Source of the DNA: Protonemura montana
Lineage: Eukaryota; Arthropoda; Insecta; Plecoptera; Nemouridae
DNA: 64,000 bases
Reading direction: 5' to 3'
Assembly (NCBI GenBank): GCA_947568835.1
Contig: OX387606.1
Coordinates: 22,235,225-22,299,224, forward strand
The notes under the pieces are model-generated. The model was not told the DNA's origin and ran no database searches. It saw only the letters and a program-made list of their open reading frames with translations. Positions 1-64,000 of this stretch are shown here, piece after piece. Position 1 is the stretch's first letter. Every line of letters begins with the position of its first letter. The translations under genes and the position numbers were made by a program.

Positions 1-947
1 TCATCTTATTCAATATCATTAGAAATTTCATCGATGCCTGCCATATTTAAAGTGGTGCTAAATAAACTGAACTAGCAAAGCAATTATTGCACTGTCTCAG
101 ATAATGGTGTAGTTCCATTAGTTTCCATTCCATTGGTTTAACCAACTTCTAAGTACAAAAAAAAAAATGAAATAAAATCGATTAATCGCTGATCATTTCT
201 CAGCGAAATCATACACCATAATAATATTTGTATACGATAATGAATGCGTGTTATTTGTTAGCATTCTTCCCATGCTGTGAAAAAATTTAAAGGCCGTTTC
301 CCACAGGAATTGAAAAAAGGGTTCGAAAAATTCTTTTGACCATGGATTAAAAAGAAAATAGACTTAAAAAAAAACGTCAGCTCATAACCAAAATTGATTT
401 TCACTTATTTACCGGTTTAAATTCTAGTAAAAATCCTAACTTCAATGTATCAGTATCAGTGATAATCTGATAATCTGTTGTATCAGTGATTGTTGCTAAG
501 TATGTGCGAGCCTAGAATAAACACAGCCGTTGCTACGTACGTGCAACGCGGGCAGTATCCCCTAATTTGGAAGGGTTCGCCGACGTTCAGGAGTCTACTA
601 CACATCGAACATACAGAGCTGCAGGCTGTAATTTAATTTCACTGGCATTCCGCTCGATTTTACACTTTTGAATATTTAAGAACATGACACATGAAACATC
701 TATGAATACAACTCCAGAAGGAAGCAGCCAGTCCAAAATGGATCATGCAATGTTATATCTAGATTACTACATCTCTGGGTGTGTGAGTGTTTAAAACACA
801 GATGGAACATTGATGGATTATTAAATACTGCAAGTTTCATTTGTGATACAGATTGATACTGACTTTTTGATATTGTTTTAATGAACGCTCTTAAAAAACA
901 GGTAGCAAAATAAATGTTAGTGGAGTATAAATGTGTGTTTGATATTG
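1..947. other. CEP120 3' flank, no gene seen
   Basis: AT-rich sequence lying downstream of the CEP120 stop codon. It presumably includes the CEP120 3' UTR on the minus strand, but I could not pick a convincing poly(A) signal on that strand. No conserved coding segment was recognised on either strand. Confidence 0.5.
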
Positions 948-3900
948 TCAGAGAAGGCTGGTCTGTGATCGGATCTGACGGTTGATTCTGTCGATTGCGT
1001 GGTCATTGAGGTTAAACCGACCGGTACGCAGCAATAGGTCTCGCTCGTCGATGAGACTGTGCAGCAATTGCCGCGGCTGAAAACCGAACGATCAAAGCTA
1101 TGGGATGGAATACGCTAGAGAGCTGCAGGGCTAGGTGTAAGGCTAGAGACCAGTTCAAGGCAATATCAGGAAAATTTATAGATTATGTAATTTATTTAGA
1201 ATAATGAAAGAAAAGAGTGGATGGAAAGAGTTACGCGAAAAGAAAGAAATGGATGAAAACAAGTTTAGACGCCAAAGAGAACATGTAGATAAGGTGGTTA
1301 TTTAAAGTAGGAAGAAAGACACAGGAAACTATTCTTTTTTAAGAAAAACTGGTGAAAAATGGAATGAAATAAAGAAAAGTGTTATAGAAGAAAATGAAAA
1401 TATTGCAAGTTTTAGAAGAAAGTGTTAGAAATAGTAACGGAAGATAGTTTAGATAAATAGTTTTTCTGCCACCTGTATTGTATTCAAAATGCAAATTGCA
1501 GTTTTTTTATTGGAAAAAAAGTTAAGAGATGAAAAATGAAATGATGCCCTGCCTGGAGTGGTATAACACAACGAGTGGTCACTGTTAATCATTGTGTCAG
1601 GACGAACCATAGATACAAAGACCACCAAGTGACGCTAATACAGGACAATTTCTCAGTAACATTACTACCCTGCTTGAAAATGATCTGTCATTCTCATCAA
1701 ATGCACTTAAATCCTCTCAAAAACTATCTGTCCAAGTTGCTCAATTGGTTAGAGCAACACCCGCAATAGGTGGAGATCAGTCTCTTCTTTCCAGTGTTAA
1801 AGGCAACAGCCGAAACGTTAACAAACAAATATCCACTATCGCGACCTGCCATTCCCACTTGGTAAGTTCTGCACTCTCCCTTTCTTTCCCAATCAACATA
1901 TTTAACATCTAGGATAAGGTGGTCAACTGCATAGGAAAAGTAAGCGTGGTCATTGCTTTTTTCCCATCTTTTGATGGGAAGAGTCTCTCGCAGTTTCTCA
2001 CGTTGGTAGCTCACCTCGGATTGGTTGCTTGTCGACTTGACTGCGACCGAAGAAAGATTTAGTCTTCGAGGATCTTCATCTGGCGGCAAGTCCTTGCTCA
2101 GCTCGGTCTTGAGCTGCGCAAGGAGCTTCTGGTCATTGTCCAGTTCCTCAGCCTCTTTGTTCAACAGCCTCTGGAATCTGTCGTAAAAAGTTGACAGAAA
2201 AGTCCTGAAGATATCGACGCCTGTCGAAACGTCATTTCTAGGACCGTAAGTCAGTCTCAGGGTTGATTTCACCAACGCCGTTTAAATCATGCTTGATCGA
2301 CTTTTAAGGGAGGTTTTAGACCAAAATTGATTTTCCCCGTTTAGCTGAAATTTTGAAAGAATTCAAAGAGGATGTTTAGATAAATACACAAAAAAAGATG
2401 TAAATTTAAATTTGAATTTGGTGATGATTCAGGAAGGCTTTGTCCCGTCACATAAAAGAAATTTTATTTCGCAGCCGTCACTATTTTCTCTCTGCCCAAA
2501 TCGCTGTTCAATATTTGAACCTCGAAGAATGAGGGTTTAACTTTTGGACTGTCATTTGGAGGTCAAAGTAAAAAGTCCCATTAAAATTTTGTCTATTTTT
2601 TGTCTGTATTATTTTAACTGACCAAATATTCCACTTCGAAGCAAACACATTGTTAAAAACAATATTTTCTTGTTCTTCGTGTGTTGTCTTAGTTTCTTGG
2701 TTTGCAATTATTAAAATACTATTGTTGTATTGTACTGCGCCCGTTAAAATCAGCCCTAAACAGCGTTGGTGAAATTGGCACTCAACAGAGCAAAACCTTA
2801 CAACACACCACAATTATTTAATTTTAGTTGTATCTGTAATTAAATTGTGTTATTTAATTGTATTACTATTTAAGTTAATTGTAGCAGGAAGTTTGACCTA
2901 TACGGGATGCCATCCCAACGGGATGGCTATAAAGAAAAAGACTAAAATTCAGACTGTGAGCTTCTGTGATTCAAGGACTGAGAATGAAATGATTGATGCC
3001 CACCCTAGCTGCTGGATGGATTGCTTCGAGTCTCTGATTTCTATCTGCATCCTCGCATGATGTTCGGTCTTCAGCGTGTGAAGCTCCTGGGCAACGGCAC
3101 GCCACTGTTCCTTGAAGTATGTCTTGGAACGTCCAGCAGCGTCCAGCTTCTCCTCCAGCAATCGCTGTCGGGCAACCAAGAAGACAAAGATGTTGTTTGA
3201 ACAAAGGCTGGCTACATTCCTTAAAGAGAAACAATTTTACAGCCGATGGGAAATCTTATTTAAATAGCAAACGCCTGCTCTGATTTCAACCAAGTTTGTA
3301 GAGCACATTTCTGTGTTAGGAACTAATAGGCGAGGAAAATAAAAGCCCCAAATGAAGGCTCTAACCATTTGGGCATCAATTGTTAAGGTAGGGTGACCAG
3401 CAGTACCTAGACACAGCACAAAGCGTATATGTTTACGATCAAGTCCGAGACAAAGGCACAAAAAAATAGATCATCTCCTAGATAATTTTACTGTGTTTCA
3501 TTTAGAGTGAAAAATATTTCTTTATTGCCAAGGGACGTTGCTGAAATCTATTTAAGCCAAAAGAACGAGTAAGCTTCAATTACGTTATAACAGAATTAAA
3601 GAAAAGTTGACGGCCGATATTACTGTTTTTATTCAGTCATTGCGTTCCAATACTTTCAAGGGGCTGGTTCATTTTATATTTTGAATTATTTTGTGGATAC
3701 AAAACATTTTTGTTTGATTATTTGGTGTTAATTAGCCTAACACGCTCCCGTCAGCAGTATTTGGAACTGTGTCTGTCGTCGGTAGAGAGAGAAAGAGATA
3801 GTGTGTGAGAGAGAAACGATACTCTCCTCCCCCCAAACGCACTACCCTTGTGGGAGGAGGTACCTACTCAAGGAGTGACAATGAATCGAGCTGAATTAAG

Positions 3901-6900
3901 AATTTAGCTCTGGCATGTTTTGGGTCCAGGGAATGACTGTGCCTGGGTGGAGATACTGTAATAACTAATAACCAAATAGAAACAAAACAAAGTCACTGTC
4001 CATGGTAATATTTTGTATTCAAGCTTGAAGTATTCAAGCATTCAGCTTCGTATCATTTATTAACATTATTTCACATGCAGTGCTTCCGATTTTTTTTAAT
4101 GGTTTATCTCTCCATTGCCATACGTACATAAAGCATCCTCTCATTTGGGGTTGATCAATGCTATTTGATCCAAATATCATCCGTTGCCCACAACAGTCAT
4201 TAAACGTGGGCAAGACATGCTTTAGTTTAGTTTACATAAAAATTGCCTTCCACCAGGCACATAACTTGAGTTATCATAATATGCAATCAAATCTCACTGA
4301 TGAATATTCGGTTATAAAAATTATAAAAACGTTTGGAACTCTAAATTGTCGATCTATCGAATTGTTCAACGTTTATTAGCTCTCGATACTGGACGTAAAT
4401 ATACATAACCAGTAAAAAGAGGTCGAGTTAATTCAATTTATTGCAGCCAGGGACATTTTATTGTCACCAAGCAGTCTTTATCTGGTGAACCAGCACATGT
4501 CCTCTCTGATGCCGTGGTCTTGCTAAACCTGATAGACTCACGGCAGACGCAGGTACTCTAACTGGTATTATTTGTGGTGTTAAACAATGCACTGTTTTGA
4601 AATCTGGCCATGCGGCACTGGTCTAATGGCGTCAGTGAATGAGTGGATGATGATGAGGATGATGATGAACCTAACCTAGCCTAGAAGGGAGGAGAGAAAA
4701 ACCGGTGCCGGCACGTAGCCTACTCCTGTCGAAGAGCACCAAGGGGACCACCGGCTTAACGTCCCTTCCGAAGGACGGTACAACTCGAACAGCACGATTC
4801 CTCCACAAATCCATGCTATCGAGAGGTTGATAAGCAAGACGAGTGAAGTTGCTGTACTAACTTTCATCCCTCCAACCTCTCTCCCGAACAGAACTGGTCA
4901 TGTGTATGATGATCACCCATCCAATACCTGACTCAGCGCAGTGTTGCTTAACTTCGGTGATCTAACGAGAACCGGTGTTTCCAACATGCCAAACCGTTCG
5001 GTCACTCTAGCTGGTAAATTGGTGGGTGCGAGGGTGGTAACCGGAAAGAGGGTCATCAGTGACGTTTCCAAAGAAGCCCGTGGTAAACTTTACGTGGTAA
5101 ACATTTGGCAAAAGTCCATATTTTCAAATAGTTGGCTATAAAAGCAGACATGCATTAGCAACCTCTCCCAAACAAGTATCCGACTCAACTAACAAACAAA
5201 ATGGCGAATTTACCATTACAGCCTACACCCCCACCCTTAAGAAGTTAAAAGTGTCCTTGAAGTACTTAGTCCAACAGACCATGTCCTGCAAGATGGCCGC
5301 CGTCTGCTCCTGCGTCAGCTGCGAGCCGAACAGTTCCATGTTCCGTTCCTCCAGCGTCTTCTTAAGCAACGCATTCTCCTTCTCGAGCCGTTCCTGCACT
5401 GCGAGCAGTTCCACGCACTTGTTCTCCGTCAGCTTGGCCTGGGACAAAACAAAACAAGGGACTTTTTTACTATTAGGAACACTAATACCGTCTCAAAAAT
5501 CGTTGCCCAAACGGAGACTAGAATTTTGATCTCCACCTGTCACAGATGTTGCTCTAAAAGATTGAGCTACTTGGACCCCGATCTCCACCTGTCGCGGATG
5601 TTGCTCTAACCGATTGAGCTACTTGGACCCCGATCTCCACATGTCACGGGTGTTGCTCTAACCAATTGAGCTACTTGGGCCCATATACCCATGGAGCTAC
5701 CCTCGGAACCACTCGGAAATAAATATATATATATATATTTTTGTTTTGTTTTATTAAGTCACAATACCTAACACATTATTAGTTTGCATAAAATGTTATC
5801 TATTATGTTGTCTAGACTATTATTCTCCAGCATGCCTCACACTGGCAAAAGTAAATGTGCTTTATATCAACCTGTAGGTACAGAATGGAATCCATCCATT
5901 TTGGAACTAACATATTGAAAATATGAATTCAGAAACAAGCCAAAAGGTTCTGTGAGAGATGTGCCTAAGCATCTTCGATCTAGTTTTACAATACCTGGCT
6001 CTTTGTATGCATATCTTGGATTGTACTCATTGTATTAGAATACCTTTGAGTGCAAGGATTAAACTTCTTGGAGTGAGTTGACTTATCTCACTCTTTGAAG
6101 AGTGTTCTAGGTCTAGAAGATCGGGTTAAGTACCTTGTGAAGAAGATCATCCTCCATCCTGGCGCTGGCGTCCCTCAACATCTGAACCTGCGCCTTGAAA
6201 CGTTGTTCCAGCTGTTCCGCTCTCATTTCCAGCGCAGCCTGCGCACGAACCAGCGCAGCCTCTCTTGCAGAGCAAGCCTCGACCTTGACCTCCAAGCTGT
6301 CGGCCAGCTCTGAAGTCTGTAGGCAAGCAAGTAACGGGTTAAGCAACACTGCGCTGAGTCAGGTATTGGATGGGTGACCATCATATACATGACCAGTTCT
6401 GTTTGGGAGAGAGGTTGGAGGGATGAAAGTTAAGCAACACTGCGCTGGGTCAGGTATTGGATAGGTGACCTACATAATATTAGTCGATTGGGAAAGAAAA
6501 CGGAACTTACCGAGCGGGAGTGGCAGGCCGCGATAGTGGAGATTATTTGTTAACTTTTTGGCTGTTGCCTTTATCACTGGAGAGAAGAGACTGATAAAGG
6601 CAACAGCCGTAACGTTAACAAACAATTATCCACTATCACAGCCTGCCACTCCAGCTTGGTAAGTTCCGTACTCTACCTTTACTTTCCCAATCAACAAATT
6701 CGTTAAACCAGCTCTTTAGCATATTACAAATCAACATCGTATTTGCCGCACTTGTGACTGGAATTCAAGGCATTATTGTTGTCATGTTGCCCACCTGTTT
6801 GAGTGTGAGTTCCAGCTGACTCTCCCTCTCCAAACATCTTCTCTTGAAGACGGCTGTAAGCTGTTCCAAATGCTCGGCCTCCTTCGTTGACAGCTGTCAG

Positions 6901-9900
6901 GAAACAATCAATAGAAAACGTTTACGTTTACATAAAATGTTACATGGTATTGCTAGCGTTTGCCATTTAAATCAGATTTCACAAAAGGTTGACAAGTTTT
7001 ATGTCTGTGTAGGTAGCTGTCTTATCTCACCTGTGCCTTGCATATTAGCTGCTGAATCTACAAGATCAAATCTTTCCTTCTTTGTTGACATGGGAAAGAT
7101 CAATCAAAAATAAAAAAAAAAAATGTATATCAGGGCTGATTTCACCAACGCCGTTTAAATCTTACTAATCACTAATCAGTGTTTAAGGGTGGTTTTAGGC
7201 CAAACTTGATTTTCCCCATTTAGCCAACATTTTGAAAGATTTGAAAGAGGATGTTAACATGTATACACAAAAAAAAATGTAAATTTTAAGTTTAATTTGG
7301 TGATGATTCAGGAAGCCTTTGTTCTGTCACCTAAAATAATTAAAATTTACAATTTACACAATTTCACTTTACAATTAAAATTTAAATGTTGCAAATGGAA
7401 ATATTTTCCATAGCTTTCAGTTTCCTTCAAAGACTTGAAAAAGCTTCCAGGATTCCAAACGTTTATTAGTTTTATTAATGTGTGGAAATGCTGCCTAGTA
7501 TATCCGCCGTGCCTGTCCACGACCACAGCTTTTCTCAAATTGGGTCATCGAGATTCGAGGCCCACTTTCTGCCATGTTCCACTGACCAATGTCCGTTGTA
7601 GACAACATGCAAAGCATTTTTGTTCCTGTTAAGTGTTAACAGGCTGTTCATTTTCTTCTTGACTATAAGTCTTAAACCTTTTTACATTGTGTTCCTACTA
7701 TTTCTATATTAATATTGCATTTCCCAGCAGCTATTGGTGCTAAAAGACGCGTTTTTTTTTTTAGAGATCACATGATTTTTTTTTCGTAAACGATCTTTTA
7801 AATGAACTTGATCTTTTATTGAAACGAAATTGAATTTGATCTTAAAAAAAAAAACGATCGAGAACTTCGATCTTCGATCGCGATCGTTTTTTGACGACGA
7901 TCTTGATCTTTTTAAAAGATCGATTTCAAAACGATCTTCCCCAACTATGCCCCCAGTTTCACTAGTGTTTAGTCCAGGTGTCCAGGTGAGTGTTTCATCT
8001 CACCTGTGCTTTGAATGTCTCCTGTTGTCTCTCCTTCCACTCTTCCAGTTCAACGACGGCCTCATGAGCCGTACGTTCGTCCAGCACGGAGGGTCCAACA
8101 CAAGGTTCACGTCGCTGCTTTGTTCCGTTGTCGCTGAGCTCCAACGCAACGTACACCACTGCAATCTCATGGCCCTGGGTGACAAAACAATTCTCCAGAG
8201 TCAGTCAAGACTCTATTTATTTAATTGACAACTGTAAATACATTCAAACCATTGACTCTACTGATTAAAGAGATGAGGATACAGAGCTGAAAGAAAATGA
8301 GGGTTCAACATTTAAACAGGGTTTGAAGCGCTACCTTGTAAAAAGCTGTTTTTATAACATAAAAGAATTTCTTGAAAATTCAAAATGACTTTCCTGTATG
8401 ACATTCTCATGTTTCTTATGGAAATAAATATATTATTATTATTATTATTATTATGACTTAAGAAATAAGAAAGATGTATGCCACTGCACTCATAAAATTA
8501 AGGAATGGTCAAGGGGGCCCCTAGAGATGGGTGCCACGCTGTTCAACAAGCTACCAGAAAACATTACAGCTAAAGAGGGCCAAGCGTTAAAAAATGCACT
8601 AAAATCTTATCTTTTAAGTAATTGTTTTCATACAAAGATGTGGGTTAACCTTATTTTGTACACTGTTTAAAAGTGTAATTTTTCCTCTGACGTTTCTGAA
8701 ATTACTATGTAATCAATTATGGAAAAATGACAAATAAACAAATAAACAAAGACCGAAATCGTCAATTTCACTCCGATATGAACCAAATTTGCAGAGCACA
8801 TTTTTGTCTTCTCTTCTTACACCCGCTGCATTTTCCAGAAAAATCTGTCAAATAGTTTTGTAACTGCTCGAAGTTTACAAACATTTTCAGATTTTGGATG
8901 AAATTATTTGATATTTTTCACCAAACTTTGCAAAGATGTGATTAATATAAAAATGAAGTATTTCTGATATTAACAAAAGCTATTTGAGCTGGGTTTTGAA
9001 TGCTAAGTGAAGAACAACTAAATTTCCCAGTGAAATTTATAGGGAAATTAAGTTATTCTTTATTTAGCATTCAAAAACCAGCTCAAATAGTTTATGTTAA
9101 AACTAGTGCTATGGTTACATCAAGTGGACACGAGTCTAAAAACAATCAAGTATTACTGACGTTTTTGAGAGCTTATGTGTTGGTCTTTCTTCTTTTCTTC
9201 AGAAATTTTGAACTTAATTTAGTTTGTTTTGCTTTGATCTGTACAATGGATCGGCTTCACATTTTATCATCCTGAAATATCGCTAAACTCATCTTACAAC
9301 GCAACTCTTATTACGTAATGTAGCTGAAGTATCATGTAATCACATCATCTGAAAATATCCAATGTAATATACAAACAATACAACAAGAACATTCAAGCAA
9401 TCACGTCCCTCCAGTTCTCGATGCTAGATATTACCGAACTGTTTGGCGTGTTGGAAACACCAGTTCTCGTTAGATCACTGAAGTTAAGCTACACTGCACT
9501 GAGTCAGGTATTGGATGGGTGACCATCATACACATGACCAGTTCTGTTTGGGAGAGAGGTTGGAGGGATGAAAGTTAGTACAGCAACTTTACTCGCCTCG
9601 CTTATCAACCTCTCGACAGCATGGATTTGTGGAGGAATCCTGTTGTTCGAGTTGTACCGTCCTTCGGAAGGGACGGTAAGCCGGTGGTCCCCTCGGTGCT
9701 CTTCGACAGGAGTAGGCTACGTGCCGGCACCGGGTATCCCCTCCTCCCTTCTAGGCTAGGTTAGGTTCATCATCATCCTCATCATCATCCACTCATTCAC
9801 CGACGCCATTAGACCAGTGCCGCATGGCCAGATGTCAAAACAGTGCGTCGCTAAACACCACAAATAAATAATGCCAAATATTACTCCAGATATTAGAAAC

Positions 9901-12900
9901 AATAGTTTTTTAATCTTCCTTCCTATCTTTGGTAAATACGGTGACACCGGGACGGATTCAATTTTATCGAAGCTGTTTTCATTAATAAAAAAATCTCTCG
10001 AACTTAATTTTTTGACTAGGAATAAAGGCCATATGAAAACATCTACGCTGATTTGAAAACTGACTAAAACAGGGTTCAGCTTGCGCAGGAGCAAATTTTT
10101 ACCATGCGATATCGGCCGAAATGAAGAACAAAAAACAAAAAATCAAATTTGCTAACAGCCTAAAAAAACGATTTTAAAGACAGCTTCTTTTACTCTGTTA
10201 ACGAATACTGTGACTGAATACTTTACGAACATGTCCGACTTCAAATCATGGTTTCCTTCTCTTAAACTGCATGATTTTACAGCACGGACAAAACAAATGC
10301 AAGTTTGGATGCGTCCACTGCATAGAGAAATAGAAGAACAATTGAATATGTATCTAATCATCCTGACAAAATGTCAAAGCTCCTATATAATGTATTTTGT
10401 TGATAACGAATTGCAGACTTGATTTTAAAGCAAATACAACATTTTCTAATGAAATGAGAGAATGAGTCTTCTTTCTAATGTAATAAAGGCAACAGCAAAA
10501 ACGTTAACCAACAATTATCTTCTACTGCAGCCTGCCACAATCGCTCAGTAAGTTCCATACTCTCCTTCTACCTTTCCAATAAACAATAAACATCTTCGTA
10601 AGACAATGCAATATACTATGTCTTAAGAATCTGACAGTTTGCATAACATGTTATGTTGGTAAAGAGTTAATAAATCTTATATTGTTATTACCTGTGTGCT
10701 GTCCATGAGTGGTACCGGGAAAACTACTCGTCTGCGTTCCACCAGTAGGCGAGACGTTTCCAACGCAGCGCTGGCCAACGCAGTCCAACCCCCGACGCTG
10801 GCACATTGCAAGCTCACCTAAAAAAAAGGCATGCTTTCAAGATGTTGTTTTAGAGCAACAAGTAATATACCAATGTCTCGTAGCAGCATTGGTTGATCTT
10901 TCACAAGTGGATCTAGGAGATCAGGGTTCCAGTCACTGTTTAGGCATCTATCTTTAACATGGTAGTAGTGTTCCTTATAATAAAATGTGCTTTCTCCTTA
11001 CTAATGTTATCTAGACAACTAAATACTTGTGTTTAATGAAGTCAATCTGAATTCTAAACTCAGTTGAGCATTTTTTGTTGAAGTCTAGCAGCTATGTTAA
11101 TAGCCTACCTAGCAAAGACCTAGGTAATGACCACATGTGATTTGACAGCTTCTGTCAAAAGTGAGCTTCCTGTCAGCTTCTGGTTTCTAGGCAATTAAAG
11201 GCTAACGTTTAATCCTCATAAGACACAATAAAGTAATCTGAATTCCGTTATGAATTATGTTGAAGCTCCTGTGCTGGACCCACAACATGTGCCAACTTGA
11301 TACCTTTAACCCCACTTAAAGCTTATTATTTATTTAACACACGATTCTTTTGTCGAATCAATATTACATTTCTTTGCAAGCCTCGGAAATACCAACCAAT
11401 CTGTTCCAAATTCTATGCCTTACAAGAACATATTGGGCTCCAGACTTGAGGCTCCAGGAGGCTCCCTTTGGAAAAATATTCAGGTAGCAAATGGTAATAC
11501 AACAACCTGGACAGTTGAAAGTTGTCACTGCCTTTCTCAAGTCTGATTTTACCGAAACGGAGTTCAGCTTAGCAATCAAACTCAGTTGAAAGGTTAGATT
11601 AATTCTTGATGGTTTTCTGATATTTTCAAAGGACGAAAATAGGAGAGCAACACACAAAAAATGTGCTTGCATTAAAACGTAGCATATTGAACTTTTTAAA
11701 GACAGATTTAATTACTGAAAGAATATTTATCCAGCACATTGTCAAGGATAAAGATTTTCTGACCATTTACATCTGTCGACCAAAAGTTGCATAATCAATT
11801 TGCTGTGCATAAAACAAAAATAATGTGTAGTAATATAAGAAAGCAGAATTGAGATGCTCTGTAAGACGATCTCAGCATCTCTATGGCTACCAAATGTTAA
11901 ATCTAAATTGTTCTGTTTTGATAGTTAGCAACTAAACTGACCATCTAGGAAGATTTTAAGCCAATAAAAAATATTACCTGCTATAATCCTAACATATTTC
12001 TATCTTACGAACCACGGTGCTGAAACCTTTATTGATCTCACTCTGTTAGTTTTGACTGAGTTTACTTGTAATAACGTTTGTAACGACTGTAATAGCTTCA
12101 TAGCTAAATAAAACTTATTATTTTTTTTGTAATTATGTAATTGATTCAGTAAGAGCCAAGTCTATAGCCCAACTGACTGACCTTGGGAGGGTATGCCACC
12201 ATCAGTCCTCCGATCTCGTCTACAGTAGACACAAAGTTGAGCCGGAACGCGACATCTTCTAGCGGAGTGATGTCACCGGGGGACGGGGCTTGTATCTCCC
12301 CAATGCCCTCCACAATGCCCCGAGCTTGGGGGTGAGTCACTGTGAATCGGAGCCGCCGGCCGATCGGCCGCGAGTGAAGAACCAGGCTCTGAAGCTCGAC
12401 ACGCAGCGAGAACGATCGGAACTCCGGATGTGGGCAGAGCGTAGCCAACGATTGGTTTGTTTCGTGCACATTAAGTCGATGCGTTAGCTCCGTTCCTGCC
12501 GTTTCTTGCACGATATTTTGTGAGTACGTACTTTGTGAGTTGGTATTTTGAGACGTGGTTGGTTTTGGATCAATGATTGTGATTATTTCAGGTGCTTCGA
12601 CCTCTCCGTCTCCCGCTGCTTCCATTCGACAGATCTTTGGCTTTTCCGTTAAAACCTTCAGCTCTTTGGTTTCAGGTTGGCAGTGTTTCAGCCGCACCGA
12701 GACGCCAAAGACCAAGTCTCCGACGGAAACGTCTTTATGAGTGACGACCGCTCGATTTGTGTCAGCGTAAAGTTCGAGGAACTCGGCAACACTGGTCGTG
12801 GGGACGAGGCTCGCAATATCGACTTGCGTCGACCCGATCCCTTCGAGTTTGATCCACAAGAGCGCGTTGTTGTCCAGGTATTGTCGGAGGAAATGCAGAG

Positions 12901-13729
12901 AGCTTCGAATAGATATGACGCACTCACCTATCCCATCGGGATTGAAAGGGTTTGACCTTGATTCCGATCCGAATGCGTGGCACACGAAATGAACGTCTGA
13001 AGTTTTGAAAGAAGCCGAGTTCTCCAAAGATTCTGCACGGACCGTTAGTTCGAATATGTCGGAAGCCATCATCACTGGACCAACTTGGATGAGGGTATCG
13101 CTCTCGAGGGAGGACCTGCCAGTCGTGCTGATCGAATCTCGCGGTGATTTCAGAGTGGCAATGTCGCCACAAGCCTGGGACTCGGTTTTCATGTCTTCCA
13201 CTCGAAGGCAGAGGAGCATCTCTGGACAGCGACCAGAGCCGCATTGCATTTTGTGCCAAGAGTCGGGAGCTGCGTGGGCCGATCGACCCTTGGCGACTAT
13301 GTGGGCAGACCGCAAGTCTAGTAGCACTGTGCCAACTTTCGAACGCTGGTTTTGTTTCGTCAGCGTGAAGCATTCGACTTTCACGGGAACTTTCCCCGTA
13401 CGTAGCCTGAAAGCATTCCAAGATGTTTGCCAGTAGGAAATAGAACAGACACAAGTATCTACTAAATTTAAAACTTGAAATAGTTTTCATCTGCTTGCAT
13501 TTGACAGCCAACTGGAAGATGGTACAAACCTGCGGAGCGTTTGTTTGTCCACTTCCCATAACAGCTCTTCGTGAAACTGTGGTTCGGCGACGGGTGGATA
13601 TATATTTGTTTGCAACGTGTTGCTACATAATCGAGCTACAATGACAATTGGATTTTGCAAGAAACCAAACCCTCGACCCTCTTTGATATACAGAGTTAAC
13701 TTTACTGCTGGGCCTGTTAAACCTTCCAT
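948..13729 (-). CDS. CEP120: Centrosomal protein 120 (CEP120), complete
   Basis: Centriole protein needed for centriole assembly and elongation (known of the family). Ten minus-strand exons join with consistent phase: 13729-13530, 13406-12182, 10817-10692, 8174-8004, 6893-6795, 6316-6134, 5438-5280, 3164-3004, 2177-2015, 1076-948, giving 871 residues (human about 986). Residues 1-67 match the family N-terminus (C2-like, with ELLWEVDKQTLRR like human ELAWEIDRKALHQ). Exon 2 (residues 67-475) carries the DUF3668/C2 region. From about residue 545 the protein is coiled coil: EAVVELEEWKERQQ, LLEEKLDAAGRSKTYFKEQW and the last exon SLIDERDLLLRTGRFN all match the vertebrate C-terminus. Two weak donors (GTCTGT after exon 7, GTGGGC after exon 8) are used because only they keep phase. 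The introns are full of SINEs and repeats. Divergent from CK1-gamma. Confidence 0.9.
1731..1776 (+). repeat. tRNA-derived SINE, 5' fragment
   Basis: Contains the tRNA-like box A region (gctcaattggttagagcaac) and the ggtggagatc segment common to this SINE family. Truncated where R1 begins. Confidence 0.6.
1790..1905 (+). repeat. R1 dispersed repeat
   Basis: Copy of a repeat with the core GGCAACAGCCGAAACGTTAA, followed by a tatcgcgacctgcca block and a cccaatcaacatattta end. It is joined directly to the 5' fragment of a tRNA-derived SINE at 1731-1776. It lies in the last CEP120 intron. Confidence 0.7.
2258..2465 (+). repeat. R4 dispersed repeat
   Basis: Closely matches 7137-7340 by eye: both start gatttcaccaacgccgttta and end in ggtgatgattcaggaagg-like sequence. 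It lies just upstream of CEP120 exon 9. The first 25 bp match the termini of the inverted-repeat element at 28552-29177. Confidence 0.7.
3255..3320 (+). repeat. R3 dispersed repeat fragment
   Basis: Shares the string tttgtagagcacat and a preceding ctgctctgatttcaac block with 8765-8900 (plus) and 62340-62430 (opposite strand). Short and degenerate. Confidence 0.4.
4567..5002 (-). mobile_element. 5S rRNA-derived SINE, full-length
   Basis: Read on the minus strand it begins ccgaacggtttggcatgttg, then has a 5S-like head (ccggttctcgttagatcacc, gaagttaagcaacactg, tggatgggtga), a unique body, and a tail with gacgccattagaccagtgcc and a ttaaacaccacaaata end. The head follows 5S rRNA around its internal promoter (intermediate element and box C). 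Inserted in CEP120 intron 7. Confidence 0.85.
5463..5690 (-). mobile_element. tRNA-derived SINE with three tandem heads
   Basis: On the minus strand three copies of a roughly 50-60-bp unit occur in a row (about 5683-5630, 5639-5577, 5584-5525). Each has a box A-like tagctcaat(t/c)ggttagagc and ggtggagatc. The 3' SINE end (tgagacggtattagtgttcc) follows once. Lies just upstream of CEP120 exon 7. Confidence 0.7.
6331..6470 (+). mobile_element. 5S-derived SINE fragment with doubled head
   Basis: The segment aagcaacactgcgctg through tggatgggtgacc occurs twice (about 6333-6400 and 6431-6470), separated by the ggagagaggttggagggatg stretch normally found after the head. Truncated on both sides. The same doubled arrangement is present at 47223-47400. 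Confidence 0.7.
6495..6730. repeat. R1 repeat as an inverted pair
   Basis: Two R1 copies face each other: 6495-6585 in reverse and 6595-6730 forward, meeting at cactggagagaagagactga. The arms match over about 80-90 bp, so the RNA could fold into a long hairpin. In CEP120 intron 5. Confidence 0.7.
7137..7340 (+). repeat. R4 dispersed repeat
   Basis: Second full copy of the sequence at 2258-2465, in the same orientation and also in a CEP120 intron. Confidence 0.7.
8300..8458 (+). mobile_element. Non-LTR retrotransposon 3' end with TTA tail
   Basis: 8309-8385 reads TFKQGLKRYLVKSCFYNIKE and FLENSK before TGA, the usual C-terminus of reverse-transcriptase ORFs of non-LTR elements (a LK..L....FY...EFL pattern). 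It is followed by a short 3' UTR and a ttattatta tail at 8429-8455. 5'-truncated. In CEP120 intron 3. Confidence 0.7.
8455..8675 (+). pseudogene. Second LINE ORF C-terminal fragment
   Basis: Open from GAC at 8455 to TAA near 8671. It includes EMGATLFNKLPENITAKEGQ and ALKNALKSYLLSNCF, the conserved G..LFN.LP..I motif at the end of non-LTR retrotransposon ORFs. It begins directly after the TTA tail of the preceding fragment, so one element may have inserted beside another. Confidence 0.65.
8968..9096. repeat. R2 palindromic repeat, core deleted
   Basis: Inverted arms gagctgggttttgaatgct and agcattcaaaaaccagctc enclose about 70 bp. These are the outer arms of the palindrome at 24563-24779, without its ribozyme-like centre. 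Confidence 0.65.
9432..9871 (+). mobile_element. 5S rRNA-derived SINE, full-length
   Basis: Most complete plus-strand copy. Head at 9432-9555 (accagttctcgttagatcac, tggatgggtgacc), body at 9556-9760, then a (cat)n-like stretch and the tail gacgccattagaccagtgcc ending in aaacaccacaaataaata. In CEP120 intron 3. Confidence 0.85.
10485..10600 (+). repeat. R1 dispersed repeat
   Basis: Starts taaaggcaacagcaaaaacg and continues through the tgccac and aagttcc blocks to caataaacaataa. In CEP120 intron 3. Confidence 0.65.
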
Positions 13730-14690
13730 AGCCTTTAGCAGCTAAACACTAGAGTCAGGTAACAATTATGAAACTTCAAAATACGTTCAACATTTTAACT
13801 GACTTCAGATAAAAAGAAAATAATTTAAATCCCCTCAGTAAATTAAATTCAAGCAACTCGTGACCACGGAACTGGCCAGAAAACATCCAAATTGTTTTGT
13901 TTCCATGGTAACGCAGACGCCCGATTTGACAGTAGCTGTCATTACTGCTGTCATGTATTACAGCTGGGTAAACTACTTTGAAATAGCATTGGAAACCCCG
14001 AATAAACAGTAAAAACTATTAACTCTCGAATAAAGTATGATCTACATATTTTGCTCCGTTTTGGTCGTGTGGAGGTGCTAATAAAAAATAAGCAATGCTT
14101 AAGAGTGGTTTGTAAAAATGTTGTACAGCTAGCGCTTGACTCGAGCGGTTGGGGCACCGGTGAATGCCGCACACGCAGGCGCTGTGACGGGCAGATCGCT
14201 CGGTTGTCGATTGTTCAGAAAAGAAGTAGTCTCTTTGAGTGGTGTTTGTACAGTTTTAACGATGTTTTAGCATTTACTTTTATTTCGTATATAAGGAGCC
14301 GTGTGTACTAGTAGACCACTGACAGTAGTGCCGTTCGGAAAATTGTCCACTGTTTGATTTTTATACGATCTCATAAATCCGCTGTACGTATCATTCCGCT
14401 GCCTGACGGAACGAAACAGGAAAATGCAAGATGGAGCATAATGGACGTTGCCCGTGTATTGGCTTGTTAATAAACCGCCACATTTTGCTGAAAGTAACTA
14501 GCTCTATTTCTTGAAGTTAGGACAGGCAGTGTCAAGTGATCCGTAGTGAGGTGTGGTGAATCGTGTTTAACGCATGTTATCATGGCTGCAAGAATTGCCC
14601 GTAGGCCCCGGGCCTACCACTACCTGTGACATGAGCAGCCATTTGCACTGCTAATCCGCTCGTTTCGGCTAATTCGTGGTTGGGCACAGC
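13730..14690. promoter_or_regulatory. Shared CEP120 / CK1-gamma upstream region
   Basis: About 960 bp separate the two divergent start codons, so both promoters and 5' UTRs must lie here or in undetected upstream exons. The half nearest CK1-gamma is richer in GC and CpG and leads into a CpG-rich first intron. No clear TATA box or other element was identified. The regulatory role is inferred from layout alone. Confidence 0.45.
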
Positions 14691-17600
14691 ATGCAGAAGC
14701 GCGATTCCAGAGAGAGGGAAAAAGATACATCAAGAGAAGAAGCTTCGAAGAGAGTTGCGCGTCCAAATACTAGTGTACCTGGAGGTACTAGAACTAACAT
14801 GCATACCAGTCGGCACAGTGTGTCCAGCAGTTCTGGGGTGCTGATGGTCGGCCCAAATTTTAGGGTCGGCAAGAAAATAGGATGTGGAAATTTTGGCGAG
14901 CTCCGACTTGGTATGTACAAGTATATTTGCATATTTTTGCCCCCCACCCTTTCTTCCCAAACCATAAGCAACAACACGCTATTCATGTATTACGAAGCTC
15001 CCCTAGCGCCGACTCTTTAGTCACGAAGGGTAGCCAAGTGACAGCTGCCAAGGCTCAAACCTTTAGCTCAAACATTGGCAATGGTCTCGCATTCGAAATC
15101 TCATTGACAGCCGGCTACTTAGCGAAACGAAACGCATGTATGTATACCAATTAGAACTGTCGTTATGACACTTTGACGGACGCATCGGACATCGAACTCG
15201 ACACCGCAGAGCAAGATATGCTCCGGATGTACCTATTGTTACATTGTAGCATGCCCATCTGACGTCAGTTAAGTTTAGCCTGTCCTTCGAACGCTTGGAC
15301 TTGATCGATTCTGTGTATGTCGAACTCCGATTTAGGAATGACATGCCCCGTACCCTGGCATGGCATGCAAACATCCGCCTGCCGGTCGGTCGGCGAATGC
15401 AATACACCTGCCACCGCGTTGGCAGTTGGCAAGCACAGACATTAGGTTCACGTGCGCGGATGGATGGAGGTGGTTCTCTAGCTTGCCAGACTTCTGCATG
15501 ACGTCATACTCGGTGGTCTTAGCTGAATATTCTGTGTCATAAATCACCTCACTGCTTCTAGCTCTGGCGGTGTTGTCGCGTGTGGTATTTACAAGTTAAG
15601 CAGATAAACCCATGCTAGAGGAAACCTCATCGCATCGGATCGTGAAGCCGCAATTGATTTCGAGTTACGTGCTTCGTCGGATGACCATGTATGTGGAGAG
15701 GTATTTGTCGTTACATCCGAACAAAGCTCGGGAACGCGGCGTGGCCGTTTATAATTGAACAAATCTAGGCCAATATGTTTGTCAGAGTTCTCACCACCTA
15801 ATATAAAGTGATCTGTGATCGCGTACTAGACCATACGAACACACTCGGTTTTACCCACCTATCTGTTTTATCAACTGCCATTCTTTCGCTTGTCAGATAT
15901 GGAGACCAGTGAATTAGCACTGCTCTTGTTCGTAATTGAATTTGAAATCTCGGTACCTGAAAGGGTGACATAATCCCAAGGTCCGGTCGATCGATGAGTC
16001 ACTTGGGGTGCTATTAGATCTATGTACCTCGGTACAGTTACCTCGTGGGTGGCAGACGCTACGAAATGGGTTTGCGTCAAATATAAACTTGCTTTATACC
16101 GGCCAGCGTGGATCGATAACTAATCCACACTTTTGCATCGCATCTCGGTTGAGTCTCCACTTGTCCCCACGGGAACCTGGGAGTCGTTGTCTCTCTCTCG
16201 CCGGGTCATCGAGAGGTGTACTCTAGAGGGGGTTGGCGGGGGCTCGCTTGGTCGGACACGTGCCGAACTGAGAACGTATGTCGTCACGAACACGGGGCAC
16301 GTTCACGCGCACGGGTTTTCTCTCCTGTCACAACTTGGTAAATTGGGGTTTGGAGTTCAGAACCGAAAGGAAGAAAGGGTTGCTTTCAGTTCTTATTCCT
16401 GGCATGCGGTGCTTCTGAGAGCGAGAGAGAGAGAGGGTCGTTTTTTACCGGGAAATGGTGTATGAAAAATTCATATCTTACTATTCTGGTAATTTATTGC
16501 CTCGCAGCATTGATGAAGTATCAGGGACATTTTCCAACCTCTTGAGAGATCGCATTACAGCGCAGGGTGTAACGCGACTTGCCACTTATCTTCCTGTATG
16601 TTCTATTTCAATTTGCCAAAGCCCTTTGCGTAAGGGACTCCAACCTTATGCTCAATCGTATTTCCATCGGGATAGACTTCGTGTCGTCCTTCCCACGCAC
16701 TCAGATGTTCCATTACGCATTACGCACTCTCGACGCCTCTGTCCTCGTGCAAGTCAATTGTGCGTTGCTTTGTGCGTAGCTCGACCAACGGCCTGGTGTT
16801 GAAATGATCGTTCATACGACACGATTCAATCTCGTACATCGGCTGGTGAGAACTTTTCATATGGCCGCCTCTAGTGGAGAACCAAGGACTCCAAAATCAG
16901 ACTAGCCAGTAGTCAGATTAGCCTGTCTTGGGCCTACGGGGGATGGAGCTGATCCCTCATGATCGTGCAGTGGTCCTATGACCCAACCAGTACAAACATT
17001 GCATCATTTCGAGCCGCTCTTTAAGGGCGGCGTTCTGGTTTGACTCATCCTGTTGCTTAAGGTATCAACCCCCAACTTATGGGAAGGTCGCCTGCTTCTT
17101 AGCGAAGACACTATCAGCGTTTGTACCTTAACACTGACAGCTGTCGGGTTGAAAAATTCCTGTCAAATTCCGACCAATTTCTCGCGACTGTTCGAGGGAA
17201 ATGACTCTCGCGCGTCGATCGATCGACCGACCGTTGACTTTATCGTCGCCGCCCCACGCACGCCGTTCGTGGAACACCGCGACATTTATCAAATATGAAT
17301 CCAATTACCTGACGAAAATCCGCCCGCCGTCGCTTCCTGCGTCATCACCGGGACCGCATTTTTTTCCCATATCACTTTGAAACAACTCCCCGACAGTCGG
17401 CTATCTCCAACGTGCCCCGGGCATGCGCCTTACGTACACCCCACCACTCGCCCACCTTGTTCTTTCTTCGTCTTTCCTGTTTACGCGGAATATCCCGAAG
17501 ACAAATTTATGCGAAGCTAAGCGCAATCCAGACCATCCATCCTCAAGAGCTACCGCTCTGCGTTATTCTACTTCCGGTCGGGCTAGGGTCCCCGTCAGTG

Positions 17601-20600
17601 AGAGTAGCCGTCGTTGCGGGAGCTGACCGGTACCCTCCATGTCCCTGGCATTGTCTGGGTTTGCAGACGTCTAAGTTGTCGAAGGCCAATCACCTTGAAC
17701 GAGTTCCGACCTGTCTCCGCCCGCCTTCCGTCCTCTCGGGCGCTTACCACGGCAACCAGTCGCCGTTCTTATTCACGGCATCGTTCAAAGCAGGCCGACA
17801 GCCCCGTCTTGTCTCGCATTCCAGGGTGTCGCTCAATCAAATCTAACTGTGGCAATAGTGGAAAAGATTCCCCCAAATTGAGTAACTCAACCAGGTTTGA
17901 TTGATACCGTTCTATCGAGGTAAAAGACAGTCTTGCCTGTTGGAGGAATTAATTAGTCGTGTCACCTTGTCTAGCCCAAGTCTCGCCGAACTCGCTTCAA
18001 ACATCGGTATCTGGTTCTGTTCATTGATCAAGATTCATTAGCAGAGATAACCGATAAGGGTTTACTTTTTATTACTTTATTGTTTTTATCATCGTTTATC
18101 TAGCGATGATAAATCGTCGAGAGCTGTGAGCCATTGCCCAGGGGGAAAAAGAGCAGCAATGGGGGGCAAGGGGCTGCAAGATCATTATGATTGACGTGGC
18201 TTGCTATTCGATTGATTCGGGATTTATCGCTGTAAGACATTTTCCATGTCTCTTTCTTGAGCCGACGCCGACCGGAGGGGCGCCGACGCCGCGTTCAGGC
18301 AGCTGCACAATTCTCTACGTTTGTTAGGCGACGCTTCGTGGCAAGGTCCCCGTTGTACGTGAGGACGCCGTTGACGACGTGTGGGCGATTCGTTTGCGTG
18401 ACTCGTGCATCGATGACACACCCGTGATACGTCATTCATCGCCCTCGGCGTCGTCGGCGTCGTCGTCCTTTACGGGTGGTCATTGCTCGCTGTGTTCGTA
18501 ATACCTCGCCAAGCTGGGGTCTAATAGCACTGCCGAGCTGGGGTCCTAATAGCACTGCCGAGCTGGGGTCCTAATAGCACTGCCGTGCTGTGTAATAGCA
18601 CTGCCGTGCTGGGGTCCTAATAGCACTGCCGTGCTGTGTAATAGCACTGCCGAGCTGGGGTCCTAATAGCACTGCCGAGCTGGGGTCCTAATAGCACTGC
18701 CGTGCTGGGGTTCTAATAATTTTTCGCAATGAATCGGCGGATACGAAATGATCATATTCAAGCACGTTAAAGTCGACGTCGTAGAAGTCCCCTTCGGCAG
18801 GATTATTCCCTGTTTATGAGCTCTCTTTCCTCCCGAAGTTCGGGCGGTTAACTTTGTACACGTTAAACCTAGAGTCTGCTGTGGTGGTGAGGGAAGGGGT
18901 AGGGCGTCGACATAATCACGGCCTACCTGCCGACTATCGGCGGTTTCAGAGCAAATTTTCTTCGTGGCTTTGCTCGGAAATCGATGCGCTCCCCCCTCTC
19001 CCCCTTTCCAGTGACGTCACTCAAGTTCTCACCTAATCCTGCGATGCTGCTCCAGGAAAAGTTAACCTTGTTAAAAAGTTGCCCGCGACTAGCGACGTCA
19101 GGACTGCGGACCGGCGTCGATTCGGCCAGGAGTTGCTCTGCGCGGGATCGTTGGCCCCGCGACCACCTGTTTGCCCCCTCCATCTCCTTGGGACGCCCAC
19201 GCAAAGCGCGGTTTGTTGACGCTACGCAAGGTCACATCAAGCTGTTGTCTGGACCCGATTACCCCCTTATGACGGGGGTCTAATGCCCCCCCCCCCTCAC
19301 ATTCGTGTCAACCCCTTGCAGCTATGTGATAGCCTTGATGCTTTGACAGCGACATCAGCGTCGCTAGAGTGCTTTTACCGGTCAGGAACAATGCTTGATC
19401 CAGAACAATGTCATGTTATTCCAACAACTCTCGCCCGGTTGTCCCGCTGGATGTAGAGGACCGGCAATCGATCGACTGGAAGGAAAGGAACATTTCGTGC
19501 TCGCCTATCAGCACGTCCCAGTGCGGCACGGCGCAATCTGCACTTTCTGCCGTTCGCGGTTTCCTCAGATTCATTTCCCGCCTAGGGCAAAGTGAGGCGA
19601 GGCGCTCAAAGAAAACCATCTCCCACCCGTCTGCCTTTCCGTTTCAGCAACAAATTGATTTCATCTTCCCTCCATTGTGCTCCACACATGCGGCGGCCGC
19701 GCAAGAAGATGCTGCTGCCTGAGATTATCATCGTATCCACCCCTCCCGAGCTTTTGTATCGACCCAGATGTAGATCGCTTCCCTGTGACTACGTTCGGGT
19801 GGAACATGGCGTGGGTCAAACGAACGTCATTCGCCCTCCCCCAGCCTCGAACCCCGCGCCCCGGCTGTCGTACGCCATGTTTGGCGCAATCAGTCCGCTG
19901 GCCGGTAATTCCAGAGTGCCAGGGTCAGCACGCTATATGTCCTACCTGTTGAAACCTCCCGCCCGTCCGAGTAAATAGGTACATGTATGTTTTCATGGGG
20001 ACGAAGCCCTGCAATCCACCCTCGTAAACAACTTGCAATAGAGTTGGTGTGAAATAAAGCGATAGCGCATCGAATGAGGGAAAGTGAGAGAGAGAGAAAG
20101 ATACAAAATAGGGACTGTAGAATTGTTCGCTCGAAGCCGCGAGTGGCTTTATCTTGTTAGTGCGAGATGCCGACTGCTATCTATCTCTCTCTCGCTCACA
20201 TATATATGTAACTGACAAGCGATTTCGTTCGTTTCGTTCGCTTTTTATGGGTTTCATCGTGACGTAATGCAAACAGCCGAATTGAGTGGAATATGTTTTC
20301 GACCCGAGTGAACCGTGCGAAGCCCTCCCTTGACATTGAAACCCGCGTGGCCGTGCACCACTTAGATCTGCCAGGCGATAAGATAAGAAATCAAGATGTG
20401 TTCACATAAAGCATATGGAAAATGATGCCAACACAGCGATATTTTACGCGATAGAGACTGGTTGAAGGTCATGTTCCCAATAAGATGGTAACCATAGGGA
20501 GCAGAGCGTGGAGCCCTAATGCGGCAGTCCTTTATTTCCAGCAGTTTAACAACAATGTCCTTGCCACAAAAATCCAGTCTTGCCGAGGTCGCTCAGAATG

Positions 20601-23600
20601 GAAATCCTGAGGTGGGAAAAGGTTTTCCCTGTTGATTTCCACTGTTAAAAGTGTCCTTCTGTTCCTGGCCGGTAGCTAAGGACTCTCTTCTTTGTTGCAG
20701 GCAAGAATTTGTACAACAACGAGCATGTGGCGATCAAGATGGAACCGATGAAGTCCAAAGCGCCGCAGCTGCATTTGGAATATCGGTTTTACAAACTCCT
20801 AGGATCTCATGGTAAGTTGGGGCAGGTCCTAGCGTAACAACAACCTACTTCAATGCTAGTTTTGGCACTCGCCGAGGTCTACAATGGCTTTGGCTAGAGT
20901 GATTACTTGCCAGGGAAGTTATTGTTCTCATTAAGCGTTGATTTACTGATAGATTTTCTATCCAATGTCAAGGTGTTATGTTCAGCATTGATTACTTAAT
21001 CTTAAGAAAGTCGAGCCAAAGACCAGACCAACCATAGAGATCCACCTTGCTTATATAGAAGACCAGAGGACCAACTCACAATGGGGATTCAGAATAATTT
21101 TCCAATTTAATTTAATTTAATTTTTAGTGACAAGGCAGTTGTTCTTTGAGGGCAAAAAGCCATAGACAGGAGATGAAAACTTTCAAGTGAGGAACACATT
21201 AGGCAATGACAGATAATGTTCAGCGTAATTATGTTAAGACACTATTTTATGTCATTTTGACACTCGCAAATGATTGCGGAGGATGGTTTTAGAAAAAATT
21301 CGTATAAAAATCACCGTATGTTGATCGCCTATGATCTTGTCCCTGAGCTTGCCAATTAGAATCACTTAAATGATAGATATTTAAAGAAACAAATTTAATA
21401 TTGAATTAGATGGTCATCACGCCTAATCTCCAAGTCTAGTAAAGCTTATCAACGCCTTGACAGCATAGATTTGGGGACGAACCTTCTGTTAGAGTTATAT
21501 TGACATTTGCAGGGGGGGGGGGGGGGGGGGTAAGTTGATGGTTTCTTGGGTGCATTTTGTCTTGGTTGGTGCCTTCCATGCACATTTGGATTCTGCCCTC
21601 GAAGAACAGTTACCTGGGTCGACCGGATAGGATTGCTAGGATAAGCACGGTGGACCTACCTCTGTTATGACTTAACTTATTTGTTAACTAGAACTATAAT
21701 ATTTCCTAGCAGATTGCAACTTATGGCAATCCAATGCTAATTTTTGCCATACAATTAAAGTGTTTTACTGTTACGTGGAATGGTGGAAATGCTGGAGCTT
21801 CCAATGCAGTCGAAATAGAAAGATTTAGTCAGGTTAGGAAAATTATTTTTTTCTAAAGATTGCCGTCAAGTGAGATCATTTGGAACTTCAAGTATGTCGG
21901 CGACAAATCAACGCAAAAGCAAGCTCATTTGACTGATGTAACGGGTTTTTTGTTTTTGTTTTGTCAAAATCCCTCAAAGTTCCACTCAAAGATTTTGCAG
22001 GAAGTAGTTGCCAGTTGTTGAAAGGCATCTGTATTTTAATATAAAATAGACTGTCCTTGGGAGATGAGGGCAGTGCAACAAAGTAGGGACGTGGGAAGAA
22101 TTTGGATTAATTAGCAAATTTCAACAGTAGAAAAGTCTAATCGCAGAAAGTAGTTTTCACTACAGAGATTTTATGTTCAATTTTCCTAGAATTTACCATG
22201 GGTTTATCTGATTAAATTAAATGCCTTTTCTGAAAAAAGGTCATCTTTATCATAGATTTACCTTTGCCTCTACTGAGCCTTCTCATCAGGAAACAAAAGA
22301 CGAAAGACTTTCCAAAAAAAAATTATAGTAGAAGCCTTTGGATTGAGATTTGACATTGGCATTTTGATGGGTTCTAAATTTCAAAAGATTTTGCGACTGC
22401 TTGAAATTGTTGTAACGCTGGTGTCTCCACCGAGATGGGTGGCCGGCTGGCATGACTGCCTTGTGTGGCGCTATGCAAAGCAAGCCAAGCAAAGGAGCTG
22501 TGTGCCGAATTCTAGAAGGAGTCCCTCGAGTGTACCACATCGGCACATGCGGCGGCCGGTACAACGCCCTGGTCATGGAACTCCTGGGGCCCAGCCTGGA
22601 GGACCTCTTCGTCATATGCAACCGCCGCTTTACCCTGAAAACTGTCCTGATGATAGCGATCCAGCTCGTAAGTGCGATCGAAGCCGAGTCTGGGCGAGCG
22701 CGGCCAATCGAACGGCCGCACTCCAATTGTGTGTCGTGTTTTCTTGCGTTTTCTCGTGTGCGAGCGGCGAAAGCAGACGTGGCTTTCCTCGTTCCTTCCC
22801 TCAGTTCCCATCGCCCTGCTCTCGCCGCTCCCACCTAGTAGTTAGCTCCTCCCATCCAGTAGTTAGCCCCTCCCATCCAGTAGTTAGCTCCTCCCACCCG
22901 CCCAGCCCAGCCCGCCGGCTTGCCGCGATCGCAACTCGCCGCTGATCGATGTGTTTGTTCTGTCCGTGTCCCGGCTTCACCCTAGACGGCATCCCCGAGG
23001 TTTTCTACTTCGGTCCTTGCGGCAAATACAACGCGTTAGTTATGGAACTGTTAGGTCCGAGTCTCGAGGACTTGTTCGACCTTTGCGGACGAAGGTTTTC
23101 GCTGAAGACAGTTCTTATGATCGCCACTCAACTCGTAAGTACTGGTCTCTCTGCGGTGCATGTCCAGTCCTTTCCTCCCCTCTTCTTCCTCCCCTCACTC
23201 GCTTTCTGACAACAGGTTCGTTTGGTTTCACCCTCTCTTAATCTCAAGCATCAATTCTAGAGGTTCCAGAGTCTTCTTCAACCAGCTTAACTCACTGACT
23301 CTCGGAGAAAATGGCAATCCTTGTTCATGTTTCTTGATCAAAATTGAACTCTTGTGCTAGCACCTTTTAAAAATACATTTTTAGATGCCATAATCATGCT
23401 GATTTATCAATTTCCATTGTAATTGGAACTAATACTTATTGGCTTTACGTTCAATCTTGCAGTCAACTCAAAATAAATAATCTTTTTTGATGATTTTCAA
23501 GCGATTGTCTTTCGTCACTTGCCAGTCAATAGGAGTGGGAAGAGTCTTGGCACGAAACTCTGTTTCTATTATTAGCTGGTCCCAAATAAATAACCTAAAC

Positions 23601-26600
23601 CACCTCGATGTTTCGAGAAACCTGTTTCCCACATAACACACCCGTACATTCTTCATCTTTGCTTTGCCCATTGTTGACCTGAAGAGGAGCTGTAGCCAGC
23701 GTAACAATGGTAGCTTCGGTGCTTGCCAAGGGCTGGCTGGGTGCGGTGGTGGTGCCTGCCTTGGTGCTTATTGCCAAACATTTTACAATATATGTGTTTA
23801 TCCACTTCCCAGCTGTTTTCATATCAATGTGTGCTGTTATCTAAGGAGATTTAATACACTTCACTTTTGATGGAATCAATACTATATCAATATATATCAA
23901 TACAATACGCTTTGGAAGTTAAACTGAGTCTAAACTTGCCCCTAAAAAAGTGGTTGAGTGTTTTTTTTCTCCAAAGAACCAAGATAGCAAAGGACTTTTC
24001 CTAATTTGAATTAAATTTTCCTGTAACTTTATTTTGACAGCTCAACTGAACTCAATATTAAATCAGTGCAGCCATTCTGTTTCATTCTGTCTCATTCTTT
24101 CATTGGTCACATTTCATGGACCTAATTTTCAAATGAGCAAAAGTTGAGAACAGATTCTCAAGCTTATCGACCCTGACCCGCGCTGTTTCGTGTTTGTGCT
24201 GTTGCCTAATCGCCGACCAATTCTGTTCCAGTTGCACAGGATAGAATTTGTTCACGGGCGGCATTTAATCTACAGAGATGTGAAGCCGGAGAACTTCCTA
24301 ATCGGTCGTAGTACGACTAAAAAGGACAAAGTGATTCATATTATAGGTGAGTGAGACCAACTTTCAATCAGCTACAATATATCTGCTGACTAAACTTTGC
24401 GAGATCTTGAAAATACACCTGCTAAGCAAGTTAAAAACCTGGCATCTCAAACTCTGTTCTTTGATGAGCCTAGTGAGCGGAGCAAGATCTTTCACTTCAC
24501 TTAACCCAGAAAAAAATCACTTGTTTATGATGGTTTTTAGACTCATGTCTACTTTATTTATCCTTAGCACTAGTTTTAAGAAAAACTATTTGAACTGAGT
24601 TTTGAATGCTAAGTAAAAGGGCTACTAAATTTCCCGACGTTTCGCAACATACACTAGTTACTTCTTCAGAGGACTGCACAAACCTCTGAAGAAGTAACTA
24701 GTATATGTTGCGAAACGTCGGGAAATTTAGTAGCCCTTTACATAGCATTCAAAACCCAATTCAAATAGTTTTTCTTAAATCACTTGTTTGTTTGTTTTTC
24801 CCCTTTTTTGTTTGCGCTGTGGCGGCCAAACACCCGCTCCGATTTAAAAATTGTCGTATTTTACATGAGCTTATTTTATTGCCAAAGGTATTTTATATTT
24901 TTTCACCGAACTTTGCTACGGAAATGCATCAAAATTGAGTAGTTTCGAAGTTTTTGAGCTCATTTAAGTTTTCTTCCTCTTTTTGCTAGCCGATTTAGTT
25001 TTGTGAATTTTGGCTGTTTTAGTTTGATCTATGAAATGGATCGACTTCAGATTATGCAACTTACAATGCAACTAAAATTGCGTTCGCTAAGCCTTAGTCA
25101 TTCATACTTGGCAAAACAAACCTCTGATCACAAAACAAATGTAATTAGCTTTTTACAATGACAAATGAAGAAGTCGTTTCCGGTTCACAACGAGATGTTT
25201 GTTTCTGTTCCAGACTTTGGTTTAGCGAAAGAGTACATAGACTTAGACACAAACAAACACATCCCCTACCGGGAACACAAAAGTCTGACGGGAACAGCGC
25301 GGTACATGAGCATCAACACGCATCTCGGGAAAGGTAAGTTCAACTCGAGATAAGCTGACAATCCACTTACTGATGGACAGATAAGTGTCCATTGTGCTGT
25401 TACTCAAAACAGTTAATGAACGAATCATATCGATTCAATGCTTATCAGGTGGACCATTGTCTCCTTCACAAGTATGTGCTCGAACTGTGTGTAAACAAGC
25501 TGGCCTTGCTGGGCTGAAATGTTGACCACCAAATAGAGAGGAGCCATCAATTTTCTCTGCAAATTCAATTAGAAACTCGGTAACAATGCCTTCTTAAAAG
25601 TCCCTTCAAGATGACACTTTAAATCCTTGTGGTCCGTGGGAATCCCACTTTTTAAATCGCTGTGCAAAGTTATTGGGATATATTTGTTCAATAACAGAGC
25701 ATCAGTGGGAAGTATATATGTTCAACTACAGAGCATCAGTGGGAAGTATATATGTTCAACCACAGGGCATTAGTGGGAAGTATATATGTTCAACTACAGA
25801 GTATCAGTGGGAAGTATTTATGTTCAACTACAGAGCATCAGTGGGAAGTATATATGTTCAACTACAGGGCATCAGTAGGAAGTATATATGTTCAACTACA
25901 GAGCATCAGTGGGAAGTATATATGTTCAACTACAGAGCATCAGTGGGAAGTATATATGTTCAACTACAAAGCATCAGTGGGAAGTATATATGTTCAACTA
26001 CAGAGCATCAGTGGGAAGTATATATGTTCAACTACAGAGGATCAGTGGGAAGTATATATGTTCAACTACAGAGCATCAGTGGGAAGTATATATGTTCAAC
26101 TACAGAGCATCAGTGGGAAGTATATATGTTCAACTACAGAGCATCAGTGGGAAGTATATATGTTCAACTACAGAGTATCAGTGGGAAGAATATATGTTCA
26201 ACAACAGAGCATCAGTGGGAAGTAAATATATGTTCAACTACAGAGCATCAGTGGAAAGTAAATATGTTCAACTACAGAGCATCAGTGGAAAGTATATATC
26301 CCACTAGTTTATTCAACAGGTCTGCTCAATATTAATACAACACAATTTTATTCAACCATTTTTACAATAGTAATAGAGAAACCAATGTCTTGAAAAAATT
26401 GTTTAACCAGGAAAGGGTTATTTGATGATTTGTCCAATTCCTCCAGCGATTGTTTAACTTTTCCCGACTACACGGCTGTTTGTAGGCACGTGTTTGAATC
26501 GTAAATAATTCCCTCGCTTCCTTCCAGAACAAAGCCGGCGCGACGACCTCGAAGCACTGGGCCACATGTTCATGTACTTCCTCCGCGGTAGTCTGCCATG

Positions 26601-29600
26601 GCAAGGTCTCAAGGCCGACACGCTGAAGGAACGCTACCAGAAGATTGGAGACACTAAACGAGCCACGCCCGTCGAAGTGCTCTGCGAAGGCCACCCCGAG
26701 GAACTGGCCACCTATCTACGCTACGTGCGTCGACTAGACTTCTTCGAGACCCCTGACTACGAGTACCTACGCAAACTGTTCCAGGACCTGTTCGAGAGGC
26801 GCGGCTACGTGGACGACGGAGAGTTTGATTGGACGGGGAGAGCGATGGTGAGTAACCATGCGTCCCCCCAAGTGGCCCACGCGTCTGCAGTGCAGAACCA
26901 CCACTGAATCCTCGCTCGGGAACACGCCCGGGCTTTTATAAAAACGTTTATTTGTTTGTTTTGGTGCGGAATAAACGGCCTGCTCCGTACTCGGCAGCGT
27001 GGTCTGCTTGGTTTTTCATTTGTGATTGTGAATGGTTGATTTCTGTACTCGATAGCATGCTAATGGTTGGCTATTTGAGCATGGATGGCCAATGAGCATG
27101 TTGCAATTATATCTGCAAGCCAAGTAGTTGCCGATTAGAAACGTTTTCGTATCCATTTCGTCCCGTTAGGCTTGCTATCAGGACTGGCCTTGTGATTCGA
27201 GGAGGATATTTTAATTGCGTCGCTTCGAGTGGATTTGATGTCTGCATGTTTTCTTTCGTTGCATGCTGCTTCCTCTTAGCAACCAAACTTTTTCGAACTC
27301 AGACAGATCAGGAACGCGCCACCTTCCCACGTTGGGAAGACTAAGTCGGACAAGGTGAGTGGCGTAGTTGTGGCGTACATGTGGCATGTAGCTAACTTTC
27401 GACACGAAGACGGCAGAGTTTAAACTCTGTTCTCGCAAGTTTAGGCGTTAAGTAGTTATCACCGTGGTTGCAAGCCTCGGCAACCCATGAAAGCAGTCTG
27501 TGGGTTAAACTTAAGTTTATACCCACAATTGACATAGCAATATGCACAAGCACAGAGCGAATATAACGGTCACCGGCCACCTTCAGTTTCGAATCTGCAG
27601 CTACACAAAGTAGACTTTGTCTCGGCTGTCACTCGTGTTTCCAGTCGAGTACATTTGAGATTATATTGAAGTATATTACATGTTACAGTAAGAAAGACAC
27701 AAAAGTCTATGTTAAATTTCACTCCACAAATTTCAAATTTCACTGTAATTCCATAAGTAGCAGTGAGGTAGCAATGGTTTTTGACCGTCTGTACGAGCAC
27801 ATAATCTAAAAACAGAGCACTCAACAACGTCCCACTTCGTCAATCAGCCAAGATTGTCTGCCATGTTTGTTAAAATAATGTTCTGTGATTGGTTGACGTA
27901 AGTACAGAGCAGAAGAAGTTGGAATATTTCAATTTTCAACATTGTAAAATGTTATGCTTGTTGTGACAATGGTGTGCAGTCCCATATGATAACCAAGTTT
28001 TAAGATCTTTGTGCGCTATGCTTGTGCTTATTGCTATGTCAATTGTGTGCAGTCCCATATGATAACCCAGTTTTAAAATCCTTGCGTGCTATGCTTGTGC
28101 TTATTGCTAGGTCAATTGTGTGTAGTCCCATATGATAACCAAGTTTTAAGATCCTCGTGCGCTATGCTTGTGCTTATTGCTATGTCAATTGCGTGCAGTC
28201 CCATATGACAACCAAGTTTTAAGATCCTTGTGTGATATGCTTGTGCTTATTGCTATGTCAATTGTGTGTAGTCCCATATGATAACCAAGTTTTAAAATCC
28301 TTGTGCACTTATTGCCATGTCAATAGTAGGTGGACCTTGGAACTCTGGTTTGCGTTTTGGTAGTCGAGCCCGTGCATGGAAACGCTGTACAAAATTGACT
28401 CTGGTTTCCTATTTCAGTCGACTCCAGTAGGCTCCTTGCAGACGGGGCATGAGATCGTCGTGTCACCCAACAGAGACCGCCACCAGACGGGAAACAAGGT
28501 ACAAACGTACACCGTACGAACGGCTAGCGATCGCGTGTGCATGTCTCGTCTGATTTCACCAGCGTTAGGCTAAAATTGGTTAAAACTCAGCTTAGGCTCA
28601 AGATTTGATAGTCTCTAAATCGGTGAAATTTTGCAAACGTCAAGCAAGTAAATTTAGGCAAGTTAAATGGGGTGAATGGGAGTAAATGGGGAATGGGAGT
28701 AGGGGAGTTGAAATGAAAAGTGCGTGTTTTGTGTTATGGAAATATCACTGGCACTATTTTCTTTGAATTCGAAGAGCGGGTTAAAATTTAAACTTCCGTT
28801 GATCCAGGTTCAAATTTTAAATGGAAATCAGCACAAAGTGAAAATATTGACAGCTACAGCATCGCATTTGTTTGCTGTGATTGAACAGTGTCCACTTAAA
28901 TTAATACCACATTTGAATTCCAAATTCCCATCTTTTTTCGAGTATTTGTGTAATTATCTCGTTTTAACGATTTTACCTGTTTTACGGTTGTGGTCTGAAT
29001 AGAGGAGGCTTGAGACCCTAAAAAGGCCGTACAAACTCGACGTTTCTGCGAGGTATAAACCGGCATCTTCAGGGAAATCTATTTAAACGTGTCGGAAAAT
29101 CAGCAAAACTAAATTTGACTTTAAAACTCAAGTTCAAACCTAGTTTAGCCAGACGTTGGTGAAATCTGCTGTCACTGTTACCAACTGTTACACCGTCTTG
29201 CCAACAGGCGTTCGATGCATTCGAAGACCAGCTTTTGTTTATCGAGGTCAGGATGAAATCTCACTCAAGTTTGTTGCTAACTCGTTGAACGCTCGAGTAG
29301 ATTACTTGCGAGAAACTTGAAGACATTCTTAGATTTGGCTTCTTAATTTGAACGTACAGAGTTGTGTGATAGGGAAGAGGAGAGATTACCGGCATTGACA
29401 AAATCTGGTTTCAAACTCAAATCAGATCTTTCTCAACCGTGGCGATCTTTCCTCTTCCCCTCAAAAAACACCAACCTATCCACAGTCTTTCCATTAACAA
29501 CTAGAATTAAATTTTGTTTCCTCGGTAATTATCTGCTTGGCTATTGATGTGCGCAATGTTTGGCCCATATTTCGTCGTTAAAAACTCCAACAGTAGAAAC

Positions 29601-30853
29601 TTCCAAGTTAACGCAAGGTTCGGGGTTAGAGTCCCCGTTTGGGAATACATTTTTCGGAGGTTATTAGTGTTCCTGATGATAAAATATTATTTCTTAATAC
29701 AAATTCATTCCTTTCCAAGAATTTGTTGAAAATTAAAATAAAGAAACAGTCCTTTACTAACGACTTTCTGATGTTATTAGTGTTCATAATAACAAAATAA
29801 TACTTTGCCCATCGCAAGCATTTGCAATTTAAATCGGATTTCATCGTTCTGCATTCCCTCTGCGAGTGTATTTTGTCCCCGTTGCTTTGCTAGTTGCGCC
29901 GTACTAACACAGCTAGTGGCGTGGCGTGTTACTAACCTTCGTGTGTGGTTTGCGCAGAACGCCGGGAAGGGCGTGGCAGCGTGGCCTGACGTGCCTCGGC
30001 AAGGACAGACGTTGGGCCAACTGACTCCGGCAGACAGACACGGTTCCGTCCAGGTTAGTTCACTCAAACCATACATAACCGTACATTGCCATAATAATAA
30101 TTTTATTCGCAGTATACAGTGTCACATGTTATGCTTCGTCAACTTAAAAATAAAATGAAAAGAACATCTAATAGTATAATGTACATAAGGACACCAATCT
30201 AATATTTTTAGTTATAGTCGGTCCAATGCCTAACCATACACAGCCATGCACGGCTATTTGTGCAGTTAAGTACTCGAGATCCAAAGAAGCCGAGACACAG
30301 TTTAGTGCCAAGAAAACTCGAGGTGGCCGGTGACCGTTAATGCAGCTGTTCTTGTGCTTATCACCATTGCTCTGTCAATTGTGGGTGGAGCCCAACTACC
30401 ATCGCAGGTATTGTTTTGTCCAACTTGTTGTGATTGGTTGCGCAGGTTGTGAGTTCGACCAATGGAGAGCTCGGTGCGGACGACCCAACGGCCGGTCACT
30501 CCAACACGCCAATCACAGCGCAGGCAGAGGTGGAGATCGTCGACGAAACAAAGTAAGTCTCTTCTCCGGCACGCCTGTCCAAGGCCATCCAAACTCGCGA
30601 GAATCTGGAAATCTGTGGACCTAGATCTGCTAGGTTTGTCTAATTAAAAGACGCGACGGTTTCTTTGTGAATCAAGAAGTGTCCTATTGAGAAACGGCCG
30701 CAGATTGCCGCGGCGTTGGATGGCCTTCGACAAAATGTACCGCCCGCCGCACGCTGACTAACCCGTTAAAGGTTCCGTCTGTTCTTGCAATGTGTCCTCA
30801 GATGTTGCTGCTTCTTCAAGCGCAAGAAGAAGAAGTCGGGACGGCAGAAGTGA
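14691..30853 (+). CDS. CSNK1G: Casein kinase 1 gamma (gilgamesh orthologue), complete
   Basis: Membrane-anchored Ser/Thr kinase of the CK1 family, acting in Wnt/LRP6 phosphorylation and vesicle trafficking (family knowledge). Exons: 14691-14910, 20701-20811, one of 22516-22667 or 22986-23134, 24232-24346, 25214-25333, 26528-26847, 28418-28498, 29958-30053, 30446-30552, 30802-30853. Phases agree throughout, giving 456 or 457 residues. Seen: glycine loop GCGNFG (64-69), VAIK lysine 86, catalytic YRDVKPEN (Asp176), DFG (199-201), the CK1 signature [19 protein letters not shown], and the C-terminal [16 protein letters not shown] whose cysteines are the palmitoylation tail of CK1-gamma. The C-terminal exons ([29 protein letters not shown]) closely match fly gish as I recall it. 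Intron 1 is 5.8 kb and GC-rich. The ATG is the first in an open exon; an upstream non-coding exon is possible. Confidence 0.95.
14911..20700 (+). other. CK1-gamma intron 1, GC/CpG-rich
   Basis: The 5.8-kb first intron. From about 15100 to 20300 it is visibly richer in C, G and CpG than the flanking AT-rich DNA. It gives many chance open frames on both strands, none of which resembles a known protein. It contains a 25-bp minisatellite. It could include promoter or enhancer sequence (inference). Confidence 0.55.
18512..18718 (+). repeat. 25-bp minisatellite
   Basis: About nine copies of a ctggggtcctaatagcactg-type unit of 25 bp. A shorter 21-bp variant lacks ggtc and reads gtgctgtgtaatagcac. 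Two variants interleave, which suggests unequal exchange. Confidence 0.85.
21440..21530 (+). repeat. Decayed 5S-SINE body and G19 tract
   Basis: 21440-21510 matches the SINE body (aagcttatcaacgccttgac, agcatagatttggggacgaa). A run of 19 G follows at 21512-21530. In CK1-gamma intron 2. Confidence 0.55.
22516..22667 (+). CDS. CSNK1G: CK1-gamma alternative exon 3a
   Basis: A 152-bp exon bounded by ttctag and GTAAGT, entering in phase 1 and leaving in phase 0, exactly like exon 3b. It encodes [20 protein letters not shown], then [14 protein letters not shown] and [15 protein letters not shown]: strands beta4-beta5, the hinge and alpha-D/E of the kinase lobe. The [10 protein letters not shown] and ICNRRF segments resemble fly gish as I recall it. 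It is one codon longer than exon 3b and begins 470 bp upstream of it. Splicing both in would break the frame (152 + 149 = 301), so the two should be mutually exclusive. Confidence 0.85.
22986..23134 (+). CDS. CSNK1G: CK1-gamma alternative exon 3b
   Basis: A 149-bp exon bounded by caccctag and GTAAGT, with the same phases as exon 3a. It encodes [19 protein letters not shown], then [14 protein letters not shown] and [15 protein letters not shown]. This is the version closest to vertebrate CSNK1G1-3 ([16 protein letters not shown]). The two exons share the invariant hinge block [11 protein letters not shown] but differ before it and in alpha-D. The 318-bp intron between them is short and CpG-rich, with a three-fold repeat of a cccatccagtagttagc-like unit near 22842-22895. 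Confidence 0.88.
24563..24779. repeat. R2 palindrome with two hammerhead-like cores
   Basis: Near-perfect inverted repeat with arms of about 95-100 bp. Outer ends are agaaaaactatttgaactg and its complement; the inner part carries cgacgtttcgcaac / gttgcgaaacgtcg and tcttcagagg / cctctgaaga. On each strand CTGAAGA is followed by GTAAC, an 8-nt loop, GTTGC (able to pair with GTAAC) and GAAACG. In CK1-gamma intron 4. Confidence 0.8.
25676..26305 (+). repeat. 34-bp minisatellite
   Basis: About 18 copies of a 34-bp unit (agtatatatgttcaactaca followed by gagcatcagtggga). Because 34 is not a multiple of three, all three frames stay open and look like repetitive proteins, but it lies in CK1-gamma intron 5 and is not coding. 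The last copies have a few indels. Confidence 0.95.
26848..26975 (+). other. Possible alternative 3' end of CK1-gamma (intronic poly(A))
   Basis: If the donor after 26847 is not used, the frame continues for 19 codons ([19 protein letters not shown]) to TGA at 26905-26907. An AATAAA signal follows at 26970-26975, with T/G-rich sequence about 30-60 bp beyond. Such a transcript would encode a kinase that lacks the C-terminal CCCFF tail. The open frame and the signal are visible; that it is used is inference. Confidence 0.4.
27950..28330 (+). repeat. 73-bp minisatellite
   Basis: Five copies spaced exactly 73 bp (cagtcccatatgataaccaa at 27977, 28050, 28123, 28196, 28269). In CK1-gamma intron 6. 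The same unit occurs in NELF-C/D introns at 44350-44520 and, inverted, at 43160-43320. Confidence 0.9.
28552..29177. mobile_element. R4 element with terminal inverted repeats
   Basis: Ends are imperfect inverted repeats of roughly 40 bp: tctgatttcaccagcgttag at the left and the complement of cagatttcaccaacgtctgg at the right. About 625 bp long with no transposase-like ORF, so non-autonomous. On the minus strand a CTGAAGATGCCGG ... GCAGAAACGTCG motif lies inside the right end (29040-29074). In CK1-gamma intron 7. Confidence 0.55.
29599..29848 (+). mobile_element. tRNA-derived SINE 3' portions
   Basis: 29620-29700 has the box B-like ggttagagtccccgtttggg and the ggttattagtgttcc end. 29764-29848 has a second 3' end finishing in gcatttgcaatttaaatcgg. 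In CK1-gamma intron 7. Confidence 0.6.
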
Positions 30854-31044
30854 CTGGGGGCGGGGGCGGGCGCTGGGGGCGGAGTCGGGGGCAGTCCCGA
30901 GCGCGAGGCGGTCACCCTGCTGCGAGCCGCCTCCCACTCAAACTCCCGCGACAGCGTCATCAACCCGACGTGAATTACATTTACGTGTTGACCTACGTCG
31001 TTGTAATGTTTTACTCAAAACACGGGGCCGCTCGTAATCGTGTA

Positions 31045-31446
31045 AATAAACGTAACCGTGTTTGCGAGAGCGCCCGATGTGTGTGTGTGTGAAGGAAAGA
31101 AAAAGACGGACGCAGAATATTTATAAAAAAAACGTAGTTTAAAAAACGACATCCCCATGTAACTGTGATTTTATCAACGCTATATATGAATTTCAAAGGT
31201 TAAAGCTTAAATTATTTATCGATGATTATCGACGTTTCTTGTTCGGCGCCGTGGCGCGGCCGAACGCTGCCTGCTAGGTGTGAATATGTCCTCTGTCCCC
31301 CCCTCGCTTGCACCCTCCCCCTCCCGTCTAGTACTCTAGCCTTGTCTAAAAGCGCTCTCCGACTGTGTTCGGATGCCGCGCACTACGTATTACTAGCCTC
31401 TAAGATTATTCATACCTTCGTTTTATTTCCAACATGAAGAAATAAA
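31045..31446 (+). terminator. CK1-gamma 3' UTR with two poly(A) signals
   Basis: AATAAA occurs at 31045-31050 and again at 31441-31446, roughly 190 and 590 bp after the CK1-gamma stop codon. The second is followed by GT-rich sequence (gtgtttattgatgtgtc). Either could end the full-length transcript. Confidence 0.55.
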
Positions 31447-33427
31447 TAACTTGCAAAAGTGTTTATTGATGTGTCATGAATCAATGGCCGTGCTTTTGCA
31501 CGCTTTTCACTCTTCGACTCCTTTTCTGCACGAAACTAAATTCCAAATTTTGCTTCTAACTTCTGGCTGGGATACTTAAGCCACCAGGAGGCAGTGAAAC
31601 AATAGATATTGGCTTAAATAGGGTTGTCAAATAGCTGGGTGTAACATGGTCTTCAGGGTATTTACTGCTTGTCATTTGGTAGAATACATGGGGATCGATT
31701 TCACATTGTAATATCGTCCTTTCAGAATGACTTTGAGTAAGAACAAATCTCCCTCGACCTGTAACGTATCTAATATCTAATAGTATCTTCTCTCCAGTGA
31801 TAAAGGCAACAGCCGAAACGTTAACAAAGAATTTTCACTGTTGTGGCTTTTATAGCTTCTTTTACTTCCCCAATCAACATATTCGTTATCTCTTTGGCAC
31901 ATTACAAATCAACTTCACTGTTATATGCTCGATCTGAATCACAAATGCCAACGATTTTAAAATAATAGAGATTTTGTCAGCCAATTAAATGAGTTGTGGA
32001 GCAAGGGAGATGAGGATATGAGTTTCAGAAACTTTTTTTATCTTGTTGGAACTTATAAAAAAGCTGTGACAAGAATTGAGGAACATTGAGGCACGCAGCG
32101 AAACTCCATCTTGAAATATCAGCTTCGCAACTGTCACTCTGTGCAACATTAGAATGTCGTTGCCACATTTACGCTTACAGATAACTAGCAAAAGCAGCCT
32201 CGGGGCAGTGGGCTGACTAAATCTCTATTATTTTAACATTTTTGTCCTTTGGAACAAAATATGAACATTTAATAGTTGCGTATAAGTTAAACGCAAGTTG
32301 TGGGACATTTTTTTTTTACTCTGAAAGAAAGATATTTCGATGTGAAGTCGACCCCTTTGTATTACTTCACAAGATTAGCGCTCCAAATCTCCAGAAAGTG
32401 TTTGCACACAGGAACTTTGTAGCCATATGCTAACAAGTGTGTAAGACATGTAACAAACTCTTCTAAACCAGACCTTAACATCTCATCTTTTATAGTTTTC
32501 ACACTTGAATAGAGCTAGAACTCTGTTCCACTCTCAATATTAATAGTTTCGGTGTTGGTTTCTCCTTGTGATAACTTCCTCGATTGGGGCGGTCCTTCTT
32601 TCCTCCTCCACGATTCGTTGACCAGCCTATTTACCTACATCGTGGCCAGCCACTTGATGTTCATAGTTGGCTGTCGTTATTGAAATATGCAACGTCACTC
32701 CTAAATTATGCTCAGGATTGGAAACCACGGATCGCTTTTCAACTGTGAAATACCGGAGTGTCATTGAATCAATTCTCTGGTGCTCATTTCGTCGATCGAA
32801 GAACACATTTCTGATCGAGAGACTGTTGACAAACCCTATGCCTTACCAACCCTATCCGAGTGCTATTACGATTTCTATGATGATTAATTATACCGAGGTC
32901 ACTCTGTATAAGACTCAGTCACGCCGTGTTCGTCGGATCCGCCAGGAGGTGACGCTCGAGCAGCTTGGAAAAAGAATCCCACTTTTTACAGTTTATTGAT
33001 ATTATCATTAGTTAGACAAATGTTTGCGGCAAGCTCAATCAATTGCGAGGGTCTGCTTGCAATTATAATCAATTATTAATGTAAATTAATGCTTCATGAC
33101 TTTGAAAGGCATTTTGTTTTGACTCTTTGTTATCTTTGTCACAACATAGGTTTGAACAAGGACAGTAAACAAGTATCAGTTTTATGAAACAAACCTAGTA
33201 GCCTCATAGTAATTACTTAGTACTAATAAATAATTTCACTCAACTTCTTGCATGTGAGCGTATTAAAGTTGGAGTTAAAAAGCGAAGTTTCAGTGATGGA
33301 AAGAATGTCATACTTGGGTATTATCGCTCAAGATGAATATTTTGGACCCTGACTGCACTTTGATTTTAAATCAGAGCTGTTTTTCATAAGAACGTGTCTC
33401 TCATTGTGATTCCTAAACCGTTTTAAA
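31447..33427. other. Intergenic region, CK1-gamma to gustatory receptor
   Basis: AT-rich DNA containing one R1 repeat copy (31790-31895). The open frames here, including a 110-aa one at 32667-32999, resemble nothing I recognise. The gustatory-receptor promoter should lie in the last part, but no element could be identified. Confidence 0.5.
31790..31895 (+). repeat. R1 dispersed repeat
   Basis: Contains agtgataaaggcaacagccg followed by aaacgttaacaaa, then ttccccaatcaacatattcg. Intergenic copy downstream of CK1-gamma. Confidence 0.7.
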
Positions 33428-36354
33428 ATGTTTCTGGAGCGCGAGAAGAAAATCGGAAGGTTCAGAAAAATGCAGCAAGCGGTGCAGTACCCGAACTCTC
33501 AGGTTTTCCATTTCAGTGGAGAGAATTTGGCAAGCTCACAGAAAGGGCACAAGCCGACTGCCGACTCAGCCAAGCTCAGTTTCTTGCACGAGGAGATCGC
33601 ACCGTGCCTTTCTCGTGCTAAATGGCTCGGCAATCTGCCTTTGTATCCCACGGGCACTGGTAAGAAGCAATACTGACATGACAGCTATTCTGTTCGATTG
33701 ATTGTCAATTTGAGTAAACCTAGGTACAAGTACCAATTGCAACTTTTAGATAGTGAATAATAATAATAATCGCAATGAAACTCGTTGCAGGTGAGTATGT
33801 ATTCAATAATACCAGCACGTATACCAGCACTAATACCAGTATTAATACTTTCAATGTTACAGAACTTAAAAATAAAAGTACTAAACAATATAATAAAACT
33901 AAAATAATTATAAAAAATATTACTTTTAATAATAATAATAATTAGATAACATTGAACAATTTAGGTAAAAGATATAATTTTAGGTTCGTGAAGTCATTAT
34001 TTTAAGCTAAAAAGCTACTTGGCTCTACCCATATGTGTTTATTTAACTTTTTTAGTCCTGATTTTTTCTTAACTTTCTCTAATTTCCTTAAGTTGATTGT
34101 TAATGTGCTAAAGGGCTGGGATAACGAGAATGTTGATTGGGTAAGTAAAGGTAGAGTACGGAACTTACCGAGCAAGTGTGGCAGGTCGCGATAGTAGAGA
34201 TTCTTTGTCTTTGTTTAACGTTTCGGCTGTTGTTCCCCTCTGAAGAATTCCCTTTGTGACGGAAGAGGGGTGAGCTGAACAAAGTGATTGCTTGCAGGCG
34301 TAGAGTTCAAGTGGTTCTCCTGGTGGATGCTCTACTCTGTGGCAGCCTACCTCGGATCACTGGGTCTTATCGTACCAACGTTGAAACGTCTCAGCAATCC
34401 CGAACATTACACCAGCCGATTCGATGAGATCCTCTTCTCCGAGATGTACATAGCAATGTTTGTACCCTACCTGTTGACTCCTGTCACAAGCTGGCTGGAT
34501 TCACCTCACATTGCTACGTATTTTAACAGCTGGGTGACATTCCAGGTAAGAGCCAACTTCTGGTACCGAAGAATAAATATAGGGACTCGTCTTTTTAATA
34601 TTATGTTCAATTATACTGCCCTTCGATATTATTATTTCTCTCATTCCACCATTATTTACCACCGTGAAACCATTAATGGCCTCAGAGAAGGACAACCAAT
34701 CTTAACTTTTTCAATCAAGAACTTATTGTCATTATACCATTATTTCCTCTATTCATATTATCATTAATCATTATACTCCAAGTCACTTTACATATCTCTA
34801 TTAAATACAAATAACATAGGTAATCATAGGAAGATATTTCCAGAAACTATACCTGGAAGTGGTTGGTAAACCCTTGGAGCTCAACTTCCGCCGTTGGACA
34901 TCAAGAATGGTTCACTTAAACAGCATCAACTCCCTGTTACCACCATGCCTCTGGATCGTAATCCCGCCGAACCTCACGCCCCTGGGAGCTTTCACTCTTT
35001 ATATATACTGCCTTCTGTATGCATTCCCTATGTCTATGATCTGGCACTACAGCTGCAAGGGTTTCGAGGTAGCTGGACAAAACATCGCTGACTCCTTCCA
35101 GGTAAGATATTGTTGTCAGTTCAAAGATTAAAAAAAAAAAATATATGTTTTTTACTCCCTTTTGATCATTTACGTTGTGTTGTCAGCGTTATTTCCACAT
35201 ACTTAATATGTGTTACATACAAAGCCAATTCACCTTAAATCACAGTTTATGCAACTTGTCAATTTTATTATTTTTTGAAAATCTTTTAAAAAGGACTTTG
35301 AAATTCAGACCTTCACTCGTAAGCTTGTTCTGTAAAGCGTTGTAAAGATTTTCACCAGCGTAAATCGGAGTCCTTGAGGAAAATTGGTGTAAAACCGTGT
35401 AAAACCTGAAACAAATGCTACGGTTTCAGAAAGAACTGAACGACAAGGTCACCTTGATCGCGGCCAGCAAGGTGAACGAGTTCAAGCGACTTTGGCTGAA
35501 GCTTAGCGAGCTGCCAAACGAGCTGAGCTACGCTATGTATCGAACTTATGTAGTTAAGACGCTAGTCATGTTCTTCTGCATGACCCTGTCTCTCTACGGG
35601 ACTCTCAACTTTCTGCAAAACCACGATGCACTAAGGCTGGGAATATTTCTCTCCACGTTCATCTTTAGCTTGGGCCCATTTTACGTCATGTGTAATTCTG
35701 CACATTGGGTACCAATCCACGTGAGTGAATGTAGCCTAGGAAAAAACACAGCTAAAGACTTGTCACTTTGACACATTAGTGATTATCCATTATAACTATA
35801 TCCATTTCAAAGCCATCTAGAGACATTTTTGCCAAAAAGCAAATGGAAAGAAATTCATGGGGGGTTTGTAATGGCATCTTCTCCCACATGAAAGACTGAT
35901 TCTATTCTTGCAGATCAGTGAAAAAGTTGGGAATATTTTGAAGTACTACGCACCATCAGAATTTCATACACCAGTACGCGATGAGGTAAATCGAGAAAAC
36001 CAAGAATAAATAATTTCTTAGCAAAGGGAAGTCATGCTTTGATAACTTGTTTTATTATTTCTGTTGCCCAAACAGATGAATGCTTTCTTACAAGTAACAT
36101 TTACACAGAAATGTTCGATGAATGTGGGAGGATACATACACTTTGACAGGCAACTCCTTCAAGCTGTAAGTCTTAGTCTACTTTTTGCTACGACCGGGAA
36201 GGGATAGATTTTGTCTGCCGTGTTGAAAAATGTTTAATTGTTTCAGGCTGGAACTACGGCAGTCACGTATTTGATTGTGCTGCTTCAATTCAAAATTAGT
36301 TTGCCTGAAGATGAGGATCAGAATGGCAACAAAACTCTCTTAAAGACTAATTGA
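33428..36354 (+). CDS. Gustatory receptor, CO2-receptor-like, complete
   Basis: Seven-helix chemoreceptor (7tm_7/Gr family), a ligand-gated cation channel subunit of taste or olfactory neurons. Exons 33428-33659, 34298-34545, 34844-35101, 35430-35720, 35914-35985, 36076-36165, 36247-36354 join in phase to 432 residues, the usual size for the family. Hydrophobic segments: WWMLYSVAAYLGSLGLIV, MYIAMFVPYLLTPV, INSLLPPCLWIVI, LYIYCLLYAFPMSMIW, LVMFFCMTLSLYGTLNF, LGIFLSTFIFSLGPFYV, and the last helix with the family signature TYLIVLLQF. The short final exons with phase-0 introns are typical of insect Gr genes. The blocks SFDEILFSEMYIAMFVPYL-like and RLWLKLSELP resemble the Gr21a/Gr63a (CO2) clade as I remember it; this sub-assignment is tentative. 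No stop, frameshift or bad splice site was seen. Confidence 0.88.
34125..34250 (-). repeat. R1 repeat beside receptor exon 2
   Basis: Reverse-oriented copy (gttgattgggtaagtaaagg ... aacgtttcggctgttg) ending about 50 bp before the acceptor of gustatory-receptor exon 2 at 34298. Confidence 0.65.
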
Positions 36355-37644
36355 TAAAAAACAACGAATGGTTGCCTTTGTTAGTATCTTCGGTTAGCCA
36401 AATGTCAACCTGACTCGTCGATTCCTGCTACTGTTAAATATCAGACTCATTTTCAGTGATATCAAAGATATAGTAACAACTATTTGTTTAAAAAATAAGT
36501 AATAATGAAAGGTAGGTGCACCAAAATGTAAAAGGGAACAATCGATAGTAAGAGCACGACTTATAGGAGGGCTGGAGATCATGGTGCCACGCAATTTTCT
36601 AACTGTTTCATTCTCCGTCAAACGTTGCTCACTCGATATTTGTTCCCAGATTAAAATTTGATGTGAAATTATCGAAATGGCATTCTCACTGAACATTTAC
36701 TATTTTAAGCAAATACAAAATCTTTATTGTCAATACCTAGATTTACTTAGGAACCTTTAGCTGCAGTTTATGGCCTCCCATACTACATCCACTCTTCTTT
36801 TTTAATAGTTTATTTGATATACCTATCATCGATATGAGGTAATAATTGCTACGTACCTACTTCGACTTTAAATTCAATGGAACCCCTCATTAATTAAGAT
36901 AAATTTTCAGTTTCCCTTAATTTAAAGACTTACTTGACAATTTTCTTGGACCAAAATAAGTGTTTCATATCATCACACCATTGCATGATTCCAATGCCAA
37001 CCACGCCTGACCTCTGATCTTCGAAACTGAGCTAATTATTTTAAACGGAATGTGGTTCTTTGTGTCTTATGTAGAAATCTTCGTCATCCAATAGAAAAAA
37101 GGGCCTGCGAGGAAGTTTGCTTCATAGCCACGCTTCCTTAACTATGACAGAAAACAAGATGTTTATCTCCTTACCATGAACTTTGCTCAGTGCGACTTGT
37201 GTGCCTGTTGACCTGGCCGATATAGATATGAAGGGTTTCAACAGGGTTGTCATGTATTCATTAGCTGCCTGGCAATCCAACTTGTGCTAAAAAAAACATG
37301 CATTCTTAGCCAACTGCTAAAATTGAAAACATCTTAAACAAAATACAGAGTAAATGAGGAGATATTTCTTTTCAGTTTGTGTTCAGCACCTGTTCAAGGT
37401 ATGTGATTTTGTGGCTCTGAAATGTTGGCCAGTTTAGACATTGAAGTATGGAGAAGTTTGGCAAGCCAACACTGAATATTATCATAGATAAGGAGTTAAA
37501 TTATTTTATTTTCTATTCGGACATCAGGGTCAGAGGTTCTCAATTACTCTTTTCAAATTCTCAGTTTGCTATAAGTCAGCCAGAAGTTTGCTGGGGGTCT
37601 CGCTGAATCGATCACTGACAGTGGTTGAAAAGCTCGATTTTAGA
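36355..37644. other. Intergenic region, gustatory receptor to GCSH
   Basis: AT-rich, with no recognised gene. It must hold the receptor 3' UTR and the GCSH promoter. I saw no strong AATAAA just after the receptor stop codon. An in-frame ATG at 37588 would add 19 residues to GCSH. Confidence 0.45.
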
Positions 37645-40600
37645 ATGGTTCTTTGTGTACCTCTGATGTTGAGGTCGTGCCGGGTAACCACAAAGTCATG
37701 CTACCATTTAAGAGCATTTTTAGATAGCAGCAAGACAACCAAAGCGAAATGGGACTATTCCAGAACTTTTCATGTGTCACCTAACCTCACTTCGAGCGAT
37801 GCACAAAATTCAGGTAAGCTACTTGCTTAATTTCTTGTAATTTCTGGATTGAGACTGGTGGTAAAATAAGAGCTGAAATTCTTTTGGTTGCATAAATAAT
37901 GGACTGTGATAATTGTGTTTCAGAAAGAAGGTACACCAACAAGCACGAGTGGGTGACATCCGATGGAAAGATAGGAACCGTGGGAATTTCTCAGTACGCC
38001 CAGGTTAGATTGACTGCTGGTTTGACAATTTTTCGAATGAAACACTTTTTACTTGCAATTCTGTCGTAAGATTGAAAAAATCAGCCTGTCAGGTCAAAAT
38101 ATGAAACACCATGGCAAATCAATCTGGCGCAAAGGTCATGCTCAACACTTATCACCATGATCTTAGACCCTGGAGAGTAAAATGACGGAATAATGAGTTA
38201 AAGCTTTTCAGCTTACATATTAGGAGTATTGATAGTGGTTCTTTATGTTAGAAAGTATCAAATTATCAAAGATTGGTGATAACACCATTAAACTGGATGC
38301 CAGTGAATTTACTGCCGTCATGGCTAATTGGCCAGGTATATAATAAAAACTATTTGAAATGGGTTTTGAATGCTAAGTAAAGGACAACTAAATTTCCGAC
38401 GTTTCGTAACATGTACTAGTTACTTCCTGAAGGGTTAGAGCAGTCCTGACAACTTCCCGATAACATAAGAACCACATAAAATTATAACAATTACCTAGTC
38501 AAGCATCCTACATGCAGCTAAATAAAATAATCAGGTCATGTACTATTGTAGCATGTATTTAATTACCGCTTGTTGGTATGCAGCAAATATCTGGGACTCT
38601 TGCCATCATGATCGAGTTTAGACAAGTTTAGCTGAACAGTTGATTGGGTGAGAATTCGATGGTGAGAAATCCGCACCCGTGTCACAGGTACTAGCATAGG
38701 ATAGCATAGCATAGGTACTCGGAAATGAAAATGAACATTGGGAAATGCAAGATTGTCAGCTTCACCAGGAAGAGGGACAGGAGACAAACTGAGTATCAGC
38801 TGGATGGAAACAAGCTACAAGCAACAGAGGAGTACAAATACTTTGGTATGGTTTGATTAGGAGCTGAAATGGAAAAGCCAGAACGAGAGAGTATCAGGAA
38901 AATCCAGCAAAACCCTCAATTTTGTCATGAGGGCTCTAAGAGAAGCAACTGAGGCAACTAAAGTAAAGGTGTACCAAACTTTAATACGCCCGATCATTGA
39001 ATATACACAAAGAAAAAGACATCAATGAAATAGAGCAAGTGCAAAGAATAGACTGCATAGACTGAAGGCTCCAGACATGGCTATAAAATCATTTAGGCTA
39101 ACAATGGAAGGCAAGAGATGTTCCTAAACCTAATTATAGTACTCATGTAATTATTAATTATTAATTAGGTTATTAACACTACCATACCTCACCACCGTGC
39201 AACAAATTTAAAATTGTAAGAGACAGTAAAATTGAATTGAATTGAATTGGATAAGAGTGGTACTAGCTTGGAATGGCAAAGTGGTTCAGAGCTGTGGGTC
39301 GATGGTAATGTGTTATACGGTTTTGCTCTGGTAAAACTGACTTGCGGTCCTAAAAAGGACCTTAGCGGTACTATCTTAATTCACTCAACGTTAGCTACGT
39401 TAAAAGCAGGTAATAATAGTTGTGTTAGTCTATTATTAGATCAATTACAACAGGAACTATCCCACTCTGACTCTGATCTACTGTGATCAGAATCATCAGT
39501 CATTCCAAGATTTGTATCGATGTTGACAATTACATCTCGATCGTAATCCCCAACTGTACCAAAGGTTGGCATGGAACAAATGCTAGTGATCGACAACTAC
39601 CAAGTAAAATCTCAGAAACGCACTGATCTTACAAAATTCTGACGGCCAAGAAAAGCTTATCCTGATATATTTTCTTTATTGATGAACGCACAATTCACCA
39701 CTCCATAAAGAATCACCAAGGTGCATAAAGGTGTATTTTTTGTGAGCACTCTACTGACCAAACGGCTGCTCCGATTTCGATAGTATTTTGAAAATCAGTA
39801 TTCTTTTGAATGATCAAAAGACTTACATTGATGATCATATGTTAAGTTTCTTTTTTTTCCATGATTTTTTTATTGTTTGCAGTTCCTACTTTTTGTTTAA
39901 TACATTACTTATCATAATCTCAAATTGAGCTCATCCATTATGTCATGCCATACACTTGTAACTGGCCAAGGTTTTTATTCTGGAGCAGTGCTACCCTGAA
40001 CCCCCATTCAGTAACATTTCCCCAGTGGAATGGAATGAAATGAAAAACCTTCATTTGTTCCATTTGAAAAAAATTGCCTATTTCATCTCATTCCATTCCA
40101 CGAAGAAATCTTACAGAATAGGGGTCCAGGAAAAAATATGTACCTCCCTATGTCACTGTTAGATCTTCTCATTTATACTTAACAATCTTTCTTCTTTCTC
40201 CCTGCTTATTCCGATCAAGGTGTTCAAATCTTTACTCAAAAATATCCGATTCCAAGCGTATTAATGCTACATACTTACTATTACTGTTATCATCGTCCAT
40301 CAACTCTCTGAATGGCTTACAGGATGCGCTTGGTGACGTTGTTTACGCCCAGTTGCCCGAGATTGGCTCACAGATTGAGCAGAACGGTGAGTGGATACGA
40401 GATTGTTTGCGTTCGAAGACACCATCGAGCCTGTGATTCAATGCCGTTTGTTCTCGTTGCAGAGGAATGTGGAGCGCTGGAAAGCGTGAAGGCGGCAAGC
40501 GAACTTTACAGTCCCGTGTCGGGCAAAGTGGTTCAAGTGAACTCGGACGTTGAAGCCACGCCCGGTCTAATCAACCAATCCTGCTACGAGAAAGGTAAGG

Positions 40601-42394
40601 ACATGTTTGGAAGTGTTTATTTGTTTATTTGTTTATTTATTTGTTGCCAACTGACAAAATACATTGTTTTTGTATGGGCCATAGGAACTAGAGATTTAGG
40701 AAATGTATCAAAGTAACTTATAATATAATGTTATGACTATAAAATATAGTATTTATAATAAGATAATAGTTTATAATGTAAAGTGACTAAAATTTGTAAT
40801 AATAATTATAATTGCACAAAAGTTAGGGAAAGCATTGGGGTAGAGGGGCCAGGAGTTCTTTATTGGTAGTGGAGGTGAGGTATTCCTCGAGACTGTAGAA
40901 GGGGTTTTGGATGAGGAAGTTTTTAAGGGAAGTGTCGAAGGAGCTGCGTTTGGTGGAGTTTTTGATGTGGGGTGGGAGGTGATTATAAATTTGGGCACAG
41001 GTGTGAGAGGGGCAGTGAGTGAAAAGGGTGGTGCGGTGTGGGACAGTGCGAATTTCCTTTCTTTGTCTGGTTTCGTGTGTGTGGATGGAGGAGTTTAGTG
41101 GGAATAGGTGGGGGTGGGAACGGACAAGGGTGCTTGCTATTTGGATAAGGGTGCATGTGAGGGTTAGGATTTGATGGGCGATGAAGTGGGGCTTACAGGT
41201 CTTCCGGCGGGATAATCCGGCAATGATACGTATTGCCTGTCTAGGGCTGTGTAGAGGGTGGAGAGGAAATGGAAAATGGCGGTGATTGTGGATTTTTTTT
41301 TTTGGAAGCCATGTTGGCAGTCGGTGAGGATGTTGTGGGATTCAAGGAAAGATGATAGGCGGGAAGAAGAATATATATATATATATTCGTTGGAAGAATA
41401 AACGTTGCTCATATCGGGTGTTGAATGTACAGCGTACATCAACACTAAAAAATATCATTAATACTTCGAGTATAGCTGTTGTTATTGTTTACTAGCTCAT
41501 TGATTTTCTATTGCAATGTTCAAGAGTGCATCAGAAATTTATCAAATAATGGAAATGTCGGCTCATTTTCTGTTCCTACCCTCAAGCTAATGTCACCTTG
41601 GTCTGGTCCCTTGTCTCTCATCTCTTAGCTTTAGTGACACACGAGGTCCTCACTGTTGGCTACAGGAACTTGCCATCGTCCCGACCAGCGTACGGTACCC
41701 TAGCCGAAGAGCGACTAGCAAGGAGACTTTCTAGTTCGGGTTGAAATCTAAAATGGGATCTTTTTGTGCATTACGTCAGCAGAATGGTTCTCTTCAGCAA
41801 CACTTTTCTATGTCCAAACAGACACATACATTCAGCCGTATTGCTCAGAGTGCTTCTCGTTTACTTGTGCCGGAAAGCTGGGATTGCAGTTCCGGAATAT
41901 TGTTTGCCCTGGAGCCAGATCCACAAAGAACCTCATTAAATCTATGGAGTTTAAAGATGCTCATCCAATCACAGACTGTGTTTCCAGAGTATCACGGGTT
42001 GTTGCCAGAGTTATAACTACTTAACCCCCAAATTAATGACATATATGGGCGTCTAGCTAACCGTGCTTTGTGATTACCCACAGCAAGTTTGAATATTATT
42101 GCTGTAGGGACGTAGTTCAATCAGCGGTGTTTTTTCGATTATCATGTGAAACCTTCAACTCCCTTCCACTGAAACCCACGTCGATGTCAAATCAACTAGG
42201 TTTACTAATTAATTGTAGCTGTCGCTTTAGAAATGCTTCCTCCAAGAACAAATGACAGATGTCTAACTACGCCCATGTCATGTCCTCGTGTTTCAGGGTG
42301 GCTGTTCAAGGTGGAGCTCAGCGACAAAGATCAAGTCTCCGTGCTCATGAACCAAACAGACTACGATAAATTCCTCAAGTCAGACCCGCACTAA
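37645..42394 (+). CDS. GCSH: Glycine cleavage system H protein, mitochondrial
   Basis: Lipoyl carrier protein that shuttles the aminomethyl group among the P, T and L proteins of mitochondrial glycine cleavage. Exons 37645-37813, 37924-38003, 40323-40386, 40463-40594 and 42297-42394 join in phase to 180 residues (human 173). The N-terminus is rich in Arg, Ser and Lys without acidic runs, as expected of a mitochondrial presequence. The mature part starts near [20 protein letters not shown]; the lipoylated lysine is Lys114 in [10 protein letters not shown] (codon 40489-40491). The C-terminus [10 protein letters not shown] and YDKFLK is standard. I prefer the ATG at 37645, but 37588 is also in frame. 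Introns 2 and 4 contain broken LINE sequence. Convergent with NELF-C/D. Confidence 0.93.
38345..38440 (+). repeat. R2 repeat, one arm
   Basis: Single arm (aaaaactatttgaaatgggt to cgacgtttcgtaacatgtac and agttacttcctgaaggg). Carries a degenerate version of the hammerhead-like core on the minus strand. In GCSH intron 2. Confidence 0.65.
38715..39110 (+). pseudogene. Broken non-LTR reverse-transcriptase fragment
   Basis: Pieces in shifting frames read [38 protein letters not shown], then [20 protein letters not shown] and IRPIIEYT: the thumb region following the catalytic domain of non-LTR retrotransposon reverse transcriptases (known pattern K-C-K-x-x-x-F-T, L...YKYLG, YKTL.RP..EY). Frameshifts and stops show it is dead. 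In GCSH intron 2. Confidence 0.75.
39111..40322 (+). other. GCSH intron 2, remainder
   Basis: No recognised gene. An R3-like fragment is at about 39770-39830. The 79-codon open frame at 39247-39486 resembles nothing I know. Confidence 0.4.
40790..41400 (-). pseudogene. Non-LTR retrotransposon, internally deleted
   Basis: On the minus strand 41400-41220 reads [20 protein letters not shown] and [20 protein letters not shown], a reverse-transcriptase motif (QHGF.K..ST). 41080-40830 reads [20 protein letters not shown] and [18 protein letters not shown], the ORF C-terminus. An attatta-type tail follows at about 40815-40795. The middle of the enzyme is missing. In GCSH intron 4; same family as 57480-57870. 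Confidence 0.75.
41450..42296 (+). other. GCSH intron 4, unexplained part
   Basis: Contains an 86-codon open frame (41764-42024) that is somewhat cysteine-rich ([20 protein letters not shown]). It has no recognised homologue and no clear splice partners. Probably chance or repeat remains. Confidence 0.3.
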
Positions 42395-42574
42395 TCCAAG
42401 GCACAATTCGAGAGCTTACTTTTAGTCGACCAAGGCACCTTTAGGAGAGCTGCCATCGTTTTGTTGTTTCATTTTAAAACAGGATCTTTAATACTCATGA
42501 TTATGATATTTCTCACTGTGAAATCTTTTGATCACGGTTAGCAAGTGCACTTCAGGAAATACTTGTTATGTACC

Positions 42575-42580
42575 AATAAA
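42575..42580 (+). terminator. GCSH poly(A) signal
   Basis: AATAAA about 180 bp after the GCSH stop codon, followed by T-rich sequence. It is the only such signal between the two convergent genes on this strand. The GCSH and NELF-C/D stop codons are only 434 bp apart, so their 3' UTRs may meet or overlap. Confidence 0.6.
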
Positions 42581-42827
42581 GAGCGTTAATCTAAAACACT
42601 GTAATGCTTTTTAGCGACAATATATATTTTTACATAAATCTCCTACGATATCCTCGTGCACAATATATAGAATAATACAGATATTGTTAAGTTGTCAGAT
42701 GTGTAATTCCTCCAATGCCAAGACAGGCAGACATCATTCTTGACAGTCCTTCCTCGTAATGTGACTCAATCTGGACGTATGCAATGAACAGAAGCACTTT
42801 GTTTTCAGCTGGCTTCACTTTATCTGC

Positions 42828-45800
42828 TCAAATTGCAGTGTAGTTTGCCTTGCAGTGAACTGGAACAAAAGCAATGTCGTTAGTTGGCAAGCTCGAGCAT
42901 CTAGGAGGCCCTGGACAAAGTAAAACGTACATCATGCGAAACGTTTGTTGTTTTTATGTCGCATTGAGAACCCCAGATTAAAACACTTTTGCGACTAACC
43001 AATAAACTCTGAGACTGGGTCATTGACCCCATCCCCACGCATGGTTCCCGTGATCTCCTCGTTCTCGACCATCGGCATGAAAAGTAGGACAAACTCGGAC
43101 GTGTAGGGCGGAGCGATTGTCTCTAGAACCTGAGGACATAAACCAAGACGTAGCAATAAACACAAGCATCTTAAAGCATCTTGGCATGCACAAGGATCTT
43201 AAAATGTGGTTATCATATGGGACTGCACACAATTGACATAGCAATAAGTAAAAGCATAGCACACAAGGATCTTGCTATGGGACTGCATGGGACTGCTATG
43301 GGACTGCACACAAGTGACGCAACAAGCATAGCATTCAACAATGTTCGAAGAATGAAACTCTCTTCGGTTGAAAGGATTGCAAAACAGGACCCAAGACGGA
43401 GCAAATTTCAAAACCACTTTGAAACCTTACCCATTGCAGGCCGGGAACAAACTATCAGGGATACACCATCAGGCAAGGATCCTCATGCGAAGACTAAAAT
43501 TGTATTTAAACTTCTCGTACTGGACGTGACTTACCTCTGTGACGAAATACCGTATGAGTGAAACGTCAGTGTCGCCGCGTTGCCAGCACTGCTTTACGTA
43601 CTTCACGACCGGCAAAACACAGCCTCGACTCACGAGGCTCACCATGCGATCGAGCAACATCTTGCGTAGCTCCAACTGCAACCAATAGCATTCAGCGTAA
43701 GTAAAGCTCTAGGTCGGGCTTAATGCTTGGTGCTATGGTGGTGCTACTGACAATAATACGAGAGTTATGAATCACCGCTCTAGGTCGGGGTTACTGCTTG
43801 GTGCTATGGTGGTGCTAGTTAGCACGGTGCTACTGACATTAATACCAGGGTTACGAATCACCGCTCTAGGTCAGGGTCACTGCTTGGTGCTATGGTGGTG
43901 CTAGTTAGCACGGTGCTACTGACAGTAATACCAGGGTTACGAATCACCGCTCTAGGTCGGGGTCACTGCTTGTTGCTATGGTGGTGCTAGTTAGCACAGT
44001 GCTACTGACATTAATACCAGGGTTACGAATCACCGCTCTAGATCGGGGTCACTGCTTGGTGCTATGGTGGTGCTAGTTAGCACGGTGCCACTGACCTGCA
44101 CTAGTATCTCGAGTTCATCTTGTTTGGATTCGAAGAGCTTCACTAGAAGCCTGAGGACGGCCGGGTGTAGTAGTGGGTGGCAAGAGACAACTTCGTCTAA
44201 CAATGCTAGATGCGTCGGTGTGTGCTCGGTGCAAAGCTTGAAGTAGCTCGGCTCCGTCACGACTGTCTCAACCCAACGGACCACACCCACCGAAACCACG
44301 GGAACTCTGTGAACCAATAAAAAAGTCACTACCGTTGATTCATTGCCGTTACTATATGCTTGTGCTTATTGCTATGTCAATTGTGTGCAGTCCCATATGA
44401 TAACCAAGTTTTAAGATCCTTGTGTGCTATGCTAGTGCTTATTGCTATGTCAATTATGTGCTGTCCCATATGATAACCAAGTTTCAAGATCCTTGTGTGC
44501 TATTTGCTATGTCAAGTGTGTGTAGGTATAGCTCTATCAAGCAGAAGATGGTAAAGGCTAAATTGACCACCTACTTAATGCACTGGTAGAGAGGTCCCAA
44601 CTCTGCAATGAGCTCGGCAGAGCTGGGGCAGAGGTTGCTGACCACATGAACCTTCTCTATGCCCTGCGCCGTAACCTTGAGGTCATCTTTGTTTCGCACG
44701 TTGCCCTTCTCAAACACGCTCGCTGCGTACGCGAGCAAGTACACGTACTTGTGTTTGTGTTCCGGGTTCAACTTCACTCCGGGCTTGAACAGCGCGTCGA
44801 CCAGCAGCTCTGTAAAGTACATCAATTAGCGCTTGCTAATAACTAGCCTAGACGCAATATGAAGTCTGATTTAAATTGCAAACGCTTGCCATGTACGAGG
44901 TATTTTATTAGTAGGAACACTAATAACCTCTCAAAAATTGGTGCCCAAACGGGGATTTTAACCCCGATCTCCACCTGTCGCGGGTGTTGCCCTAGCCAAT
45001 TGAGCTACTTGTACCTGTCAAAGATATCCGGGATATCTGTGACTTACCGAGGAACTGAGGAGTACGAATCAGGTCCAGTGGCGGCGGGTCGGGTGCGTTG
45101 TAGTTGCGATAGAGTACGGTTATGTCGGCCGGATTCAATGTGTTCCGGGACAACATGGACATCAGTGCTTCACACGCCTGCGGGAAGCTGGCTGCGCCGT
45201 TCAACGCCATCGTGATCGGAGTCACATTCTGGTTGCTGGGGGCGACCAAGCACTTGCGTTAACGTGGTTTTTAGACTCATGTCTACTTTATCTAACCTTA
45301 GCACTAGTTTTGATAAAAACTATTTGAACTGGGTTTTGAATGCTAACTGAAGAACGACTAAATTTCTCAACTTTCGTCACTTGTACCTGTTACTTTATCA
45401 AGGGTTAAAACAGTCTTGCTTTCAGGTTGAGTTGTTTTTCTTTTCAACACAAAACTATGCTATGCAAATTTTTTTTGCGTAAATAAAATTGAAAATGTCT
45501 CTTTGCTCATCAACGAGGTGGGTCGATGACACTTACTTCTCCTGGGCGCACTTGGTGATCTCTTGCGAGAGTCTCTTCATGTTTGATCCACCCTTAATTT
45601 CCAGCGAGAGCACCTTCAGCAACACCTGGCTGTACACGTAGGTGTGCTGGCCGTGGCACACCATTTTCTGTACACAACAAAACCGACATCACATCCTAAC
45701 ATCCCAATATTCAACATCCCAATCTGCAGCAATATTACAACATGCCATGCCATGACCAGTCGTGCATTATATTATTACCGCACACTCCTGTATGTTTTTC

Positions 45801-46997
45801 TGCCAGTCGTCCGAGCTGTGCAGAAATCCAGAAATAGCCGTCTTCAAAACCCTGGAGAAAACCTCGATTTGTTGCGCCGCCGTTGAAATACTCGTGATCT
45901 CTCCTTGAAAACCAGCGTCTGAGATGAGCTGGAAGAAAGTCATACATTTAGATCTGATTTTGTTTTCTACGAGCAAACTGCTTTCGTTTGAGGATGATTT
46001 CTGCTTACCTTGATTGTGAAGTTAAGCATTAGACAGTCTGGGTATTCTTCGGCTAATCTGTAGATGAGTGAACGCCACGTTGGGTGTTCGATCATTTCTG
46101 TGAGCCACGCAGGTGTCTAGAAATAAGAGACGTTAACAATTTCTAGCACCTACCTCCGAATACCTTTCGATAATTGAACCGAGTATCATGCATGTATTGA
46201 TCTCTGCAATGTACCTCTCCCTCTTCTGTGAAAATTGTATCGGCCTTCTTTGGATCAAACGTCTTTACTATCATGTCCTTTAAGTGGTTCTCAACCATTG
46301 CTTGGACGTCCGACACTTTTACATCTGAATAGCAAAGAGAGATTTATAAACATAGGATATATAAGTTGCTTCTTTAATTGATGGAGATTTAAATCCTACC
46401 ACAAAATAAACACTTTATATTCCTACCTCCTAAAATAAGCCATTCGGCAAGTAAATTTGCCATTTGCGCTGTGGCATTATAATTTTGTGACAGCAGCTCT
46501 ATAACTTGCTCAGGATTGCCGCCTCCTTGAAAATACCTGTAAAAATGTAGTTTTATCAGAAACGTATCAAAATTAGAAACCAGAAATTGTATAGGGGTAT
46601 GGCAAGACCACAACGCACCGTTTCAATTGAGCAAATATCCCTGGTTCCATGATATAGTCGGGAGTGCTGAATTTTTCCAGACATTCACGCAGCACCTCTT
46701 GCGGATTCTCTACTGGTTCTTCTCCGCCATCAGACTGTAATAAACAAGAGTGGGAATGTTACGATGTTTAAAAATAACCTTTATGCATTGAAATTGGACA
46801 CCTGATTGCTAATATTACACAGCAAAAGGAAATCCTTTAGAATCGGAATTAGTAGTCCACCTTAGCCTAACAGTGTTTGTTGATGTTTGTTAGAATTGGA
46901 ATTACGACGCAGGAAAAAGGACACTTATCAAACAAATTACCTCAGCATCTCCCATGTCTCCATCCCACCGATTCTCATCTTCAAAGTCTTCGTCCAT
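42828..46997 (-). CDS. NELFCD: NELF-C/D (TH1), complete
   Basis: Subunit of the negative elongation factor that holds RNA polymerase II in promoter-proximal pause; it pairs with NELF-A. Thirteen exons on the minus strand: 46997-46941, 46734-46619, 46536-46427, 46324-46215, 46116-46009, 45928-45779, 45667-45537, 45235-45048, 44809-44575, 44306-44096, 43675-43535, 43129-43000, 42859-42828. All phases agree and the product is 572 residues, near the usual length. The acidic start [17 protein letters not shown] is followed by the conserved blocks [57 protein letters not shown] and [18 protein letters not shown]. The last exon ([10 protein letters not shown]) matches the family C-terminus. Introns hold an 86-bp and a 73-bp minisatellite and a tRNA-derived SINE. 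Confidence 0.95.
43160..43325 (-). repeat. 73-bp repeat unit, inverted and shortened copies
   Basis: Read on the minus strand it repeats gtcccatatgataaccaca, caattgtgtgcagtcccata and related pieces, matching the 27950-28330 unit. In NELF-C/D intron 11. Confidence 0.6.
43700..44095. repeat. 86-bp minisatellite
   Basis: About four and a half copies with period 86 (accgctctaggtcggggt near 43776, 43862, 43948, 44034), each with a ggtgctatggtggtgctagt stretch. It abuts the end of NELF-C/D exon 10, within intron 10. Confidence 0.9.
44350..44525 (+). repeat. 73-bp repeat unit, two and a half copies
   Basis: cttgtgcttattgctatgtc and cagtcccatatgataaccaa recur as at 27950-28330, here in NELF-C/D intron 9. 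Confidence 0.8.
44857..45020 (-). mobile_element. tRNA-derived SINE, nearly full-length
   Basis: On the minus strand: gtagctcaattggctagggc (box A), ggtggagatcggggttaaaa (degenerate box B), tgggcaccaatttttgagag, ggttattagtgttcc, and the end gcaagcgtttgcaatttaaa. In NELF-C/D intron 8. Confidence 0.8.
45300..45420 (+). repeat. R2 repeat, one arm
   Basis: aaaaactatttgaactgggt through aaatttctcaactttcgtca and tgttactttatcaagggtt. Degenerate single arm in NELF-C/D intron 7. Confidence 0.6.
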
Positions 46998-47163
46998 TGT
47001 TTGCTTTAAAAGATCTTAACATGTACATCACAAGAGTGACATAAACAACAACAGGGAATTAGCCTCCCTGAAAGGCCTTGCTACTCGTGCGATAATAGTG
47101 CCACGAGCTGTCGCTGTGGCAGCACCGTGGATTCAAACCAAATTCAAACCAAAGAACTTACGA

Positions 47164-47222
47164 GATGTTACGGGTCGGAGGCCCGTAACATCTGTAACAT
47201 CCCCCCCCCCCCCCCCCCCCCC
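47164..47222. repeat. Hairpin followed by C22 tract
   Basis: gatgttacggg (47164-47174) and cccgtaacatc (47182-47192) form a perfect 11-bp stem with a 7-nt loop. A run of 22 C follows at 47201-47222 and the 5S-SINE head begins directly after it. Confidence 0.7.
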
Positions 47223-47665
47223 GAACACTGTGCTGAGTCAGGTATTGCATTGGTGACCATCATACACATAACAGTTCTGTTCGGGAGAGAGGTTGGAGGG
47301 ATGAAAGTTAAGCAACACTGCGCTGAGTCAGGTATTGGAAAGGTGACCGTCATACACATGACCAGTTCTCGGAAGAGAGGTTGACGGGATTAAAGTTAGT
47401 ACAGCAACTTCACTCGCCTTGCTTATCAACCTCTCGACAGCATGGATTTGTGGAGGAATCCTGTTGTTCGAGTTGTACCATCCTTCGGAAAGGACGTTAA
47501 ACCGGTGGTCCAAGCTTTTCAACAGAAGTAGGGTACGTGTCTTCACCGGGTTTCCCCGCCTCCCTTCTAGGCTAGGTTAGATTCATCATTATCCTCATAA
47601 TCATCCACTCATTCACCGTCGCCATTAGACCAGTGCCGCATGACCAGTTGTAAAAACCCCAATAA
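47223..47665 (+). mobile_element. 5S rRNA-derived SINE with doubled head
   Basis: 5S-like segments occur at about 47226-47262 and 47308-47345, separated by gggagagaggttggagggat. The body (agcatggatttgtggaggaa) and tail (gccattagaccagtgccgca) follow. The first head lacks its 5' part, replaced by the C tract. Confidence 0.8.
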
Positions 47666-47689
47666 TCAATCATTCAATCAATTGGTTTT

Positions 47690-47960
47690 CGTTTGGAAGT
47701 TGAAGCCGGGTTTAGTTACTCAAGATAACAGCGTGTCGTGAATAATTTTAAACCCGTATCGAAAATTCGGGCACAAAATTTCCTTCTACCTCAAGAAACC
47801 TCACTATGCTGTCATCATTTTACAAGATGTTGCAATTCGACTATCTGAATGGGCTGCTTGTTGGGGTCCGGCCCAATCAGCGGCACATTCTGATTAAACA
47901 TGGCTGACATTTAAGTACCCCTTAGGAGGCTACAATCATGCCCGCTAAGCCAATCAGGAA
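47690..47960 (+). repeat. R5 dispersed repeat
   Basis: Shares ordered blocks with 59195-59540: ttttcgtttggaagttgaag, cggacataca-like, tcattttacaagatgt, and gttggggtccgg. Parts of the same family appear in reverse near 48240-48310 and 48380-48420. Confidence 0.55.
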
Positions 47961-49104
47961 CCCAGCAATGGACCATGTAATTTAAGGCCATTCGCGCAAA
48001 TTCGAACATTAAGGAATGAAAAATATTGCGAGTAAATAAAAGAAATACAAAAACAACTTAAATCCAGGCACGCAATTAAATAAATCACATCATAACACAC
48101 AAAAAATACTTATATACTGAGAATGCACTAAAAGAACACAATTACGACTAAAATAATAAGCATGCCAGAGAAGCGTGAATGTTTAAACCAGCTGCAAGTA
48201 CCAGACGAAAACCCGGTCTAACAAAAAATCTTGTACATTAATAAGAACATACAGAGGTACCTTTAGGCAGAAGGAAAATTTGGGTCGGATTTTCTGAAGG
48301 GGTTCAACGGTATCTAAATCCCAACACACATACGATTCCTTGCTACCTTGAGTAACTAAATGTGTACAATAATAAGAACATACTGAGGTACCTTAAGAAG
48401 GAAGGAAAATTTGGAAGTGAAAATTGCAGGAATTCCAGATATACAAGCACCGCAAACTCGTGAAATTCCTTTTCATCCAGGGATCCCAATCAAAACGCTA
48501 TAGGGTTGTAAATTTTTATATCACAACACAATATATAGAATGACAATAATATAGCCATCAAATACAATTCAAATGCTTTAACAATATCTGAATTATTATT
48601 TACGTGTTTGTGTTTACGTAAATCTTGCTGACCGTGAGAGTGATTCATTTGATATTTACAAACGTTTGTTCCGTGAGGTCAGTGGTCATGGCCGATTATA
48701 ATCTGTATTTTGCAGAGATTATAATCAATCGCCCAGCATTAGCTTAACTTAAGACGCGCGAAAACCATGAAAAACGAACGTCCGAGGCGGGCCCCACGGG
48801 TGCAAACAGGAACATTATGCAGGCGAGCGATAAAGTCCTATGGCTTGTAAATTTGGTCACATGAATCTCAAAGCATCTGAGGAAACTCTACTCTCCCTTA
48901 TGACTCTATCTGCTATGATTTTACGTTAACTCAATTTACCACAATAATACATATTCTAGGCGTAAGGCAAGCTAAGAGAAAAAAACGCAACATGAGAGAA
49001 GAGAAAAAAATTGGACATGAAAACTAGAAGATCAAATTAACCTCATTCTGGCGACCCTCAACGATGGACAAAGCGACAAAGAAGCGACCATTCTACACCA
49101 AAAC

Positions 49105-49152
49105 CTAACAAACCTAACAAACCTAACAAACCTAACAAACCTAACAAACCTA
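49105..49152 (+). repeat. 10-bp tandem repeat
   Basis: aacctaacaa repeated about five times. Confidence 0.8.
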
Positions 49153-49447
49153 CTACGGTTCGGTACCGAACCAATCTAACCGTGAAGAACGATACACCTC
49201 TAGCAAGAACCTACAACAATCCAAAACTTGGACAGGAAGTCTAACAACAATGGCCTTGTCCCCAAATTTTTCTCGACTTCTCTCATGTCACACAAATGAA
49301 TCAATAATTATGAATATTTCCCGAACTCGAGACGCAAACAGCCTCTGAACTGACGTGACGTTAAGCCCCGTAAAGTTAGCAATTAAATATGTTATTTAAC
49401 TAACAAAAGCTCCCCATGTTTCCTCAGAGCCCCGATAAAACTCTCAC

Positions 49448-49541
49448 AGCGCGTTCTTGCTACAATTTCCAGGGCTTGAAGCAAGGTCTCGTCGGAGGAA
49501 GCCAAGATGCATCGGCTTCAGGCAGCGGCTCGTGGAGTCCA
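49448..49541 (-). CDS. Doubtful exon of an unidentified gene
   Basis: On the minus strand a gtcttcag acceptor is followed by an open frame (VDSTSRCLKPMHLGFLRRDL and 12 more residues) ending in TGA. It could follow the exon-like segment ending near 50062, but only in a frame other than the one that joins 50984-50866 to 50168-50062. No family was recognised, so it may be chance. Confidence 0.15.
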
Positions 49542-50061
49542 CCTGAAGACAACAGAATAAAGTCACATTAGACTCGTTGCCAGGTACATGACGACTCTTG
49601 CACACATTACCTCATTGCTCCGGACAGCTACGTTTACTCGGGAAAAAGTGCAAATCCAGCTTGAACGAAAGGAAACATGGGCTTTTTTTTACTGGTCATG
49701 AACCTTTGATTGGGTTTAGTTTTCTCAGCTGTTTTGTAGTGTTCACGACGGGTCGAAAGTCAGTGCAAAATGCAAACAAACTGTTGTGGAGATCAAGAAG
49801 TAGTTTTTGCTAACATTGCACGGCTTCATTGAATGTTTAAAATGTGTGAAAAAGTGCAGAACTGGCAAACAAAGAACTATTTACTTTTGGACTTGAGAAC
49901 TTGGATAAAACTTGCGCTGATGTTTCATTGTTGGGGACGAAGGATTAACATAATATATTTGTGCCAGCAGTGTTGGGATCGGTCAATAGAGTGCGTTTAC
50001 CATTGCGGTTAGTGCATCCGTCATATATCAGATGTATGTTAAGTCTCGTGCTGACTTACAT

Positions 50062-50984
50062 TTATCGACGCTGCAGTAGCGACGTCTCGATGACGCAGGT
50101 AGGAGATCGGATTCTGTCCCAACGCGACCAGCAATCAGATCGCGGACAGCGTTCCATGTAAACCAAGGCTGAGTGGAAACCTGCGTGAAAAGAAAGGCCG
50201 CGGATTAGTCAACACATTCGATTAGTTTCTGCTAGACGGTCGCTAGCAACAACTTTTCGAGGTTAATTCAAAGTTTGTGCCACTTATTATTATTTGTGGT
50301 GTTTAACGACGCACTGTTTTGACAACTGGCCATGCGGTACTGGTCTAATGGCATCAGTGAATGAGTGGATGATGATAAGGATGATGATGACCCTAACCTA
50401 GCCTAGAAGGGAGGAGGGGAAACCCGGTGCCGGTACGTAGCCTACTCCTGTCGAAGAGCACCAAGGGGACCACCGGCTTCACGTCCCTTCCGAAGGACGG
50501 TACAACGCGAACAGCAGGATTCCTCCACAAATCCATGCTGTCGAGAGGTTGATAAGCAAGGCGAGTGAAGTTGCTGTACTAACTTTCATCCCTCCAACCT
50601 CTCTCCCGAACAGAACTGGTAATGTGTATAATGGTCACCCATTCAATACCGGACTCAGCGCAGTGTTGCTTAACTTCGGTGATCTAACGAGAACCGGTGT
50701 TTCCAACACGCCAAACCGTTCGGTCCCAAGTATGTGCCACGTAATTTAGAGGCTGGGGGTCGATTCCACGAATGGGAAAACATTCTCGGGAGGTAGTTGT
50801 GCTGTAGTTTGGAGCAGGGAGCCCGACATCCATGCAGTACGTAAGTAAGATGGTAAAAAGCGTACCTCTAGTTTTGTGGTCGGGCACAATCCATCGTAAG
50901 TCTCTTGTCTGAGGGAAGTCGTATCGCTCTGGTTCCTCGAAGTCTTCACGATCACTTTGCTTGATCGTGATCAAAAACTGCAGA
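50062..50984 (-). CDS. Two candidate 3'-terminal exons of an unidentified gene
   Basis: Two minus-strand segments with good splice sites: 50984-50866 (acceptor tctacag, donor GTACGC) and 50168-50062 (acceptor ccactcag, ending in TAA). In phase they read LQFLITIKQSDREDFEEPER, then YDFPQTRDLRWIVPDHKTR, then ALVYMERCPRSDCWSRWDRI and RSPTCVIETSLLQRR before the stop. The first segment is open in only one frame and looks protein-like (charged and aromatic). I could not name the family. A complete 5S-derived SINE sits in the intron between them. Confidence 0.38.
50290..50724 (-). mobile_element. 5S rRNA-derived SINE, full-length
   Basis: Minus-strand copy with all parts: head (accggttctcgttagatcac, aagttaagcaacactgcg), body and tail (gccattagaccagtaccgca, ttaaacaccacaaataa). 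It sits between the two candidate exons of the unknown gene. Confidence 0.85.
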
Positions 50985-51096
50985 CTGTAGATAAAACAAA
51001 AAATACGTTAGTCACGAATACCAGCTATTTGCAACGCCACTGGGACGGGCAGATGCGAAATTTAAACAAGAACATAATAATGGACAGACTCTTTTT

Positions 51097-51390
51097 TTAA
51101 TTATTAACAACACTATAACCGTCTCAAAAATTGATGCCCAAACGCGGACTCGAACCCCGATCTCCACCTATCGCGGGTGTTGCTCTGAACCATGGAGCTA
51201 TTTGGGCACTGGCTTTTTGAGACGATTTTAGTGTAATGGCTCAATGGTTCAGAGCAACACCCGCGAAAGGTGGAGATCGGGGTTCGAGTCCGCGTTTAGG
51301 CATCAATTGTTGAGACGGTTATAGTGTTGTTAATAGTAAAATACCCCGCGCATTGCAAGCGTTTGCAATTTAAATAAGATTTCATCCTAA
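51097..51390. mobile_element. Inverted pair of tRNA-derived SINEs
   Basis: 51097-51215 is a minus-strand copy and 51235-51390 a plus-strand copy (ggctcaatggttcagagcaa, gggttcgagtccgcgttta). They lie head to head with about 20 bp between. The arms of about 110 bp are nearly complementary. Confidence 0.8.
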
Positions 51391-51721
51391 TGTTTGACAG
51401 ACTCGTTTAGCGCAAGGAAAGTTGGAAGAATCGATTCTTGCAGCGGATTTATTGTGGAAAATGCGGATTGAACCGTGGCTTACCATTGGTTAGTCGAGCA
51501 GTGTGTCAATCTTTCTTCTTCACCAGGGTCTCGGGAGACAAAGAGTTACGGGCGCTGATTCTGGAGCCTCGCGGTCAGCTGGGAATCGAAGGACAAAAAT
51601 AAAACAAACGTTAGGCGGACAAATCTCACCGGCCAGAGATGCATTGAGTTTCAAAATTTTCCCGAAGCTTTTTAAAACTCCTTGGAGAACACACATCAAA
51701 ATACACATCATCTCATCAAAT

Positions 51722-51890
51722 ACACTAGAATCGTCTCAAAAATCCAGTGACCAGGGAGATCGGGTGGAGATCCGGGTTCGAGTCCGCGTTTGGGCATCCG
51801 TTTTTGAGACGGTTATAGTGTTGTTAATAATAAAATACCCCGCGCATTTCAAGCGTTTGCAATTTAAATAAGATTTCATCCTAATCAGAA
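51722..51890 (+). mobile_element. tRNA-derived SINE, partial
   Basis: Has ggtggagatccgggttcgag, tccgcgtttgggcatc and gagacggttatagtgttgtt up to gcgtttgcaatttaaataag. The head is damaged. Confidence 0.7.
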
Positions 51891-51956
51891 CGGTTTTTAT
51901 GGAAATCTAGCCAACATTGTGAAATAATTTGGAATATTTATTTGTTGGCTCACCTT

Positions 51957-52098
51957 TGTTGGCACGGCAACTGGCCAGGTACTGGGAGTCGAACCAGGAC
52001 CCTCTTCTAAACTCCGTTCCATCTGTGTTGGCACGGCGACTGGCCAGGTACTGGGAGTCGAACCAGGACCCTCTTCTTAACTCCTTTCCATCTGTGTT
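51957..52098 (-). repeat. 69-bp direct repeat with box B-like motif
   Basis: Two tandem copies, period 69 (ggcacggc at 51961 and 52030). On the minus strand each holds gtcctggttcgactcccagt, resembling the T-arm of a tRNA. A different tRNA-derived repeat is possible. Confidence 0.6.
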
Positions 52099-52415
52099 GC
52101 CGAGATGATGATCCAGTTGGTAGCCATGAAGTTGATGCAACAATCGGCCAGTCCAGTTGGTAGCATTTTTCACGTTGCAACTTGAAGCCTGCAGCTGTCA
52201 GACTGCGAACTGTACGTTCGCAACAATGAAATCAAAAAAAAAGTTGTTGTTATTGTTTGGCATTTGATTATTAGACGCTGAAAGATAAAGGCTCCGTCAT
52301 TAGGTTCCTGTGACATGGATTAAAAGAACACAAGTTAGTGAAAGAGAAAACCAAGTTAAAATAACATCAAACGCAATTAGTACAGTCAGGTTCAAAATCA
52401 AAAACATAGTCTCAA

Positions 52416-52515
52416 ACAGTTACATTTACAAACATTTACACAAACATTAACACAAACATAAACACAAACATTGAGACAAACATTTACACAAACATTAACA
52501 CAAAAATTAACATGT
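52416..52515 (+). repeat. acacaaacatt tandem repeat
   Basis: Irregular 10-12-bp units of acaaacatta-type sequence. Confidence 0.75.
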
Positions 52516-52639
52516 AAAGGAACAACAGTCTCCACATTCACACACTTGACAAGCACACTAGTTCCCGATTCCAAACTCTCGTTCGCTCCACGTTTCTTCC
52601 AGTTCGGATCGTGTCCGCCACAATTCGGACCGCGGTACA

Positions 52640-52835
52640 TTACGCCAGCAATAAACGCAGAAATAACGCATTAATAACGCAGAAATAACGCAGAAATAAC
52701 GCAGAAATAACGCAGTGATAACGCAGAAATAACGCAGAAATAACGCAGAAATAACGCAGAAATAACGCAAAAATAACGCAAAAATAACGCAAAAATAACG
52801 CAAAAATAACGCAGTAAATAACGCAAGACTAATCA
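52640..52835 (+). repeat. 11-bp AATAACGCAG minisatellite
   Basis: About 17 copies of gaaataacgca with a few variants (aaaaataacgc near the end). It makes the repetitive minus-strand frame in this area, which is not a gene. Confidence 0.9.
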
Positions 52836-52949
52836 CGGTACCGAAGCGAGATCGTAATGAACGCGGAGGAAAAAGGTCATAGGATTAGCGCTTCTAGTGT
52901 GAGTGTGTGTGTGTGTGCGTGTGTGTGTGAGCTATCTTCTTCCGATATC

Positions 52950-54115
52950 CTTCCGGCTCCTGCTGCTTCTCCATCCGGCGTGCTCGTAGAGGCGATCGCT
53001 GACCTGAAAGGCTGAAAAGTAACTTTGGCGAATCTCGAAGTCGGCGATAGGTGCTCGAAGCTGGAAGCTCGAAGGCGCGGACTTAGCTGTAAAACTACCC
53101 CAAGCCGTAATGTTACCCCACCCTACGCTGGCCGGAGCAGACCTTCTGCATACCGGCTAAAGTAGCTACCCACCAACCCATTGTTGACCATCCTGATGGT
53201 CCTGTTCCCCTCCATCGTGTCTGAGTGATTAGGCAAGAGGATCGCTTGACGTCAATCATCCCCCCTTGCCTCCAGGACACGTTCGAGCACGACCCTCCCT
53301 AGTACGAAACCCTCCCGAGAACACCCAAGAGGGAAGGCAAGCCATTGACCCTCGGGACCTAGAGTAGAGAACGGCGTTGATGGATGCTCGAAGACTCGAA
53401 GACTCGTTGACTCGACGGCCTAACCCACCCCGAGGCCAGCAAACCCTCCTCGTCGTAGAGGGACGGTATACTACTGGGCTATTCCCGACCGCCGCAATGC
53501 CTCCCACGACGCCCTACTCCTAACAAAAACCCTCCCATTTATAACTGTTGGGCCCCGGGATCCCCGATATCCTCCACCTGCCCTAACCCCACCAGCAGGC
53601 CTCCTGCCGAGCTAAGTTTCCTACTCCCACCCTTTAGGCCAGTTACCCCACTCGTCGCGATGGAACAGGGGATCTACTTGGGCTTTCCCTTACTTATCCC
53701 CTGCATACGACCCACCATTAAGAAAACACGACGCCCTAACCTAGCGCTCCCACCCTTTAGCTGAGTCCCCATGCCATGCCCCCATGCCATGCAATCATGC
53801 GGTGCCCACATGCCATGCAGAAGATGAAGACTCGTCGACTCGTGGACTCGTGGACTCGTGGACCCTTTGGCTCGTGGATGACTGCTACCTGTAGATACCT
53901 GTTGCCTAACTGGTTGTGTGTTTGTGTGTTTGTTTGTGTGAGGCCTTGAAGCGCTAACCCTAGACCACTTAGCTGACGTTGAACGCAAACATCCCGGCCG
54001 ACCGAGGTAACAGATTACGCGACCGTGTCCCGATACCGACGAGAATCGCGGGCGAGTCTCGGCGTCGAAGTCTCGGCGTCGAAGTTGACCGATCTCGGCG
54101 GGGCCTGCAACGAAA
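52950..54115. other. GC-rich block of unknown nature
   Basis: Markedly richer in C and G than its surroundings, with many ccccac and CpG, and short tandem pieces such as gactcgtggactcgtgg (53825-53880) and tctcggcgtcgaag (54050-54085). Open frames exist but resemble no protein I know. It may be an unclassified repeat or a diverged expressed region. Confidence 0.45.
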
Positions 54116-54204
54116 TGATGCACTCGAATCAATAACCAGCTTCAGTTTTCAGTTTTGATTTGATTGTGAAAATCAAATTTAATGCTAATGCTTGCAATTG
54201 GTAG

Positions 54205-54625
54205 GGTAGATTATTGTTACGAGCACAAATAACCTATCATAAATTGGTGCCTAGCCGGGGACTCGAACACGGTCCGTCTTGTCATGGTGTTGCTTTAACA
54301 TCCAACTGAGCTACTTTGACAAGAGCTTTTCTAGAGGATTTTAATGCATCCAATACAAATAACAGGTGAATGACCAATAGGCCGTGCATGGTCACAGTCA
54401 CTCTGATTCTATCCACATCCACTTAATCTCGGGTGACTCGTAAGTGACTTTGAATTCGTTTGATGAGATGTGAAATCTGATTTAAACTGCAAACGCTTGC
54501 AATGGGCGAATTATTTTCCTATCATGAACACTAATAACCACTCAAAAATAGATGACCAAACGAGTACTCAAATCTAGATCTCCACCTGTCGCGGGTGTTG
54601 CTCCAACCAATTGAGCTGCTTGGAC
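54205..54625 (-). mobile_element. Two tRNA-derived SINE copies
   Basis: 54205-54320 (minus) has gtagctcagttggatgttaa (box A) and gttcgagtccccggctaggc (box B). 54471-54625 (minus) is a more degenerate copy with the standard gcaagcgtttgcagtttaaa end. Confidence 0.7.
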
Positions 54626-55263
54626 AGAAGACTTACTTTGGAGAGGATTTTAGTGAATTTTATGAGAATGACGGAACTCCCAGGAGTAGAACCAAGATAA
54701 CCAATTTTTGAGAGATTGTTAGTGTTTCTAATAATAAAACATAAGTAATCGTTTAATTTTCTTAGGCAATATGAAAGGAGATATCACAATTTAAATTGTG
54801 TAAAAATCCAGTTGTCGATTGGGGCAGTCCCAGGAATTGAAATGTGCCTAAATCTTGTCAAAAATGCACGCTGGGTCTCACGAAACTAACAACGGCAAAG
54901 TACCGGAAAGCAAGGCAACAGGTGATGATGGATGATGGAATCTCCATTCATGGAACGAGAGTTTTGAAAAAACCCTTTCCAAAAATAAGATCCCAATCGT
55001 GGCTACGTTTCCTTACGATGATAAAATATAAATAGTTAAGTGTTAAATTGAAATAAGAAATCAACTCTGTTAAAACTGATAGTAAACCCGGGATGTAAGT
55101 TGGGAAGGTTGGCAGGACGTGTCGAATTGTTGATCTTTAAAACAAAGCATCCGAACAAACAGAACGTTAGCACTCTCAGAAATAAGTAACTTGGTGAAAA
55201 ACTTCACGGCAAGGGAGGGAAGTTCTTTGCGAAGCAAAAAAATGTATTTTTTTTATCATTATG

Positions 55264-55535
55264 AACACTATAACCGTCTCAAAATTGATGCAATTTAAAT
55301 AATATTTTAAATAAATACAACGCATTCAATGTTAAATTGGAGTTACTCGAGAATGACAGGGTGTGACGTGGTATAGCGTCACTAGAATCAGAGTGACTGT
55401 GAGTATTCACAGACTCATGGTTCTACTCCTTGGAGATCCGTCAATCTCATCAAATACACTAAACGTCTCAAAAAGCCAGTGTCCAAGTAGCTCAATGGGC
55501 TAGAGCAACACTCGCGATAGGTGGAGATCGGATTG
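55264..55535 (+). mobile_element. tRNA-derived SINE fragments
   Basis: 55264-55300 is a 3' fragment on the minus strand. 55478-55535 (plus) keeps box A (gtagctcaatgggctagagc) and ggtggagatcgga, then is cut off. Confidence 0.6.
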
Positions 55536-55673
55536 ACAAAATTATTGTCTAAAGGCCTAATCTTTTGAAGAAAGAAACGCAGGTAATAAAAAATTAAAGA
55601 AACTAGCCAAGACGCGAGGGATATAAAACCAATGTTTGTAGCAGATTTTGAGAAATGAAGAGAAAAGACTCAC

Positions 55674-56360
55674 CCAAACAATGAAGCGGCGTCTCCATCT
55701 CAGCTCTCATGGGCGGTAAATGTTCGTCCATGTTCGTCCATGTTCGCCATGTTCCAGCTCTCGTAGTGGAGGTGTCCCTTGTCTGAAAAACACACGCCAT
55801 CATTAGACAATTGAACACATTCTAACCACAAGGAGACTCGTTTCCTGCAACAGGTGTAGTGGTGAGTGGTGATCAGCACGAACAATGCAGCAAGTGCAAT
55901 TGTACGCCATTCGTTCAGCAAAGCTACAACAGCATTTTGAATGGGAATTGCAAAAATGATGTACCAAAAGTGATGCGGGTATAAACGATAGCAGTCAAAC
56001 TAATAATGATTTAATAGCACCCAAGATATTGCATCCCCGTATTTTATCTGCTGTTAAAGCTTAAAGCCAAATAAATTATTTATAATAAAAAGGCTGGATT
56101 AAATTACCTCGGGAAAATTTGAATTCATACTAATATCATTCGTGTACATGATGCGACGCCCGAGAGTCGAACTACGACGGTTGAATTATATACTTGAATT
56201 GTAAAAAATGTAAAATGTCAACTTACCGAAATAATTTGAGAGACATTCAGAGTCAACAGTAGGAGAGTTGATCTTCCTCAAAGTTCTCTTGGCCAAGAGA
56301 CGAGACGACAGCACGACGTTCTCGTAGGAGAGTTGATCAGCGAATGTGCCACAGCTCCGC
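55674..56360 (-). CDS. Candidate exons, possibly 5' part of the same unknown gene
   Basis: A segment ending at 56227 before a GTAAGT donor reads, in one long frame, GTFADQLSYENVV, LLAKRTLRKINSP and SECLSNYF. A second segment, 55782-55674, with acceptor ttttcag and donor GTGAGT, continues in phase as DKGHLHYESWNMANMDE. It then runs into TGA because of an imperfectly tandem 10-bp unit (catggacgaa); with one unit fewer the frame would stay open to the donor. No homologue was recognised. It may be a real exon pair with a polymorphism, assembly slip or decay, or not coding. Confidence 0.25.
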
Positions 56361-57479
56361 GTCCCAACCCAGTAAACGGTTGGGAGGTTTGGCGGGAAAC
56401 AGGGTAGCGGCTAATTCAACGACGCCATCTGGCTGCTTGCAGTGGTACTAAGTCGAACTGATCGGAAAATGAACACATTCAAGAGGAAACATATTTCTCG
56501 GCGCAATTTTCCTTGCACACACACGAAACAAATTTATTTACCGTACAATGTTACAAAATAAATATAGTTTGGTAAATAGATGTATACCCTAGCTACGTAC
56601 CCAGTTACATACATAGATGGATATAGCTAAACAGATAAATGATGGTGTTATGATTGCATGGTTTTATTCGGTTTATCTTTTAAATTACAAGTTAATTAAA
56701 TTAAAATTAAGTGTTGCACTGAATAAGAGAGGAACATTATATTCTAATAGTCGTTTACCATGTTCATTTGCGTATGGTGGGATTAAGTGAGGACATTTGT
56801 TTCGTAGCCATTAGACATTTATTAGACAATTTAGAATTTAGAATAATAATTTTTCTTCAATAATGCATAATATGAATGTGTAAATGAATAATATGACAAG
56901 ACACTATTGTTTATTTGAACTGACACCTCCGATAGGAATAACATATGTAGTTTACCAAGTTTTGCTTCCAACAGTATTTTTAACTCATCCTAGCTTTTAT
57001 GAAATGACCTTACATTTTTTTGCACGAAACTAATATTAGAGTCTGATTGAGTTCCATGCCATTCATCAAGATCATCCAATTCCACCCGATTGACATCTAC
57101 GATCGCATTATAACCTCGGTATCAACGACTTCACATTCCGATCCGCATACCTGGTTGTTTGACCGAGCATTTACATCTCACAAAGACATTTCCTAGGCTG
57201 TTACAGGTAACAGCAATTAGTGATAACAAAACAATGGATTACTTGATTTTCTCGATGTCTGAAAATTTGCTTGTATTTATAATTTCCTAAGACGTTTCAT
57301 TTTTGCATGCTAATAATAATTATAATAATAATAATGATTAAGACTATGATCAGTTAAAAAATCTCCTAAAAAAGTCTTGATAAGATAAAAATAAAGGTAA
57401 TGATAGTATCCTATAGTAACGATAATAATAAATTTAGTATAGAAATGATAATAATAATAATAATATTTGTCTTCCTTTA

Positions 57480-57870
57480 TAATTTTGGTGATTATAGTTA
57501 GGAGAAGGAGGGATAGCTATATAATTATGAATTGTATAAGCTGTATACGTATAGATAGTGTATGTGTTTCTATGTGAGATTGGTCATGAAGGATACTGGA
57601 TAGGTATTCATCTCGGCTGTAGAAGGGGTTTTCGATAAGGATGTTTCGGAGGCTGGAGTCGGTTGTAACTATTTGTGTTGGAAGGTGGTTGTAAAAGTTG
57701 GTGCATAGGTAAAGTAAAGTGTGTGAAGAATTAGTGGGAGTGGGGAATAGTTAGAATATAGTTCCTACTTCTTGTTGCGTGGGAGTGGGTAGAGGTGTTG
57801 ATGGGGAAGAGGTCGGGGTGGGATCGAACGAGGGTGCTTGCTATGTGAAGTACCTATCGTAGTGCACAAT
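57480..57870 (-). pseudogene. Non-LTR retrotransposon ORF 3' end
   Basis: Minus-strand frame reads TLLYLCTNFYNHLPTQIVTT and SSLRNILIENPFYSRDEYLS, the same C-terminus as the element at 40790-41400 (NHLP..I, NPFYS..EYL). It ends in an attatta tail region (57470-57430). 5'-truncated. Confidence 0.7.
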
Positions 57871-59049
57871 GTCATTGTCAACGGTCTTCACAATTTACGT
57901 CAAATCTCCTTAAAATTCGTCTACTGTAGAAAAAAAAAATGAAAATTAGGAATTCTATTTTCTCTAAATACTTTTGGTAGCTCTTGGAAAGGCTCACAGC
58001 CTACGATTGGTGAATATTTGTTGAGTTCTCTTGCTCACATTCCTATTCTAGTGTATTTATTTGATCGTGTAGCATTTCGTTGGTTTGCATAAAACTTCGA
58101 TATCGACTGCAGACATAATTGAGTGGATTTAAACATAGACAAAGGGTCTACCTAAACGGCCGTTATTTTCTATAAATAGCTGAACAACGGTTATTGCGTG
58201 CCCCATCTATTACCTAATTACATACCTGTCCTTTGTGTAGTAAAAATTCGCTTAGAAAAATGTGACCCTCCACAGAGAGAAGTATGCCAATATGTCAAAA
58301 GTGATTGAAAACGGACAAAGTTATTTAAAGCTTAATTCGTCATTTGATCGTGTATCAGCAGTTTGCAGGATTTTAGCTCGTCGATAGATAAAACAAAGAA
58401 AGCCAAACAAAATGTGTAAAGTGTATAATTTCATAGCATTTGTCGGTAAGTTGGTAGGTACATAGGTAAGTAGCTGTCTCTTCTGCAGGATTCACTTGGA
58501 AATCAGTACCCCAAAAAGAGATTGGGTAAATTTGTTGAAAACTACTGAAAATGGTTTTATTATAAACATTATTTGTAAGATTTGTCCAACGTGACATTTG
58601 CTAGAGTTTCAAAAGAGAGTTTTTGCTAAAACTATCTGTCAAGAAAAAGTTTAGAAACATTCAAACGAGATCACACAAATAAATAATAGTAAAATCGTAC
58701 TGACTAGCATTAAAATGAAAAGGCACACAATTGATTTCAGACCAATCTTTCACACTTTTCCTGGCCGTACCCATGCAGTTCGAATTCTAGTTTAGGATTA
58801 TAATTTCTGTTGTTACTTCTCTATAAACCTTATCACTAAGCATTCATTGATAACTTGTAAAATGATTGAAGTAAATTAACAGGCGCCAAATGATAAATAA
58901 ATGTGAAATCATTTTCGTCTGCAATAGGTCGATGACTTTCCCTCTACAAAAGTAAAGGGACAACGCCCTAGCGCAACGCAATTCTGTGTGCTCGTATGTG
59001 GTGTGAATTGCATACATACAGACGACAGCAGTGGATGAACCAAGAAATC

Positions 59050-59540
59050 AAATTAGTGTTGGGATTTGGACGCCGTTTAACCCCTCCAGAAAATCTGGCC
59101 CAAATTTTCCTTTTGCCGAAAGGAAAGGATTTAGGAAAGGAGAAAGGATTAAAGGATTTTCCTTTAGCTCTGTATGTTCTTATAATTTTACAAGATTTTT
59201 AAGTTGGGCCGGGTTTTCGTTTGGTAGTTACAGCCGGTTTAGTAACGCAAGGTAGCAAGAAATTGCGTCTTTGTTCAGTGTTTGATGCTTTAAAACCTAT
59301 TTTGAAAATCCGGACATACAATTTGCGTCCACCTCAAGGGACCTAATTATGTTTTTATCATTTTACAAGATATTTGAGTCTCACACGATTGTATTCTGGT
59401 AGATACAGTCGATTTAATATGCCGTTTAGCATGTTCAACTGTGCATAGAATTTTCGATGTAGCCTCTTCAAGGGTACTTAAATATCCGCAATGTTCAATC
59501 TGAATATGCTGCTCGTTGGGGTCCGGTTTTACCTAGCCTT
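59050..59540 (+). repeat. R5 dispersed repeat
   Basis: Matches blocks of 47690-47960 and, in reverse, 48240-48310 (gtttaacccctccagaaaat, caaattttccttttgccg). It ends about 95 bp before the COG1 start codon. Confidence 0.55.
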
Positions 59541-59632
59541 AACTGAGACGTCGAAACGTCAAAGCTATTTAAAATGGTCTTCGGTCGTGGCAGTTTGATT
59601 AGTTTTATTTTTGTCTGACGAAATATTTAACA

Positions 59633-62600
59633 ATGCCAGCCTTTACCAGTTTGCTGGACGTTGACGCAGATAAGCTTTTTGAAGATCACACTATCGATGA
59701 AATCAAGAACATTCAAAAAAAGCTTCAGGCAGAAAATGAACGGAAGAGAGTGGAGCTGCGAACTGTTGTCGGGTATGGAATCTAACCTCACTTACAACAT
59801 ACTTTGTCGATTGAGTTTTAGCATTTTGAATGTTACAACTTTATGCTTCAAAGAATTTTGAACTTTTATAAGGGTTTCTCATTCATAGGGAGCGGTACCG
59901 TGACCTGATTGATGCTGCCGATATGATCAGCCACATGAAAGTGACAGCCGAAGGCGTCATCGGACACATAGAGAAAATGAGCGCGGGATGCCAGGAACTG
60001 CAACACCAGCATCTTATCGGTTTCAAGCCCAATGCAGAGCGATCGACAAACTCTCAGAAAACGGCCAAAAACCACTTGTATTCTGTATCAATCCAAATCA
60101 AGATTCTAATGGATGTACCGGAGAAAATTTGGTGTGCCGTTGAAGATGAAAACTTTCTCCTAGCCACACAACTGTTCCAATTTGCAAGGCACATAAATAC
60201 AGGTACTTCATACTCAATTTTGAGTTTTTAAAGGCAGGGATTGGAAGAGAAACATTTGGAAAAAATGCCAACATTGTTTCCCACGTCATGCCACGGTATC
60301 TTGCAGCAAATTAGGTGATGTAATAACATTATTAATACCATATTTGCGATCGTTTACAGGCTTGCAACTGCACTTGGTCGGTGAGAAAGATTCTAGCAAT
60401 GTTTCAAGGTGGCTTCCTGTCGTTGTTCAGCAATGGGCTTCGATTGGAACATTCCAAGAGTCGATCGTACATCATTGTCAGCAGAAGCTCCAGTCACACA
60501 ACCTAAACGATCAGGTATGACCCCGAATGATAACCTCTTGCATTCTCAAGGTTTTACTTGCGTGTTTTGTCCTTTTCTCAACACTGCTTGTTCGGTGTTT
60601 GTAAATTAGCGCCAAAACATGGCCACCGTTTTGTTTTCGTCTCGATCAGATCGGAACAGTTTGTAGCAGAACAGTTGAAGTTTTCCGGCATCAGCCTAGG
60701 AGCTGGTATCACTAATACACTAATAACCTGTCAAAAATCTCATCTAGACCTCTCTTTGCCAGGCTAGGAGGTTTGCTAGCATTTATGTAACAACCTGCTA
60801 ACATTGAACCTGCTTGCACTGAACCTCTATCTCTCCAGGAGGCTTCAGACTGCCTGTGTGCCCTCGCACTATCCAGTCGTGTTGGCTGCCCTGCGCTGTT
60901 GTCCACGTTTCTGGACCTGCGCACAACCGCCCTGGAATCCACCCTTCGCACAGATCGGCCTGGAGCAGCCAGACTCAAGCTGGTGTCCAGCCTTCGCATT
61001 CTGGTGTCCACCATCTCACTGCTCCATGCAGCGTTCCTCGGTAATCAGATCAATTGCTGTGTTAGCTTAACATTCATCGATATCACGTTTTCCCACACAA
61101 TACAACTCGTATACTTAGTAAATAGCGCCAATTTTTCGGACCCATATTATATCGATATGCAAAGTATTTTAGTTCTTTGAATTATTGATCTTGATTTTTA
61201 AGTTAGATGCATTTCGGATGCCTAGACAAGATAATTGCTTATATTTTTGTGTTTCTTTGTGAAACTGATGTGAAACTTACTTGATGCTTAGTTGACACCA
61301 TCAGACCAGTGCCACATGACAAGTTGTCTAAACAGTGCGCCGTTAAACAATCGATTGATCGTCTCCTCAATTCGCAGGTGTGGCTGCCGAGGGCTTGGTG
61401 TGGACGGGACTAAAGAGGGTGACGGGTCGCGGGGCTCCGCCCACAATTGCGCTGCTCGGTCTCGCCAGCGACGGCACGGCCGCGTTCCTGCCGCCCGTTG
61501 TGCGGGACTTCCGGTGAGCACCTAACGTAACCTTACTTGAACGGGAGACGCCCAGTGATTTTAAACCAATCTTTTCAGACTTAAGAAAAACTATTTGAAC
61601 TGGGTTTTGAATGCTAAGTAAAGGACAAACTAAATTCCCTTTACTTTTAAATTCCTTTAAAAGCATTCAAAAGCATTCAAAGCATTCAAAACCCAGTTCA
61701 AATAGTTTTTCTTAAAACTAGTGCCAAGGATAAATCAAGAAGACATGAGTCTAAAAACTATCATAATCTTTTCAGACTTTTCCTGGCCACACCATTGAAG
61801 CTAGAATCCTCATTTGGGCATCAAGTTTTGAGAGATTGTCAGTATTCCTAATATTATTTGAAAATATTGTCAGGGTCTAAGCGGAGTGTTTTGACTGGTT
61901 TGGTTCCAGACCTACGTGTCCCGGGAGCAGTGATCCAGTGGCTCCGGGTGAAATGAGGTCCACATTGTCGTCGTGGCTGGATCGAGTTCGTTCGCTGGTC
62001 AACCTGGAGGGAGCTGCGAGACTGGGCTCGGTGGCGACCGTACGAGGGCTTCACGCTATTAGAGAGGAGGCTGTCGTGGTGGCACCATCGTCTACTGACT
62101 GGGATAACATCTGCCAGAGGGTCCGTACAGAATACTGACTCTTGTTACTTACACAGCATCAAGCTCGACTTGACTCTTCTTGGTTTCACCAAGTTCAGTT
62201 TTCTTTGGTCAAATTATTTTTTCAACATATTTGTTGAAAATTACCGAGTTTCCCCCTTTTGTGGTCAGTGGGAATACAATTTACAAAAATCTACGTACAT
62301 TTTTGTAAATTTTAAATAGTTACAAAACTATTAGACCGATTTTTCTGAAAAATGCAGGGGGTCTATGTTGAAAACACAAAAATGTGCTCTACAAATTTGG
62401 TTCAAATCGGAGCAGGCGATAGGCCGCTAGAGCGCAAACAAAAATGCACAACAAAAAATTCTAGGTTAAATAAAATTGAAGATTTTCCTTCGCTCGCTAA
62501 GCACATTAATAAATTATTGAAGTCTAGCGTCTGTAAGTTAACCCCACATCGTGACCGGCAGGTGATGATTCCTCGTGGGTTCAACGCGTGGGAGTCGTTG

Positions 62601-64000
62601 TATCATCCGCTTCTATCTGCACGAGCCAAACAGATCGTAGCAGACAACTGGACTTCGATCCTCGACGATCTCATCGAGTCCTTGGCAACAGCTGTCGAGG
62701 AAGTCCTGCAGGACAAGTTAGTAGCACCACGCCTTAGCTAGGCACCGGGTTTCCTCTCTTCTCTTTTAGAATAGCGTTGAGTGTAGGTTATAGGTAGAGA
62801 ACAAGCGTCAATGTTACAGTCTCTGCGTGAAAGATGGCCGCCAAATGACTACCTTACCGACAAAAATGCAAAGTACCGGAACATCACTTTAAGTGCCAAT
62901 GTCGAATAAAATTTAATTTCGATATTTCTCGCAGGTTACTCGCTTTTGAATATCGTTACGTGTGTATCAATCGTTGAGGTAAACATTGATGGAGATTTTT
63001 TGAGCATGAAAAGTCTCAAAAGCGAGTTAACCTACGAGAAATATCGAAATTAAATTTCATTCGACAGTGGCTCCACTTAACGTGATGTTCCGGTACTCTG
63101 CATTTTTGTCGGTAAGGTAGTCATTTAGCGGCCATCTTTCGCACAGAGACTGTAACATTAACGTTGTTTCTCTACCTATAACCTACACTCAACGATACTA
63201 GGTTAGGCTCAGCAACATCCACACATACACTAAAGCCATTCAGTTGCGTGCACTGGGCTATGGAAGTGGGTACGCTCCCATCTTTAAAATACCGGTTTAA
63301 TTGACTAAATAAACGACTGATAGGCGTATGGTATTCTCCGGCTTTGTTATAGTAACACCGTGTTACGTGGCACACCCAGCACACTCTCACTGACGCCATT
63401 AGATCAGTGCCACATGGAACTTTGTCAAAACAATTTGTATTTGTATTTATTTTCCGTTGTTTTGTATAAACGCCGTAATGTTTTTCGCAGTTTTTGGTAA
63501 AACAGGTGCTAGAAATTGTAAGCATATACATAAAAACATAAAAACATTTATAAGCTAAAATGTTATGAGAAACATACATGATCATATAAACATAAATATG
63601 TTGCATCTTTATTCTTTATACATCAGGTAGTCGTACAAAATGTACAATCACATTCTTTTAAGGTAATGTAATGCGTCATTAAACACCACTAATCAATGAA
63701 AAATATAAAATCAGCACATTCTTGACAAAAACTATTTGAACAAGGTTTTCTTCATTCTTCCTCGTCTGTCGATGCAGAGGCCCATCAGAGTCTGACCTGC
63801 GCTGGCTGGTCTGGTCGGAGGGCGCAGGCGATCTCGCCAGCGCCACCGCCAGCGCCAGTGAGGGTGCGCTGGCTCTGAAGGCGCGGGCCATCTCCCCCCG
63901 AGTCTCCTCCCTCTGCGCCGGCTTGGACCAGAGGCTGTCTTCGCTGCTGAAGGACATACAACCTTGGATCGACTCGGCCGCCGATGAAGAGGCTCGATCT
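59633..64000 (+). CDS. COG1: Conserved oligomeric Golgi complex subunit 1, 5' part
   Basis: COG lobe A/B-bridging subunit of the tether for retrograde vesicles within the Golgi. Exons 59633-59772, 59889-60202, 60360-60514, 60839-61040, 61378-61513, 61910-62120, 62562-62716 and 63778-64000 stay in phase and give 512 residues before the window ends; the human protein has about 980, so roughly half is present. Diagnostic blocks: ERYRDLIDAADMI at the start of exon 2, IQIKILMDVPEKIW, FLLATQLFQFARHI, and LALKARAISPRVSSLCAGLD in the last exon. The donor after exon 6 (GTCCGT) is weak but keeps phase. The acceptor of exon 5 lies about 25-30 bp after a SINE tail, and intron 7 contains a long foldback element. 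Confidence 0.92.
61289..61352 (+). repeat. 5S-SINE tail fragment
   Basis: accatcagaccagtgccaca and gtgcgccgttaaacaat match the SINE tail. The acceptor of COG1 exon 5 follows within 30 bp. Confidence 0.65.
61583..61720. repeat. R2 palindrome, core deleted
   Basis: aagaaaaactatttgaactg and its complement cagttcaaatagtttttctt bound a shortened copy with a triplicated aaagcattca in the right arm. In COG1 intron 5. Confidence 0.75.
62340..62430 (+). repeat. R3 dispersed repeat
   Basis: aaaaatgtgctctacaaatt and ggttcaaatcggagcaggc are the complement of the block at 3255-3320 and 8765-8830. Confidence 0.5.
62768..63199. mobile_element. Long foldback element
   Basis: Arms 62768-62949 and 63016-63199 are about 180 bp each and nearly complementary (gttgagtgtaggttataggt at one end, aaatatcgaaattaaattt near the loop), with a loop of about 66 bp. 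No ORF. In COG1 intron 7. Confidence 0.85.
63380..63700 (+). repeat. 5S-SINE tail, split
   Basis: cactgacgccattagatcag at 63389-63430 and gcgtcattaaacaccactaa at 63671-63692 are consecutive pieces of the SINE tail, separated by about 240 bp of AT-rich DNA. This suggests a later insertion into the tail. Confidence 0.5.

What the first reader, a model, noticed from the sequence alone, without database searches (positions are those of the whole stretch)
22516..23134. Tandemly duplicated, apparently mutually exclusive exons in the CK1-gamma kinase domain
Seen: two exons of 152 and 149 bp, each with good AG/GT sites, identical entry and exit phases, and homologous products differing at many positions ([11 protein letters not shown] versus [17 protein letters not shown] versus DLCGRRF). 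Including both would shift the frame. The exon covers beta4-beta5, the hinge and alpha-D, next to the ATP and substrate sites, so the two isoforms could differ in substrate choice or regulation. The first type resembles fly gilgamesh and the second vertebrate CSNK1G as I recall them, so the pair may be old in insects; I cannot tell whether it is already described.
Basis: partly seen in the sequence, partly recalled or inferred. Interest (0 to 1): 0.75.

Follow-up and report, generated by a model that had tools for sequence, protein, structure and literature searches.

The report
Two interchangeable exons in CK1-gamma kinase
A gene for a signalling enzyme carries two old, slightly different versions of one piece side by side, and only one can fit into the message at a time, so this animal can probably make two forms of the enzyme; the arrangement is of a known kind.

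Summary
Exons 22516-22667 (152 bp) and 22986-23134 (149 bp) are tandem duplicates inside a 10-exon CK1-gamma (gilgamesh) gene, with AG/GT sites, phase 1 entry and phase 0 exit. Either gives a full-length kinase (421 or 420 aa); both or neither gives a frameshift and early stop. They share 37 of 50 residues while synonymous sites are saturated (pS 0.88, pN 0.16), so both have long been constrained. 3a matches fly Gilgamesh isoform I best, including one extra residue; 3b matches human CSNK1G best and keeps the ancestral length. Best reading: mutually exclusive splicing, enforced at least by reading frame and NMD. The hinge is identical, so altered ATP binding is not supported; differences lie in beta4, the beta4-beta5 turn and the end of alphaD. 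RNA pairing over the 3a donor is suggestive only. The exon tree is unresolved and no RNA reads could be examined. A gish mutually exclusive exon event is reported from fly CNS, exons not named in the passages seen. New member of a known kind.

The parts
14799..14910 (+). CK1-gamma coding exon 1 (start codon choice inferred; an upstream in-frame ATG is at 14691)
   Evidence: assembled model with one terminal stop
20701..20811 (+). coding exon 2, ends in phase 1 just before the alternative pair
   Evidence: 36 of 36 residues identical to fly Gish-I
22516..22667 (+). alternative exon 3a, Gilgamesh-like ([17 protein letters not shown]...VICNRRF), 152 bp, weakest acceptor of the gene
   Evidence: best exon-level PDB match 4nt4 Gilgamesh isoform I
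22668..22985 (+). intervening intron, 318 nt, 61% GC (flanking introns 39% and 40%), stable predicted fold
22671..22686 (+). 5' arm of a predicted stem overlapping the 3a donor (candidate, single-sequence evidence)
   Evidence: pair probabilities 0.58-1.0 with 22916-22936
22916..22936 (+). 3' arm of that predicted stem, 50-70 nt upstream of exon 3b
22828..22899 (+). 3.4 copies of a 21-nt repeat (CTCCCACCCAGTAGTTAGCTC) in the intervening intron
22894..22913 (+). candidate arm complementary to 23730-23749, whose pairing would loop out exon 3b
   Evidence: 1 of 300 shuffles reach the score, 3 of 300 with local composition kept
22986..23134 (+). alternative exon 3b, CSNK1G-like ([16 protein letters not shown]...DLCGRRF), 149 bp, ancestral length
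23730..23749 (+). candidate partner arm in the downstream intron
24232..24346 (+). coding exon 4, joins either 3a or 3b in phase 0
25214..25333 (+). coding exon 5
26528..26847 (+). coding exon 6, end of kinase domain
28418..28498 (+). coding exon 7
29958..30053 (+). coding exon 8
30446..30552 (+). coding exon 9
30802..30853 (+). coding exon 10 with the [11 protein letters not shown] tail and the stop
   Evidence: Gish palmitoylation signal SRCCCFFKR in PMC4900676 passages

Best explanation
This is an old tandem duplication of CK1-gamma exon 3 whose two copies are used one at a time. SHOWN: the anatomy, the frame incompatibility, saturation at synonymous sites with strong protein conservation, and the exon-level match of 3a to fly Gish-I and of 3b to vertebrate CSNK1G. 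INFERRED: splicing joins exon 2 to either 3a or 3b and then to exon 4, giving two full-length membrane-anchored kinases; any 3a+3b or skipped product is removed by nonsense-mediated decay. INFERRED: 3b is the ancestral and default exon (ancestral length, better acceptor), and 3a the derived, regulated one (weak acceptor, donor predicted to be buried in a stem), switched on in particular tissues. INFERRED: the two forms share ATP binding and core catalysis and differ on the N-lobe surface (beta4, beta4-beta5 turn) and at the end of alphaD, so they probably differ in partner or regulator binding, perhaps substrate choice.
For: Exon coordinates, phases and frame tests; complete 10-exon gene, 421 and 420 aa, with either exon. 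37 of 50 aa identical, codon-position identity 37/44/19 of 50, pS 0.876 (saturated) against pN 0.160; 10 of 17 codons differ inside an identical 17-residue block: neither copy looks dead and there is no sign of recent gene conversion. Exon-only PDB search: 3a best to Gish-I (79.4 bits; gamma-2 72.3), 3b best to human gamma-3 (88.3 bits; Gish-I 66.1). Five columns, one of them an insertion, split 3a+Gish-I from 3b+human gamma-1/-3, plus a sixth where 3a and Gish-I share R. The host's own delta-like gene has one exon 3 of 149 nt with the same two splice positions and phases; it, the host alpha-like gene, human gammas and a ciliate-like CK1 (L001) lack the extra residue. Weakest acceptor at 3a. 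Intervening-intron fold z -3.1 with 0 of 100 shuffles as stable; z -2.5 for the same intron and -3.9 for the overlapping tile at 22632, third and second lowest of 58 windows after a foldback repeat. Fly CNS RNA-seq reports a gish mutually exclusive exon event, IncLevel 0.42 control, 0.20 treated (PMC11765297, passages; exons not named there).
Against: No RNA evidence from this species; exclusivity is inferred from frame alone. The exon tree is unresolved: AU tests do not reject 3a+3b as a host-specific pair (p 0.18) nor 3a+3b+Gish-I (p 0.45), and two columns (60, 62) plus R at 79 group 3a with 3b instead. By plain identity 3a is as near to human gamma-2 (39 of 50) as to Gish-I (39 of 51). Gish-I also has five residues just before exon 3 that neither host exon has. 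NMD is assumed from general knowledge. The 3a acceptor is weak enough that 3a could be used rarely. RNA pairing was tested on one sequence; whole-duplex tests found no excess complementarity, and by the local score the best pairing inside the intron is a different one (22680-22719 with 22938-22978; 2 of 500, 15 of 500 with local composition kept), which overlaps the 5' arm of the donor stem.
Confidence: 0.86

Rival explanations
1. One copy is a relic: splicing uses only 3b (or only 3a) and the other is a decaying exon.
For: Weakest acceptor of the gene at 3a; no transcripts could be seen.
Against: No stops, canonical sites, 37 of 50 aa kept with saturated synonymous sites. 3a keeps the signature of a fly protein that has a solved structure (4nt4).
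Confidence: 0.05
2. The second exon acts mainly as a poison switch: joint inclusion or skipping lowers CK1-gamma dose through NMD, and the protein difference is secondary.
For: Both joint inclusion and skipping give early stops. In 629 human MXE clusters, 377 contain exons of lengths not divisible by three, and MXE-joining reads are reported (PMC5740500, passages).
Against: A poison exon needs no conserved kinase sequence; both copies encode a conserved kinase segment.
Confidence: 0.06
3. The pair is host-specific: 3a and 3b arose in this lineage after its split from flies, and the Gish-I likeness is convergence.
For: AU test does not reject 3a+3b monophyly (p 0.18); three columns group 3a with 3b.
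Against: A shared one-residue insertion in the same turn plus H, T, R, I and R shared with Gish-I; lnL 5.0 lower when 3a and 3b are held together.
Confidence: 0.12
4. Exclusivity is made by RNA structure: a stem hides the 3a donor (22671-22686 with 22916-22936), and a long-range pairing (22894-22913 with 23730-23749) loops out 3b and so favours 3a. This would add to the best explanation rather than replace it.
For: Fold z -2.5 to -3.9; 5' arm paired in contexts of 619, 819 and 1219 nt; long-range pairing reached by 0 of 100, 1 of 300, and 3 of 300 shuffles with local composition kept.
Against: One sequence, no covariation; several pairings were scored. Introns 2 and 3: 51 of 60 shuffles reach the score; intron 2 and intervening intron: 20 of 100, 24 of 200, 137 of 200 with local composition kept; whole-duplex energies show nothing. 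A different intra-intron pairing scores best locally, and the two stems are adjacent rather than clearly competing.
Confidence: 0.25

Closest known systems
Tandem duplicated, mutually exclusive exons (human and fly surveys PMC5740500, PMC9741552)
   Same: Adjacent, homologous, near-equal length, same phases, frame-incompatible.
   Different: Exclusivity not shown by RNA here; I could not open the fly gene list (154 genes, supplement) to see whether gish is in it.
FYN tandem duplicated exons (PMC9741552 passage)
   Same: Duplicated exons inside a kinase, including part of the N-lobe; isoforms differ in binding.
   Different: FYN's pair spans the SH2-kinase linker and the ATP-binding site; here the hinge is identical and changes lie on beta4, its turn and alphaD. 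A separate event in a tyrosine kinase.
Drosophila gilgamesh (gish) isoforms
   Same: Same gene family; Gish-I carries the 3a type (PDB 4nt4); 12 or 13 splice variants described (PMC3737179, PMC5515886 passages); an MXE event in CNS (PMC11765297 passages).
   Different: Passages seen describe variants by promoter, by C-terminal anchor and a shorter isoform in male bodies (PMC8055025); [quoted passage not shown] Presence of a 3b exon in fly could not be checked.
JNK (MAPK8/9/10) alternative kinase-domain exons (recalled, no call)
   Same: Homologous alternative exons within a Ser/Thr kinase domain.
   Different: Different part of the domain, independent origin.

Membership tests
CK1-gamma (CSNK1G / gilgamesh) | Kinase domain closest to CK1-gamma among CK1 kinases | tested here: met
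   Top PDB matches of both isoform segments are Gish-I and CSNK1G1-3, ahead of delta, epsilon, alpha and yeast CK1
CK1-gamma (CSNK1G / gilgamesh) | C-terminal cysteine cluster with basic tail (palmitoylation signal) | tested here: met
   [16 protein letters not shown] at the C-terminus; SRCCCFFKR in Gish (PMC4900676 passages)
Mutually exclusive tandem duplicated exons | Adjacent, homologous, similar length, same entry and exit phase, valid splice sites | tested here: met
   152 and 149 bp, phase 1 in and 0 out, AG/GT, 37 of 50 aa
Mutually exclusive tandem duplicated exons | Joint inclusion or skipping gives no full-length protein | tested here: met
   Frameshift and stop in both cases
Mutually exclusive tandem duplicated exons | Each mature transcript contains exactly one of the pair | not testable with these tools
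   No RNA reads for this species
Mutually exclusive tandem duplicated exons | Both exons under coding constraint | tested here: met
   pS 0.876, pN 0.160
Exclusion by steric hindrance | Donor to branch point under about 50 nt (criterion in PMC5740500 passage) | tested here: not met
   Intervening intron 318 nt, AG-free stretch before 3b 75 nt; the branch point itself was not mapped
Exclusion by U2/U12 incompatibility | One exon flanked by U12-type sites | tested here: not met
   All ten donors start GT and all ten acceptors end AG; donors around the pair are GTAAGT, none U12-like (U12 consensus recalled)
RNA-structure-governed exclusion (docking/selector) | Complementary intronic elements beyond chance | tested here: inconclusive
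   Intron fold and one long-range pairing exceed shuffles, others do not
RNA-structure-governed exclusion (docking/selector) | Conserved or covarying pairing across species | not testable with these tools
   No other arthropod genome available; scans of viral and genome contigs gave no arthropod relative

The most novel reading that the evidence does not exclude
CK1-gamma in insects carries an ancient two-state switch in its kinase domain: an ancestral, vertebrate-like form (3b) and a derived form (3a) with an enlarged beta4-beta5 turn and a changed alphaD end, chosen through an RNA stem that buries the 3a donor. If so, the fly Gilgamesh isoform I that was crystallised and used in cell assays represents only the derived form, and partner or substrate data obtained with it need not hold for the other.
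Probability: 0.3. Interest if true: 0.6.

Novelty: new member of a known kind. Interest (0 to 1): 0.4.

Why it matters
CK1-gamma/Gilgamesh acts in Hedgehog and Wnt signalling and olfactory learning (PMC4900676), in degradation of the Hippo regulator Expanded (PMC6768662) and in germline stem cell maintenance (PMC5515886; passages of each). A choice between two kinase-domain surfaces would add a regulatory layer that genetics with single-isoform cDNAs would miss, and the pair is a natural two-variant experiment on what the beta4-beta5 turn and alphaD do in a CK1 kinase.

Tried and rejected
Relatives: three scans of viral contigs and two of genome contigs. Searches confirmed 0 of 30, 16, 74 and 96 matched stretches; one search confirmed 1 of 177, a ciliate-like CK1 on a contig filed as a bacterial MAG (L001). 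No arthropod comparison beyond PDB was possible.

Retrocopy idea: a processed copy would have shown which isoform is transcribed in the germ line. Of 17 own-genome matches to the 165-aa segment, those outside this gene are at most 65% identical, so no close processed copy was seen (only best candidates are scored).

Whole-intron duplex energies gave no excess complementarity (z from 2.4 to -0.9) and long meaningless duplexes; replaced by a local pairing score.

Short-intron hindrance, a distant branch point and U12 incompatibility were considered and do not fit.

Pfam on the 165-aa 3a-isoform segment gives Pkinase at 60.9 bits (cut-off 31.7); the pieces of exon 6 and exon 1 scanned alone gave no family.

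Papers: ten searches were answered; four lists were cut short (25 of 223, 20 of 4412, 20 of 21, 15 of 730) and one search had no hit. I opened 15 papers, passages or single sections only. The five papers (CSNK1G plus MXE), apart from none opened, and the one were seen as listings. Main texts of PMC3228551, PMC3303723, PMC5740500 and PMC9013439 have no occurrence of gish or casein. Supplementary lists could not be opened. Two honeybee papers and a Daphnia paper that hold the word gish cite the BLAST author.

Host name: a search for insect odorant receptors did not complete. TTAGG arrays are abundant, but the places listed are interstitial, and of 16 contig ends fetched one bears TTAGG and three bear TTTGG arrays. 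That the host is not a fly is therefore a weak inference.

Full report
OBSERVATION. The window holds a complete CK1-gamma gene on the + strand. I assembled ten coding exons from 14799 to 30853; with 3a the product is 421 aa and with 3b 420 aa, each with a single terminal stop and a [11 protein letters not shown] tail. Exon 3a is 22516-22667 and exon 3b 22986-23134. Both enter in phase 1 and leave in phase 0, have AG acceptors and GTAAGT donors, and the frame is open from exon 2 to exon 5 with either one. With both or with neither the frame breaks and stops follow. The pair is the longest of three direct-repeat families in 20812-24231. In the 258-Mb own genome the 3b exon peptide finds 3b, 3a, and one exon each of a delta-like and an alpha-like CK1 gene.

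BOTH COPIES ARE CONSTRAINED. Over 50 aligned codons the peptides agree at 37, identity at codon positions is 37, 44 and 19, pS is 0.876 (beyond correction) and pN 0.160. A copy that had drifted at synonymous sites to saturation without function would not be expected to keep its frame and three quarters of its residues. In the identical 17-residue stretch [17 protein letters not shown] 10 of 17 codons differ, which argues against recent gene conversion.

WHICH IS WHICH. As 165-aa and 164-aa segments both isoforms match Drosophila Gilgamesh isoform I (4nt4) first; exon 2 is 36 of 36 identical to it and exons 4-5 are 68 of 78. Exon by exon, 3a fits Gish-I best (79.4 bits, next gamma-2 72.3), whereas 3b fits human gamma-3 best (88.3 bits; Gish-I 66.1). 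Five columns, one an inserted residue, separate 3a+Gish-I from 3b+human gamma-1/-3, with a sixth where 3a and Gish-I share R; against this, two columns and a third weaker one group 3a with 3b, and plain identity of 3a to gamma-2 (39 of 50) equals that to Gish-I (39 of 51). Gish-I also has five residues before exon 3 that the host lacks. The inserted residue is absent from human gammas, the host's delta-like and alpha-like genes and a ciliate-like CK1, so 3b has the ancestral length and 3a the derived one. The host delta-like gene has one exon 3 of 149 nt with the same two splice positions and phases, so this exon is an old unit of the family that was duplicated in the gamma gene; the alpha-like gene does not have the downstream intron there. 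A tree of the exon alone (9 rows, 51 columns) cannot settle the order: support for 3a+Gish-I is 63/57, and three AU tests of other groupings reject none (3a+3b p 0.18; 3a+3b+Gish-I p 0.45; 3b+human gammas p 0.48, slightly better than the free tree).

HOST. The genome is 258 Mb in 34 contigs. TTAGG arrays are abundant (7938 forward and 7633 reverse matches of five units, overlapping counts, reversed-pattern control 1 and 0), but the listed ones are interstitial. Of 16 contig ends fetched, one is a 40-unit TTAGG-type array, three are pure TTTGG-type arrays of at least 119 units, one reads N and the rest show neither. An arthropod is likely from the gene itself; that it is not a dipteran (dipterans are recalled to lack TTAGG telomeres) is a weak inference. 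If it is not, the shared 3a signature puts the pair before the split from flies.

MECHANISM. Frame incompatibility plus nonsense-mediated decay is enough to make the pair exclusive at the protein level; 377 of 629 human clusters contain exons of lengths not divisible by three (PMC5740500, passages). Steric hindrance does not apply (318-nt intron) and no site is U12-like. The intervening intron is GC-rich (61% against 39% and 40%) and folds better than shuffles: z -3.1, 0 of 100; z -2.5 in a second run; the overlapping tile at 22632 gives -3.9; only a foldback repeat scores lower among 58 windows. In that fold 22671-22686, which overlaps the 3a donor, pairs with 22916-22936, and the pairing persists in longer contexts. 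A local pairing of 22894-22913 with 23730-23749 is reached by 0 of 100 shuffles, 1 of 300, and 3 of 300 when local composition is kept. Against this, introns 2 and 3 (51 of 60) and intron 2 with the intervening intron (20 of 100, 24 of 200) are not special, whole-duplex energies show nothing, and inside the intron the best local pairing is a different one, 22680-22719 with 22938-22978 (2 of 500, 15 of 500). With several tests made and one sequence, I treat RNA control as a lead. Together with the weak 3a acceptor it suggests 3b as default and 3a as the regulated exon.

FUNCTION. The hinge is the same in both forms, so a changed ATP site is not supported. Differences lie in the alphaC-beta4 loop and beta4 ([10 protein letters not shown] against [10 protein letters not shown]), the beta4-beta5 turn (TCGGR against PCGK), the end of alphaD (VICN against DLCG), and two further sites (T/S and I/T) (element names recalled from general kinase knowledge). 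I therefore favour a changed binding surface over changed catalysis; this is inference.

WHAT IS KNOWN. Duplicated exons of this kind occur in about 1% of human and fly genes (214 and 154 genes; PMC9741552, section 14 read), and FYN has such a pair reaching into its kinase N-lobe (passage). [quoted passage not shown] An rMATS study of fly CNS lists gish among genes with mutually exclusive exon changes without naming the exons in the passages I saw (PMC11765297). In ten searches, several with capped lists, and in passages of 15 opened papers I found no description of a 3a/3b choice in CK1-gamma; the fly gene catalogues and FlyBase could not be opened, so it may well be annotated. I file it as a new member of a known kind.

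Noticed in passing
Own genome G000: C1 end (L031), C11 end (L041), C13 start (L042), C16 start (L044): Two terminal repeat types: pure (TTTGG)n of at least 119 units at three contig ends in telomere-like orientation, and a 40-unit (CCTAA)n at one, which turns into CCAAA units on its inner side. Five-unit TTTGG: 1056 forward and 717 reverse matches; the reversed-pattern control is uninformative because it reads the same arrays. 12 of the 16 ends fetched show neither (one of them N).
   Followed up: partly
24575-24779: Foldback element in intron 4: 57-nt arms 98% complementary with a 10-nt loop, flanked by 46-nt arms (91%); MITE-like.
   Followed up: partly
25679-26299: 34-bp tandem repeat, 18.2 copies, 94% matches, in intron 5.
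   Followed up: no
22828-22899: 21-bp minisatellite, 3.4 copies with GTAGTTAG and CTCC-rich units, between the alternative exons; possible splicing-factor sites.
   Followed up: partly
21512-21530: Run of 19 G in intron 2.
   Followed up: no
34288-35771: Several + strand open frames look by eye like gustatory-receptor exons; Pfam gave no match for three of them.
   Followed up: partly
L001 9800-10400: CK1 gene with in-frame TAA/TAG that reads through with ciliate-type TAA/TAG=Q, on a contig filed under a Desulfosporosinus MAG (DYPS01000051.1): likely eukaryote contamination.
   Followed up: partly
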